This document shows positions 1-54,287 of a DNA stretch of 54,287 nt, one piece after another. The stretch is from Burkholderiales bacterium RIFOXYD12_FULL_59_19. Lineage in GTDB: Bacteria; Pseudomonadota; Gammaproteobacteria; Burkholderiales; Burkholderiaceae_C. Positions within the stretch are counted from its first letter, which is position 1, and each line of letters opens with the position of its first letter. The position numbers were made by a program, and so were the translations under genes. The notes under the pieces are model-generated. The model searched no databases and had not been told where the DNA came from. It saw only the letters and a list, made by a program, of their open reading frames with translations. The stretch is taken from NCBI GenBank assembly GCA_001771065.1, contig MESQ01000043.1, positions 1 to 54,287 of the forward strand, in the 5' to 3' direction.

Positions 1-1565
1 ATACCGATACCGATACCGATACCGATACCGATACCGATACCGATACCGATACCGATACCGATACGGATACGGATACGGATACGGATACGGATACGGACAC
101 CGATACGGACACCGATACGGACACCGACACGGATACGGACACGGACACGGACACCGATACGGATACGGATACGGACACCGATACCGATACGGATACGGAT
201 ACGGATACGGATACGGATACGGATACCGATACGGACAGCGACGCGGATGCCGACAGCGATGCGGATGCTGATAGCGATACGGACGCCGATAGCGACACGG
301 ACGCCGACAGTGATACGGATGCTGATAGCGACACGGACGCTGACAGTGATGCGGACGCTGACAGCGATACGGATGCCGACAGTGATGCGGACGCTGACAG
401 TGATACGGATGCGGATAGCGATGCGGACGCCGATAGCGATACAGATGCCGACAGTGATACGGATGCGGATAGCGATGCGGACGCCGATAGCGATACAGAT
501 GCCGACAGCGACACGGACGCTGACAGCGACACGGACGCCGACAGCGATGCGGATACCGACAGTGATACGGATGCTGATAGCGATGCGGATGCGGATGCGG
601 ATGCGGACGCTGACAGTGATACGGATGCCGACAGCGACACGGACGCTGACAGCGACACGGATGCCGATAGTGATACGGACGCTGATAGCGATACGGATGC
701 CGACAGCGATGCGGACGCTGACAGCGACACAGATGCTGATAGCGATACTGATACCGACAGCGATGCGGATGCGGATAGCGACACGGATGCTGATAGCGAT
801 GCGGATGCGGATAGCGATGCGGATGCTGACGCCGACAGCGACACGGACGCTGACAGTGATACGGATGCCGACAGCGATGCGGACGCCGATAGCGATACAG
901 ATGCCGACAGCGACACGGACGCCGACAGTGATACGGATGCCGATAGCGATACAGATGCCGACAGCGACACGGATGCCGATAGTGATACGGACGCTGATAG
1001 CGATACGGATGCCGACAGCGATGCGGACGCTGACAGTGATACGGATGCCGATAGCGATACAGATTCCGACAGCGACACGGATGCCGATAGTGATACGGAT
1101 GCCGATAGCGACACGGACGCTGACAGTGATACGGATGCTGATAGCGATGCGGACGCTGACAGTGATACGGATGCCGATAGCGATACAGATGCCGACAGCG
1201 ACACTGATACCGACAGCGATGCGGACGCTGACAGCGACACGGATGCCGATAGCGATGCGGACGCTGACAGCGACACGGATGCCGATAGTGATACGGATGC
1301 CGACAGCGATGCGGACGCTGACAGTGATACGGATGCCGACAGCGACACTGATGCTGACAGTGATACGGATGCCGATAGCGATACAGATGCCGACAGCGAT
1401 GCGGACGCTGACAGCGACACGGATGCCGACAGCGATGCGGACGCTGACAGCGACACGGATGCCGACAGTGACACGGATGCCGACAGTGATACGGATGCTG
1501 ACAGTGATACGGATGCCGATAGCGATACAGATGCCGACAGCGACACGGATGCTGATACCGACAGT
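1..1565. repeat. 6-bp-phased tandem repeat array (coding)
   Basis: From base 1 to about 240 the DNA is almost pure hexamer: ATACCG units first, then ATACGG, then mixed ATACGG/ACACCG. From about 240 to 1565 the same 6-bp phase continues with more variants (GATGCG, GACGCC, GATAGC, GACAGC and similar) arranged in partly repeated higher-order blocks. The unit length keeps the Asp-X reading frame through any gain or loss of copies. The array runs off the left edge. The purest part is at the left, which suggests more recent expansion there. Confidence 0.93.
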
Positions 1566-2135
1566 GACGCGGATGCGGACAGCGATTCCGACTCAGATGT
1601 CGATAGCGATAGCGATGCGGATTCTGACGATGACTCAGATCACGACAAAGACGATAAGGACGATAAGGACGATAGGGACGATAGGGACGATAGGGACGAT
1701 AAGAAGGATAAGGACGATAAGAAAGATAAGGACGATAAGGACGATAAGGACGATAAGGACGATAAGGACGATAAGGACGACTGGGACGACAAGGACGACT
1801 GGGACGATAAAGACAAGACTGATGATCAAAGCAAATTTGATGCATCTTCAGAGGATGATCTAAATAGCCAAGGCGAAGACAATGACAGCTTGTTTAGCTT
1901 GGGCGATGCGGCTGATGGTCAGACAACAGCTGGATCTAGCTGGACAGATATGATCGAAGTTGATGTCCACTCAGGTGAGGCACACACTGAGCAAGGAGAC
2001 TGGTCGTCGTTGATTGATGATTTAGATAGCGATACTAATTCTGATTCCGGTAATCAAACTGATGAAACTGACCATTCTTCAGGTGGTAAAGATGACGGAA
2101 TGGACTTTGATGAAACTGACAAAATAGATTGGTAA
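3..2135 (+). CDS. Giant Asp-rich repeat protein, C-terminal part (5' end outside window)
   Basis: The frame with codons starting at multiples of three is open from the window edge to a TAA at 2133-2135, giving at least 710 residues with no start codon in view. Order seen: about 80 residues of Thr-Asp dipeptides; about 460 residues of Asp alternating with Ala, Ser or Thr; a short Asp/Ser zone; about 55 residues of Lys/Arg-Asp-Asp units with two Asp-Trp units; then about 110 non-repetitive acidic residues ending DKIDW. No sortase motif, no hydrophobic C-terminal helix and no RTX nonapeptide are visible in this part. Such sequences resemble acidic, Ca2+-binding or mineral-binding proteins, and an extracellular location is inferred only. 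The next gene starts 209 bp downstream in the same direction. A second frame is also open across the repeat, but only because the repeat unit is 6 bp. Function unknown. Confidence 0.8.
1650..1809. repeat. GACGATAAG-type 9-bp tandem repeat (coding)
   Basis: Nine-base units GAC GAT AAG, with AGG, TGG or AAA variants of the last codon and two short AAG/AAA-GAT interruptions, encode Asp-Asp-Lys/Arg/Trp. This array differs from the preceding 6-bp array in both period and encoded charge pattern, placing a block of regularly spaced Lys/Arg within the acidic protein. Confidence 0.9.
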
Positions 2136-2140
2136 TTTAA

Positions 2141-2210
2141 ATATAAATGATATTTATATATATTTAATATAGTGCATATTAAATATAACCAGAGACAATT
2201 TTCATTGTCT
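2141..2210 (+). terminator. Possible weak terminator hairpins after the repeat gene
   Basis: Two perfect inverted repeats follow the stop codon at 2135: an 8-bp AT stem (2141-2148 with 2152-2159, 3-nt loop) and a 7-bp stem (2193-2199 with 2204-2210, 4-nt loop). Neither has a clear T tract, so read-through into the ATP-grasp genes is quite possible. The whole 2136-2344 gap is AT-rich. Confidence 0.3.
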
Positions 2211-2344
2211 TCTGTAAAATTGGCTGTCATCGAAATTTGCATTTGATTTGTTTTTCAAAAAACATTAAGCCAAGACTTGGCCTGACGAAAATTCGTTAAA
2301 CTTGGCGGCTGTTTTTAACTAAAGACACCAATCTTTCTGCACAA

Positions 2345-4231
2345 ATGAATCTGGATCGCCATGCAACCCCTATTGGTTTGCTCTACAACCCTGGTGACTT
2401 GTTCGGTGAGAGACGTGCAGAGTTGATGGTTGGGCCCATGCTGATGGGTGGTTTGCAGCCCGTGAAGTTTGTATCGGACCAAATTGACGCAGATACATTG
2501 ACGGTTGCTGGGCAATGGTTCAAAGATGGTTCATGGCAACCCTGTGCAAACGCCATAATTTCATGTATCTTGGACTTTTCAATTCCAAATCAGACACGGA
2601 CCACGGCCGAGGCATTGCTACTTCAGCAAACGCCGCATTCGCATCGCATTGACCTGAATCGATGGCAACTCTTTCATCTCTTGCAGCACGATGACGAAGT
2701 TAATTGCCTGGTTTTGCCTTGCAGACCGTTGGATAGTCAAAAGGATGTGGAGGTTGCTGTACATCAGTGGCCTGCATTCGTGGTCAAAAGCCGCTTTGAA
2801 GGTAGCCCAGACCAGCCGTACTTGATTGAAAAATATCCCGATGGTTGGAAAATCACCAACTTCTACCAAGAAACCTGTGTCGATGATTCAACTTTTCAGA
2901 GCTGGTTAAGCAGTAAGTACAACGGTAAATGGATGCTGCAGGCGTTCTTGTCCACACGATCAGCACAGTCCAGGCCTTACGCTTTACAAATCACCGTACA
3001 GCAGCGTCATGATGGCGCCTGGATGGCGCCAACCATTCAGTGCATGCTTGCCACTGAGTCTCCGTTTGCCTGTTTACAGGCCGGCGCTGAACATATCGGT
3101 CCACCATTCGCACCCATTTGGGAGAACGTGGTTATTCCGACGGATCATCCAAACTACCCTGGACTCGCTCCGCGATTGCAGTGTTTTGGTCTGGTATTGG
3201 CCCGGCGCATTGAAGAACTCTCCGGTGGTCAGCCGATGGCGCTTGGGTTCCGGGTATTGCTCGACAAAGAGCTCAATCCGTATCTTGTAAACCTGGATGT
3301 TCGAGCCGCTGCGCCCACGCGAGCCGCGCGCAATATGGAGTTCTTTCGGCACATGACTGAATTTGCCTTTGGTCTGACCGTGATCAGAGCAAAAAATATC
3401 CCGGGACCAAAATGTCTCTTTGATGCAGTCAACCCTATCAGTCAATGTCCCAGCTGTGGCATTTCGGTTCGCTCAAATATCAAACCCGAAGAAGTGGTGA
3501 CGTTAATGCGTAACCAGTCTGGGTGGATCGATCTCGCAGTGGGCATGGGTGGTCGTAGAACACTCCGTGCCGCAAACGAGTTGGCCGAAGAGGTCAGTCA
3601 GAGGGCTTTCATTTCGCTACGAATTGGTGTCGCGGCCAACGACATCGCGTTGCCGGATCTCGGCGAAAAGCGACTCAGCGCCCAAGAGGAATATGTTGGT
3701 AAAGGCCTATTGCGCTGGCCCGAGGTACGTTTGATGCGCAGTGCCAGAGTTCCGTTGTTACAAGCGCAGTTACATCATGCATTGCAGTTGATGCCGGCAC
3801 GTGGTCCAGACATGATTTGGGTAGAGGATATGGACTTGGGGATGCGAGCGCTTCCAGAGGCAGAGCGCTTGGCTGAACTCAAAAAAACGATGACATGGCT
3901 GGACAGCGTTTGTCTCCAAGGTTGGGCTGGTTGTTGGGGGGTGTGTCTTTTTAATGACAAAAGTGTTGAATCTCAGGTATTGCTTGAGCAAATGCTAGCG
4001 CACTCCTCTGGGCAAGGATTCTTCAAAAAAATCGGCGTACGCGCTGCCAACTTCAACACAAAGCAGTGGGAAAAAATGTCAGCGCAATTGCCGGAGCTGG
4101 TGTTACTCGCCAATAACTCGACTGAACATCAATGGGTCACCCAGAACCTGCCACAGATCCCGGTGTTGACGAAGTGGTCACCAGAATCTGCCGCACTCTC
4201 GAACCTTTCTCAGGCCATTGCAACATGCTGA
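2345..4231 (+). CDS. ATP-grasp-like protein with degenerate active site and AKR-like C-terminal half (628 aa)
   Basis: The N-terminus (IGLLYNPG, about residue 10) and the middle resemble YheC/YheD-type ATP-grasp proteins and parallel the next gene product domain for domain. The ATP-grasp lysine seems kept (FVVKSR, about K148), but the glycine-rich loop expected after it is replaced by FEGSPDQ. The usual Glu-x-Asn metal site near the end of the fold reads VNLDV (about residue 316), so catalysis is doubtful. A CPSC pair lies near residue 368. The C-terminal half (about 375-620) looks like a divergent aldo/keto-reductase-type barrel with the same GVC strand seen in the next protein. The gene overlaps the next start by 7 bp, implying translational coupling. 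I infer a non-catalytic or regulatory paralogue of the larger enzyme, and no precise function can be assigned. ATG start; no strong ribosome site. Confidence 0.7.
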   Translation: MNLDRHATPIGLLYNPGDLFGERRAELMVGPMLMGGLQPVKFVSDQIDADTLTVAGQWFKDGSWQPCANAIISCILDFSIPNQTRTTAEALLLQQTPHSHRIDLNRWQLFHLLQHDDEVNCLVLPCRPLDSQKDVEVAVHQWPAFVVKSRFEGSPDQPYLIEKYPDGWKITNFYQETCVDDSTFQSWLSSKYNGKWMLQAFLSTRSAQSRPYALQITVQQRHDGAWMAPTIQCMLATESPFACLQAGAEHIGPPFAPIWENVVIPTDHPNYPGLAPRLQCFGLVLARRIEELSGGQPMALGFRVLLDKELNPYLVNLDVRAAAPTRAARNMEFFRHMTEFAFGLTVIRAKNIPGPKCLFDAVNPISQCPSCGISVRSNIKPEEVVTLMRNQSGWIDLAVGMGGRRTLRAANELAEEVSQRAFISLRIGVAANDIALPDLGEKRLSAQEEYVGKGLLRWPEVRLMRSARVPLLQAQLHHALQLMPARGPDMIWVEDMDLGMRALPEAERLAELKKTMTWLDSVCLQGWAGCWGVCLFNDKSVESQVLLEQMLAHSSGQGFFKKIGVRAANFNTKQWEKMSAQLPELVLLANNSTEHQWVTQNLPQIPVLTKWSPESAALSNLSQAIATC

Positions 4232-7200
4232 TTGGCTTTTTGCATCGAGGCGGTCTTGAGCAATGGTCTTACGCCATCATGGCTGATATTGCTGCGCAAG
4301 GGGCTGAGGTCATGCGCTTCACCTGCGAAGATGTTGACTTTGAAAAACGTCAAGTTTTGGGTGAGGTCTGGCAAGACAGCCAATGGGTCAAACGCCGCTT
4401 CAGATACCCTGACGCAGTTCGAAATTTTGAATTTCGTGATGAAACGAAAGATGTGATTCTTGAACATCTACCGTACTCATTGGGTCGGCATTTACGTAAA
4501 AATGAACAACTTGACTTATTGGCCAAGATTCCAAATGTTGCATCCTTCATCCCGGTTACCCTTGACCTTGATGATCAGATGGATATTTTTACACTTGTAC
4601 AAAAGTGGGGTGGCGTCATTCTCAAACCTGCGCGTGGCAGACTGGGGCAAGGTATCGTTTTCATACGCCGAACCGGTCAGCAATACGAGCTTGAAGAGGA
4701 TGGTCAGCGAAAACCACTTGATCAAGACGCACTACAGAATTACTTGCGCGGATTTGCCGAGCGCACGGGGCGTTCATATGTTGTGCAACAATTTGCCGCC
4801 ACGACTGGTCCGCAAAATCGCTACTTTAATGTGCGCATCATTATTCAAAAGTCAGGTGATGGCGACTGGCATCCCTGTGATTTCCCATTGTCACTTTTGG
4901 CTCAGCCAGGCAGTGTGGTTGCCAACCGCGAAGCGGGAGCCACCAACGTCAGTCTCAAGTCGATGCTTCAATACCGATTTACGGACAAAGCTGATCAGGT
5001 TTTGGAGGCTATTTTTTCTGCCGCAGTGCTGATTGCCCGTGCGCTTGATGATGCGCTGGCCCAACAAGCGGATGAACTCGCTTTAGATATGGCGGTGGAT
5101 GACAAGGGCGCGCCATGGCTGCATGAGACCAACTGGCGCGGTGGGTTTTGGATGCTGGAAGAGGATGTCGGCCTATACCGATATGGTGGAGCCAATGTTG
5201 TACGCTTGGCACGTCGACATCAATTTGGAGGTGATATCGATGCTGCTCAGGCGGCCTTGCACATCGCAAGAAATAGAAACAAAAATTGTCGGCATGCGCC
5301 TGGCTCGAATCTGCTCGCCTCCCGTTTGGGAATCGATATTCCGCTTCGATCCGAAGTAACGGTCACCAATATCACCAGTTTGATTCTGGCGGGCGTTGAT
5401 TGGTTTTGTGTCAGTGACTCTAGTTCATTTGGTGCTGCCCAACAAGCGGTGGGTCGTGCACTGGACGTGCTCCTTGAGCAAATGCCCGAGCGACCGTTGC
5501 CTAAACTTGTATCGATGTCTGGATTTTGCCAACATGACCCTTTTGATACACGTTCACCTCAGCGCTGGATCACGCAGGAACTGGTGGCCAAAGGCATCAT
5601 TACCGACGCTGAAGCCAGTTTAGGCCTGTCCATGTCCCCTGACTTCTTGAAGCGTGCCATCACTAAAAACTGTCAGGATCTAGGTGTTTCGTCACTTGAT
5701 GTCTTTTTGTTACAGGGGATTGAGTATCGGATTGACCACGATGCCAACTGGCATGCGGCCTGGCGTCTGGCATGTCAAGAACTAAGCAGAAGTCAAACAG
5801 CGGGTGACTGCCTGGAGTGGGGTGTTTGTTTGTCCTATCAGTGGCTAATGGCACATCGTGACAACTTATATGAACTGCTTTCTGTCGATGCGAGCAATCC
5901 CGTCAGGGCGATGCTGGTTGAGGTCCGGCCTGATGAACCTGTCGTCGACATTGCCTATCTATGTTCTATTGCAACGCAATTTGCACTCAAGTTGATGATT
6001 AAGGTATTGCCGTTGGCACCTTGCATTAAGCCTTGGCACGCCTCTCACCGATTGGTGCCACTGAAAATGGTTCAGCACCTGGTCGGGGAATGCGTCAATC
6101 GCGAAATACTGATTTTTTGTCCGGTTGCCAATGCGGTCGAGTTAGATGATTTTTTGGTTCTAAATCAAAATTTTTCTGGAGAAGATTCCCCTATGCTGAC
6201 GAACGATGTAGCCACCTCATCCCCATCAGAAAACCTCGTGACCCGGGCGCTGCAGGCGTTTGCCCAATTCGACGCCAGGCAACTGTTCCGGTTTTTTGTG
6301 GATGGGCGATTTCACAAAAAATACCAAGGTTGGACGGGGTACGAGGCCAACGAGGCGGGCTCCGTGCAAGGCATTCTGGATGCCTATCAGTTGATGATTG
6401 AAAACTTTGACTTGTCAAAGGGTCTGACATCAAGGTACATCCGGGATTTGCACATCGCCTGTATGGGCGGGGTAAGCACCAAGAACAAAAAATCCACACC
6501 AGGGGAAATGCGCTCGCTTGAATCTGGCATCAACCTTTACAACGGCAAATCGACGTTGGCAAGCGTGCAGGAGCTTCTTGAGCAACGTCGGGGTGATGGC
6601 AACAGTATCTTCCATCACCCTGATTACCAGAAACCGGCTGAGGCTTTTACTGCACAAGAGATTTTGCAGATTATTAAAAAAGAAGGACGCGTTCGCTACC
6701 GGGCTTGGTACCCCAACTTGACTCAAGAGCAACAACAACAGTTAACGCAAGGGCGCACGCTTAGCGAGTTTTATGCCGTCAAGCATTTTGTTCAGAAATG
6801 TTTTGCAGAACGAACCGACCACATTGTTGATGTTTTCAACCAAGAGGTCGCCGCTGCTCAAACCCCACATGAACATTTGATTGCCATATCTCGCGTGGTA
6901 CGAGATTTGGAGCTCCTGCACCCTTTCCCTGACGGGAATGGACGCACCTTTGTGGCGGTGCTGATGAATCATCTGTTGCTGGCAAAGGGCTTTTTGCCCG
7001 CCATATTGTGGGATCCAAATATTGACGCCGAACTCTCTGTGATCGAATTCGCAGACGAAATCCGCTTGGGTATAAAAAATACCGAAACATTGCTTCGCGA
7101 TCCAACGGCAACTCTTTATGACTATGCCATCACTCAAGCTAAGCCAGACGAGATAAAAGTGTTTCAGGGCATGGCGCAGGCATTTATTGCTAGCCTGCAT

Positions 7201-8232
7201 GGATTGGCTTACCGCACTGAGGCCGAGCCCACGGAAGATGATCACAACCAGGCATTCATTTATCTCACGCCAAGTCGACTGGTGGCTAGCACCGGTGGCC
7301 AGTGGTTACCGACCAACCAACATACGATGTCACTCCGGTTTGATCGCATTTCAACAGGTAACGAACCCGGCCATCATCAATTGTTATTTTGCCGTAACCT
7401 CGCGACATGGAGGGAGGCGGGCAAAGACCCGCTCCTCGAGCTTCAGCGTGAAATAAATGACGGTGTCATCGCCATAGTCATCGATGACAACGAATTGGCA
7501 TTAAAGCTTAACCTCCCTGTGTTGCTGGTTGCGGACGTCGATCAAGCACTTTACGACGCGGGAGTTGCAGCACGTAAGGCCATCACCTGCCGTCGTGTCG
7601 CTGTAGTGGGCACCGAAGGTGCGGAAACTGTCAGGAGCCTGCTCACCCAGGCCGGTCGCCAACAGTTACGGGTTCAGGTTGACGAAAGGGGCGAGTGCAA
7701 AACCCCGCTGGTCATGGCTTCACTGGCCAATTTACGTCGTACTGACCAACTTCAAATTATTGAAGTCGCCATGGGAGCCAGGGTGAACGTAGCGCGGCAT
7801 CGACTGCGCGCCATTGAACCTGACTATTGTGTTTTTACATCGACCGACAACGTGGACGGGATTGCGCCGGAAACCTACGCCGATGTCCTCAAGACATTTG
7901 CCGCTTGTGTGGATGGGCTTCAACCAGGTGGACTTTGCATCCTCAATGCCGACAGCGTGTCTGCAGTCAAGTTAACGGAGGAAATCAAGGCAAGAGGTGT
8001 CGTATCGATTCAAACGTTTGGCCGTCAAACCGACAACGACGCTTGCATGCTTGGCGCAATTTTCGATACCCATACAGCGCGGTGGACCGTGACTGCCAAC
8101 ATTCTTGGCAAATCATTGACTTACACCATTCGCGGTAAGGCCTCACCGTTGTGGTCGGTGGCCGTACTGTTGTTGATGGAAAATATGGGTTGTGATATTC
8201 AAACTGCTAGCCGGTCATTCGAGAATTTTTAA
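4225..8232 (+). CDS. Four-domain fusion: ATP-grasp + AKR-like + Fic + Mur-ligase-like (1335 aa)
   Basis: Start chosen at ATG 4225, overlapping the upstream stop, because the conserved strand MLIGFLHRGG begins there. Domain 1 (about 1-375) is ATP-grasp: ILKPARGRLGQGI (K134 plus Gly-rich loop), YVVQQFA adenine strand and HETNW (E301, N303) metal site, all apparently intact. Domain 2 (about 385-650) is aldo/keto-reductase-like (SSFGAAQQAVGRAL, then SLDVFLLQG), but the catalytic Tyr and His positions are Phe and Gln. Domain 3 (about 695-960) is a Fic domain with HPFPDGNGR at H899; the second Arg of the classic motif is Val. Domain 4 (about 1005-1335) resembles the N-terminal and central parts of MurE/MurF ligases, but its P-loop reads GTEGAETV, lacking the Lys. 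ATP-grasp and Fic look active; the other two look like scaffolds. Substrate unknown: amide or ester bond formation and nucleotide- or phospho-group transfer are the family chemistries. Confidence 0.8.
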   Translation: MLIGFLHRGGLEQWSYAIMADIAAQGAEVMRFTCEDVDFEKRQVLGEVWQDSQWVKRRFRYPDAVRNFEFRDETKDVILEHLPYSLGRHLRKNEQLDLLAKIPNVASFIPVTLDLDDQMDIFTLVQKWGGVILKPARGRLGQGIVFIRRTGQQYELEEDGQRKPLDQDALQNYLRGFAERTGRSYVVQQFAATTGPQNRYFNVRIIIQKSGDGDWHPCDFPLSLLAQPGSVVANREAGATNVSLKSMLQYRFTDKADQVLEAIFSAAVLIARALDDALAQQADELALDMAVDDKGAPWLHETNWRGGFWMLEEDVGLYRYGGANVVRLARRHQFGGDIDAAQAALHIARNRNKNCRHAPGSNLLASRLGIDIPLRSEVTVTNITSLILAGVDWFCVSDSSSFGAAQQAVGRALDVLLEQMPERPLPKLVSMSGFCQHDPFDTRSPQRWITQELVAKGIITDAEASLGLSMSPDFLKRAITKNCQDLGVSSLDVFLLQGIEYRIDHDANWHAAWRLACQELSRSQTAGDCLEWGVCLSYQWLMAHRDNLYELLSVDASNPVRAMLVEVRPDEPVVDIAYLCSIATQFALKLMIKVLPLAPCIKPWHASHRLVPLKMVQHLVGECVNREILIFCPVANAVELDDFLVLNQNFSGEDSPMLTNDVATSSPSENLVTRALQAFAQFDARQLFRFFVDGRFHKKYQGWTGYEANEAGSVQGILDAYQLMIENFDLSKGLTSRYIRDLHIACMGGVSTKNKKSTPGEMRSLESGINLYNGKSTLASVQELLEQRRGDGNSIFHHPDYQKPAEAFTAQEILQIIKKEGRVRYRAWYPNLTQEQQQQLTQGRTLSEFYAVKHFVQKCFAERTDHIVDVFNQEVAAAQTPHEHLIAISRVVRDLELLHPFPDGNGRTFVAVLMNHLLLAKGFLPAILWDPNIDAELSVIEFADEIRLGIKNTETLLRDPTATLYDYAITQAKPDEIKVFQGMAQAFIASLHGLAYRTEAEPTEDDHNQAFIYLTPSRLVASTGGQWLPTNQHTMSLRFDRISTGNEPGHHQLLFCRNLATWREAGKDPLLELQREINDGVIAIVIDDNELALKLNLPVLLVADVDQALYDAGVAARKAITCRRVAVVGTEGAETVRSLLTQAGRQQLRVQVDERGECKTPLVMASLANLRRTDQLQIIEVAMGARVNVARHRLRAIEPDYCVFTSTDNVDGIAPETYADVLKTFAACVDGLQPGGLCILNADSVSAVKLTEEIKARGVVSIQTFGRQTDNDACMLGAIFDTHTARWTVTANILGKSLTYTIRGKASPLWSVAVLLLMENMGCDIQTASRSFENF

Positions 8233-8256
8233 TCAAACCGATCCCCAGATTCTTAT

Positions 8257-8985
8257 TCAGGGAGTCTCTGTAGTTTGATCAATTTTCAAATACTCAATAA
8301 CCCGGTTGTAGTCTTCCACGTAATCAAGCTCTGCCCAGAATACCCCCTTGATATCTTTCACATAGATCCGTGTACCCGTGCCCACAAATGCATAAAAAAT
8401 ATCTTCCCACCACTTGCTACTTTGCTGGCTACTGATCATTTCATCAAGTTTGGTAATAAATTTGATGAAAAATGATTTGTCAAACATGCCAATTCCGACA
8501 TACTCGCCAGTGGTCTCGCTGTCGGGGATATCTTTGCCATAACGACTCAAGATATCGTTTTTCCAGACAAACCGGTAATCAGCCTCTGCAATTCTTGACG
8601 TATCCGCCAAAAAAACCGGGCTGCGCTTTTCTGCCAAGATGGCTTCCAACAACTCATCTTCAATGAAGAGATCGCCATTGATGATGATGGTGTCGTCGGG
8701 CTCAGAAAAAAATTCTTTGGCAAACCACAATGATGCAATGGAGTTGGTGACATCAAAAAATGGGTTGTAAAACACAGCTGCCTGGTAGGGTTGCATGGCC
8801 TTAACAACTTCGCCAGACTGGTAGCCCGTGATCACTGCAACATCATGGATGCCATGGGCCTTGAGTACGCGCAATGTGCGGCGAATGATAGGTTCACCAT
8901 CAAACTCAACACAGCATTTGGGTTTGCCTTGTATGTGCCGACTGATGCGGGTACCGCGACCTGCGGCCATGATGACAGCTTTCAT
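8257..8985 (-). CDS. LicC/PntC-like sugar- or phosphoamine nucleotidyltransferase (242 aa)
   Basis: An N-terminal nucleotide-binding signature (MAAGRGTRISRH, then GKPKC) and the LicC-like layout mark a nucleotidyltransferase of the phosphocholine / 2-aminoethylphosphonate cytidylyltransferase type, which couples CTP to a small phosphorylated or phosphonate amine. INGDLF and the acidic WAELD near the C-terminus fit metal and product binding. The start at 8985 is preceded by AAAGGA at good spacing. It lies 53 bp downstream of the aminotransferase gene on the same strand and probably shares its message. It is convergent with the four-domain gene, with only 24 bp between stops. The substrate cannot be fixed from sequence: phosphocholine, AEP or a sugar phosphate are all possible. 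Confidence 0.75.
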   Translation of the reverse strand: MKAVIMAAGRGTRISRHIQGKPKCCVEFDGEPIIRRTLRVLKAHGIHDVAVITGYQSGEVVKAMQPYQAAVFYNPFFDVTNSIASLWFAKEFFSEPDDTIIINGDLFIEDELLEAILAEKRSPVFLADTSRIAEADYRFVWKNDILSRYGKDIPDSETTGEYVGIGMFDKSFFIKFITKLDEMISSQQSSKWWEDIFYAFVGTGTRIYVKDIKGVFWAELDYVEDYNRVIEYLKIDQTTETP

Positions 8986-9038
8986 TGATGTTCCTTTCGA
9001 CGTGTATCTGGACTCAGAGCGCCAGTATTGGTGGCTAT

Positions 9039-10112
9039 TCAATCAGGCAGAACAATTAGTGCATTGGATTCTTCGATAATCCATTGGGCCAGTTGTGCAA
9101 GTTCTGCTTCGTGCTGTTCACCCATATGAGAAATTCTTATGAATGTCTCTGCCTTGGTTGGATTCAAAGGCAGCACAGCTTGGTACTTGTCCCGGATGAT
9201 CCCCGCCAAGGGCGTTGCCATGACGCCTGGTGGCAAGGTGATGGCACTCAATGCATTGGAGGGAGTTTGCGCAAAAAGTTGAAAACCTGGTTCAGCCAAC
9301 ATCAGGTCTCTAAAGTACGTAGCACGCTCGGCCGTCTGTTGAATGCGTGCTGCTAGTCCAACTTTCCGAATCGACTGCAGCATGTGCGCAACCTGAAACG
9401 TAGCGTGCATGGCAGGCGTAAAAGGGAGCATACCGCGTGGAATATTGTCCAGGTAAACCCGGGCATCCAAATAGGACCGGAAATGAGTAGTTTGTCGAAG
9501 TTTGCGCTGAGCGCGTTCCGAGAAGGTGACAAATACCAAGCCTGGCATACATGCCAGGCCTTTTTGTGAACATGCCGTCGCACAATCCACTTGCCAGGCA
9601 TCCATCTCAAAAGGGTCGCAACCAATAGAGCTCACCCCATCAACTATCGTCAGGCAATCTTTGCTGGCCAGTGCCTGGCACGCAGAGCGCACATCAAAGC
9701 GCTGGCCTGTAGAGGTTTCATGCGCCGACAACAAAACCCCTTTAACGTTTGGACCCACGGCGTCCAAAAGCCGTTGCAGATCCAGATCACGCCCATGTTC
9801 CAACGGCATTTCATGCGTATGCAGGCCCAAATCACGCGCCATGCTGCCCCATTTCGCACCAAAAGTGCCACCGTTGACAAAAACAACTTCGTCGCCAGGG
9901 TTAAAAAGGTTAACCAGCGCCATTTCCATTCCGGCTGTGCCAGATGCGGTAATCGTCAGCGGAGTGGATGTGGTGCCAAACAGGTAACGCAGGTCTTCCG
10001 TCAAGGCTTGAACATGTTCGCAGTAGTTCTTGCTACGAAAGTACGGCAGTGGCTCAGCGCCAATGCGGCGAATGTCATCGGCCATTTCTGTTGGTCCTGG
10101 CGTAAAAAGCAT
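9039..10112 (-). CDS. Class V PLP aminotransferase, 2-aminoethylphosphonate:pyruvate / alanine-glyoxylate type (357 aa)
   Basis: The N-terminal LFTPGPTEM, the SGTAGMEMAL cofactor loop, the VDGVSSIG strand with the PLP-binding Asp, and SQKGLACMPG with the Schiff-base Lys (K184) are hallmarks of the fold-type I, class V family that includes PhnW and serine/alanine-glyoxylate aminotransferases. AGGAG precedes the ATG at 10112. Its pairing with a LicC/PntC-like cytidylyltransferase recalls phosphonate-tailoring loci, where phosphonoacetaldehyde is aminated to AEP and then activated with CTP. PEP mutase and phosphonopyruvate decarboxylase are not in this window, so the AEP assignment is inference. 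Confidence 0.75.
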   Translation of the reverse strand: MLFTPGPTEMADDIRRIGAEPLPYFRSKNYCEHVQALTEDLRYLFGTTSTPLTITASGTAGMEMALVNLFNPGDEVVFVNGGTFGAKWGSMARDLGLHTHEMPLEHGRDLDLQRLLDAVGPNVKGVLLSAHETSTGQRFDVRSACQALASKDCLTIVDGVSSIGCDPFEMDAWQVDCATACSQKGLACMPGLVFVTFSERAQRKLRQTTHFRSYLDARVYLDNIPRGMLPFTPAMHATFQVAHMLQSIRKVGLAARIQQTAERATYFRDLMLAEPGFQLFAQTPSNALSAITLPPGVMATPLAGIIRDKYQAVLPLNPTKAETFIRISHMGEQHEAELAQLAQWIIEESNALIVLPD

Positions 10113-10342
10113 AAAACTCCTTTAAATCTCATCTTATCTATTCGGGAGTCGTTACCGACACATAAAAATGCAGCCAGGTTCAGATTGTCCCTGATTGTGG
10201 TCCTTCTTTTGGTTAGAACGGCATCGAATGCCAAGATCCCAGGCCCAACAGCCGATGGCTATGCGCTTCCCAACGGCTCGCACATCACGCCTGTTGGCAA
10301 GCTGTGCCACTAGAAAATAGCTTCAAAGAATGATTCTAAAAA

Positions 10343-10924
10343 TCATCTTTTCGAAGCTTTGCTCGACTTCTTTTTGCTTGATACGGGTGTTTTTGGGGCT
10401 TCGGTGTAAATTTCAACTTCATCAAGATGAAGATAGTTTTTTTCTTCCAATTGCAGCCTTACATATCGGGCAATTTTTCCTTGCGCATTGACGATCAAGG
10501 GGGTGCTGTCAAGTACGCCTCCGAAAGACAAACCACCTGAATAAATTTTCTCCCATTCGGTCTGGTCGCCGGATAGCAGAACCGTCAGACTCTTGGCACG
10601 ATCAGCAATAGGACTTCCCTTTTGACCTCTGTTGAAGATGCTTAGAGAAGTAAGTGCATACGACTTTCCAAGGTCAACTTGCCACCATGGATTAGCTTCT
10701 AACTCAGTATGAAAGCTTTGCTCGCCAGATTTAATGCCGTTCACAGCCGAAGCAGCCTCATCGGGCTTCGACCAGCGACTCACGGAACTTTGAGTGGCAG
10801 GCTTGTTTAGTGCCACATTAATCAAACTAGCTTTTGTGGTTGTTGTCATGTGGATGTCATCTTTCAAAAGAGTGTGTGGATGAACTTGCGCTGAATTGTC
10901 TGCGTATGTTACAGGCTTTGACGT
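10343..10924 (-). repeat. Discoidin module, copy 1 of a direct duplication (copy 2 at 14081-14656)
   Basis: Both copies lie on the - strand and align through the linker (SKPVTY), the discoidin domain and the Lys/Ser-rich C-terminus, with most residues identical. They flank the AT-rich cassette carrying the two FkbM-like genes. Confidence 0.75.
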
Positions 10925-11977
10925 CCGTGTACCAGTCGCAATTGAGGCTCGATTTAAAAAATTTGGAATGGATTTTGGTTGGGCCACCTTTACGGAAATT
11001 ACATTTTCCTGATTCATCAAAAAAGATGGAATGTCTGTGAAGCTGGAAGAACCCGTGTGAACAAGATATTGACAACGCGATAGCAAAAACATATCCACAA
11101 GTGCTTCCTCACCCATAAGAATTTTATCTATACAATGTTTAGAAGAATGAATCGCAGTATTATCATCAGGGTAAAACTTCTCAGTCGACAAGATGCTGCC
11201 GTATTTTTCCTGGAAAACGTTCAGTATTAGTTTGTTGTCAGTGCATAGAAATATTTGTGCATTTTGATTTTTTTCAAGTATCGAGTCAATTTTTGGAAAA
11301 TAATCATCAATAATAACATTTCGTTTGGCAACAAATTTTGGTAATAAGTTGTCTGTATATCGTACATGTACGCCAATAGTCACCTTTTCAAAATTTATAT
11401 TTTGAAATAAATTTATTTTTTTTTCAATATGAGGTTTTAAACAAATATATTCTTGCATTAATTTTCGTTTAATCTCAAGCATTGATAGTTTTTTGAATTC
11501 TAAAGGGAATGAGTTTCTATGATTTTGAAATATCCACCACCGAAAAGTCCAGCTAATCCAAACTAAAACATCTTCAATGTAATCAATTCTAGATGGTTCC
11601 ATTATAAAATAACTATAGGGGTCATCTCGCTTAACATCATCATGACGCCATGCAATGAAATCAATTCTTTCCCGCCAATTACAACCAACACCGCCTTGCC
11701 AACTATGTGGTATCACTGATAATTCGTTTTCGATCAAAGAGGAAGGGTCGCTAGTCGGCTTTACTAATGGGCTGTCAAAAAATAGATCAAATGCATTGAT
11801 ACCCTTCGGGGCATAAACACCATCAGTCCAATCTACAATAATTATTCGATTGGTGATTAAAGAATAAAAAGCGACTTCTAGAAAGGATCGAATTCTATTG
11901 CCGAAACCAGATATGCCTTTTAAATAAATGTATTTTATTGCATTTTTTTTGGATTCATTATCGGTAATATTTTGCAT
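10343..11977 (-). CDS. NodZ/GT23-like fucosyltransferase-type glycosyltransferase fused to discoidin (F5/8 C) domain (544 aa)
   Basis: The N-terminal part (about 1-345) has GFGNRIRSFLE near the start, IGVHVRYTDN, and a late LVHTGSSSFTDIPSF loop, the peptide order of NodZ/O-fucosyltransferase-like GDP-sugar transferases. A linker of about 50 residues leads to a C-terminal discoidin domain (about 390-525: NVALNKPATQSS, WWQVDLGKSY, ARYVRLQLEE), then a Lys/Ser-rich tail. The glycosyltransferase part is markedly AT-rich while the discoidin part is near 50% GC, so the gene is a mosaic. A near copy of the discoidin part lies at 14081-14656. ATG 11977 is used; an in-frame TTG lies 12 bp upstream, and neither has a good ribosome site. 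Likely role: cell-surface glycan assembly. Confidence 0.7.
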   Translation of the reverse strand: MQNITDNESKKNAIKYIYLKGISGFGNRIRSFLEVAFYSLITNRIIIVDWTDGVYAPKGINAFDLFFDSPLVKPTSDPSSLIENELSVIPHSWQGGVGCNWRERIDFIAWRHDDVKRDDPYSYFIMEPSRIDYIEDVLVWISWTFRWWIFQNHRNSFPLEFKKLSMLEIKRKLMQEYICLKPHIEKKINLFQNINFEKVTIGVHVRYTDNLLPKFVAKRNVIIDDYFPKIDSILEKNQNAQIFLCTDNKLILNVFQEKYGSILSTEKFYPDDNTAIHSSKHCIDKILMGEEALVDMFLLSRCQYLVHTGSSSFTDIPSFLMNQENVISVKVAQPKSIPNFLNRASIATGTRTSKPVTYADNSAQVHPHTLLKDDIHMTTTTKASLINVALNKPATQSSVSRWSKPDEAASAVNGIKSGEQSFHTELEANPWWQVDLGKSYALTSLSIFNRGQKGSPIADRAKSLTVLLSGDQTEWEKIYSGGLSFGGVLDSTPLIVNAQGKIARYVRLQLEEKNYLHLDEVEIYTEAPKTPVSSKKKSSKASKR

Positions 11978-12043
11978 GGCATCAATCAATAAGTATATAC
12001 TTTAGCTAAGCGGTCATTAATATATTAATTAATTTAAGTAAAT

Positions 12044-12967
12044 ATGAACATATTTGAGCATTTCAAAGTAAATAAAAGTCATTACGATGCAAAATTCCAA
12101 TTTGATGAATTTTATTTTTCTGAAAAGAGATCTTCTATTAACGATATTTGGTTAGTAATTCAAAAATTGATCCCGCGAAAATGTGGCATTGAATTGATTC
12201 GGCTGGGTGGATCTGGTGATGGTGGTTATTTGGTGCCAAATGACCTAGACGGAATTGAGGCATTATTTTCTCCGGGAGTAAATAATTTTAAAAATTTTGA
12301 AGATTATTTGTGTAATGAATATAGAATAAAATCGTTTATGTGTGATTTTACTTCTGATATCGGTAAATTTAAAACACCTATGATTGAAGGAATGCAATTC
12401 TTTGAAAAAAAATGGCTTGATACAAATGGTGATAAAGATTCAATTAGTTTAAATAATTGGGTTGAATTGAATACGTCCGAGACTGATGATTTGATTCTAC
12501 AAATGGATATTGAAGGTGCTGAGTACAGGAATTTATTGCATGCTAGTCAAGATATTCTCAAAAAATTCAGAATAATTATTGTGGAGTTACATGGGTTGAG
12601 GCATTTGTGGAAAGATGGTTTTTTAAATGGCATTCTCTCTCCAATTGTTAATAAATTAAGTGAAAATTTCATTTGTGTTCATGCCCATCCAAACAATTGT
12701 TGTGGTGTTTCTAAATTTGAAAATATTGTTGTGCCAAATGTAATGGAGCTAACTTTTCTTCGAAATGACAGGATTGGTCATGAAATTATCCCTATCCAAA
12801 TTCCTAATAAACAAGATAAATCTAATGTTCCCAGTAAGCCTCCCATATATTTAACTGGTGAATGGCTCATGAATTCTGATATCAATGAATCTGAAAAAAA
12901 TATGTTAAAAGATAAAATTTCTTGGCTTGAAATGGAAAATATTAGATTGATCAACAAAATGAGATAA
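12044..12967 (+). CDS. FkbM-like methyltransferase-fold protein (307 aa)
   Basis: The motif LQMDIEGAEYRNLL (about residues 148-161) is the FkbM/Methyltransf_21 signature that follows the SAM-binding core. The upstream RLGGSGDGGYLVP segment and the later IVELHGL strand are typical of the divergent FkbM-like proteins found in surface-polysaccharide clusters. The C-terminal 40 residues look like a short amphipathic helix. The gene is strongly AT-rich, unlike the housekeeping genes to the right, and is divergent from the glycosyltransferase gene with 66 bp between start codons. Likely O-methylation of a sugar or lipid, substrate unknown. Confidence 0.65.
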   Translation: MNIFEHFKVNKSHYDAKFQFDEFYFSEKRSSINDIWLVIQKLIPRKCGIELIRLGGSGDGGYLVPNDLDGIEALFSPGVNNFKNFEDYLCNEYRIKSFMCDFTSDIGKFKTPMIEGMQFFEKKWLDTNGDKDSISLNNWVELNTSETDDLILQMDIEGAEYRNLLHASQDILKKFRIIIVELHGLRHLWKDGFLNGILSPIVNKLSENFICVHAHPNNCCGVSKFENIVVPNVMELTFLRNDRIGHEIIPIQIPNKQDKSNVPSKPPIYLTGEWLMNSDINESEKNMLKDKISWLEMENIRLINKMR

Positions 12968-12982
12968 ATTATTATTAATTAC

Positions 12983-13034
12983 TTTTATCAAACTATTAAA
13001 TAGTTTGATAAAATAAAATAAGTACTTATTTTAT
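12983..13034. terminator. Two adjacent perfect palindromes between convergent genes
   Basis: A 15-bp perfect inverted repeat with a 1-nt centre (12983-12997 with 12999-13013) is followed immediately by a 22-bp perfect palindrome (13013-13034). They sit between the converging FkbM-like genes. AT-only bidirectional termination is the simplest explanation. Confidence 0.5.
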
Positions 13035-13088
13035 AAACGATTTTTTTAATTTGCAAAAATTTTTGTCTTTAAAATAGCCAGAAAATTT

Positions 13089-13739
13089 TTAAGATTTAAT
13101 TCGCCACCATTGTCTTAAAAAAAGTGCATCAGCCCAGCCATGCCTGTTGAAATTAACGTTTTGAAGAAAGAAACCAAACTTCGCCAATAGCTCGCAAACT
13201 TGAATAAAATTGGCGCCACCTTCATACAGAGGTGCGACAGAAACCTCAACTACCAATCCGATCAAATCTTTAGAAGATAGTATTTTATCAGCACCTTTTA
13301 GAACGAGTATTTCCGCACCTTGGACATCAATTACCATAAAATTAATGGATTTAGGAATTTTCCCCGAATCAACTAAATTATCTACAGTTTCGGTTGTTAA
13401 TTTAATTGTATTTGTATACTTAATGGATGGATATTCAATTGCGTGACGACCAAGCGCAAAAATTGATGAACTTTGACCGCCATTGCTCGCAACATTAAAA
13501 GAAATTTCTTTTCCCGCGATATCACTTAAACAGGCATTGATAGCATATTGCCTGGATGATGTTGAGCATTTTTCTTTTAAGGTATTAAAAATAGTTGGTA
13601 TTGCTTCAACAAGATAACCTGTTAAGTTCAATGCTTCATATTTTTCCACTTCTTGTCCCGTATTGGCACCAATGTGGATGATGATTTCAGGGCGCTTGAT
13701 ATTAAAATATTCAAGTACTTTTAGGATTTTATCGATCAT
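13089..13739 (-). CDS. FkbM family methyltransferase (216 aa)
   Basis: IIIHIGANTGQEVEKY (motif I, SAM binding) near residue 20, VEAIPTIFNTL, and VIDVQGAEILVLKGA (about residues 135-150) give the complete FkbM pattern, and the length is usual for the family. FkbM proteins methylate hydroxyl groups of sugars or polyketides. ATG 13739 has only a weak upstream purine stretch. AT-rich like its neighbours; part of the surface-glycan island. Confidence 0.85.
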   Translation of the reverse strand: MIDKILKVLEYFNIKRPEIIIHIGANTGQEVEKYEALNLTGYLVEAIPTIFNTLKEKCSTSSRQYAINACLSDIAGKEISFNVASNGGQSSSIFALGRHAIEYPSIKYTNTIKLTTETVDNLVDSGKIPKSINFMVIDVQGAEILVLKGADKILSSKDLIGLVVEVSVAPLYEGGANFIQVCELLAKFGFFLQNVNFNRHGWADALFLRQWWRIKS

Positions 13740-13759
13740 TTTTTTATAAAAGGTTTGTT

Positions 13760-14031
13760 TTAATAGAATCGATTGAAACTCATATGTTGAAGTTCGTAAT
13801 ATATTTTCTTTGCAAACTCATGATGTGAGTCGCCAGGATTGGATCGGAATGGTCTACGAAGTCAAGCATCGCTCTTCTGAACAGTCCTAGATCCGTCTGT
13901 CCCTGACTCTGATCAGCATGTGACTTTGCTTGGTCCGAAAGGTCACAATCAAAACGTTTGATACAAGCAGGTATGCCAAGTAGCCTGCGCCCACCAAGTA
14001 CAGATGTTAGCGTTACATTGGGTTTGAGCCG
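13760..14031 (-). pseudogene. 3' remnant of an unidentified gene (about 90 codons)
   Basis: The - strand frame is open from just after a TAA (14032-14034) to a TAA at 13760-13762. The translation contains LGGRRLLGIPACIKRFDCDL and, near the end, a helix-like LQRKYYELQHMSF. There is no in-frame ATG until well inside it, so it looks like the tail of a larger gene whose 5' part is gone. GC content is higher than in the flanking FkbM genes. I do not recognise the family. Confidence 0.4.
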
Positions 14032-14080
14032 TTACGTAGATTTTGCACTAATTCGCGCGCTAATTAGTATCAAAGCTAAG

Positions 14081-14596
14081 TCAGTGCTTGGTCCGACTTT
14101 TTGGATTTTTAATTTTTGATTTGCCAGGAGTTGCCAAAACTTCCACTTCGTCTAGGTGAAGATAGTTAGTCTCTTCGAGTTGAAGTTTCACATATCGGGC
14201 TTTCTTACCCCGGCAGTTCAGAGAAAGCGGGGAGTTGTCCAATGCACCACCAAAGGAAAGTCCACCAGATAATATCCTTTCCCAAGTGACACCATCACAT
14301 GAAATGAGGGCACCAATGCTTTTAGCGCGATTCGCCATAGGCGTGTCCTTACGTCCACGGTTATAAATAAAAATTGATGCCACAGTGTAAATTTCACCTA
14401 AATCAACTTGCCACCATGGATTAAGCTCGTAGTCGGTATGAAAACTATGTTCACCAGATTTCACGCCGTTGACAGCCTTAGCAGCCTCATCGGGCGTTGA
14501 CCAGCGACTCATCGAGCTTTGCGTGGCTGGTTTGTTCAGTGCCACGTTAATCAAACTAGCTTTTGCGGTTGTTGTCATGTTGATATCATCTTTCAA
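14081..14596 (-). CDS. Discoidin (F5/8 type C) domain protein, second copy, probably 5'-truncated
   Basis: The product has NVALNKPATQSS, WWQVDLGEIY, ARYVKLQLEE and a basic Lys/Ser tail, closely matching the C-terminal module of the glycosyltransferase at 10343. Similarity continues in frame upstream of the first possible starts (TTG 14596, ATG 14578) through SKPVTY-like residues to about 14656, just short of a TGA at 14669-14671. The copy has therefore lost the catalytic domain that once preceded it, unless ATG 14578 makes a free-standing 165-residue lectin-like protein. F5/8C domains bind glycans or lipids outside the cytoplasm, but no signal peptide is visible here. Confidence 0.6.
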   Translation of the reverse strand: MKDDINMTTTAKASLINVALNKPATQSSMSRWSTPDEAAKAVNGVKSGEHSFHTDYELNPWWQVDLGEIYTVASIFIYNRGRKDTPMANRAKSIGALISCDGVTWERILSGGLSFGGALDNSPLSLNCRGKKARYVKLQLEETNYLHLDEVEVLATPGKSKIKNPKSRTKH

Positions 14597-14677
14597 CGGA
14601 GTGTGTGGATGAACCTGCTTGTCGTTTTCTCCATATGTTACAGGTTTTGACGGGGTTGGAACACACGGTCATCGGTA

Positions 14678-14914
14678 CTATTGCAACATAACCGTCTGAT
14701 ACTCCAACTGCTCCAACTTCCTGTTGAGCACCCATAAGCCAGCCATCCCCGTGGACAACATTGCCATGGCAAAACTGTAGCCAAACTAGGTGGCGCCCAG
14801 ATGTAGGGTGATGGCTGTAAAAATGATGTTGACCATAGGCAGCGTGCTGGTGAGCCAGGTCACGGTGCGACGTTGATCCAGCAAATGCCCCCATGCCGAA
14901 TCAATAGGACAGCG
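14678..14914 (-). pseudogene. Remnant of a polytopic membrane protein C-terminus, PelG-like
   Basis: On the - strand the frame reads a Leu/Thr/Ala-rich stretch (DQRRTVTWLTSTLPMVNIIF), a second hydrophobic segment and a terminal KLEQLEYQTVMLQ followed by a stop at 14678-14680. An in-frame TAG lies at 14786-14788 and no start is present. The ending recalls the exopolysaccharide transporter PelG, but this is from memory of the family and weak. It is a decayed gene at the island boundary with xth. Confidence 0.35.
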
Positions 14915-14991
14915 CATTTCAGCTCATCGTGGACGGTGTTTCAGGCTGATCATGGATGATATGTTTTGGGCATACGCGCATTTGATTGCCA

Positions 14992-15795
14992 TTACAGTTT
15001 GAAGTCGTACGCAATGGTGATCGGCGCATGATCCGAAAACTTTTCATCTTTGTAAATGGCAACCTGACGTGCCCGCGCCGCCCAGGCGGGCGTGGCCAAA
15101 TGGTAGTCCAGCCGCCAGCCGACATTTTTGGCATAGGCTTGGCCGCGGTTGCTCCACCAGGTGTAGGCCTCGTCCGTGGTGGTCGGGTGGAGTTGGCGGT
15201 ACACGTCCACCAAACCGCCATCACTGAGCAGCTTGGTCATCCAGGCCCGCTCTTCAGGCAAAAAGCCGGAATTCTTTTGATTGCTTTTCCAGTTTTTCAG
15301 GTCAATGGCCTGGTGGGCGATGTTGACATCACCGCACAACACAAACTCACGCTCAAGCTTCAGGCGCTGAAGGTGCGGGTAGATCGCTTCGAGAAACCTG
15401 AACTTGGCCTGTTGCCGGTCTTCGCCCGATGAGCCGCTGGGAAAATAACAACTGATGATGGAGCGTTTCACGTCCGGGCTGTCAAAGCGCAGCTCAACAT
15501 AACGTCCTTCGGCGTCAAATTCTGGCTCGCCAAAGCCGACAATGACCTCGGTGGGCTCCTGGCGACTGTAGATGCCCACGCCAGAGTAGCCCTTTTTTGC
15601 CGCAAAGTGAAAATAGCCCCGCAGCTCGGCCATTTGGTCAAATCGCCCCATCACATCATCGGCTTGTGCTTTGACTTCTTGTACACAAATACAATCAGGT
15701 GCCGTTTGTTGAAACCAGGCCTGCAAGCCTTTGCTGCTGGCAGAGCGAATACCATTGAGGTTCAGGCTGGTTAATTTGAACAAGGAATTTTTCAT
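14992..15795 (-). CDS. xth: Exodeoxyribonuclease III (267 aa)
   Basis: Endonuclease/exonuclease/phosphatase fold of the ExoIII family: LTSLNLNGIRSA at the N-terminus, CVQEVKAQ with the metal-binding Glu, GYSGVGIY, CGDVNIAH with the Asp/Asn pair, and the C-terminal SDHAPITI with the catalytic Asp-His. It cleaves at abasic sites and degrades duplex DNA 3' to 5' in base-excision repair. ATG 15795 overlaps the pyrE start codon on the other strand within a CATG; a TTG three codons further in is a possible alternative, because family members often begin near FKLTSLN. Confidence 0.95.
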   Translation of the reverse strand: MKNSLFKLTSLNLNGIRSASSKGLQAWFQQTAPDCICVQEVKAQADDVMGRFDQMAELRGYFHFAAKKGYSGVGIYSRQEPTEVIVGFGEPEFDAEGRYVELRFDSPDVKRSIISCYFPSGSSGEDRQQAKFRFLEAIYPHLQRLKLEREFVLCGDVNIAHQAIDLKNWKSNQKNSGFLPEERAWMTKLLSDGGLVDVYRQLHPTTTDEAYTWWSNRGQAYAKNVGWRLDYHLATPAWAARARQVAIYKDEKFSDHAPITIAYDFKL

Positions 15796-16516
15796 GGCAG
15801 AGCGTAATGAACCCCAAACTATACAGATTCCAGGTCAGGATGCGTTGGCATTTGAATTTGTTCAGTTTGCGGTAGATTGTGGGGTGTTGCGCTTTGGCGA
15901 GTTCAAAACCAAAGCCGGGCGATTGAGCCCCTATTTTTTCAATGCCGGCCTGTTTGACGATGGCGCCAAGCTGGGTCGGTTGGCGCAATTTTATGCGCAG
16001 AGCCTGCTCGGCAGCGGCGTTGAATTTGACATGATTTTTGGCCCGGCCTACAAAGGTATTCCCTTGGGTGCGGCCTTGGCCGTGGAACTGGCGCGCCTGG
16101 GCCACAACGTGCCGTTTGCCTATAACCGCAAAGAGGCCAAGGACCACGGCGAAGGGGGCAGCCTGGTCGGCGCGCAACTGCAAGGCCGGGTGTTGATTGT
16201 GGACGACGTGATGTCGGCGGGCACCGCCGTGCGTGAATCCATTGCCCTGATCCAGGCGGCAGGTGCCCAGGCCCACGCCGTTGTGATTGCCCTGGACCGG
16301 CAGGAAAAAGCCACTGAAAACGGGCTGGACGTTGATCACAGCGCGGTGCAGTATGTGCAACAGCAGTTGGGTTTGCAGGTGTGCGCCATTGCCCGGCTGG
16401 AAGATCTGCTGCATTACCTGGCGCAGCATCAGGTGCCGGGCTTGGCTGATGCGCACCGGCGTGTGCAAGCTTACCGCGAACGCTACGGCGTGAGCGCGGC
16501 CACATCATGTTCGTAA
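15794..16516 (+). CDS. pyrE: Orotate phosphoribosyltransferase (240 aa)
   Basis: Converts orotate plus PRPP to OMP in pyrimidine synthesis. The PRPP-binding signature VLIVDDVMSAGTA is clear near residues 135-147, with GPAYKGIPLG and the catalytic-loop Lys region YNRKEAKDHGEGG upstream. ATG 15794 was chosen because AAGGA lies seven bases upstream and the product begins at the usual place. The start overlaps that of xth on the opposite strand, and the end overlaps the next gene. Confidence 0.95.
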   Translation: MAERNEPQTIQIPGQDALAFEFVQFAVDCGVLRFGEFKTKAGRLSPYFFNAGLFDDGAKLGRLAQFYAQSLLGSGVEFDMIFGPAYKGIPLGAALAVELARLGHNVPFAYNRKEAKDHGEGGSLVGAQLQGRVLIVDDVMSAGTAVRESIALIQAAGAQAHAVVIALDRQEKATENGLDVDHSAVQYVQQQLGLQVCAIARLEDLLHYLAQHQVPGLADAHRRVQAYRERYGVSAATSCS

Positions 16517-17196
16517 TGCCGCGCCGCTCCTGGTTTCTGGCTGCAGTCCTTGGGCTATTGATGGCGGCGCCTGGTGTCCTGCTGTTTGCGCAAACAGCCG
16601 CGCTTGAACCCACCCCCCAGATCTATACCTGCATTGATGCCAAGGGGCGCAAGCTCACGTCGGACCGCCCCATCGTCGCCTGCAGTGACCGGGAGCAGAT
16701 CATTCTTAACCCCAGTGGCACTGTCAAAGCCAGGATTGGGCCGGTGTTGACGCCTTATGAGCAAAGTCAATCTGAAGCCAGGCTCAGGGCCGAGCAAAAA
16801 GAGCGCGTCAGGAAAGACGAAGAAAGAAGCTTGAGGCGGGCGCTTTTGGCTCGGTATCCAAATCAGGCGGCGCACCAAAAAGACCGGGCCGAAGCGCTGG
16901 CCCAGGTGGCGCTGGTCAAACAAATTGCCACCACGCGGGTGACCGAGCTGCTGGCTGAGCGCGTCAACTTAAGCGATGAAATGGCTTTCTACGCCAAGAA
17001 TCCAGGCAAGGCACCGGTCAAACTGCAACGGCAGATCAAGGAACTGTCGCAAACCCTGGCCGCGCAAGAACGTTTTGTTGTTGAACAAGACAATGAGGTC
17101 AAACGGGTCAATGCGCATTTTGACGAGGAACTCAAACGCCTTGAATCACTTTGGCGAGCAGAACTTTCTGACGAGCCTGTCGGCACATCACGTTAA
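16507..17196 (+). CDS. DUF4124 domain protein, exported, coiled-coil (229 aa)
   Basis: A signal peptide (Arg-rich start, then FLAAVLGLLMAAPGVLL) is followed by a DUF4124-type segment (IYTCIDAKGRKLTSDRPI, with a Cys pair) and a long charged region predicted to form coiled coil (about 95-215). DUF4124 proteins are common envelope proteins in Beta- and Gammaproteobacteria with no fixed function. It overlaps pyrE by 10 bp; a second in-frame ATG at 16516 shares one base with the pyrE stop (TAATG) and is an equally good start. Confidence 0.75.
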   Translation: MFVMPRRSWFLAAVLGLLMAAPGVLLFAQTAALEPTPQIYTCIDAKGRKLTSDRPIVACSDREQIILNPSGTVKARIGPVLTPYEQSQSEARLRAEQKERVRKDEERSLRRALLARYPNQAAHQKDRAEALAQVALVKQIATTRVTELLAERVNLSDEMAFYAKNPGKAPVKLQRQIKELSQTLAAQERFVVEQDNEVKRVNAHFDEELKRLESLWRAELSDEPVGTSR

Positions 17197-17255
17197 TTCA
17201 GCGCCCAATTGGGTCGCCCGGATGACGCGTGGCGCAATCCGGGATGGTTCAGCCA

Positions 17256-18734
17256 TCAAGCTAACTTTTGCAACAGCAAAGCATTCACTTGCTGCGGATT
17301 GGCCTTGCCCTGACTGCCTTTCATGATTTGCCCCACCAGCGCGTTGAGCGCCTTGGCATTGCCGGCACGGAACTCGGCCACATTTTTTGGATTGGCCGCC
17401 AGCACGGCGTCGACGATTTTTTCTAAAGCGCTGGTGTCGTTCATCTGTTTGAGGCCCTTGGCCTCGATGGCGGCGTCAACCGTGCCCTGCGGTTCTGACC
17501 ACAACGCATCAAGCACTTGGCGTGCGGCGTTGTTGGAGATAGTGCCGTCCTGGATTCGCGTCACCAGTTGCGCCAACTGGGCCGGGGTGACGGGGCAGGC
17601 GCTGATATCGGCCTCAGCCAGGTTGAGCCGGCGCGAGACCTCGCCCATGATCCAGTTACCCACCAGTTTGGGTTGGCCGCAAGCCTGGGCGGCGGCTTCA
17701 AAATAGGCTGCCACCTCGCGGCTTTGTGTCAGCGTCGTCGCGTCATAGTCCGACAGGCCATAGTGGGTCACAAAACGCTGCGCCATCACCCGTGGCAGCT
17801 CGGTCATCGCGGCGCGCACCCGTTCCACCCACTCGGGCGCAATCACCAGCGGTGGCAGATCGGGGTCGGGGAAATAGCGGTAATCGGCGGCGTCTTCTTT
17901 GGAGCGCATGGCGCGCGTCTCACCCGTGTCCGGATTGAACAGCACGGTGGCCTGCTGGATGGCGCGGCCGTCTTCGAGCTCTTCAATCTGCCAGCGAATC
18001 TCGTAATCGATGGCCTGCTGCATGAACTTGAAACTGTTCAGATTCTTGATCTCGCGGCGCGTGCCCAACTCGGCACCTGGCTTGCGCACTGACACATTGG
18101 CGTCACAGCGGAACGAGCCTTCCTGCATGTTGCCGTCACAAATGCCGATCCAGGTCACAATTTTGTGGAGTTCCTTGGCGTAGGCCACAGCCTCTAGACT
18201 GGAGCGCATGTCGGGCTCTGTCACGATTTCCAGCAGCGGTGTGCCGGCCCGGTTCAGGTCGATGCCGGTCTGGCCAATGAAGTCTTCGTGCAGTGATTTA
18301 CCCGCGTCTTCTTCGAGGTGGGCACGTACCAGGCGCACCGATTTTTTCTCGTCACCCAGGTAAAACTCAACGGCGCCGCCTTGCACCACCGGTATTTCGA
18401 ACTGGCTGATCTGGTAGCCCTTGGGCAAGTCGGGGTAGAAGTAGTTTTTGCGGGCAAAAATGCTGCGCTCAGCTATGTGCGAGCCCACGGCCAGGCCGAA
18501 TTCAATGGCGCGTTCCACCGCGCCCTTGTTCATGACCGGCAGGGTGCCGGGTAGGGCCAGGTCCACGGCGCAGGCCTGGGTGTTGGGCTCGGCGCCAAAA
18601 GCTGTGGGCGCGCGGCTGAAAATCTTGGACTGGGTGGAGAGCTGGGCGTGGGTCTCGAAGCCGATCACGACCTCAAAGCCCATGATCAGCAAGGACGGGT
18701 CTGCGGGTTTTGTTTGTTGCTCAGGGGTGTTCAT
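17256..18734 (-). CDS. gatB: Asp-tRNA(Asn)/Glu-tRNA(Gln) amidotransferase subunit B (492 aa)
   Basis: The product begins with [14 protein letters not shown], has the GatB core ([30 protein letters not shown]) and the C-terminal helical YqeY-like tail. It is the kinase/tRNA-binding subunit that activates mischarged Glu-tRNA or Asp-tRNA for transamidation. ATG 18734 overlaps the gatA stop by 4 bp (ATGA), and order and strand are gatC-gatA-gatB as in most proteobacteria. Confidence 0.97.
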
Positions 18735-20245
18735 CTATAAATTCCTTGCGCCGAATCAGCGGGTTTGGCCGTATGCCAGTCGGTGGCTTGTTGGAAGCGG
18801 TGCGCCACGTTCAGCAGGCGCGACTCGGTCAGGTAGTTGCTTATCAGCTGCATGCCCACCGGCATCTTCCCGGCGCCAAAACCCACCGGTAGACTCATGC
18901 CTGGCAGACCGGCCAGGGAGCCGGGCAAGGTAAAGATGTCGGCCAGGTAGTCGGTCAGAGGGTCACTGTGGCCGCCGAGCTTCCAGGCCACGGTGGGTGC
19001 CACCGGCCCTGCAATCACGTCACACAGCTTGAACGCCTGCTGAAAGTCGTCAGCAATCATGCGCCGGATTTTTTGCGCCTGCAGGTAGTAGGCATCGTAG
19101 TAGCCGTGGCTCAGCACATAGGTGCCGATCATGATGCGGCGCTTCACCTCGTCGCCAAAACCCTGCGCCCGGGTTTGCAGGTACATGTCGTTGAGGTCGG
19201 TGTATTGCTTGGCCCGAAAGCCGAACTTGACACCGTCAAACCGACTCAGGTTGCTCGACGCCTCGGCGGGCGCAATGATGTAGTACACCGGAATCGACAG
19301 CTCGGTTCGGGGCAGCGAAATGGGCACCAGCTTGGCGCCGAGTCGTTCGAATTCCTTCAGGGCTGCATCGACCGCAGCGCGCACGTCGGACGCCAGGCCT
19401 TCGCCAAAAAACTCGGCCGGAATGCCAATGCGCAGCCCGGTCAGGTCGGCGGTAAGGTTGCGCGTGAAGTCCTCAGTGGGCACGTCAAGTGAGGTGGCGT
19501 CGCGGTCAGGGTCGGGGCCGCACATGGCGCTCAGCAGTAGGGCGCAGTCTTCGGCGCTGCGCGCCAGTGGCCCGGCCTGATCCAGGCTGGAAGCAAAGGC
19601 CACCATGCCATAACGCGAGGCCCGGCCATAGGTCGGTTTGATGCCGGTGACGCCGCAAAAAGAAGCCGGTTGGCGGATCGAGCCACCGGTGTCGGTGCCG
19701 GTGGCGGCCGGTGTCAGGCGCGCGGCCACAGCGGCAGCGCTGCCACCCGAGGAGCCACCCGGTGTGCAGGACAGGTCCCAGGGATTTTTGACCGGCCCAT
19801 AGGCCGAGTTTTCATTGGCTGAGCCCATGGCAAATTCGTCGCAATTGAGCTTGCCCAGGGTCACCATACCTGCACCGATGGCGCCGCCCGGCACGCCCGC
19901 GCCCAGCTTGGCCACCACCGTGGCGTCAAACGGCGACTGGTAGCCTTTGAGCATTTTGGAGCCTGCCGTGGTGGCGAAATCACGCGTCACAAAGATGTCT
20001 TTGTGTGCCAGTGGCACGCCATTCAGGGGCCCGGCGTTGCCGGCGGCCAGGCGGGCATCGGCGGAACGCGCTTGGGCCAGCGTGACATCCGTCTGCAGGT
20101 CAAGAAAAGCGCCGAATTCGGTGTGCGCGGCGACACGGGCCAGAAAATGCTCGGCTGTCTCTAGCGCAGAGACCTTGCGCTCGCGTAAAAGCGTGGCCAG
20201 TTGGGCCACCGTCAGATCATGCAGATCAGAGGAAATTTGCGTCAT
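18731..20245 (-). CDS. gatA: Asp-tRNA(Asn)/Glu-tRNA(Gln) amidotransferase subunit A (504 aa)
   Basis: An amidase-signature enzyme that releases ammonia from glutamine for GatB. The Lys-Ser-Ser triad is visible: PLAHKDIF (Lys), the Gly/Ser-rich [14 protein letters not shown], and [18 protein letters not shown] with the nucleophilic Ser. Length is normal. It lies 21 bp after gatC and overlaps gatB. Confidence 0.97.
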
Positions 20246-20266
20246 GATGAAAAGTTTTGTTCTTGA

Positions 20267-20566
20267 TTATTCGATCACCCGGGGCACCAGAAACAGGCCG
20301 GACTCAAGCGCTGGCGCATTGCGTTGGTTGGCTTCGCGCTGGTTGGGTTCGCTGGCGATGTCGTCGCGCAGGCGCAACGCCACATCACCCATGATTTCCA
20401 CGGGGTGGGCCAAAGGAATGATGTCGCTGGTGTCCACCGCGCGCATTTTTTCCACAATGCCAAAAAAATCATTGAGTTGGGTGCACAGGCGGTTGCGCTC
20501 GTCTGAGCCCAGGCCCAGTCGGGCCAGATGCGCCAAACGGTCAATATCAGCAAGAGAAAGTGACAT
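20267..20566 (-). CDS. gatC: Asp-tRNA(Asn)/Glu-tRNA(Gln) amidotransferase subunit C (99 aa)
   Basis: A small subunit that wraps around the GatA-GatB interface. The start ([15 protein letters not shown]) and the central [22 protein letters not shown] are the family consensus. First gene of the gatCAB operon, divergent from mreB across a 200-bp gap. Confidence 0.95.
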
Positions 20567-20763
20567 GGATGTTCAATCGAAACAGGGTGTAAAACAAGGT
20601 CAAAGCGCAACGCGCTCAGGAGTTATGCACAGGCAATAGGGTATTATCCATCCCCTGAGCAGCCACGCGCCCCAGCGCGGTTTTTAGCCAAACTATCACC
20701 CATTTTGAACCCGTTACCCGGTGACATGCGGGCCGAAGCGCCCCATGTGCCCAAAAGGATTAA

Positions 20764-21810
<1,047 letters not shown>

Positions 21811-21826
21811 CCGGACCAGCACAGCG

Positions 21827-22747
21827 ATGCCACTTGGTACGCTGGACGGCGCGCCACCGCCATTTTTCAGGCAGGGCCCGTCGGCACTGTCCAAGTTGAT
21901 TTTTTTCAGCGCTTTGGCGTTGCTGCTGATGGTGGCCGATGTGCGCTATCGGTTTACCCAACCCCTGCGCGGCGTCATTGCCACCGCGCTCTACCCGGTG
22001 CAATGGGTGGTGATGCGGCCCATCGTTTGGGCGCGTGACGGCAGCAGTTATTTTGAAACCCTTACCCATTCCCAGCTCAAGGAAGCCGCTGCCAAGTACC
22101 AACTTGGTTTGCAGTCCCAGCGCGCCCAGCAAGTGGAGCAACTCACGATTGAGAACGTGCGCTTGCGTGCTTTGCTTGAGATGCGCGCGCGTATCAACGC
22201 GCCTGCGCTGGCGGCTCAAGTGCTGTATGACGCGGCCGATCCCTACACCCGTAAAGTCATTCTTGACAAGGGCGCTCAGGCGGCGGTGGCAGCAGGCGCC
22301 CCCGTGCTCGACGATGCCGGTGTGCTGGGCCAGGTGACCCGGGTTTATGCCTCGGTGAGCGAAGTCACCCTGATCACCGACCCCAATCAGGCGATCCCGG
22401 TACTCAACGCACGGACCGGTGCCCGGGGTCTGGCCTTTGGCAACTCCAGCCTGCGCAGCGGCATGCTGGAGTTACGCTACATGGATGCCAACGTGGACAT
22501 GGCTGTCGGCGATTTGCTGACCACCAGTGGTGTGGACGGTATCTACCCGCCCGGCTTGCAGGTCGGGCGCGTGTTAAAAATAGAACGCCGGGCCGATTCG
22601 GCATTTGCCCGCATCACGGCCCAGCCCGTTGCACGTCTGGACGGCAGTCTGCATGTGCTGGTGCTGCAGCCGCTGGCGGCACAACTACCGGCCAGACCGA
22701 TGGTTGAGCTGGCCCCAGCAATGGGCAGCGCAAGGGGTGTGCCATGA
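21827..22747 (+). CDS. mreC: Rod shape-determining protein MreC (306 aa)
   Basis: Start at ATG 21827, just after mreB. A single N-terminal membrane helix (about 21-36, FFSALALLLMVADV) is followed by a periplasmic coiled coil (about 70-115) and the beta-barrel core with the family strands VLDDAGVLGQV and VGDLLTTSGVDGIYPPG. MreC links MreB/MreD to PBP2. Stops inside the mreD start (ATGA). Confidence 0.95.
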   Translation: MPLGTLDGAPPPFFRQGPSALSKLIFFSALALLLMVADVRYRFTQPLRGVIATALYPVQWVVMRPIVWARDGSSYFETLTHSQLKEAAAKYQLGLQSQRAQQVEQLTIENVRLRALLEMRARINAPALAAQVLYDAADPYTRKVILDKGAQAAVAAGAPVLDDAGVLGQVTRVYASVSEVTLITDPNQAIPVLNARTGARGLAFGNSSLRSGMLELRYMDANVDMAVGDLLTTSGVDGIYPPGLQVGRVLKIERRADSAFARITAQPVARLDGSLHVLVLQPLAAQLPARPMVELAPAMGSARGVP

Positions 22748-23274
22748 TCATGCCACGGGGTCAGCAATTGTTGCTGCCAGCCAGTTCACTTTTTATCTGG
22801 ACCAGCTTGCTGGCGGCCTTGAGCATCAATATGCTGCTCAATATGGGGTTCTCGGGGCGCGCGGCCTGGCTGCCCGACCTGCTGGCGCTGGTGCTGGTGT
22901 TCTGGACCATTCATCAGCCGCACCGCGTGGGCATGAGTGCGGCCTTTGTCCTGGGTTTGGCGATGGATGTGCACCAAAGTGCGCTCCTTGGGCAGCACGC
23001 CCTGGCTTATACCGTCTTGAGTTTTCTGGCTATCGCCATCCACCGCCGCCTGCTGTGGTTCAGTGTGCCATCACAAGCGGTGCAGGTGTTACCGCTGTTT
23101 GTGGCGGCGCATGCGCTGGCCTTGCTGGTACGCTTGCTTGCCGGGGGGGGCTTCCCCGGCTGGTCAATGCTGCTGGCACCGGCACTGGAAGTACTGCTGT
23201 GGCCGGTCATCAGCGTGGTGCTGTTGCTGCCGCAAAAACGTGCCCCCAACCCGGATGCCAATCGGCCGCTGTGA
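22744..23274 (+). CDS. mreD: Rod shape-determining membrane protein MreD (176 aa)
   Basis: A small polytopic protein with about five hydrophobic helices and the characteristic FVLGLAMDVHQSALLGQHAL segment. Overlaps mreC by 4 bp. Part of the elongasome core with MreC and PBP2. Confidence 0.93.
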   Translation: MIMPRGQQLLLPASSLFIWTSLLAALSINMLLNMGFSGRAAWLPDLLALVLVFWTIHQPHRVGMSAAFVLGLAMDVHQSALLGQHALAYTVLSFLAIAIHRRLLWFSVPSQAVQVLPLFVAAHALALLVRLLAGGGFPGWSMLLAPALEVLLWPVISVVLLLPQKRAPNPDANRPL

Positions 23275-23307
23275 CTGCCCTGGTGACGCCCTCCTGGTAA
23301 AGCGCGC

Positions 23308-25320
23308 ATGAAAATCATCCGCAATGTCCAACTTGAACTGGCGCGCTTTCGTCTGCGGGTGCTGGTCGCCAGTCTGGTGGTGCTGGTGTGTTTTGGCCTG
23401 TTGGCCACGCGTCTGTATTACTTGCAGGTGCTGCGCCATGACGATTTGCGTGCCCAGGCCGAAAATAACCGCACAGCGATTCTGCCGATTGTGCCCAACC
23501 GTGGCCTGATCCTGGACCGCAACGGCATTGTGCTGGCCACCAATTATTCGGCTTACACACTGGAAATCACGCCGGCCAAAGTGCCCGATCTGGCACAAAC
23601 CATTGACGAACTGGCGCACATTCTTGAGATCACTCCACGTGACCGTCGTCGCTTTAAAAAACTGCGCGAGGAGGGCAAGAGCTTTGAATCCATCCCATTG
23701 CGCAGCCGATTGACCGACGAAGAAGTGGCGCGCTTTGCCGCGCAGCGCTACCGCTTTCCCGGTGTCGACATCAAGGCGCGGCTGTTTCGCAGCTACCCCT
23801 ACGGTGAGTTGGCCAGCCATGTGATCGGCTACATCGGGCGCATCAACACGGCGGAAAAAGAAAAACTCGAAGAATCGGAAGACGCCGCCAATTACCGCGG
23901 AACAGAGTACATCGGCAAGCTCGGTGTGGAGCAGAGTTTTGAGGCCCAATTACACGGCGTCACCGGCATTGATGCCATGGAGACCTCCGCTGGCGGCCGC
24001 GCCACGCGGCGCCTGTCCAGTCAGTCCTCGACCCCGGGGCACACCATCAAGCTGTCCATTGACATCAAATTGCAGCAACTGGTTGAAGACATGTTTGGTG
24101 AGCGTCGCGGCGCGCTGGTGGCGATGGATCCCAAATCAGGCGAGGTGCTGGCTTTTGTCAGCAAGCCCACGTTTGACCCCAATCTGTTTGTCGAAGGCAT
24201 TGACCAGGAAAGCTGGCAGGGGCTCAACGAGTCGATCGACAAACCCCTGTTGAACCGGGCGTTGCGCGGCACCTACCCGCCGGGCTCCACTTACAAGCCT
24301 TTTTTGGCCCTGGCGGCCTTGAGTACGGGTAAGCGCTCGGCCAGCATGCAGATCAACGACCCCGGATTTTTCATGTTTGGCGGCCACCGCTTTGGTAGTC
24401 CCGAAAACGAGCGTGGCGGCATCATGGACATGCACCGCGCGATTGTTGAGTCGAGCAACGTTTACTTTTATTCGCTGGCCAACGAGTTGGGTGTCGAGGC
24501 CATGCACGACTTCATGAAGCCGTTGGGTTTTGGTCAGCTCACCGGCATTGACATCCATGGCGAGGTGCGCGGTGTGTTGCCCAACCAGGAATGGAAACGC
24601 AATTACTTTAAACGCCAGGAGCAGCAGCGCTGGTACGCAGGTGAGACCATTTCGTTGGGGATTGGTCAGGGCTACAACAGTTTCACCATGCTGCAGTTGG
24701 CGCAGGCGACTGCTATCGTCGCCAATAATGGCGTCAAACACCCGCCCCAACTGGTACTGGCGACACAAGACGCCAGTACCCAGATCAAGGTGCCGGTGCC
24801 AGCCCAGCCGGCAGAAAACCTGGGCTTTAAGACGGAACATCTGGATACCATTCGCCGTGCCATGGTGGGCGTGACCCAAGAGGGAACCTCGCGTCGCGTG
24901 TTTGCCGGCGCCGGTTACCTCAGCGGCGGTAAAACCGGTACCGCGCAGGCCGTGTCGCTTGGTAAAAATGAAAAATACAACGCATCGCGGATGGAAGAGC
25001 GCCAGCGCGACCACGCGCTCTACATTGCCTTTGCGCCGGCCGAAGATCCCAAAATGGCAATTGCCGTGATTGTTGAAAACGCTGGTTTTGGTTCGGTCTC
25101 TGCCGCTCCGATGGCCCGGCGTGCGTTCGACTACTGGTTGCTGGGTCAATACCCCAACGAGGAGGACCTGGCCCTGGTTCGCAAGGGCGTGGCATCTGCG
25201 CCCGTGGGCCAACCGCGGCTGGCCGCAGACGTGCCCTGGCCGCGTGGCGCGCAAGCCGCCGCATCAGCCCCTGCCGCCGTAGCCGCACCCGCTTCAGCTC
25301 CGGTGGTTACCCCGCACTGA
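23308..25320 (+). CDS. mrdA: Penicillin-binding protein 2, elongasome transpeptidase (670 aa)
   Basis: An N-terminal membrane helix (about 20-45) is followed by the pedestal domain with NRGLILDRNGIVLA and the transpeptidase domain with PPGSTYKPF (nucleophile S327), the SSN triad (ESSNVYFY) and GGKTGTAQ. It crosslinks lateral-wall peptidoglycan with RodA. The C-terminus is an Ala/Pro-rich tail. RodA, which often follows mrdA in related bacteria, is not here; a converging permease gene comes next. Confidence 0.96.
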   Translation: MKIIRNVQLELARFRLRVLVASLVVLVCFGLLATRLYYLQVLRHDDLRAQAENNRTAILPIVPNRGLILDRNGIVLATNYSAYTLEITPAKVPDLAQTIDELAHILEITPRDRRRFKKLREEGKSFESIPLRSRLTDEEVARFAAQRYRFPGVDIKARLFRSYPYGELASHVIGYIGRINTAEKEKLEESEDAANYRGTEYIGKLGVEQSFEAQLHGVTGIDAMETSAGGRATRRLSSQSSTPGHTIKLSIDIKLQQLVEDMFGERRGALVAMDPKSGEVLAFVSKPTFDPNLFVEGIDQESWQGLNESIDKPLLNRALRGTYPPGSTYKPFLALAALSTGKRSASMQINDPGFFMFGGHRFGSPENERGGIMDMHRAIVESSNVYFYSLANELGVEAMHDFMKPLGFGQLTGIDIHGEVRGVLPNQEWKRNYFKRQEQQRWYAGETISLGIGQGYNSFTMLQLAQATAIVANNGVKHPPQLVLATQDASTQIKVPVPAQPAENLGFKTEHLDTIRRAMVGVTQEGTSRRVFAGAGYLSGGKTGTAQAVSLGKNEKYNASRMEERQRDHALYIAFAPAEDPKMAIAVIVENAGFGSVSAAPMARRAFDYWLLGQYPNEEDLALVRKGVASAPVGQPRLAADVPWPRGAQAAASAPAAVAAPASAPVVTPH

Positions 25321-25337
25321 GGCAAGCCCTGGCAGGT

Positions 25338-26096
25338 TCAGCGCACAAACGCGTCATAACTGGTCTTGAGGATCAGCGCACTCACCACCAGCAAAAATAC
25401 GACCCGCACAAAACCAGTGCCATGCTTGAGCGCCAGCCGGGTGCCCAACAGACTGCCGATCACATTGGCCAGCGCCATGGCGAGCACAAAGTGCCACCAG
25501 ATGTGGCCCGTGGCGATGAACAGTGCCAGTGCTGACACGTTGGTGGCGGTGTTGACCAGCTTGGCGGCCGCCGATGCGCTTAAAAAGTCGTAACCCAGCA
25601 GGCGTACAAACAAAAACACCAGGAAACTGCCGGTGCCCGGCCCAAAAAAACCATCGTAGAAGCCAATCACGGCGCCGATCCCGGCGGCGATGAGCTGTTC
25701 CTGCACGCCCGAATAGTTCGGGGCATGGGTGCGGCCGAGTTCCTTTTTGGCCAGGGTATAGAGCAACACCATCAGCAAGACAAAAGGCAAGACCTTGCGC
25801 AAGAATTCGGGTGACACCACGGTGACCAGCCAGGCTCCGGCAAAAGAGGCCAGCAGTCCCGCGCCCGCCGCTGGCAGCAGGGCGGCCCATCGCATCTGGA
25901 CTTTTTGGCTGTATTGCCAGGTGGCCATGGCCGTGCCCCACACCGAGGCACCTTTATTTGTACCGAACAACGTGGCTGGATGCGCATTGGGAAAGGCGGC
26001 AAACAGGGCGGGAACCAGAATCAGTCCGCCACCACCGACAATGGAATCGACAAAACCGGCAAAGAGGGAGGCAACAGAGACAATGAGCAATTCCAT
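25338..26096 (-). CDS. TSUP/TauE-SafE family permease (252 aa)
   Basis: Eight or so hydrophobic segments with the two family repeats: FAGFVDSIVGGGGLILVPAL near the N-terminus and GFYDGFFGPGTGSFLVF in the middle. The family moves sulfite, sulfoacetate or other organosulfur anions across the inner membrane; the substrate here is unknown. ATG 26096 gives a standard N-terminus (MELLIVSVASLFAGF). Convergent with mrdA, with 17 bp between stops. Confidence 0.9.
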   Translation of the reverse strand: MELLIVSVASLFAGFVDSIVGGGGLILVPALFAAFPNAHPATLFGTNKGASVWGTAMATWQYSQKVQMRWAALLPAAGAGLLASFAGAWLVTVVSPEFLRKVLPFVLLMVLLYTLAKKELGRTHAPNYSGVQEQLIAAGIGAVIGFYDGFFGPGTGSFLVFLFVRLLGYDFLSASAAAKLVNTATNVSALALFIATGHIWWHFVLAMALANVIGSLLGTRLALKHGTGFVRVVFLLVVSALILKTSYDAFVR

Positions 26097-26121
26097 GGCT
26101 GCATTGTCGATCCAAATGAAA

Positions 26122-26146
26122 AAGGCACCGGGTTTGCCGGTGCCTT
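26122..26146 (-). terminator. Rho-independent terminator after the GMC oxidoreductase gene
   Basis: A 10-bp perfect stem (26122-26131 with 26137-26146, 5-nt loop) contains GGCACCGG/CCGGTGCC. On the - strand it is followed by a short T run, and on the + strand by a T-rich tract, so it could act in both directions. It lies between the end of the GMC gene and the start of the permease gene. Confidence 0.7.
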
Positions 26147-26306
26147 GTTTCTGTTTGTTTTTCGACCCTTGCGGGCATGATCTCCTGGGGCCTTTCGCTT
26201 GAATCAGCACATTTCTATCAAGCGATGGGTGCGACTGTAGGCGCCAATCCGGTGCAGTGCCATCAGGAATTACCCTAGGCCAGGACTATTTCGGTGCATC
26301 GGTCCG

Positions 26307-27983
26307 TCACACCCCCGCGCTGATCCAGCGTGCCGCCTTTTCGGCCATCATCAGGGTGGGCGAATTGGTGTTGCCACTGGTGATGATGGGCATGGCACCG
26401 GCATCCACCACACGCAAGCCCGCAATCACACCGCCCGGTCCACGCACCCGAAGGTGCGCGTCAAGCACGGCCAGCGGGTCATCCGCGCGGCCCATTTTGG
26501 TGGTGCCCACCGGATGAAAAATGGTGGTGGCAATGTCGCCGGCCAGGCGCGCCAGGTCGTCGTCGCTCTGGTACTGCACACCGGGCTTGAACTCTTGCGG
26601 CTGGTACCTGGCCAGTGCCGGTTGCGCCACGATGGCGCGGGTCAGGCGCAATGAATCAGCCGCCACCTTGCGGTCCGACTCGGTGCTCAGGTAGTTGGGT
26701 GCAATGGCGGGCGCCACCGAGAAGTCAGGCGACTTGATCTGCACGCTGCCCCGGCTGCTGGGGTTGAGGTTGCACACGCTGGCAGTGAACGCCGGAAAGC
26801 TGTGCAGCGGCTCGCCAAAGGCTTCCAGGCTGAGTGGCTGCACGTGGTACTCGACGTTGGGGTAGGGCTGGCTCGGGTCGCTGCGAGTAAAAGCGCCCAG
26901 CTGGCTTGGCGCCATGCTCATTGGACCGCTGCGCTTGAGCGCATATTCCAGCCCGATCATGGCCTTGCCCCAGAGCGAATTGGCCTGCACGTTGAGGGTC
27001 TTGACGTCCTGCACCTTGTAGACTGAGCGAATCTGCAGATGGTCCTGCAGGTTCGCGCCCACGCCGGGCGCGTCATGCACTACTTTGACGCCGTGCTGCT
27101 GTAATAAGGTGCCCGGGCCGATGCCGGAGAGTTGCAAAATCTGCGGCGAGCCAATGCTGCCGGCGCTCAAAATGACCTCGCCGCGGGCCTGCGCGTTGAC
27201 CCGGCCGTTGGGCGTCTGCACCTCGACACCGGTGCAGCGCAACTGTCCGTTGGCTTGCGCTTCGATGGCGAGTTTGACCACCTGGGCCGAGGTCCAGAGC
27301 GTGAAGTTGGGGCGGCTCACACAGGTGGGGCGTAAAAAGGCCTTGGCGGTGTTCCAGCGCCAGCCGCTGCGCTGGTTGACCTCAAAATAACCCACTCCTT
27401 CGTTGTCACCCTGATTAAAGTCGTCGGTGGCGGGAATTCCGGCCTGTTGTGCGGCCCGGGCAAAGGCATCAAGCACGTCCCAGCGCAGGCGCTGTTTCTC
27501 TACCCGCCACTCTCCGCCTGTGCCGTGAAACTGGCTGAACTGACCCAACTGGCCCGGGTTTTGACTGGCAGGCGCACCATCGAGCCGGTAATGGCTTTCA
27601 TGGGCCATGAAGTCGGGCAGGCTGTTCTGCCAGCCCCAGGCCTTGTCGCCGGTCAGCTGCGCCCAGGCGTCGTAGTCGCGTGCCTGGCCGCGCATGTAAA
27701 TCATGCCGTTGATGCTGCTGCAGCCGCCCAGCACCTTGCCGCGCGGGTAGCGCAGGCTGCGGCCGTTCAGGCCGACATCGGGCTCGGTCTTGTACAGCCA
27801 GTCGGTGCGCTCATTGCCAATGCAATACAGGTAACCCACCGGGATGTGAATCCAGTGGTAGTTGTCGGCGCGACCCGCCTCGATCAACAGCACGCGTTTG
27901 GACGTATCTTGCGACAAACGGTTGGCCAGCAGGCAGCCGGCGGTGCCCGCGCCGATGATGATGTAGTCATAGGATGTGCTCAT
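26307..27983 (-). CDS. GMC family FAD-dependent oxidoreductase, choline/alcohol dehydrogenase type (558 aa)
   Basis: The N-terminal FAD-binding motif YIIIGAGTAGCLLANRL, the GMC signature RGKVLGGCSSINGMIYMRG, the second signature GSIGSPQILQLSGIGP, and the C-terminal HPVGTTKMG with the catalytic His then a conserved Asn region (ITSGNTNSP) are all present. Members oxidise choline or primary alcohols to aldehydes. No betaine genes adjoin it, so the substrate is open. Divergent from the ABC permease gene. Confidence 0.92.
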   Translation of the reverse strand: MSTSYDYIIIGAGTAGCLLANRLSQDTSKRVLLIEAGRADNYHWIHIPVGYLYCIGNERTDWLYKTEPDVGLNGRSLRYPRGKVLGGCSSINGMIYMRGQARDYDAWAQLTGDKAWGWQNSLPDFMAHESHYRLDGAPASQNPGQLGQFSQFHGTGGEWRVEKQRLRWDVLDAFARAAQQAGIPATDDFNQGDNEGVGYFEVNQRSGWRWNTAKAFLRPTCVSRPNFTLWTSAQVVKLAIEAQANGQLRCTGVEVQTPNGRVNAQARGEVILSAGSIGSPQILQLSGIGPGTLLQQHGVKVVHDAPGVGANLQDHLQIRSVYKVQDVKTLNVQANSLWGKAMIGLEYALKRSGPMSMAPSQLGAFTRSDPSQPYPNVEYHVQPLSLEAFGEPLHSFPAFTASVCNLNPSSRGSVQIKSPDFSVAPAIAPNYLSTESDRKVAADSLRLTRAIVAQPALARYQPQEFKPGVQYQSDDDLARLAGDIATTIFHPVGTTKMGRADDPLAVLDAHLRVRGPGGVIAGLRVVDAGAMPIITSGNTNSPTLMMAEKAARWISAGV

Positions 27984-28126
27984 GGCGAATCACTTTCTGA
28001 TATTTGTGGTCACAGCGCACGCGGGCGCTTTGTCTCTGCAGGCATTTTGCCGCATGTCGCGAAGAAAGTCGAAAAACCAACCACCCATCGCGTTGCCGTT
28101 ACCATTCCACACTCTTTCCGTACACC

Positions 28127-29254
28127 ATGCCCGATGTCGTCCCCACGCTGACCCTGCAAACCACCCCCGATGGTGCGCCATGCGTGGTGCTGGGCGGTTG
28201 TTGGAGCGCGGCGCGCCTGGCCGAATCGGCCACCTGGAGCCACATCAGCCAGGGTTTGGCTGATGTGGCCACCCAGGGTGCCGTGACTTGGGATTTGCGC
28301 GCCATTTCCCGGCTCGACCACACCGGCGCACAGTTGCTGTGGAACACATGGGGCCACCAACAGCCGGCACAACTGCAATGGCGGCCCGGTCAGCGCGTCA
28401 TGCTGGAGCGGGTAGCGCGTTTTACGGCACCTGCTGTCAAGCCGGCCCGCCGTACGGCCTGGCAATTTTTTTTGCGCCTGGGTGAGCAACTCTGGCTGCT
28501 CTGGGATCACCTTGTGGCGCTGTTGGCGCTGTTGGGCCAACTGCTGCTCGATGTCATGGCGCTGTTGCGCGCGCCCCAGCGCGGGCCGTGGCGTGACGTC
28601 TCGGGTCACCTGTTCCGGATCGGCGCCCGCGCCTTGCCGGTGACGGCGTTGGTCGGTTTTACCATTGGGGTGGTGCTGGCCTACCTGATGTCGCGCCAGT
28701 TGCGCCTGTTTGGTGCTGACACTTTTATTGTCAATATTCTGGGCCTGTCGATCATTCGTGAACTGGGCCCGATGCTGGCGGCAATTTTGATTGCCGGGCG
28801 TTCGGGCTCGGCCATCACCGCACAAATTGGCGTGATGCGCGTCACCGAAGAGCTCGACGCCATGCGTGTCATGGGCATTGCCCAGGGTTATCGGCTGGTG
28901 CTGCCGCGCGCCATCGCCATGGCCATTGCCATGCCCTTGATCAGCATCTGGACCACGTTGGCCGCGCTGCTGGGCGGCATGCTGGCCGCCGACGTGGTGT
29001 TGGGTGTGACACCCGCGTATTTTTTTGCCACCTTGCCGCGCGCCGTGGCCATCAGCAACCTGTGGCTGGCCCTGGGCAAGTCGGTGGTGTTTGGCTTGCT
29101 GATTGCGCTGATTGGCTGCCACTACGGCTTGCGCGTCAAGCCCAACACCGAGAGCCTGGGGCAGGGCACCACCGCCTCGGTGGTCACGGCCATCACGGTG
29201 GTGCTGCTGGTGGATGCGGTGTTTGCCGTGGTTTTCAAGAATGTTGGTTTATGA
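28127..29254 (+). CDS. MlaE family lipid ABC transporter permease with N-terminal STAS-like domain (375 aa)
   Basis: Residues about 1-105 resemble a STAS/MlaB-like domain (TWDLRAISRLDHTGAQLLWN); the remainder is an MlaE permease with five or so membrane helices and the conserved IIRELGPMLAAILIAGRSGS and AMRVMGI coupling helix. Start at ATG 28127. It overlaps the ATPase start (ATGA). The family moves phospholipids between inner and outer membranes, usually with an MCE protein that is missing here. Confidence 0.9.
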   Translation: MPDVVPTLTLQTTPDGAPCVVLGGCWSAARLAESATWSHISQGLADVATQGAVTWDLRAISRLDHTGAQLLWNTWGHQQPAQLQWRPGQRVMLERVARFTAPAVKPARRTAWQFFLRLGEQLWLLWDHLVALLALLGQLLLDVMALLRAPQRGPWRDVSGHLFRIGARALPVTALVGFTIGVVLAYLMSRQLRLFGADTFIVNILGLSIIRELGPMLAAILIAGRSGSAITAQIGVMRVTEELDAMRVMGIAQGYRLVLPRAIAMAIAMPLISIWTTLAALLGGMLAADVVLGVTPAYFFATLPRAVAISNLWLALGKSVVFGLLIALIGCHYGLRVKPNTESLGQGTTASVVTAITVVLLVDAVFAVVFKNVGL

Positions 29255-30066
29255 CGCCACCCGTGGTTGAAATTGACAAATTGTGGTCCGTGTTTCACGA
29301 GGCCGGGCGCGACGTGGTGATCCATCAGGACCTGAATCTGCGCATTGAGGCGGGCGAGCTGGTGTCGATTGTGGGCGGCTCCGGCAGTGGCAAAACCGTG
29401 CTGCTGCGCCAGATGCTGGGGCTGGCCGTGCCGGCGCGCGGCAGCGTCAAGGTCTTGGGCGAGGCCGCGTCCAGCATGGGGCGCGAAGGTGCGGCCAGCC
29501 GGGTCGGCATGTTATTTCAGCATGGTGCCCTGTTCTCGGCCTTCAGCGTGCTCGACAACATTGCGTTTGCCCTGCGCGAACTTAAAACCCTGCCCAATGA
29601 CCTGATTTTGGATGTCGCCATGGTCAAGCTGCGCATGGTCGGGTTGGACCCGACCGCGGCGCACAAGATGCCGGCTGATTTGTCGGGCGGCATGGTCAAA
29701 CGGGCGGCACTGGCGCGCGCCCTGATCATGGACCCGCCACTGTTGCTGCTCGACGAGCCAACCGCTGGCCTGGACCCCGGCAGCGCCGACGAGTTTTGTG
29801 CACTGCTGCAGTCGTTGCACCAGGAACTTGGCCTGACCGTGGTCATGGTTACACACGACCTTGACACGCTGCTGGAGCTGTCCACCCGCATCGCCGTGGT
29901 GGCAGATCGGCACATTGTGGCGAGTGGCAGCGCCGCCGAGGTGATGGTACAGCCACACCTGTTCATCAAGGAATTTTTTCTAGGCGAACGCGGTCGGCGC
30001 GCCAGCGCCCTGCTGGATGCGCCGCTGCGCCCTCCAGCCAGTTTATTTGCCGATACAAAAACTTGA
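29251..30066 (+). CDS. MlaF-like ABC transporter ATP-binding protein (271 aa)
   Basis: Walker A GGSGSGKT (about residues 43-50), Q-loop [10 protein letters not shown], signature [15 protein letters not shown], Walker [14 protein letters not shown] and the H-switch VTHDL are intact. The signature and the Q-loop context match MlaF-type ATPases. Partner of the upstream permease by 4-bp overlap. Its 3' end overlaps the converging mnmE gene by 24 bp. Confidence 0.93.
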
Positions 30067-31449
30067 AAAAATCACGCCGAGCAAATCGTCGGACGTGAAC
30101 TCACCGGTAATCTCACTCAGGGCGTTTTGCGCCAGGCGCAGTTCTTCAGCCAGCAGATCCAGCGCTTGCGCTTGGGCTGTCAGATGTATTTGCGCCCAAC
30201 CCAGGTGGCCCTGGGTCTGTTGCAAAGCCTGCACATGGCGCTCGCGGGCCATGAAAATACCTTCTGAGCCCGATTGCCAGCCTGCCACCTGGAGCAGCTT
30301 ATGGCGCAGCGCGTCGAGCCCCGCCCCGGTTTTGGCGGACAGCTGCAATCCGTTGGGCAGGCCAGGTGCCGTGGCGGCATCCAGCTTGTTCCAGACCTCG
30401 ATCACCGGCACCTGCTTTGGAAGTTTTTGGCCAATGGTTTGGGCAATCGCCGCATCATTCGCCTGGTAGGCCGCCTGGTCGACGCGTGTCAAATCGTGCA
30501 GGAACAGCACCGCATCGGCGTGCGCAATGGCTTCCCAGGCGTGTTCGATGCCAATTTTTTCAACCTCGTCCTCGCTTTCGCGCAGCCCGGCGGTGTCAAT
30601 CACATGCACCGGCACGCCTTCAATTTGGATGGTCTGCTGCACTTTGTCGCGGGTGGTGCCCGGGATGGCGGTGACGATGGCCAGCTCGGCGCCGGCCAGG
30701 GCGTTGAGCAGCGACGACTTGCCGGCGTTGGGCTGGCCGGCAATCACCACCTTGATGCCTTCGCGCAGCAGCGAACCCTGTTGTGCGCGGGCCATCACTG
30801 AGGCAAGGCTTTGTTCCAGCCGGTCAAGCTGCCCTTGCGCATCGGCCTGGCGCAAAAAATCGATGTCTTCTTCGGGGAAATCCAGCGTCGCCTCGACCAG
30901 CATACGCAAATGAATCAGGGCATCGCGTAATTGGTGAATTTCCTGCGAAAAGGCCCCCGCCAGCGAACGACTGGCGCTGCGTGCAGCGGCTTCAGTGCTG
31001 GCATCAATCAGGTCGGCAATGGCTTCGGCCTGGGCCAGATCGATCTTGTCATTGAGAAAAGCACGCTCGGAAAACTCACCCGGCAGCGCCACCCGCAGAT
31101 GCGCGAGCCGGGGTGCGCCGCCTGCGCCGGGCTCGGCGCCCGCCTGCAGGCAGCGCGCCAGCAGTAATTGCAATACCACCGGCCCGCCGTGGGCTTGCAG
31201 TTCCAGCACCTCTTCGCCGGTGAAGGAATGTGGTGCCACAAAATAAAGCGCCAGACCATGGTCGATGGCCAGGCCGGTGGCGTCCAGAAAAGGGGTGTAA
31301 CTGGCTTCGCGGGGCTTAAGGGTGCGCCCGCACAGGGCCAGCACCAGGTCATTCAGGCCGCGGCCACTGACACGCACCATGCCCACCGCACCCCGACCCG
31401 GCGCCGTGGCAATGGCCACGATCGGGTCACTGTGGCGTGGCAAGCTCAC
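30043..31449 (-). CDS. mnmE: tRNA uridine-5-carboxymethylaminomethyl GTPase MnmE (468 aa)
   Basis: The N-terminal tetrahydrofolate-binding domain ([22 protein letters not shown]), the central G domain ([23 protein letters not shown]) and the C-terminal CIGK with the catalytic Cys are all present. It works with MnmG to modify wobble U34. No ATG precedes the conserved start; GTG 31449 gives the expected N-terminus, with TTG a few codons on as an alternative. It lies 31 bp after yidC. Confidence 0.95.
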
Positions 31450-31480
31450 TGCGTGTAGCTTTGGTCTGTCCCACAAGGTT

Positions 31481-33196
31481 TCAGAATTTCGGCAAATGAA
31501 ACTTCGGCGGCACACCCATGCGGGTGTTGATGACCCACTGCTGGGCAATCGACAGCACGTTGTTGGTGATCCAGTACAGCACCAAGCCGGCCGGGAAGAA
31601 GAAGAACATCACGCTGAACGCCAGCGGCATGAACCACATCATCTTGGCTTGCAAGGGGTCTGGCGGTGCCGGATTGAGCGAGGTCTGCAGCACCGTGGTC
31701 AGGGTCATGACAATCGGCAAAATGTAAAACGGATCAGGGCTTGACAAGTCGTGAATCCAGCCGATCCAGGGCGCGTTGCGCATTTCGACGCTGGCCAGCA
31801 GCACCCAGTACAGTGCAATAAACACCGGGATCTGGATCATGATCGGGAAGCAGCCGCCCATCGGGTTGACTTTTTCCTCGCGGTAAATGCGCATCATTTC
31901 CTGCTGCATTTGCTGCGGGTTGTCTTTCAGGCGCTCACGCATTTCCATGATGCGCGGGTTCACCGCCTTCATTTTGGCCATGCTTGAATAGGCCTTGGCG
32001 TTGAGCCAGTAAAACGCCGCCTTGAGCAACAGCACCAGGGCCACAATCGACCAGCCCCAGTTGCTGATGAAGCTGTGCAGCTTGTCCAGCAACCAGTACA
32101 GCGGTTTGGCCAGAATGGTCAGCCAGCCATAATCCTTGACCAGTTCCAGCCCGGGCGTCAAAGCTTCCAGGATTTTTTCTTCCTGCGGACCGGCGTAGAG
32201 TGTGGTGACTACCGTTTTGCGGGCACCAGGCGCGATGGATTCCAGCGGGGCAATCATGCCCACGGAGTACAAGTTGGTATCGACCTTGCGCATGAACAGG
32301 TCGCGTTTGATGCCGTCTGCCAGCAGCCAGGCGCTGGCAAAGTAATGTTGCACCATGGCCACGTAGCCATTTTGGGCCGACTTTTCAATGTCGACCTTGC
32401 CTTTTTCAATGTCGGAAAACTCGACTTTTTGGTATTTTTGGGCATCGGTGTAAACCGCCGGGCCGGTAAAAGTGAAATAAAACGATGACTCGCCCGGTGG
32501 CTTGTTACCATCACGCACCAATTGCAGGTAAAGCTGCGGCGCAACAGCGCTGGCACCGACATTAACCACCTCGTGTTTGACCGCGACGACGTAACTGCCG
32601 CGTGTCAGGGTGTAGGTCTTGACCAATTGAACGCCACCCACCGCTGCCGACTCAAATCGCAGTTCCAGGTTTTGGCTGCCCTCTTTCAGGCTGCGCTCGC
32701 CCGGGGCCAGCGTCATCACCGACTTGTGGGTCGGCAGTGCCGGGCCACCCGCGCCGGCAATCAGGCCTGACTGGGCCAGGTAAACACGGTCTTGGCTGTC
32801 GTCAAACAAAATGAAGTTCTGGTTTTTGTCTGCCATGTCGGCGTGTTTGAGCATCTCGGCCTTGACCAGCGAGCCGCCTTCGGTGTCAAAAGTGAGCTTG
32901 AACACATCGGTCTGGACCTCGACCCGCTCACGCGCTACGGTGGGTGCCGTCACCGGTGTTGCCTGTGCTGGCACCGCTCCGGCAATCTGTTCGGCGCCTG
33001 CCACGCTGCTGGCCGCAGCCGGTACGCTACTGGGCACGCTGGCCGCGCCCGTTGGACCTTGGGGTTGCACGACGGCAGGTGTGGGGCCGGGGAAGAACGT
33101 GGCTTTGCGGCCGTTGTACACCTGCCATTGATCCCACAACATGACCAGGGAAAAACCAAAAATCACCCACAAGATGGTGCGGCGGATATCGTTCAT
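31481..33196 (-). CDS. yidC: Membrane protein insertase YidC (571 aa)
   Basis: The N-terminal helix ([20 protein letters not shown]), the large periplasmic beta domain (about 60-350), and the C-terminal insertase core ([20 protein letters not shown], then [20 protein letters not shown] and final helices) match the family, including length. It inserts and folds inner-membrane proteins with or without SecYEG. ATG 33196 overlaps the yidD stop. Confidence 0.97.
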
Positions 33197-33477
33197 GAGG
33201 ATTTCTTTTGAGTGGAAGAGGGAATCAACCGGGTAAACAAATGGGCCGAAGCCTTGGCCGATGCCTCAGGCACCGGATCGAGTCCGCCGTCACACCAGGG
33301 GTGACAACGACCGATGCGATGCAGCATCAGGTAGCCGCCCTTGGCTGCACCAAAACGTTGCAGGGCTTGCAAGCCATAAACGGAGCAAGTGGGCTCAAAA
33401 CGACACGATGAGCCCAGCCATGGACTCAAAAAGAGCCGATAGCCCTTGACCAGCAGAATCAGTAAGCGCGCCATCAT
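33193..33477 (-). CDS. yidD: Membrane protein insertion efficiency factor YidD (94 aa)
   Basis: Short protein with YRLFLSPWLGSSCRFEPTCS, YLMLHRIGRCHPWCDGGLDPVP and the three conserved Cys of YidD. Overlaps rnpA upstream and yidC downstream by 4 bp each (ATGA junctions), a tight translationally coupled set. A second Met directly follows the first. Confidence 0.95.
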   Translation of the reverse strand: MMARLLILLVKGYRLFLSPWLGSSCRFEPTCSVYGLQALQRFGAAKGGYLMLHRIGRCHPWCDGGLDPVPEASAKASAHLFTRLIPSSTQKKSS

Positions 33478-33893
33478 GCGGCTACCTGCGTGAACGCACC
33501 GGGCAGCACGCGCGTGGCCCGGTCGAGTAACTGGTGCATTTCAGTGCGTGCCGCCAGTTTCAGGGCTTGTGAGCTCGCGCTCAAGAACTGCACCCGGTCA
33601 AAACCACTGCGCAGCCGAACCACATAAGCAGCCGCAGGCAATTGCGCCAGGTATAGGTCGCTCACGGCGTAGATCTGGCGTTTCAGTGCGTTGCGGGTCA
33701 CGGCGCGTTTGGCCCAGCGTTTGGGCACCATCGCGCCGAGCCACACGTCTGGCACGTTGAACAGTGGTTTTGCTGCCAAGTCCACTGGATCAGCGTTCAG
33801 CGCCACAGTGTGCAGTGCAAAGTGTGGCGTACGCGCCAGGGTTGACCCCGCCAGCACGGCTTGAAATTGGCGCCGACTTTTGAGTCGTTGCAA
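33474..33893 (-). CDS. rnpA: Ribonuclease P protein component (139 aa)
   Basis: Protein subunit of RNase P. The N-terminal RLKSRRQFQAVLAG, the RNR motif region KRWAKRAVTRNALKRQIY, and position between rpmH and yidD identify it. The conserved N-terminus begins at a TTG codon (33893), since no ATG lies nearby. The usual RNR-type motif is TRNALKRQ here. Confidence 0.93.
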   Translation of the reverse strand: MQRLKSRRQFQAVLAGSTLARTPHFALHTVALNADPVDLAAKPLFNVPDVWLGAMVPKRWAKRAVTRNALKRQIYAVSDLYLAQLPAAAYVVRLRSGFDRVQFLSASSQALKLAARTEMHQLLDRATRVLPGAFTQVAA

Positions 33894-33943
33894 GATCAGT
33901 CAAGCGTTGTGGCAAACGTGGGCAGACTGCGCCAGGCGTTAAA

Positions 33944-34078
33944 TTAAACGGCCAGACGCTTGCGGCCTTTGGCGCGGCGCGCATTGATGACGGCACGACC
34001 GCCACGGGTTTTCATGCGCACCAAAAAGCCATGGGTACGGGCGCGACGAATCTTGGAGGGTTGGTAAGTGCGTTTCAT
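33944..34078 (-). CDS. rpmH: 50S ribosomal protein L34 (44 aa)
   Basis: Reading the - strand from ATG 34078 gives [18 protein letters not shown] and a Lys/Arg-rich end ([11 protein letters not shown]), the complete L34 of 44 residues. It is the first gene of rpmH-rnpA-yidD-yidC and divergent from dnaA across the probable origin. Confidence 0.97.
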
Positions 34079-34231
34079 TTTCGGAAATCCTAAGAAGCTT
34101 CAGAGGCAAGCAGCCCCTGTTTGATTGAATATGCCAGCGGCATCAACGTTAATTTCACCCGAACAGTTCCGGCGAAACCGCAGATTATCGCAAACTTTTC
34201 AGAGGTTGGTAAATCACGGGAAGACCCGTAG

Positions 34232-34240
34232 TGTGGATAA
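34232..34240 (-). promoter_or_regulatory. DnaA box
   Basis: Perfect TTATCCACA on the - strand. Confidence 0.8.
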
Positions 34241-34280
34241 CTGTTTGATAAATTAGAATCAAGGGTGTCAGAAATCACAA

Positions 34281-34289
34281 TTATCCACA
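34281..34289 (+). promoter_or_regulatory. DnaA box
   Basis: Perfect TTATCCACA on the + strand, 15 bp before the dnaA start, so it may also serve in dnaA autoregulation. Confidence 0.8.
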
Positions 34290-34304
34290 GAAACCAAGCA
34301 CACA

Positions 34305-35714
34305 ATGACCCTGGGACCCAACCCCCAACCCCAAGCCGCAGCAGACCCTGGCGGCACAGATTTTTGGCAAGCCTGTATTGATCAACTGGCGCAGGATCTC
34401 CCCGAACAACAGTTTCAGACCTGGATCAAGCCACTGACAGCCCAGGTGGCCGACGACCTGACCAAGGTCACCATTTTTGTTGCCAACCGTTTCAAAATGG
34501 ATTGGATCCGGGCCCAATACAGCCACAAGCTGGCTTTGATCATGGAGCGCTTGACCGGCCAAACCGTGCAGATCGAGCTGGCGTTGGCCGCCCGGGAGGC
34601 TGTGGTACGCAAACCCGAACCCAAGACGGCGAGCGCTGCCGTGCTGTTGGAGACGCTGGCTGAGGCCGACCACTTTCGCCCGGCCGAGCCCCTGAAAAGC
34701 CGACTCAACACGTCGTTGACGTTTGACACCCTGGTCGAAGGCAGTGCCAACCGCATGGCGCGTGCGGCGGCCATGCACGTGGCCGGCATGCCGGGTCATT
34801 TGTACAACCCGCTGTTCATTTATGGCGGTGTAGGCCTGGGCAAAACCCACTTGATGCACGCGGTGGGCAACCAGTTGATGGCCGACCACCGCAGTGCCAA
34901 GGTGCTTTACATCCATGCCGAGCAGTTCGTCACCGATGTGGTGAAAGCCTACCAGCGCAAGGCGTTTGATGAATTCAAGGAACGCTACCACTCGCTGGAT
35001 TTGCTGTTGATCGATGACGTGCAGTTTTTTGCCAACAAGGAACGCACGCAAGAGGAGTTTTTTAACGCCTTTGAGGCCTTGCTGGCCAAAAAGTCGCATA
35101 TTGTTATGACCAGCGACACCTACCCCAAGGGCCTGGCTGACATTCATGAGCGCCTGGTGTCGCGTTTTGATTCGGGCCTGACCGTGGCGATCGAGCCGCC
35201 CGAACTTGAAATGCGGGTCGCCATTTTGATCAACAAGGCGCAGGCAGAGGGCATTGTGATGCCCGAGGAAGTGGCCTTTTTTGTGGCCAAAAACGTGCGC
35301 TCCAACGTGCGCGAGCTCGAAGGCGCCTTGCGCAAAATTTTGGCGTATTCACGCTTCAACCAAAAAGAAATCTCGATCCTGCTGGCGCGCGAGGCGCTGC
35401 GCGACCTGCTGTCTATTCAGAATCGCCAGATCTCGGTAGAAAACATCCAGAAAACGGTGGCGGACTACTACAAAATCAAGATCGCCGACATGTATTCCAA
35501 GAAGCGGCCGGCCAGTATTGCCCGGCCGCGCCAGATTGCCATGTACCTGGCCAAGGAACTGACGCAAAAAAGCCTGCCCGAAATCGGAGAAATGTTTGGC
35601 GGACGTGACCACACCACGGTGCTGCACGCGGTGCGCAAGATCGGCACCGAGCGCCAGCAGGTCACTGAACTCAACCAGCAATTACACGTGCTGGAACAAA
35701 CACTTAAAGGTTGA
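34305..35714 (+). CDS. dnaA: Chromosomal replication initiator DnaA (469 aa)
   Basis: Domain I (about 15-90, [18 protein letters not shown]) is followed by a linker, the AAA+ domain with Walker [10 protein letters not shown] and Walker [11 protein letters not shown], and the C-terminal DNA-binding domain with [15 protein letters not shown]. It opens oriC. First gene of dnaA-dnaN-gyrB. Confidence 0.98.
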
Positions 35715-35819
35715 TGCCAAAAGGCTGACGCAAATGAGTGGGAAAATAGCCAATTTATCGCAAGCTGGTCTGGGCCAATCGGGATCCAGCTTATTCGCCA
35801 TTGAACCCAAGAGGAAGAC

Positions 35820-36926
35820 ATGATTGTTTTAAAAGCCACCCAGGACAAGGTTTTGTCGGTTTTGCAGGCGGTCTCGGGCATTGTTGAGCGTCGCCATACC
35901 TTGCCTATTTTGGCCAACGTGCTGATTCGCAAAACGGGCGATGCCTTGCAACTCACCACCAGCGACCTGGAAATCCAGATTCGCACGGCCGCCGAACTGG
36001 GTGGTGACACCGGTGACTTCACCACCACGGTGGGGGCGCGCAAGCTGATTGACATTTTGCGTACCATGCCGTCCGACCAGTTGGTGTCGCTCGAATCCAG
36101 CGCCGCCAAACTCATCCTCAAGGGTGGAAAAAGCAAGTTCACGCTGCAAACCATGCCTGCCGAAGACTTTCCGCTGGTGCAGGAGTCGGCCAACTTTGGC
36201 CCGGCCTTCAGCGTGCCGCAAAAAACACTCAAGGCCTTGCTGAGTCAGGTGTCGTTTGCCATGGCGGTGCACGACATTCGTTATTACCTCAACGGTATTT
36301 TGTTTGTGGTTGAGGGCAAGCAGCTCAGTCTGGTGGCCACCGACGGCCACCGGCTGGCGTTTGCAAGCGCCACGCTTGACGTCGAAGTGCCCAAGCAAGA
36401 GGTTATCCTGCCGCGCAAGACCGTGCTGGAACTGCAACGTCTGTTGTCCGATGCCGAAGGCGCCATCGAGATGCAATTTGCCAACAACCAGGCCAAGTTC
36501 AGCTTCGACGGCATGGAATTCGTCACCAAACTGGTCGAGGGCAAGTTCCCCGACTACAACCGCGTGATTCCGCGCAACCACAAAAACAGCATCACGCTGG
36601 GCCGCAGCGCGCTGCTGGCCACGCTGCAGCGTACCGCCATTTTGACCAGCGAAAAGTTCAAGGGTGTGCGCCTCAACATTGACCCCGGCACCCTGCGTGT
36701 GGCCGCCAACAATGCCGAGCAGGAAGAAGCCGTGGACGAGCTTGACATCGACTACGGCGGTGACAGCATCGAAATCGGCTTCAACGTGACCTACCTCATC
36801 GATGCCCTCAGCAACATGTCGCAAGACATGGTGACGCTGGAACTCTCCGACGGCAACAGCTCGGCGCTGTTCACCATTCCCGACAACACCACGTTCAAGT
36901 ATGTGGTGATGCCAATGCGCATCTAA
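35820..36926 (+). CDS. dnaN: DNA polymerase III beta sliding clamp (368 aa)
   Basis: Three clamp repeats; begins MIVLKATQDKVLSVLQAVSG and ends with the clamp C-terminus YVVMPMRI. GAGGAAG precedes the ATG. Length as expected. It lies 105 bp after dnaA. Confidence 0.98.
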   Translation: MIVLKATQDKVLSVLQAVSGIVERRHTLPILANVLIRKTGDALQLTTSDLEIQIRTAAELGGDTGDFTTTVGARKLIDILRTMPSDQLVSLESSAAKLILKGGKSKFTLQTMPAEDFPLVQESANFGPAFSVPQKTLKALLSQVSFAMAVHDIRYYLNGILFVVEGKQLSLVATDGHRLAFASATLDVEVPKQEVILPRKTVLELQRLLSDAEGAIEMQFANNQAKFSFDGMEFVTKLVEGKFPDYNRVIPRNHKNSITLGRSALLATLQRTAILTSEKFKGVRLNIDPGTLRVAANNAEQEEAVDELDIDYGGDSIEIGFNVTYLIDALSNMSQDMVTLELSDGNSSALFTIPDNTTFKYVVMPMRI

Positions 36927-39563
<2,637 letters not shown>

Positions 39564-39914
39564 CTGTGTAGGTTTTCAGAATTACTGCAAAAATTCTCAC
39601 AACTTGCAAAAAGTCTTAAGGTAGGCTGTGTAGGCGTGATCTGTCGGGTGACATTGAATGCGATCGATTAACGCGGCTTGGTGGACTTGAAATTACTCAG
39701 GATTAAAGTCCTTGTGGCGGTGGATCGATTCCGCCCCAGGCCACCATTTTTTTCCCAGATAGTCCAAAAAAAGCCTGAACTTCTTGTAAATCAAGGATTT
39801 GCATGAGAAACCAGGCTCAGGCGGACTCATCTAATCCCACATAGTCCCGCGCTTGCTTGGCCCCCGGTTGTGCCCTAGAGTGATCCCTGTTTTGATCATC
39901 TCTGTGGGTACAAC
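39564..39914. other. gyrB-integrase gap with attachment-like repeats
   Basis: No gene is seen in this 351-bp stretch. It contains the tRNA-like 3' remnant (39714-39746), then a T run, then nested inverted repeats (AGTCC 39761 / GGACT 39823; GCCTGA 39773 / TCAGGC 39817). A 10-bp element recurs with one mismatch in direct orientation (39756-39765 and 39838-39847, ending ATAGTCC). This is the arrangement expected at a P4-type integrase attachment region. Confidence 0.5.
39714..39746 (+). other. tRNA-Phe-like 3' end remnant (probable attachment-site half)
   Basis: The last part of a tRNA is recognisable: T-arm with GGTGG / CCGCC stem and 7-nt loop ATCGATT, the 3' acceptor strand CCAGGCC, discriminator A and encoded CCA, followed by a T run. 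It resembles the 3' end of bacterial tRNA-Phe with a T-to-A change at the first T-loop base. Upstream sequence does not fold into proper D and anticodon arms, so this is not a working tRNA gene. Confidence 0.55.
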
Positions 39915-40112
39915 ATGGGTCTGTTAAGTGATACACAAGTGAGGGCTGCGGCACCTCGCGCCACCGAATATTTTCTGCGTGATGGCGATGGGCTGTACCT
40001 GCGCATCAGACCTACCGGTAAGACTTGGGCGTATCGGTACCAGTTGGCCGGCAAGGCCGCAAAGCTGGGTTTGGGGGCATATCCCGCCGTAAGCCTTGCA
40101 AAAGCCCGGTAG
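39915..40112 (+). pseudogene. P4-type tyrosine recombinase, N-terminal fragment
   Basis: The 65 residues (LSDTQVRAAAPRATEYFLRD, GLYLRIRPTGKTWAYRYQ, LGLGAYPAVSLAKAR) are the DUF4102 N-terminal domain of P4-like integrases. A TAG interrupts after AKAR, and only about ten more codons of similarity (KAREMA) follow. The core-binding and catalytic domains (Arg-His-Arg-Tyr) are gone. It sits 168 bp beyond the tRNA-like remnant, the normal place for such an integrase. Confidence 0.8.
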
Positions 40113-40114
40113 AA

Positions 40115-40207
40115 GGCGCGGGAGATGGCCGCCCATACCACCGGGGTGATCACTTCTTCGGTGCGGGCCACAGGCCCGTTTTCGCGGTCGCTGAAATAGT
40201 CGATCAT
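40115..40207 (-). pseudogene. 5' fragment of an unidentified gene downstream of abiEii
   Basis: An ATG at 40207 overlaps the AbiEii stop (ATGA). The first 30 or so residues (MIDYFSDRENGPVARTEEVI, then PVVWAAI) read like a genuine protein start. Beyond about 40115 the frame runs antisense through the integrase fragment, so the rest of the gene has been replaced at a recombination junction. Family not recognised. Confidence 0.5.
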
Positions 40208-41280
40208 GCAGGCGCCCCCTTGCGCGAGGCTGGCTTGGAGGCTACGGAGTTGATCGCTTCTTGCAGGGCCTTAATGCTGGCCAGCACCGTATCCAGGGTC
40301 GGGATGTCACCGAAGATCATTCCCGACATGGCTGCGTAATCATGCCCGAGCGCGTCGTGCATCGCGGCGTCGGGGGTCAGCGTGAACGTGCCTGCGGCCG
40401 CAGTGTCCAGCCCCAGGTCCGGGCTGCCGAAAAACAGCCTGGCGTGCGTCGCGCAGTCGGCGGCAAGACCGTGATCGGCCTGCCAGGCTGGCGCTCCCTC
40501 CGCCTGTAACAGTCGATGGATGTCGTAGTAGTGCCGCGAAACCCGCTGGCCCTCGTGCCGGAGTTCTTGACGACGGTCGTACCACTGGCGCAAACCGTGG
40601 AGGATGATGACCTTGTCCCAGAACGTTCGTTCCGGTTGCACCGTCGTGACATTGCGGACTGTGAGGTCCAGATCGGGGAGGTCAGCCGTCACATAGGGCG
40701 TCACCGTCGCGGCAATGTGTGGGTCCAGCGCGGATTTGGCGCCAGCCTCGATCTTGACTGCTGCGCGAATGTAATCGCCCTCGGCAGCGGTGACAGTGGG
40801 ATACCAGAACAGCAGGGTTTGACCATCCTTGTCGTCGGGGTCTGCCGCCAGCCGGAAACGTCCTCCGGGGATCGCTGCTGCCGCGACTTCGGTGAAATGG
40901 GTAGTCAACGGGCCTGCGATGTAGCTTTGGCAGGCATCGCGGATGGCGTTGAGGCGGGCGCGGCGTTTTTTGCCGCTGAGCCCCTCCAGGGCTGCCGCTT
41001 CGACGCCCTGACCCAGGTCATCACGGAAGACCGTGATGTCGATGTCTTCGGAGAACCGGGAGATAAGCCCGAAGGCCTTCGACAGGGACGTGCCACCCTT
41101 GAACAGCAGTCGCGGGCCACCAGCGGGCAGGCCGTTGAACAGCGCGTCCAGGGTCCAGCACACCCAGAAGTCCTTCTCGATGTTCTGGACTGCGGTGCCT
41201 AGGCGCGTTGCGGCGCCGAGGAAAAGGTCCCGCCGCTCGGTATCTGCGGCCGCGATCACGGTTTGAAAGTCGGCGTTCAA
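40204..41280 (-). CDS. AbiEii-type nucleotidyltransferase toxin (358 aa)
   Basis: Type IV toxin of the AbiE abortive-infection family: LLFKGGTSLSKAFGL followed by RFSEDIDITVF gives the nucleotidyltransferase GGTSL...DxD pattern, and the mid-region FWDKVIILHG helix is conserved. The family nucleotidylates tRNA or uses GTP to block growth. No ATG fits; TTG 41280, overlapping the antitoxin stop as TTGA and preceded by a GGGGCGG stretch, is the likely start. A longer upstream extension is possible but would overlap the antitoxin by about 100 bp. Confidence 0.85.
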   Translation of the reverse strand: MNADFQTVIAAADTERRDLFLGAATRLGTAVQNIEKDFWVCWTLDALFNGLPAGGPRLLFKGGTSLSKAFGLISRFSEDIDITVFRDDLGQGVEAAALEGLSGKKRRARLNAIRDACQSYIAGPLTTHFTEVAAAAIPGGRFRLAADPDDKDGQTLLFWYPTVTAAEGDYIRAAVKIEAGAKSALDPHIAATVTPYVTADLPDLDLTVRNVTTVQPERTFWDKVIILHGLRQWYDRRQELRHEGQRVSRHYYDIHRLLQAEGAPAWQADHGLAADCATHARLFFGSPDLGLDTAAAGTFTLTPDAAMHDALGHDYAAMSGMIFGDIPTLDTVLASIKALQEAINSVASKPASRKGAPA

Positions 41281-41996
41281 ACAGCCGCCCCGATCGTGCT
41301 CTTCGAGTGGGGAAGTTTCGCGCTTGCGCTGGCCTTGGGTCGTTTGAGCACCATGGCTGTCGCGGTTTTGGGATCGCACCTCGGCAACTCGCGTACCAGA
41401 CCTTGCATCCAGTTTGGCAACGTGCTGAAGCCTTCCAAAAGATCCTTGCGCACGGCCTCGCCATGGACCGGATCTGCCAGCAGCTGGCTCAGCTTGCTCA
41501 GAATTCGCTGCCGGTCCGTGGCTAAGGTGTCTTTCAACCAGTGCAGGGCCTGCACGACACGCATCGCCGGTCGCCCGGCCCAGTACAGACGGCTGGGGGC
41601 CGTCTGTTTGAACTCGATGACGAGTTTGTCCAGCTTGACGGCTCGACGCCGCGCGTCCGTGTGAATCGTGACGCGGGCGGGCACCGCGTCGGTCAGGCCG
41701 AGGTCGTTGGCCGCAGTCATTCCGTCGACCAGTAGCCGAAGTTGATTCCGGCGAGCGATGGCGTCCACGACGGCGCGATAGTCCGGAGTCGTGGGCCGCT
41801 TTGTCAATCTGTTGATCGTTGGTTTATCGTACAAGCCGCGGTCGATCCGCCGCAGTTCGCCAGCAAGGACCATGCGTTGCAGGGTCTTGTCGATGGCATC
41901 GCGGCTACCGAATTGAGCAAAGTCAGCAGGCACCCAGACGTGGTTAGGGCCATCGGAAGCGATGAGTGCAGCAACTTGGAACTTGAGATCAGACAT
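41277..41996 (-). CDS. AbiEi-type antitoxin, DUF6088/winged-helix (239 aa)
   Basis: An N-terminal winged helix (VWVPADFAQFGSRDAIDKTL, RIDRGLYDKP) and a C-terminal domain with the RRAVKLDKLVIEFKQ strand match AbiEi-like antitoxins, which repress their own promoter and counter AbiEii. ATG 41996 lies only a few bases from the first operator half-site, and no clear ribosome site is present, so a leaderless message is possible. Stop overlaps the toxin start. Confidence 0.85.
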   Translation of the reverse strand: MSDLKFQVAALIASDGPNHVWVPADFAQFGSRDAIDKTLQRMVLAGELRRIDRGLYDKPTINRLTKRPTTPDYRAVVDAIARRNQLRLLVDGMTAANDLGLTDAVPARVTIHTDARRRAVKLDKLVIEFKQTAPSRLYWAGRPAMRVVQALHWLKDTLATDRQRILSKLSQLLADPVHGEAVRKDLLEGFSTLPNWMQGLVRELPRCDPKTATAMVLKRPKASASAKLPHSKSTIGAAV

Positions 41997-41998
41997 GG

Positions 41999-42073
41999 AT
42001 GTCCGATATTTTCATATCTTTTTCGGACATTTTGCAAGGACTTTGTCCGGAAAATGTTGGTTTATTTCGGACA
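41999..42073 (-). promoter_or_regulatory. abiE operator: four alternating half-sites about 22 bp apart
   Basis: Half-sites TGTCCGA (42000-42006), TCGGACA (42023-42029), TGTCCGG (42045-42050 region) and TCGGACA (42067-42073) alternate in orientation, making two inverted repeats with regular spacing of about two helical turns. They sit directly upstream of the antitoxin start. AbiEi proteins are known to repress by binding paired inverted repeats, so this is the expected operator. Confidence 0.75.
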
Positions 42074-42107
42074 GTCTTGGTTTTGTCGGGTTTCCAATCT
42101 TCGGGAT

Positions 42108-43517
42108 TTACGTCATTTGCGCCTGTTGCCACGCGATGTATTCCGAGCGACGCAGCCGATACCGGGCGATGCTGCCTTCATGCAAATGATGCAGTGATGC
42201 CGTAAGCATTTCCCGGAATGCTGCCTGGTCGACTTCTGCTGCGTGCTGCCGTGCCGCTTCCGCGATGACGGACTGACTAGGTTGCCGTAGCCCTTTGACG
42301 ACCGACTGAACCGCCTTGATCAGGGCCTCCCGGTACTTGATCTTTAGTGGATCGGGTTCGACCATCGTTTGCGCTATCGCCAGGTACCGCTGGCACGAGC
42401 GCTCATACGCCCAGACAAAGACATCGCGCAACAACGCGATCTGGTTGCGTTCGTACACGCCCAGCGTTCCCTCGATGTAGGCGCGCTCCGGTACGTCAAT
42501 GAAGGACAGCGGGCAAAGGTTGTGCTTGATGAGCGGCATGTTGGCGCCGATGCGCGAGACGCGTTTGTTCACATCTTCAAACGGCTGCAGGTAGGGCAAC
42601 TGCACCATCAGGAAGAAGGCCTGTTCGAACGGGTCGGGGATGGCGGCCGCCTTGTCCAGCAGCAGCAAAAAACAGTCCTCAATCACTTGCGGCATCGCCA
42701 CCGGATGAAACACGGTGCCCGAGATGTCTACCGGCCGCCGACGCAAGCGGCCACTGGCATCCGGATTGCGTATCAGGTCCTGGGACAACACGGCGTGCAG
42801 GTTCTTGAAGGTGAAGGCATCAAAGCCCACCTCGTCGGCGTCCTCGATCAGCATCTCGATGGCCGGCTTGTGATTCAGGATCATCTGTGTTTCGATGGCA
42901 TCCTTGCCCCGGGCGACCTGGCCGAACTCGATCAGATTCTGGGTGTCGAGCCGGCTGTATGTATTGCCCTCCAGTTTCGATGAGGCCCACGACAAATCCA
43001 CGAGCAGCCGCCCCAGGATGTCCCGAGCATAGGTGCCTGCCGGTCGCTCATCTGCAGACGTTCGGCCCATCTCGTGCAATTGACGTCGCAGCGACTCAGA
43101 CAGGTAGAAAGTTGCCCCAGGCTGATAAACCTCCAGGAATTCGCGCTGGTAGCCCACGGGTCTCCGATGCATCAGGGGCAGCCGAACCTGATCGCGAATG
43201 GCGGCCCCTTCCGGGGATACTGGCACGTAGAGCGCGGCCTCTGCCGTTGCAGCAGCGGTCACTGTCGCCGAGCCATTGGCTTGAACCAAGGCGTCAGAGA
43301 TCACCTTGTAGACCAAGGCGACGCTGTCACCCTCGGTCGTCAAACGTTGCGCATCGATGAGCTTTTGCAGGCGGCGTTGCAGCGTGCGACGATTGGTTTT
43401 GCCGCCTTGGTGCCGCGCCATTTCCGCTTCAATGTCGGCAATGCGGACGCCACCCGGATGCGTCGCGACGATGGATTCGATCAGCTTGAGTTCTTCGGTC
43501 GGTGTGGCGCGCGGCAT
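42108..43517 (-). CDS. Fic family protein with class II inhibitory motif and Gln in place of catalytic His (469 aa)
   Basis: The N-terminus (about 1-70) is a winged-helix-like DNA-binding region (VRIADIEAEMARHQGGKTNR). The Fic N-terminal inhibitory helix SSKLEGNTY is clear near residue 180. The Fic motif reads QPFEDVNKRVSR (about residue 300): the catalytic His is Gln and the usual GNG is VNK, so AMP transfer is doubtful. The tail is helical. AAGGAG precedes ATG 43517. Fic proteins of this shape often accompany type I restriction genes, whose remnant lies just upstream. Confidence 0.85.
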   Translation of the reverse strand: MPRATPTEELKLIESIVATHPGGVRIADIEAEMARHQGGKTNRRTLQRRLQKLIDAQRLTTEGDSVALVYKVISDALVQANGSATVTAAATAEAALYVPVSPEGAAIRDQVRLPLMHRRPVGYQREFLEVYQPGATFYLSESLRRQLHEMGRTSADERPAGTYARDILGRLLVDLSWASSKLEGNTYSRLDTQNLIEFGQVARGKDAIETQMILNHKPAIEMLIEDADEVGFDAFTFKNLHAVLSQDLIRNPDASGRLRRRPVDISGTVFHPVAMPQVIEDCFLLLLDKAAAIPDPFEQAFFLMVQLPYLQPFEDVNKRVSRIGANMPLIKHNLCPLSFIDVPERAYIEGTLGVYERNQIALLRDVFVWAYERSCQRYLAIAQTMVEPDPLKIKYREALIKAVQSVVKGLRQPSQSVIAEAARQHAAEVDQAAFREMLTASLHHLHEGSIARYRLRRSEYIAWQQAQMT

Positions 43518-43542
43518 CTGCTCTTACTCCTTGGGGTCAATT

Positions 43543-43613
43543 TGTCGTGCAATGTCGCGTATCAGCGACAAAGAGCGACAAAGAGCGACACTATTATGTC
43601 GTGCAATGTGTCG
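43543..43613 (-). promoter_or_regulatory. Phased array of seven TGTCG/CGACA half-sites upstream of fic
   Basis: TGTCG occurs at 43543, 43553, 43597 and 43609, and its complement CGACA at 43566, 43576 and 43586. All are 10-13 bp apart, on one face of the helix. Two 13-bp direct copies (43543-43555 and 43597-43609) flank a 10-bp-period tandem. It lies 26 bp upstream of the fic start, where an operator is expected; the Fic protein's own N-terminal domain is a candidate binder. Confidence 0.6.
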
Positions 43614-43666
43614 TGCTTCAAGTATGTTCAGCAGCTTTTTGAAAGCGCATGGGGTTGCCCGAATAG

Positions 43667-43813
43667 TTACCAAGCCGGAGCCAGTGCTGCTTCCAATACC
43701 GATGCCCACAAACGGCGGCTGTCGCTTTGGGTGGTGGTGAGCTGGTCGCAAAGGGCCATGATTTCATCGACTCTTCTTGGCACCGCTGGCGTCAGGATTA
43801 CCTGCTCCGCGTC
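43667..43813 (-). pseudogene. HsdS-like C-terminal remnant (type I restriction specificity subunit)
   Basis: The - strand frame ending at the TAA 43667-43669 reads RRVDEIMALCDQLTTTQSDS and then a Leu/Ala-rich helix. This is the familiar end of type I specificity subunits (VDELMALCDQL). No start or target-recognition domains remain. Confidence 0.5.
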
Positions 43814-43843
43814 ACACCCTGCCCGTCCGGTGCAGTCAAAGGC

Positions 43844-44392
43844 TCAGATGTACGTGGCATTGACATGGGCCGGTGTATGCCGCATGTGTAATGACATGCC
43901 CAAGGCCGCCATGTGGTGCGAATTCCGCCCCAGGATTGTTTGCGATAAAGGAAGGAATTCGGTTTCTTCGTACTGGGCATGGGCACGGTATTGGCTTACC
44001 AGGCGCTGCACTTCAGCCACACTGATGTCGCTGGTTTGCCCTTTGGCCACTTTTTTCAGTCCAGATTCCAGCCGTTTCCACAAAGCTTCCAGATCCCGAT
44101 GTTCGTCGGTCAGGCGCTTGACCATGGCCCGGACGTGCGCCTGTTCCGCGCCTTCTTCGGTGCTGGCCAGCACGGCCGGGAAAAGCTCGCGCTCTTCGTC
44201 AAGATGGTGTTCAAAAATCGCCTCGCGGAAAAATTCCAGGGCATTTTCGGCGACCTCCCGGGCGCGTGCGGCCGGCGCCAGCAGCGCAGGCAGTTCGCCC
44301 AGCATGTTGAGCTTTTTCAGAATGCCGACATGGCACTGTGAAAAATCCTGGATCGGCGCGCTGTGGACCGCAGGGGAAGAAGGCTTGCTCAT
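43844..44392 (-). CDS. Hemerythrin HHE domain protein (182 aa)
   Basis: The helical bundle has the spaced His/Glu ligands of an HHE domain: SQCHVGIL, FEHHLDEERELFP, DEHRDLEALW and HAQYEETEFLPL. The family binds a di-iron centre and is linked to oxygen, NO or iron handling. ATG 44392 follows AGGTG; a more upstream start is less likely. It lies 74 bp after dctM on the same strand and could be the last gene of that operon or independent. Confidence 0.9.
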   Translation of the reverse strand: MSKPSSPAVHSAPIQDFSQCHVGILKKLNMLGELPALLAPAARAREVAENALEFFREAIFEHHLDEERELFPAVLASTEEGAEQAHVRAMVKRLTDEHRDLEALWKRLESGLKKVAKGQTSDISVAEVQRLVSQYRAHAQYEETEFLPLSQTILGRNSHHMAALGMSLHMRHTPAHVNATYI

Positions 44393-44466
44393 GTTGACAC
44401 CTATCAATGTTCACTATCAATTGGAAAATCCAAACTGCTGCGTGCCGCAAGACACGCCGGCTTGCG

Positions 44467-45744
44467 TCACTTGGCGGTTGCCAAACCTGGCAACCAGGTC
44501 GACAGTGCGGGCACAGCGGCAATCAGCACCAGCACCAGCATCACTGCGGCCAGGAAGGGCAGCGTGGCTTTGAACAGCGGCCCCATACGAATGTCGGCTT
44601 GCACCATGGCGATGTACAAGCCCGGCCCGACCGGCGGCGTCACCAGCCCGATGACGGTAGCCAGGGTGCAGACCACACCAAAATGAATGGGGTCGATGCC
44701 CAGGGTGGTCACCACCGGCATCAACAAAGGCACGGTCACGATCAGCACGCTGATACTTTCCAGAAACATGCCCAGAATCAGCATCATGAAAATCACCAGC
44801 AGCAGAAAGACAAAAGGCGATTGGGTCAGGCTTTTCATGTATTCCACCACCAGGTCGGGTACGCCCTGGAAGGCGAGCACCCAGCTCAGTACCGAGGCGG
44901 CAGCGATCAGGCCGGTGATGGTGGCCGTGTTGGTGGCGACATCCATGAATATGGTGTTCAGGTCACGTAATTTGATTTCGCGGTAGGCAAAACCCAGCGC
45001 CAGCGAGATGATGGCGGCGACCGCACCCGATTCGGTGGGTGTCATGACTCCCATCATGATGCCGGCAATCACCACCACCGGAATCACGGCGGGCACCAGC
45101 CCTTCGAGCAGCACCTTGAGTGAGGCGGCGCGTCCGCATTTTTTGCCTGCGGGCAAACCCGGACCAAAAAAGTTGTGCGCGAAGATGACCAAGGCCAGCA
45201 CCACCACGATCAGGATACCCGGCACGATGCCGGCGATGAACAGCGGGGCAATCGGCTGCACCGCCACCACGCCGTAAATGATCATCAGCATCGACGGCGG
45301 AATGATGGGCCCAAGCAAGCCGGCCGACACCGTCACGGCGCCAGAGAAGGCGCGGTTGTAGCCCATGCGCTCCATGGCCGGGATCATCACCTTGCTCATG
45401 ACCCCGATCTGGGCCACAGCCGAACCCAGGATGGACGCCGCCATGGCGTTGGTGAACAGGTTGGCATAGGCCAGGCCGCCCCGCATATTGCCCACCAGCA
45501 CCTCGGCCACCGCGATCAGGCGCTGGGTCAAACCGGCTTTGTTCATGATCTCGCCGACCAGCAGGAACAGCGGGATGGCCAGCAGACTGTTGATTTCCAG
45601 CGCGCCGTAAAACTGGATCGGGACCGAGTCCAGCAGCACCGACAGGTCATTGGTGAGCATGAAGGTCAGCGCGCCGACCAGGATGGTGCCAACAATCGGC
45701 AGGCCCGTAAACAACAGGCCAAAAAAAACGATCAGGGTGATCAT
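44467..45744 (-). CDS. dctM: TRAP transporter large permease, DctM (425 aa)
   Basis: Twelve or so hydrophobic helices with the family segments LLAIPLFLLVGEIMNKAGL, GLLGPIIPPSMLMIIYGV, MTPTESGAVAAIISL and GLVTPPVGPGLYIA. It forms the Na+-coupled channel with DctQ. The start overlaps the dctQ stop (ATGA). Given the operon, the cargo is probably 3-hydroxybenzoate or gentisate. Confidence 0.95.
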   Translation of the reverse strand: MITLIVFFGLLFTGLPIVGTILVGALTFMLTNDLSVLLDSVPIQFYGALEINSLLAIPLFLLVGEIMNKAGLTQRLIAVAEVLVGNMRGGLAYANLFTNAMAASILGSAVAQIGVMSKVMIPAMERMGYNRAFSGAVTVSAGLLGPIIPPSMLMIIYGVVAVQPIAPLFIAGIVPGILIVVVLALVIFAHNFFGPGLPAGKKCGRAASLKVLLEGLVPAVIPVVVIAGIMMGVMTPTESGAVAAIISLALGFAYREIKLRDLNTIFMDVATNTATITGLIAAASVLSWVLAFQGVPDLVVEYMKSLTQSPFVFLLLVIFMMLILGMFLESISVLIVTVPLLMPVVTTLGIDPIHFGVVCTLATVIGLVTPPVGPGLYIAMVQADIRMGPLFKATLPFLAAVMLVLVLIAAVPALSTWLPGLATAK

Positions 45745-46238
45745 TTGGAAACTCCTGTCACGGCGCGCAGGTCACGCAAGATGGCGGCAAACTGGTGAAA
45801 CGCCATGACGCCAAAAGCCAGTGGCAGGGCCGAAAAGTTGTACCAGCGCGGCAGTTGTGTGGTGGCGCCCAGCTCCAGCCGGACATCGGCGCGGTTGATC
45901 CACTCCCAGCCCAGCTTGGCAACAAATACCAGCAAGCACAACATCACCAGCCCCAGCACCGCCAGCAAGGCGTGGCGGGCACGACCGGGCAGGGCGCGCG
46001 GCAAGAAGTCGATGGTGACCAGTTGCACGCGCTGCACCAGCAGCGACAGACCGAACAGGGTGACAAACACCAGCAGTTGGACCGAGATTTCCTCGGCCCA
46101 GAAAATGGGCGCGCTGAAGAAATAGCGCATCACCACCTGCGACATCATGATGCTGGCAATGCCAGCGGTCAGGATGACCACCAGCACCTGTTCGGCTTTG
46201 GCCAGGGATTGGTCTATTTTTTGAATAAGCTTGAACAT
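45741..46238 (-). CDS. dctQ: TRAP transporter small permease, DctQ (165 aa)
   Basis: Four membrane helices with the conserved FFSAPIFWAEEISVQLLVFV segment of DctQ. It lies 31 bp downstream of the binding-protein gene and overlaps dctM by 4 bp. Confidence 0.92.
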   Translation of the reverse strand: MFKLIQKIDQSLAKAEQVLVVILTAGIASIMMSQVVMRYFFSAPIFWAEEISVQLLVFVTLFGLSLLVQRVQLVTIDFLPRALPGRARHALLAVLGLVMLCLLVFVAKLGWEWINRADVRLELGATTQLPRWYNFSALPLAFGVMAFHQFAAILRDLRAVTGVSK

Positions 46239-46269
46239 GGCCGGTGCTCCGTGATGACAATGTGAAGGA

Positions 46270-47241
46270 TCAAAGATCCTTGGACTGCTTGTAAAAGTCG
46301 GCGATCAGCGGATTTTTGGTGGTGTATTTGTCACGCACCTTGCCACCCACAGCCTGGAACGACTTGATGTCAAACGTGACGACTTGGGCACCATCGGCGC
46401 TGGCTTTCTTGAGGTTGTTCACATCGGCGTCAATGGCGGTCTGGTAGCCCCACTTTTCAGCATCTGCCACCACCTTGGTGATCATGGCGCGCTCGGCATC
46501 GCTGCGTGTGGCAAACCATTTTTTCGACACCACAATCACGGCCGGGAAGGCCATGTGGTTGGTGAGCGTCAGGTTAGGCGCCTGCTGGTGAAACTTCAGA
46601 CCGACCAGCGCGTCCAGGTCCACGTCCACGGCGTCCAGCAGTTTGGTCGTCAAGGACGGTGCCACTTCTGACAGCGGCATGGCCGTGGGGGCAGCACCAT
46701 TGGCAATCCACCAGTCGTTGTAAATGGGGCTCGGGAAGGAGCGAATTTTTTTGTTGGCAAGGTCTTTGGCCGAGGTGACCGGCTGCAGCGACAACACGTG
46801 GCGCATGCCGGCAAAGGTGTAGCCCAAACCCACCAGGCCATGCTGGTCCAGGCGTTTCAGCATTTCCTTGGCTGCCGGTGTGCCGGCAGCGCGTGAGGCA
46901 TGCGCCACATCCTTGAACACATAGGGCAGTGACCAGCCCAACAACGACTCTTCACGGTTGGACAAGCCACCCACGGTGAAGATGCCAAACTGCTGCGCGC
47001 CGGCCTGCATCAGGTTGATCATCTGCGCTTCGTTGCCGAGCTTTTGCAGCGGGCTGACCGCCATCTTCATCTTGCCGCCAGATGCTGCGTCGAGGTCAAC
47101 GGCAATTTTTTCGGCGACCATGTGCCAGACGTGCGTCGGCGGTGTGATGTGGCCCAGCTTGAGGGTTTGGGCGCTGACCCCAAAAGCGGCGCTTGTCAGG
47201 GCTGCAGCAGCCAGAATGCGCATGGATGTAACGAATTTCAT
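46270..47241 (-). CDS. dctP: TRAP transporter substrate-binding protein, DctP (323 aa)
   Basis: The signal peptide (SMRILAAAALTSAAFGVSAQ) is followed by a DctP fold (LKLGHITPPTHVWHMVAEKI; KIRSFPSPIYNDWWIANGA, with the Arg that clamps carboxylates). ATG 47241 is preceded by GGAG. Periplasmic binding protein, likely for an aromatic carboxylate judging by the catabolic genes upstream. Confidence 0.93.
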   Translation of the reverse strand: MKFVTSMRILAAAALTSAAFGVSAQTLKLGHITPPTHVWHMVAEKIAVDLDAASGGKMKMAVSPLQKLGNEAQMINLMQAGAQQFGIFTVGGLSNREESLLGWSLPYVFKDVAHASRAAGTPAAKEMLKRLDQHGLVGLGYTFAGMRHVLSLQPVTSAKDLANKKIRSFPSPIYNDWWIANGAAPTAMPLSEVAPSLTTKLLDAVDVDLDALVGLKFHQQAPNLTLTNHMAFPAVIVVSKKWFATRSDAERAMITKVVADAEKWGYQTAIDADVNNLKKASADGAQVVTFDIKSFQAVGGKVRDKYTTKNPLIADFYKQSKDL

Positions 47242-47310
47242 GGAAATCTCCGGTTGTTTTTGGACGCATGGCATACCACCACTTGTCCTGGTTTAAAAAA
47301 TATAAGTCAC

Positions 47311-47949
47311 TTAAGCCGCGTCGGGCTGCGCCAGCGGTGTGGCGTTTTTGAACGCGTCCAGCGCGGCACAGGCCGCGTCAACCGCGCTGATCAGGGGCCA
47401 GGGCCCCAAGTCCACCTTGAAGCGACGCGCGCTCTCAATCTGTGGCACCAGGTAGACGTCGGCCACCGTCGGGGTGTCGCCAAAGCAGAAACGCCCCCGC
47501 TTTGGGTCCGCCGCCAGCAAGGCCTCAAAAGCATCAAAACCGGCCGTGATCCAGGTCGCACACCAGGTGTTGACTGCGGCCTCGTCAGCGCCCAGGGTTT
47601 TGCGCAGATATTCCAGAATGCGGCGGTTGTTGATTGGGTGGATGTCGCAACCCACCAGCGCCGCCAGGGCCCGCACATGAGCGCGGTCGTCAGCGCGGGC
47701 GGGTAGCAGCGCCGGCGTCGGGTGGGTTTCTTCCAGCCACTCGATGATGGCCGGTGACTGGATCAGTACCTTGCCGTCCACGGCCAGGGCCGGCACCAGC
47801 ATTTGTGGGTTGACGGCCTTGAAGCTGTCCCCCAGGTGCTGCTCAGTGCGCAAGTCTACCGCCACGTACTCGGTCTGCAGGCCCTTCAGGTTCAGCGCAA
47901 TGCGCAGGCGGTGCGAGGTGCCGCTGCGAAAGAAGTTGTAGAGCTTCAT
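47311..47949 (-). CDS. nagL: Maleylpyruvate isomerase, zeta-class GST fold (212 aa)
   Basis: The N-terminal thioredoxin-like domain has the zeta signature LYNFFRSGTSHRLRIALNLK; the helical domain includes CDIHPINNRRILEYL. It isomerises maleylpyruvate to fumarylpyruvate, using glutathione in this family. ATG 47949 overlaps the preceding stop (ATGA). Maleylacetoacetate isomerase is the alternative by homology, but the neighbours favour the gentisate pathway. Confidence 0.9.
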   Translation of the reverse strand: MKLYNFFRSGTSHRLRIALNLKGLQTEYVAVDLRTEQHLGDSFKAVNPQMLVPALAVDGKVLIQSPAIIEWLEETHPTPALLPARADDRAHVRALAALVGCDIHPINNRRILEYLRKTLGADEAAVNTWCATWITAGFDAFEALLAADPKRGRFCFGDTPTVADVYLVPQIESARRFKVDLGPWPLISAVDAACAALDAFKNATPLAQPDAA

Positions 47950-48662
47950 GACGCCAAAGCGCACTCGGGCTGGCCAACGTGCAGGCTGATCTCACACACG
48001 CCTTCGACACGGCCGGTGATCTTGTCGTTTGGCACCACGGCGCCCACGCCTTCGGGCGTGCCGGTATAGATCAGGTCGCCGGGCTGCAGGTGGTAAAACA
48101 GTGACAGGTCGGCAATGATTTCACGCACATTCCAGATCAGCTTGTCGACGTTGGACGACTGCTTGGTGACGCCGTTGACTTCGAGCGCAATCGCACCCTG
48201 GTCAATGACCACGCCCGGCATCGGCACGATCTCGGAGCACACTGAAGACTGCTCGACGTCCTTGCCCAGGTCCCAGGGGCGGCCCTTGTCACGCGCCGCC
48301 AGTTGCAGGTCGCGGCGGGTCATGTCCAGGCCAGCGCCATAACCATAGATGAGTTCATGCGCCTCTTCGGCCTTGACCCGAAAGCCCGCCTTGCCAATCG
48401 CCACGACCATTTCCATCTCGAAGTGGTAATTGCTGGTCTCGGGCGGGTAGGCCACGGTGGCGCCGCTGTTCACCAGGGTTTGTGGCGCCTTGGTGAAGTA
48501 GAACGGTCGCTCGATGCTCTTGTCGACCGGGCGGCCCATTTCCACGGCGTGGGCATGGTAGTTGCGGCCGACAAAAAACAGGCGGTTGATCGGCAAACGC
48601 TCGGTCTTGCCACGAACAGGCAGGGATTGAATGGCAGGTGGGTTCCAGAGGTAGTGGGTCAT
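47946..48662 (-). CDS. nagK: Fumarylpyruvate hydrolase, FAH family (238 aa)
   Basis: The FAH fold shows FFVGRNYHAHAVEMG, the metal site FEMEMVVAIG, YGYGAGLDMTRRDLQ and GDLIYTGTPEGVG. It cleaves fumarylpyruvate to fumarate and pyruvate. ATG 48662 gives the normal N-terminus. Order gentisate dioxygenase-hydrolase-isomerase is the canonical one. Confidence 0.93.
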   Translation of the reverse strand: MTHYLWNPPAIQSLPVRGKTERLPINRLFFVGRNYHAHAVEMGRPVDKSIERPFYFTKAPQTLVNSGATVAYPPETSNYHFEMEMVVAIGKAGFRVKAEEAHELIYGYGAGLDMTRRDLQLAARDKGRPWDLGKDVEQSSVCSEIVPMPGVVIDQGAIALEVNGVTKQSSNVDKLIWNVREIIADLSLFYHLQPGDLIYTGTPEGVGAVVPNDKITGRVEGVCEISLHVGQPECALAS

Positions 48663-48709
48663 GGTGTTTACGGTAAATAAAAAATGGATCAGGGATGGCT
48701 GGCTGGCGA

Positions 48710-49765
48710 TCAACCGCGGTTCTCGAACACACCGAGCTTGCGGTGCAGCGGAGATTCGTCGGCAATAAAGACAAACGATGCTTGGTCTGACTGGCAGTTG
48801 GTGAGCGTGACGGCCTCGTAACCGGGTGCGCAGCAGGTGTCGGCTTCTTCCAGCACGAAGCTGCTGTCCCCCACGTTGGCTTGCACGCGGCCTTCGATCA
48901 CATGGAACACCTGGGCAGGCGAGCGTGCGGGCAGCCGCAGGGTCTGGCCCGGGCGCAGCATCAGGGCGTAAAAGCCCAGAATGTTTTCAGCATCGGCGCC
49001 GGTTTCGGGTTGCACGTAAGTGACCTGCACCGCCTCGGCACAAGCCGCATCCGATGCCATCTCGAGCAGCGCGGCACGCGCGTCAAACCAGGGGTAACGC
49101 AGCATCGGGTAGGCCTGGTTGGAACGCTCGAACACCGGGCTGGGGCGCAGACCACCGCGGGCATAGGACTTGACACCTTCGCCTGCTTGCACGGTCTGGC
49201 TCGGGCCTTCCACATGGTAAGAAGCCTCCATGTAATACACCATGGGCAAGTCCAGCACGTCGAGCCAGATCACCGGTTGTGTGCCGTCATGGCCATGCTC
49301 GTGCCAGAGTCCGGTGGGGGTGAGGATCAGGTCGCCGCGGTGCATCGGGCATTTTTCACCATTCACCAGGGTCCAGGCGCCTTCGCCTTCAACCACCATG
49401 CGAACCGCGTTGGGTGTGTGCCGGTGCGGCGGGGCCAGTTCGCCGGGCAGCAGCAGTTGCATGCCCAGGTACATGGCCGCGCTGGCCTGCATTTTTTCCA
49501 GCCCGTGGCCCGGGTTGGCCAGCACCAGCACGCGGCGCTCGGCTTTTTCGATCGGTGTGAGTTCACCGGCCTTGAGCAGCAGCGGCTTGAGCGCGGCATA
49601 AGACCAATGGGTGGCTTGCGTTTTGCGTGCGGGCACGCCAGGCGGCAACACGGCGCGCAGGCTGGGCCACAGCGGCACCAGGTTTTTGCGGGTGAGCTCG
49701 TCGCGGTAGTCCTGGGGCAGGTCTTCCAGACGGCCCAGAGTGTCAAAACGGTCTTGATGTTGCAT
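48710..49765 (-). CDS. nagI: Gentisate 1,2-dioxygenase, bicupin (351 aa)
   Basis: An Fe(II) ring-cleavage enzyme giving maleylpyruvate. The first cupin has PPHRHTPNAVRMVVEGEGAW with two metal His and LTPTGLWHEHGHDG with further His; the second cupin is a degenerate copy (QVFHVIEGRVQANVGD). Length is normal. It lies 35 bp downstream of the hydroxylase gene. Confidence 0.95.
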   Translation of the reverse strand: MQHQDRFDTLGRLEDLPQDYRDELTRKNLVPLWPSLRAVLPPGVPARKTQATHWSYAALKPLLLKAGELTPIEKAERRVLVLANPGHGLEKMQASAAMYLGMQLLLPGELAPPHRHTPNAVRMVVEGEGAWTLVNGEKCPMHRGDLILTPTGLWHEHGHDGTQPVIWLDVLDLPMVYYMEASYHVEGPSQTVQAGEGVKSYARGGLRPSPVFERSNQAYPMLRYPWFDARAALLEMASDAACAEAVQVTYVQPETGADAENILGFYALMLRPGQTLRLPARSPAQVFHVIEGRVQANVGDSSFVLEEADTCCAPGYEAVTLTNCQSDQASFVFIADESPLHRKLGVFENRG

Positions 49766-49800
49766 GGTGTTTCCAGGTTAGGTGGCAATTGCAGTTGAAA

Positions 49801-51000
49801 TTAATCCGTAAGGCAGTTCGTCACGTTCCAGCCATACAGCCATTCCATGGCGTCGTAAAAACGCTCCTGCGTACGGCCCTTCCACAGCGAATTGCGAATC
49901 TGCCGCTCCACACCCTTGGCGTGGTAAAGCCGCCCCATTTCACGGCCTGACAGCACAATGCGGCCGGTGCGGGTGATGCGTGAGCGCTGGTACAGATCCA
50001 GCGCCTTGACCCAGTCGTTGCCGTTCACGCGCAGGGCTTCGCCCAGGGTCACGGCGTCTTCCAGGGCCATACAAGCACCTTGCGCCATGTACTGCGTGGT
50101 CGGGTGAGCGGCGTCGCCCAGCAGGGTGGCACGGCCAAAGCTCCACCGCGCAATCGGCTCACGGTCGGCCGTGGCCCAGCGCTTCCAGGTCTTGGGCAGC
50201 TCGATCAGCTGGCGCGCTTGCGGGCAGATGCCCTGGAAATAACTTTCCACTTCTTCTTTGCTGCCATCGGTCACGCCCCATTCTTCCTTATCGCGGCTGT
50301 GGAAGGTGACGACGATGTTGTACTGCTCACCACCGCGCAGCGGGTAGTGCACCAGATGGCAGTTCGGGCCGGCCCACAGGCTGGCCGCGTTCCACTGCAG
50401 GTCTGTGGGGAATTCGGTCTTGTCGACCACCGCGCGGTAAACCACATGGCCGGTCACGCGGGGCGGGTCATTCACATACTGCTTGCGCACCACCGACTTG
50501 CCGCCGTCGGCGCCGATCACGGCCACACCCCGCCACTGCTTGCCGTTCTGGTCGGTCAGGGTCACGCTGTCGGCATCCTGCTCGACCGTCTCGATGCGGG
50601 TGTTGGTAAAAAATTCAACTTTGCCTGTTTCCACAGCGCCTTCGAGCAGCGACTTGTGGATGTCCACCCGGTGGATCACCGCGTAAGGGTTGCCAAAGCG
50701 CTGGCGGAAAGCTTCACCGGTTTCGATCTTGCCGACCTGATAAGCGTCGATGGCGTCGTGCATCACCATGTAGTCGGTGAATACCGAGCGGCTGCGGGTT
50801 TTGTCACCCACACCCAGCGCGTCAAAAGCGTGAAAAGCATTGGGACCGAGCTGGATGCCGGCACCGATTTCACCAATCTCGGGCGCCTGCTCAAAGACCT
50901 GCACCTGGAAACCCTGCCGCACCAGCGCCAGCGCAGCCGCCAGACCACCAATGCCACCACCAGCCACCAGGACCGGCAAATTCTCTTGCTTGTTGTTCAT
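49801..51000 (-). CDS. 3-Hydroxybenzoate 6-hydroxylase, FAD monooxygenase (399 aa)
   Basis: The single-component flavin hydroxylase has GGGIGGLAAALAL (ADP-binding), VIGADGGKSVVRK (DG motif) and GDAAHPTTQYMAQGACMALE (GD motif). That last stretch and its operon with gentisate dioxygenase point to 3-hydroxybenzoate 6-hydroxylase (MhbM/NagX type) rather than salicylate 1-hydroxylase. ATG 51000 has GGAGAA upstream. First gene of the operon, divergent from marR. Confidence 0.9.
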   Translation of the reverse strand: MNNKQENLPVLVAGGGIGGLAAALALVRQGFQVQVFEQAPEIGEIGAGIQLGPNAFHAFDALGVGDKTRSRSVFTDYMVMHDAIDAYQVGKIETGEAFRQRFGNPYAVIHRVDIHKSLLEGAVETGKVEFFTNTRIETVEQDADSVTLTDQNGKQWRGVAVIGADGGKSVVRKQYVNDPPRVTGHVVYRAVVDKTEFPTDLQWNAASLWAGPNCHLVHYPLRGGEQYNIVVTFHSRDKEEWGVTDGSKEEVESYFQGICPQARQLIELPKTWKRWATADREPIARWSFGRATLLGDAAHPTTQYMAQGACMALEDAVTLGEALRVNGNDWVKALDLYQRSRITRTGRIVLSGREMGRLYHAKGVERQIRNSLWKGRTQERFYDAMEWLYGWNVTNCLTD

Positions 51001-51035
51001 GTGTTGTTCTCCATCAAAAATCAAATCAAAACAAA

Positions 51036-51062
51036 TCAGTATACTGATGATTAGTATAGTGA
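51036..51062. promoter_or_regulatory. Probable MarR operator: palindrome plus imperfect copy
   Basis: TCAGTATACTGA (51036-51047) is a perfect 12-bp palindrome; an imperfect copy TTAGTATAGTGA follows at 51051-51062, 15 bp centre to centre. They lie in the 122-bp divergent promoter region between the hydroxylase and marR, the usual place for MarR binding. Confidence 0.65.
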
Positions 51063-51079
51063 TTGAATTCCTGTTTATA

Positions 51080-51097
51080 CCTAGGGAAAACCCTAGG
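51080..51097. promoter_or_regulatory. CCTAGGG-AAAA-CCCTAGG inverted repeat before marR
   Basis: A perfect 7-bp inverted repeat with a 4-bp AAAA centre, 26 bp upstream of the marR ATG. No T tract follows, so it looks like a protein-binding site rather than a terminator; it differs in sequence from the adjacent palindrome and may bind another regulator. Confidence 0.45.
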
Positions 51098-51122
51098 CCA
51101 TTGTCTTTCTAAAATCATTCCA

Positions 51123-51605
51123 ATGAAAGCTTCCTTGTTGAAAAATGTCAGTCTTGAATCCCTGCCTGGTCACGCCATTCGCCGCCTGCACCAGGCCTCT
51201 GTTGCCTTCTTTTCTCAAGAGATTGGCGATTTGGGTATCACACCAGTGCAATACGCCATCCTGCAGATGGTGTACAAGCAGCCAGGGTTTGATCAGCGCA
51301 CGCTGGCGCGCAACATTGCGCTGGACACGTCCACCACGGCGGGCGTGGTGGACCGACTGGAGGCGCGCGGCCTGTTGACGCGCAGCAACTCGGCCGAAGA
51401 CCGTCGCGTCCGTTTGTTGTCCCTGACGTCGGCGGGTGAGCAAATGCTGCTTGATGCCATTCCGCGGATGGAACGAGCGCAAGAACGTATCCTGGGACCG
51501 CTCAACCCGCAGCAGCGCAGTGAATTCATGCACTTGATCACCTTGCTGGTGACCGACAGCAACGACCTCAGTCGGGCGCCCGATGGGGCCCACAAACCAG
51601 CTTGA
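51123..51605 (+). CDS. MarR family transcriptional regulator (160 aa)
   Basis: The winged helix-turn-helix has ITPVQYAILQMVYKQPGF, recognition helix region NIALDTSTTAGVVDRLEARG and wing SAEDRRVRLLSLT. ATG 51123 gives a typical MarR length. Divergent from the 3-hydroxybenzoate operon, so likely its substrate-responsive repressor (compare MhbR-like or other MarR regulators of aromatic acids). Confidence 0.92.
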   Translation: MKASLLKNVSLESLPGHAIRRLHQASVAFFSQEIGDLGITPVQYAILQMVYKQPGFDQRTLARNIALDTSTTAGVVDRLEARGLLTRSNSAEDRRVRLLSLTSAGEQMLLDAIPRMERAQERILGPLNPQQRSEFMHLITLLVTDSNDLSRAPDGAHKPA

Positions 51606-51633
51606 AACGCGGCCCAGGTGGGTCTGTTTCAAG
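51601..51633 (+). terminator. Inverted repeat at the end of marR
   Basis: CTTGAAAC (51601-51608) and GTTTCAAG (51626-51633) form a perfect 8-bp stem overlapping the marR stop; the loop contains a further GCCCA/TGGGT pairing. A T-rich stretch follows about 12 bp later, so termination is plausible but not typical. Confidence 0.4.
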
Positions 51634-51727
51634 GTCGCTGGCATGTTCTTTTTGGGTAAAAATCCAGGGTTCCAAACTGGCCGATAAAATCAGCGGATAT
51701 TTTTTTATCCCTTCGACCTAGGCACCC

Positions 51728-53785
51728 ATGGCTGAACCCACCGCAACTCCCCAAGAACCCGCCACCCGTGGCGCCAGTCAGGTCGATATGGCCAACGCCA
51801 TCCGCGCCCTGAGCATGGACGCGGTGCAAGCCGCCAACTCCGGCCACCCCGGTGCACCCATGGGCATGGCCGACATGGCGGTCGCCTTGTGGGGCAGCCA
51901 CCTTAAACACAACCCGGCCAACCCCAAGTGGCTGGACCGCGACCGTTTTGTGCTTTCCAACGGCCATGGCTCCATGCTGCTGTATTCGGTGCTGCATCTG
52001 ACCGGCTACAAGCTGCCGCTCAAAGAACTGAAAAATTTCCGCCAATTGCACAGCAAGACGCCGGGCCACCCCGAAGTGGACGTCACTCCCGGCGTCGAAA
52101 CCACCACCGGCCCGCTGGGTCAGGGCATTACCAATGCCGTTGGCATGGCGCTGGCTGAAAAGTTGTTGGCCCAGGAATTCAACCGCGACGGCCTGGACGT
52201 GGTCAATCACCACACCTACGCCTTCATGGGCGACGGCTGCCTGATGGAAGGCATCAGCCACGAAGCCTGTGCGCTGGCCGGCGCCTGGAAGCTGGGCAAG
52301 CTGATTGCGCTATACGACGACAACGGCATCTCGATCGACGGCCAGGTGGCGCCTTGGTTCATCGACAACACGGCCCAGCGTTTTGCCGCCTACGGCTGGA
52401 ACGTGCTTGGCCCCATCAGCGGGCACGACGCCGAACGGGTGGCCGACACCATTGCCCAGGCCAAACAGTCCGGCGACAAACCCACGTTGATCATCTGCAA
52501 GACCGCCATTGGCCAGGGTAGCCCGAACCGCGCCGGCACGGCCAAAGCGCACGGCGAACCGTTGGGCGCTGAAGAAATCAAACTCACCCGCGAAGCCATC
52601 GGCTGGCCCCATGCCCCGTTCGTGATCCCGAAGGACATCTATGCCGCCTGGGACGCCAAAGCCGCAGGCAGCGCTGCTGAGGCAGCCTGGAACGACAAAT
52701 TCGCCGCCTACAAGGCCGCCCACCCGGCGCTGGCCAAAGAGCTGGTGCGCCGCATGAGGGGTGAGCTGCCCAAGAACTTTGCCCAGGTGGCCGTGGACAC
52801 TGCCGTGGCGGCCCACACCAAGGCCGAGACGGTGGCCAGCCGCAAGGCCAGCCAGCTCGCGCTGGAGGCTTTCACTGCTGCCCTGCCCGAAATGCTGGGG
52901 GGGTCGGCCGACTTGACCGGCTCCAACCTGACCAACACCAAGTGCACCCCCAGTCTGCGTTTTGACGCGGCCACGGGCGCGGGCAACGGTGGTCGCCACA
53001 TCAGCTACGGTGTGCGCGAATTCGGCATGGCCGCCATCATGAACGGGGTGGCGCTGCACGGCGGCTACATTCCTTACGGTGGCACCTTCCTGACCTTCAG
53101 CGATTACAGCCGCAACGCCATTCGTATGGCTGCGCTCATGAAACTGCGCGTGGTGCACGTGTTCACCCACGACAGCATCGGCCTGGGTGAAGACGGCCCG
53201 ACCCACCAGTCGATCGAACATGCCGCTTCTCTGCGCCTGATCCCGAACCTGGACGTCTGGCGCCCCGGTGACACCGCCGAGACCGCCGTGGCCTGGGCCG
53301 TGGCCCTGCAAAACAGGACCAAGCCCACGGCCTTGTTGCTGAGTCGTCAGAACATCCACTACGCCCCCAAGGCCAGTCTGGGCGACATCAGCAAAGGCGC
53401 TTACGTGCTGGCCGAGCCGTCCGAGGTGGGCCTGAAGAAAAAGGCACAAGCGGTCATCATCGCCACCGGTTCCGAGGTGCCATTGGCACTCAAGGCGCAA
53501 GAGCTGCTGGCTGCCAGAAAAATTGCGGTGCGCGTGGTTTCCATGCCGAGCACCACCACATTTGATCAGCAGGAGGCGGCCTACAAGGCGGCGGTGTTGC
53601 CCGCCGGTGTGCCGCGTATTGCGGTCGAAATGGGCGTCAGCGGCGGCTGGTGGCAATACGCTTGCGCGGCGGTGGTTGGTATTGACAGCTTTGGCGAATC
53701 GGCGCCGGCGCCGGTGCTTTTCAAGCACTTTGGCTTTACCCCCGAGAATGTGGCGGACACCGTGCAAAAAGTGTTGCGCAAGTAA
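51728..53785 (+). CDS. tkt: Transketolase (685 aa)
   Basis: The ThDP site [18 protein letters not shown], the N-terminal [19 protein letters not shown], the transketolase motif [19 protein letters not shown] and the C-terminal domain are complete. It moves two-carbon units in the pentose phosphate and Calvin cycles. It lies 40 bp upstream of gap, a common proteobacterial pair, suggesting co-transcription. Confidence 0.97.
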
Positions 53786-53825
53786 TGGTTTCGGACTTCA
53801 ATTTTTTTAACACCTGGAGAAAAGT

Positions 53826-54287
53826 ATGACGATCAAGATTGGTATCAACGGCTTTGGCCGCATCGGCCGTAACGTGTTGCGCTCGGCGCTGCAGAATTTC
53901 AGCGACATCGAAGTCGTTGCTATCAATGACCTGCTGGAACCCGACTACCTGGCTTACATGCTGCAATACGACAGCGTGCACGGTCGTTTCAAGGGTGATG
54001 TGTCGGTCGACGGCAACACACTCATCGTCAATGGCCAAAAAATCCGCCTGACGCAAGAGCGCGACCCGGCCAACCTGAAATGGGACGAAGTGGGCGCTGA
54101 CATCGTGATCGAAGCCACCGGTATTTTCCTGGACAAGGTTGGCGGTGAAAAACACCTGGCCGCGGGCGCCAAAAAAGTCATCTTCTCGGCACCTTCCAAA
54201 GACGACACCCCGATGTTTGTGTTTGGCGTGAATGACAGCACCTACGCCGGCCAGGCCATCATCAGCAACGCCTCCTGCACCACCAAC
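53826..54287 (+). CDS. gap: Glyceraldehyde-3-phosphate dehydrogenase, N-terminal part (3' end outside window)
   Basis: ATG 53826 with GGAG upstream. The NAD-binding start [30 protein letters not shown], and the active-site SNASCTTN at the very edge identify GAPDH. 154 residues are in the window; the catalytic domain continues beyond it. Confidence 0.97.

What the first reader, a model, noticed from the sequence alone, without database searches (positions are those of the whole stretch)
4225..8232. Single protein joining ATP-grasp, AKR-like, Fic and Mur-ligase-like domains
I know of no described enzyme with this domain order. The ATP-grasp and Fic active-site motifs look intact, while the AKR-like and Mur-like parts have lost key residues (Tyr to Phe, His to Gln; P-loop without Lys). 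Cyanophycin synthetase is a known precedent for joining an ATP-grasp and a Mur-ligase module, but not with Fic and AKR folds between them. This suggests a dedicated ligase/transferase for an unusual peptide or protein modification.
Basis: partly seen in the sequence, partly recalled or inferred. Interest (0 to 1): 0.85.

Follow-up and report, generated by a model that had tools for sequence, protein, structure and literature searches.

The report
Fic-ligase enzyme decorating Asp-repeat adhesins
One bacterial protein fuses an ATP-grasp ligase, a likely inactive aldo-keto-reductase fold, an AnkX-type Fic domain and a truncated MurF-like domain, and it sits near genes predicted to make a nucleotide-activated small amine and, in several species, a gene for an Asp-Ser/Thr repeat protein that it would likely decorate, which would be a new way for bacteria to chemically modify their own surface proteins.

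Summary

The Fic part is AnkX-type: 139 of 141 family members meet a published criterion for AnkX-like CMP binding. In 13 loci from 13 genomes the gene lies within about 13 kb of an aminotransferase-fold enzyme (13/13) and a LicC/PntC-like nucleotidyltransferase (12/13); background 0/20, AnkX-like Fic without Mur 0/3. One locus carries a full 2-aminoethylphosphonate route. Asp-Ser/Thr/Ala runs (92 to 1,074 residues) occur in 5 of 13 loci, type I secretion genes in 5 of 13.

Best reading (inferred): Fic transfers an aminoalkyl phosph(on)ate from a CMP-linked donor to Ser/Thr of a secreted repeat protein, and a ligase (Mur, or ATP-grasp where Mur has decayed) adds an amide-linked group. Acceptor, head group and ligase product are untested; several loci show no repeat gene over 29-60 kb. 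AKR and, in this clade, Mur look inactive.

The parts
3..2135 (+). 3' part of the gene for an Asp-rich repeat protein, cut by the contig start: 530 residues of D-[S/T/A] alternation, then a D/K-rich stretch and a C-terminal tail like that of the RTX protein in L005
   Evidence: tail 'WTDMIEVD...DKIDW*' compared by eye with L005 'WTDVIEMD...DKIEW*'
2345..4231 (+). 628-aa paralogue of the N-terminal half (YheCD-like ATP-grasp, P0058); glycine-rich loop and the E-x-N motif lost, so a likely pseudoenzyme partner
   Evidence: Pfam PF14398 3.6e-10; alignment A5; BLASTP 5e-11 to P0001
4225..8232 (+). four-domain protein P0001, 1,335 aa
4225..5259 (+). ATP-grasp (YheCD-like), K134, R139, D288, E301, N303 present
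   Evidence: 1e-37; Foldseek 7mgv, 5zct; 17 of 17 rows identical
5302..6186 (+). aldo-keto-reductase fold; the likely catalytic His position is Gln (Q497, placed by recalled motif); likely scaffold
6235..7221 (+). AnkX-type Fic domain with the AnkX-like CMP-binding segment (D693, R695, Y706)
6919..6945 (+). Fic motif HPFPDGNGR (residues 899-907)
7246..8229 (+). MurF-like domains 1+2, Walker A Lys lost (GTEGAET), C-terminal domain absent; likely inactive as a ligase
8257..9042 (-). nucleotidyltransferase P0059 (likely start Met at 8985); best solved relative LicC (CTP:phosphocholine cytidylyltransferase), PntC-AEPT third
   Evidence: PF12804 2.2e-14; 1jyk 1.3e-15; 6pd1 4e-8
9039..10112 (-). class V aminotransferase P0060; above no NCBIfam cut-off, so head-group precursor unknown here
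   Evidence: PF00266 4.8e-22; BhcA 165.8 of 650 bits; PhnW-AepZ 111.9 of 360.8 bits

Best explanation
The 1,335-aa protein joins an ATP-grasp ligase, an aldo-keto-reductase fold, an AnkX-type Fic domain and a truncated MurF-like domain, and likely transfers an aminoalkyl phosphate or phosphonate from a CMP-activated donor onto Ser/Thr of the neighbouring Asp-Ser/Thr repeat protein before its predicted export. Shown: folds, Fic and ATP-grasp motif residues, AnkX-like CMP-binding residues, the linked nucleotidyltransferase and aminotransferase genes, the repeat gene in 5 of 13 loci and type I secretion genes in 5 of 13. Inferred steps: (1) the aminotransferase-fold enzyme makes a small amino phosph(on)ate, namely 2-aminoethylphosphonate in L004, probably something else here (no convincing PEP mutase in this genome); (2) the nucleotidyltransferase activates it with CTP; (3) Fic transfers the phospho-aminoalkyl part to Ser/Thr and releases CMP, as AnkX does with CDP-choline; (4) a ligase joins a carboxylate to an amine on the product, with Mur in most relatives and ATP-grasp in the clade of this protein, where Mur has decayed; (5) AKR, Mur remnant and the P0058 paralogue hold substrate or partner; (6) the decorated, partly zwitterionic repeat protein is exported by type I secretion to the cell surface.
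Against: No assay. No D-repeat in the fetched flanks of 8 of 13 loci: L006 (8.8 kb only), L009, L010, L011, and over longer stretches L007 (whole 40-kb contig), L008 (36 of 37.7 kb), G751 (whole 28.8-kb contig) and G656 (60 kb), although L008, G656 and G751 have type I secretion genes; repeats elsewhere in those genomes were not searched. L006, L007, L009 and L010 show neither repeat nor type I secretion genes. In the window genome TIGR02320 PEP mutase gives 0 of 1; one PF13714 match (57 bits) is over Pfam's cut-off, as in 9 of 14 control genomes, but lacks the EDKxxxxxNS motif. Strong PF13714 matches in the genomes of L009 and L010 also lack the motif in the fetched stretches, the L009-linked copy being cut by its contig end, so a full AEP route is shown in one locus only. 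P0060 is far below the PhnW cut-off. The nucleotidyltransferase could use another NTP or sugar phosphate: its NCBIfam best hits are sugar nucleotidyltransferases, all far below cut-off. Nucleotidyltransferase identity does not track Fic identity (to window, L004: Fic 55%, NTPT 27%; L010: Fic 38%, NTPT 59%). AnkX's R44 is kept in only 17 of 140 readable members (Asn here). In L009 the nucleotidyltransferase was not found. The 20 background stretches come from four genomes and few contigs, not a random draw.
Confidence: 0.46

Rival explanations
1. Graspetide-like cross-linking: the ATP-grasp half joins Asp side chains to Ser/Thr hydroxyls (esters) or amines within the repeat protein, and Fic is secondary or regulatory.
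For: ATP-grasp fold hits include a RiPP ATP-grasp ligase (7mgv), RimK (5zct, 7qyr) and the microviridin macrocyclase MdnC (5ig9); alternating Asp and Ser/Thr supply both partners; ATP-grasp residues identical in 17 of 17 rows.
Against: Relatives without ATP-grasp (123 of 141) keep Fic-Mur, 118 of them with both Mur motifs, so Fic is the constant part; the linked nucleotidyltransferase and aminotransferase are unexplained. Esterification would also use up the Ser/Thr that Fic needs.
Confidence: 0.15
2. The acceptor is a glycan or a secreted small molecule/peptide: Fic and ligases build a CMP-linked or polymeric metabolite, and the repeat protein is a bystander.
For: PEP-mutase-linked nucleotidyltransferases are known from cell-surface glycan loci (PMC6697681, passages); glycan-type genes flank the window locus and L003 (NodZ-like, FkbM); L012 has a PGA_cap gene; the L004 toroid protein has weak glycoside-hydrolase/epimerase hits; 8 of 13 loci show no repeat gene in the fetched flanks.
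Against: NodZ/FkbM homologues were seen only in window and L003 among L003-L012; the characterised Fic enzymes described in PMC4177925 (passages) modify proteins; repeats occur in 5 of 13 loci and 0 of 20 background stretches.
Confidence: 0.23
3. An ordinary AMPylating Fic acting on a cellular regulator, toxin-antitoxin or defence style, fused to ligase folds that are structural only.
For: Canonical Fic motif HPFxDGNxR; weak PADLOC hits to SoFic (3.7e-7) and PDC-S04.
Against: AnkX-type fold and CMP-binding segment with 3 of 4 residues; the profile prefers AnkX over AMPylators by over 30 orders of magnitude in E; nucleotidyltransferase plus aminotransferase neighbours.
Confidence: 0.08
4. An effector injected into other cells, like AnkX, modifying host GTPases.
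For: Same Fic subtype as an injected effector.
Against: No type IV secretion or ankyrin family was among the hits of the proteins scanned, apart from the AnkX model itself, though not every ORF was scanned; the ATP-dependent ligase and biosynthesis partners suggest a cytosolic enzyme (inferred); record titles of the loci are of largely environmental bacteria.
Confidence: 0.03

Closest known systems
AnkX (phosphocholine transferase, Legionella effector)
   Same: Fic fold with AnkX-type extra segments; catalytic HPFxDxNxR; D28, R30, Y41 kept
   Different: no ankyrin family among the Pfam hits; fused to ligase folds; linked genes for a likely donor; likely acts on a self protein. R44 replaced by Asn in the window.
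Pnt/Lic head-group activation (PntC-AEPT, LicC; PMC6697681)
   Same: LicC/PntC-like nucleotidyltransferase near an aminotransferase; in L004 PEP mutase fused to a cytidylyltransferase-like domain
   Different: the paper discusses LicD-like phosphotransferases or glycosyltransferases in such loci and does not contain the word Fic; here the linked transferase is a Fic domain
MurF
   Different: fused behind Fic; in the ATP-grasp clade the C-terminal motif is lost in 18 of 18 and Walker A in 12 of 18
YheCD/RimK/graspetide ATP-grasp ligases
   Same: fold and motif residues
   Different: fused to AKR, Fic and Mur; substrate unknown
BapA of Paracoccus denitrificans (PMC5588039, passages)
   Same: type I secreted adhesin dominated by an Asp dipeptide repeat (891 Asp-Ala)
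   Different: no hydroxyl residues in that repeat; no Fic system mentioned in the passages read
Staphylococcal SD-repeat adhesins (SdrC/D, ClfA)
   Same: Ser-Asp repeats (NCBIfam matches by composition); glycosylated on Ser (recalled)
   Different: Gram-positive, sortase-anchored (recalled); the matches reflect repeat composition and are far below the cut-offs
Cyanophycin synthetase
   Same: ATP-grasp plus Mur-like module
   Different: Mur module here MurF-like, truncated, no Walker A Lys; Fic and AKR between
AnkX-type protein GI 496438677 in PMC4454073 (passages)
   Same: flagged there as AnkX type and as wrongly annotated UDP-N-acetylmuramyl pentapeptide synthase; likely an early sighting of the Fic-Mur fusion (inferred, sequence not seen)
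   Different: treated there as misannotation; the paper has no word beginning with 'Mur'

Membership tests
AnkX-type (CMP-donor) Fic | Fic motif HxFx(D/E)xNxR | tested here: met
   HPFPDGNGR 899-907; key residues identical in 17 of 17 rows
AnkX-type (CMP-donor) Fic | at least 3 of 4 CMP-binding residues D28, R30, Y41, R44 (PMC4454073) | tested here: met
   window has D693, R695, Y706, Asn for R44; 139 of 141 members meet it; misses P0124 and partial P0141
AnkX-type (CMP-donor) Fic | AnkX overall fold including the extra segments | tested here: met
AnkX-type (CMP-donor) Fic | phosphocholine-type transfer from a CDP/CMP donor | not testable with these tools
   needs biochemistry
AnkX ortholog (NF043028) | curated equivalog cut-off | tested here: not met
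   112.5 of 1400 bits
Mur ligase (active) | Walker A GxxGK[ST] and C-terminal domain | tested here: not met
   window GTEGAET and no C-terminal domain; both motifs kept in 118 of 123 relatives without ATP-grasp
ATP-grasp ligase (active) | Lys/Arg nucleotide ligands and E-x-N metal motif | tested here: met
   K134, R139, E301-x-N303 in 17 of 17 rows
Graspetide synthetase | precursor peptide with conserved leader and core | not tested
   no leader was sought
Aldo-keto reductase (active) | catalytic His | tested here: inconclusive
   Gln/Glu/Asp in 17 of 17 rows at position 497, but the position was placed by a recalled motif
Cyanophycin synthetase | ATP-grasp plus catalytically complete Mur module | tested here: not met
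   Mur incomplete
AEP pathway in the window genome | PEP mutase | tested here: not met
   TIGR02320 0 of 1; one PF13714 match of 57 bits, over the Pfam cut-off but without EDKxxxxxNS; genome 95.5% complete
AEP pathway in the L004 genome | PEP mutase motif, Ppd and AEP aminotransferase over cut-off | tested here: met
Anti-phage Fic defence | strong match to a PADLOC Fic family | tested here: inconclusive
   SoFic 3.7e-7 over residues 883-921 only

The most novel reading that the evidence does not exclude
A dedicated system by which free-living Proteobacteria and Campylobacterota turn a giant Asp-Ser/Thr repeat adhesin into a densely phospho(no)-aminoalkylated, amide-extended, zwitterionic fibre: a Fic enzyme works processively on hundreds of Ser/Thr sites, swaps head groups by swapping donor genes (aminoethylphosphonate in some species), and carries its own peptide-bond ligase in the same chain. 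It would be the first Fic enzyme for bulk decoration of a structural self protein and the first enzyme putting phosphonate on a bacterial protein.
Probability: 0.32. Interest if true: 0.93.

Novelty: new variant of a known kind. Interest (0 to 1): 0.82.

Why it matters
The Fic enzymes reviewed in PMC4177925 (passages read) disrupt the function of their targets, nearly always at a single residue; an AnkX-type Fic tied to surface-protein decoration would add a constructive, structural role and give the AnkX effector a free-living relative group. It also offers a concrete candidate for a step that PMC6697681 calls enigmatic (abstract start; passages), the tailoring steps after phosphonate formation. 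And it gives a testable idea for why some type I secreted adhesins carry very long Asp-Ser/Thr runs. The four-domain chain itself lets the order of transferase and ligase steps be tested in one purified protein.

Tried and rejected
Cyanophycin-synthetase membership: rejected (Mur incomplete). Ordinary MurF: rejected for the window protein. In one search, 70 of 100 relatives match, but apart from the window protein and a longer Mur-region match in G013 the rows cover mainly the Mur region alone, a few the AKR region and one the Fic core; they were taken as MurF, AKR or other Fic proteins without further test and not counted. Defence-system Fic: weak hits only. Class-wide search: 8 of 369 genomes matched at 1e-10, only the window genome strongly (7.9e-149; the others 1e-29 to 3e-13); three of the seven others (L088-L090) served as controls. 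Order searches: 3 of 298, 3 of 251, 1 of 193, and 1 of 10 in a family, seeds included, so the full system looks rare. Same-genus G013 has toroid and ATP-grasp/Mur-like matches but no Fic, nucleotidyltransferase or aminotransferase match in 20 kb (L081). PEP mutase in the genomes of L003-L012: PF13714 over cut-off in 5 of 10, over 90 bits in three (G468, G473, G474), but the EDKxxxxxNS motif only in the L004 copy. A motif hit in L080 lies in a different 824-aa ORF and is taken as chance. VIA-align rows do not show the ATP-grasp part because the AKR fills the list; this says nothing about the ATP-grasp fold. First regexes for Walker A and for the CMP-binding residues were faulty and were replaced by those. 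Papers: no paper in the held library holds 'Fic domain' with 'Mur ligase' and 'ATP-grasp', with 'aminoethylphosphonate', or with 'cytidylyltransferase'; the listings and the passages read in PMC4431377 and PMC2922099 show no description of the system. These cover open-licence papers only.
Full report

How widespread. A protein search found 17 clustered homologues besides the window's own record with the full order (P0003-P0019, 40-88% identity), and others with Fic directly followed by a Mur ligase; a second search found 145 proteins at 1e-20 or better, of which 120 are listed. I analysed 141 entries (P0001, P0003-P0056, P0061-P0146; P0002 is the window's own copy and was dropped): 18 with the ATP-grasp motif, 123 without. 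Genome searches show the fusion is rare: a strong hit only in the window genome among 369 of its class, 3 of 298, 3 of 251 and 1 of 193 in three other orders, seeds included.

What the Fic part is. The family profile hits AnkX at 2.6e-39, the next Fic family at 1.1e-5. The match covers the part before the Fic core and, by fold, AnkX 6-330. [quoted passage not shown] 139 of 141 family members pass. [quoted passage not shown] I think, without having seen that sequence, that this was a Fic-Mur fusion whose annotation was half right.

What surrounds it. I compared 13 loci from 13 genomes: the window, L003-L012, and two more found in an order search (G656: L079/L092/L093; G751: L080/L094/L095). A nucleotidyltransferase related to window 8257-9042 is present in 12 of 13; in the thirteenth, L009, only a weaker match to the cytidylyltransferase-like domain of L004 was seen. 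An aminotransferase-fold enzyme is present in 13 of 13: 11 class V-like, 2 class I/II (the L009 assignment rests on BLASTP similarity, and some matches are of reference proteins to themselves). Distances from Fic reach about 13 kb (G656, G751). The same queries find 0 of 20 background stretches of 20 kb (six from the window's genome, seven from L004's, six from G656, one from G228; not a random draw), 0 of 3 loci of AnkX-like Fic without Mur, and 0 of 1 related cluster without Fic. The window nucleotidyltransferase has LicC (CTP:phosphocholine cytidylyltransferase) as best solved relative, and PntC-AEPT third.

The clearest locus is L004 (Arcobacter sp. EP1 by its title). Directly after its four-domain gene come a PEP mutase with EDKxxxxxNS motif fused to a cytidylyltransferase-like domain, a phosphonopyruvate decarboxylase (397 bits, cut-off 312.5), the nucleotidyltransferase and an AEP aminotransferase (387 bits, cut-off 360.8): by family membership a full route to CMP-activated 2-aminoethylphosphonate. 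L009 also has homologues of the L004 PEP mutase (61% identity, cut by the contig end before the motif could be read) and decarboxylase. L009 and L010 have a methyltransferase next to Fic-Mur. Other strong PF13714 matches in the genomes of L009 and L010 lack the motif. The window genome has no TIGR02320 match; its one PF13714 match over the Pfam cut-off (57 bits) lacks the motif, and its aminotransferase is not PhnW by cut-off, so its head group is unknown.

The likely acceptor. Upstream of the window operon lies the end of a gene whose product alternates Asp with Ser, Thr or Ala for 530 residues. Such runs lie within about 8 kb of the Fic-bearing gene in 5 of 13 loci: window, L003, L004, L005 and L012, where the run is 1,074 residues, against 0 of 20 background stretches. 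In L005 RTX-type repeats follow (NCBIfam serralysin and RTX models, below cut-off); in L004 a later part of the same large ORF has a weak Bap/LapF-like match (24.5 of 180 bits). Type I secretion ABC and HlyD genes sit in 5 of 13 loci: L004, L008, L011, L079, L080 (HlyD 0 of 20 background; weak ABC matches in 7 of 20). Against this, no repeat was found in the other 8 loci, over 60 kb in G656, the whole 40-kb contig of L007, 36 kb of L008's contig and the whole 28.8-kb contig of G751; L006 is only 8.8 kb. L006, L007, L009 and L010 show neither repeat nor secretion genes. Contigs of window, L003 and L005 begin inside the repeat, so assembly gaps may hide more, which is a guess. A precedent for the substrate is BapA of Paracoccus denitrificans, a type I secreted adhesin with 891 Asp-Ala dipeptides (PMC5588039, passages).

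The ligase part. Of 123 relatives without ATP-grasp, 121 keep the Mur Walker A motif and 119 the C-terminal DxSRR motif (118 both); of 18 with ATP-grasp, 6 keep Walker A and none DxSRR. The ATP-grasp residues are identical in 17 of 17 rows. The simple reading is that one ligase took over from the other. This is inference from motifs; Mur could also remain as a binding domain. The upstream paralogue P0058 has lost its glycine-rich loop and E-x-N motif. In L012 Fic is a free-standing 317-aa gene with ATP-grasp genes on both sides and a separate Mur gene near by; in L005 a toroid-like domain is fused in front of Fic-Mur. Fusions and splits of the same set argue for one machine.

Mechanism and its limits. 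I commit to: CMP-linked aminoalkyl phosph(on)ate donor, Fic transfer to Ser/Thr of the repeat protein, ligase-made amide, export. Most secure is the donor type (about 0.75), then the protein acceptor (about 0.5), then the ligase step (about 0.45). Not settled: head group in the window species, acceptor in loci without a repeat, order of steps. Rivals are graspetide-like cross-linking, a glycan or small-molecule acceptor, AMPylation, and an injected effector.

Novelty. Each module is of a known kind, and by the published criterion the Fic is AnkX-type, so I file it as a new variant. The multi-gene system I found described nowhere in the held open-licence papers (searches); subscription papers were not searchable.

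Noticed in passing
window 34305-39563: dnaA, dnaN and gyrB in a row, so the window likely lies near the chromosome origin.
   Followed up: no
window 10343-13739: NodZ/fucosyltransferase-like protein with an F5/8 type C domain and two FkbM-type methyltransferases; similar genes in L003, not among the matches in L004-L012.
   Followed up: partly
window 247-1863 (+): A 538-aa ORF in a second frame of the D-repeat DNA, likely a by-product of the repeat; its one weak family hit looks spurious.
   Followed up: yes
L081 4169-12907 (G013, same genus): Fic-less cluster with toroid, ATP-grasp and Mur-like matches, without nucleotidyltransferase or aminotransferase match.
   Followed up: partly
L079 14395-16830: Mur ligase fused to an LPG_synthase_C (aminoacyl-transferase type) domain directly downstream of the Fic-Mur gene.
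   Followed up: no
L012 16031-17110: PGA_cap (poly-gamma-glutamate capsule) gene beside the separate Mur gene.
   Followed up: no
L011 18247-19485 and L012 4694-7129: Protein-kinase-domain genes next to the toroid gene, perhaps another Ser/Thr modifier.
   Followed up: no
L105 / G000:C72:28727-30208: The window genome's toroid homologue (34% identity) ends 265 bases before a contig end, so it could adjoin the repeat gene at the start of the window contig; not shown.
   Followed up: partly
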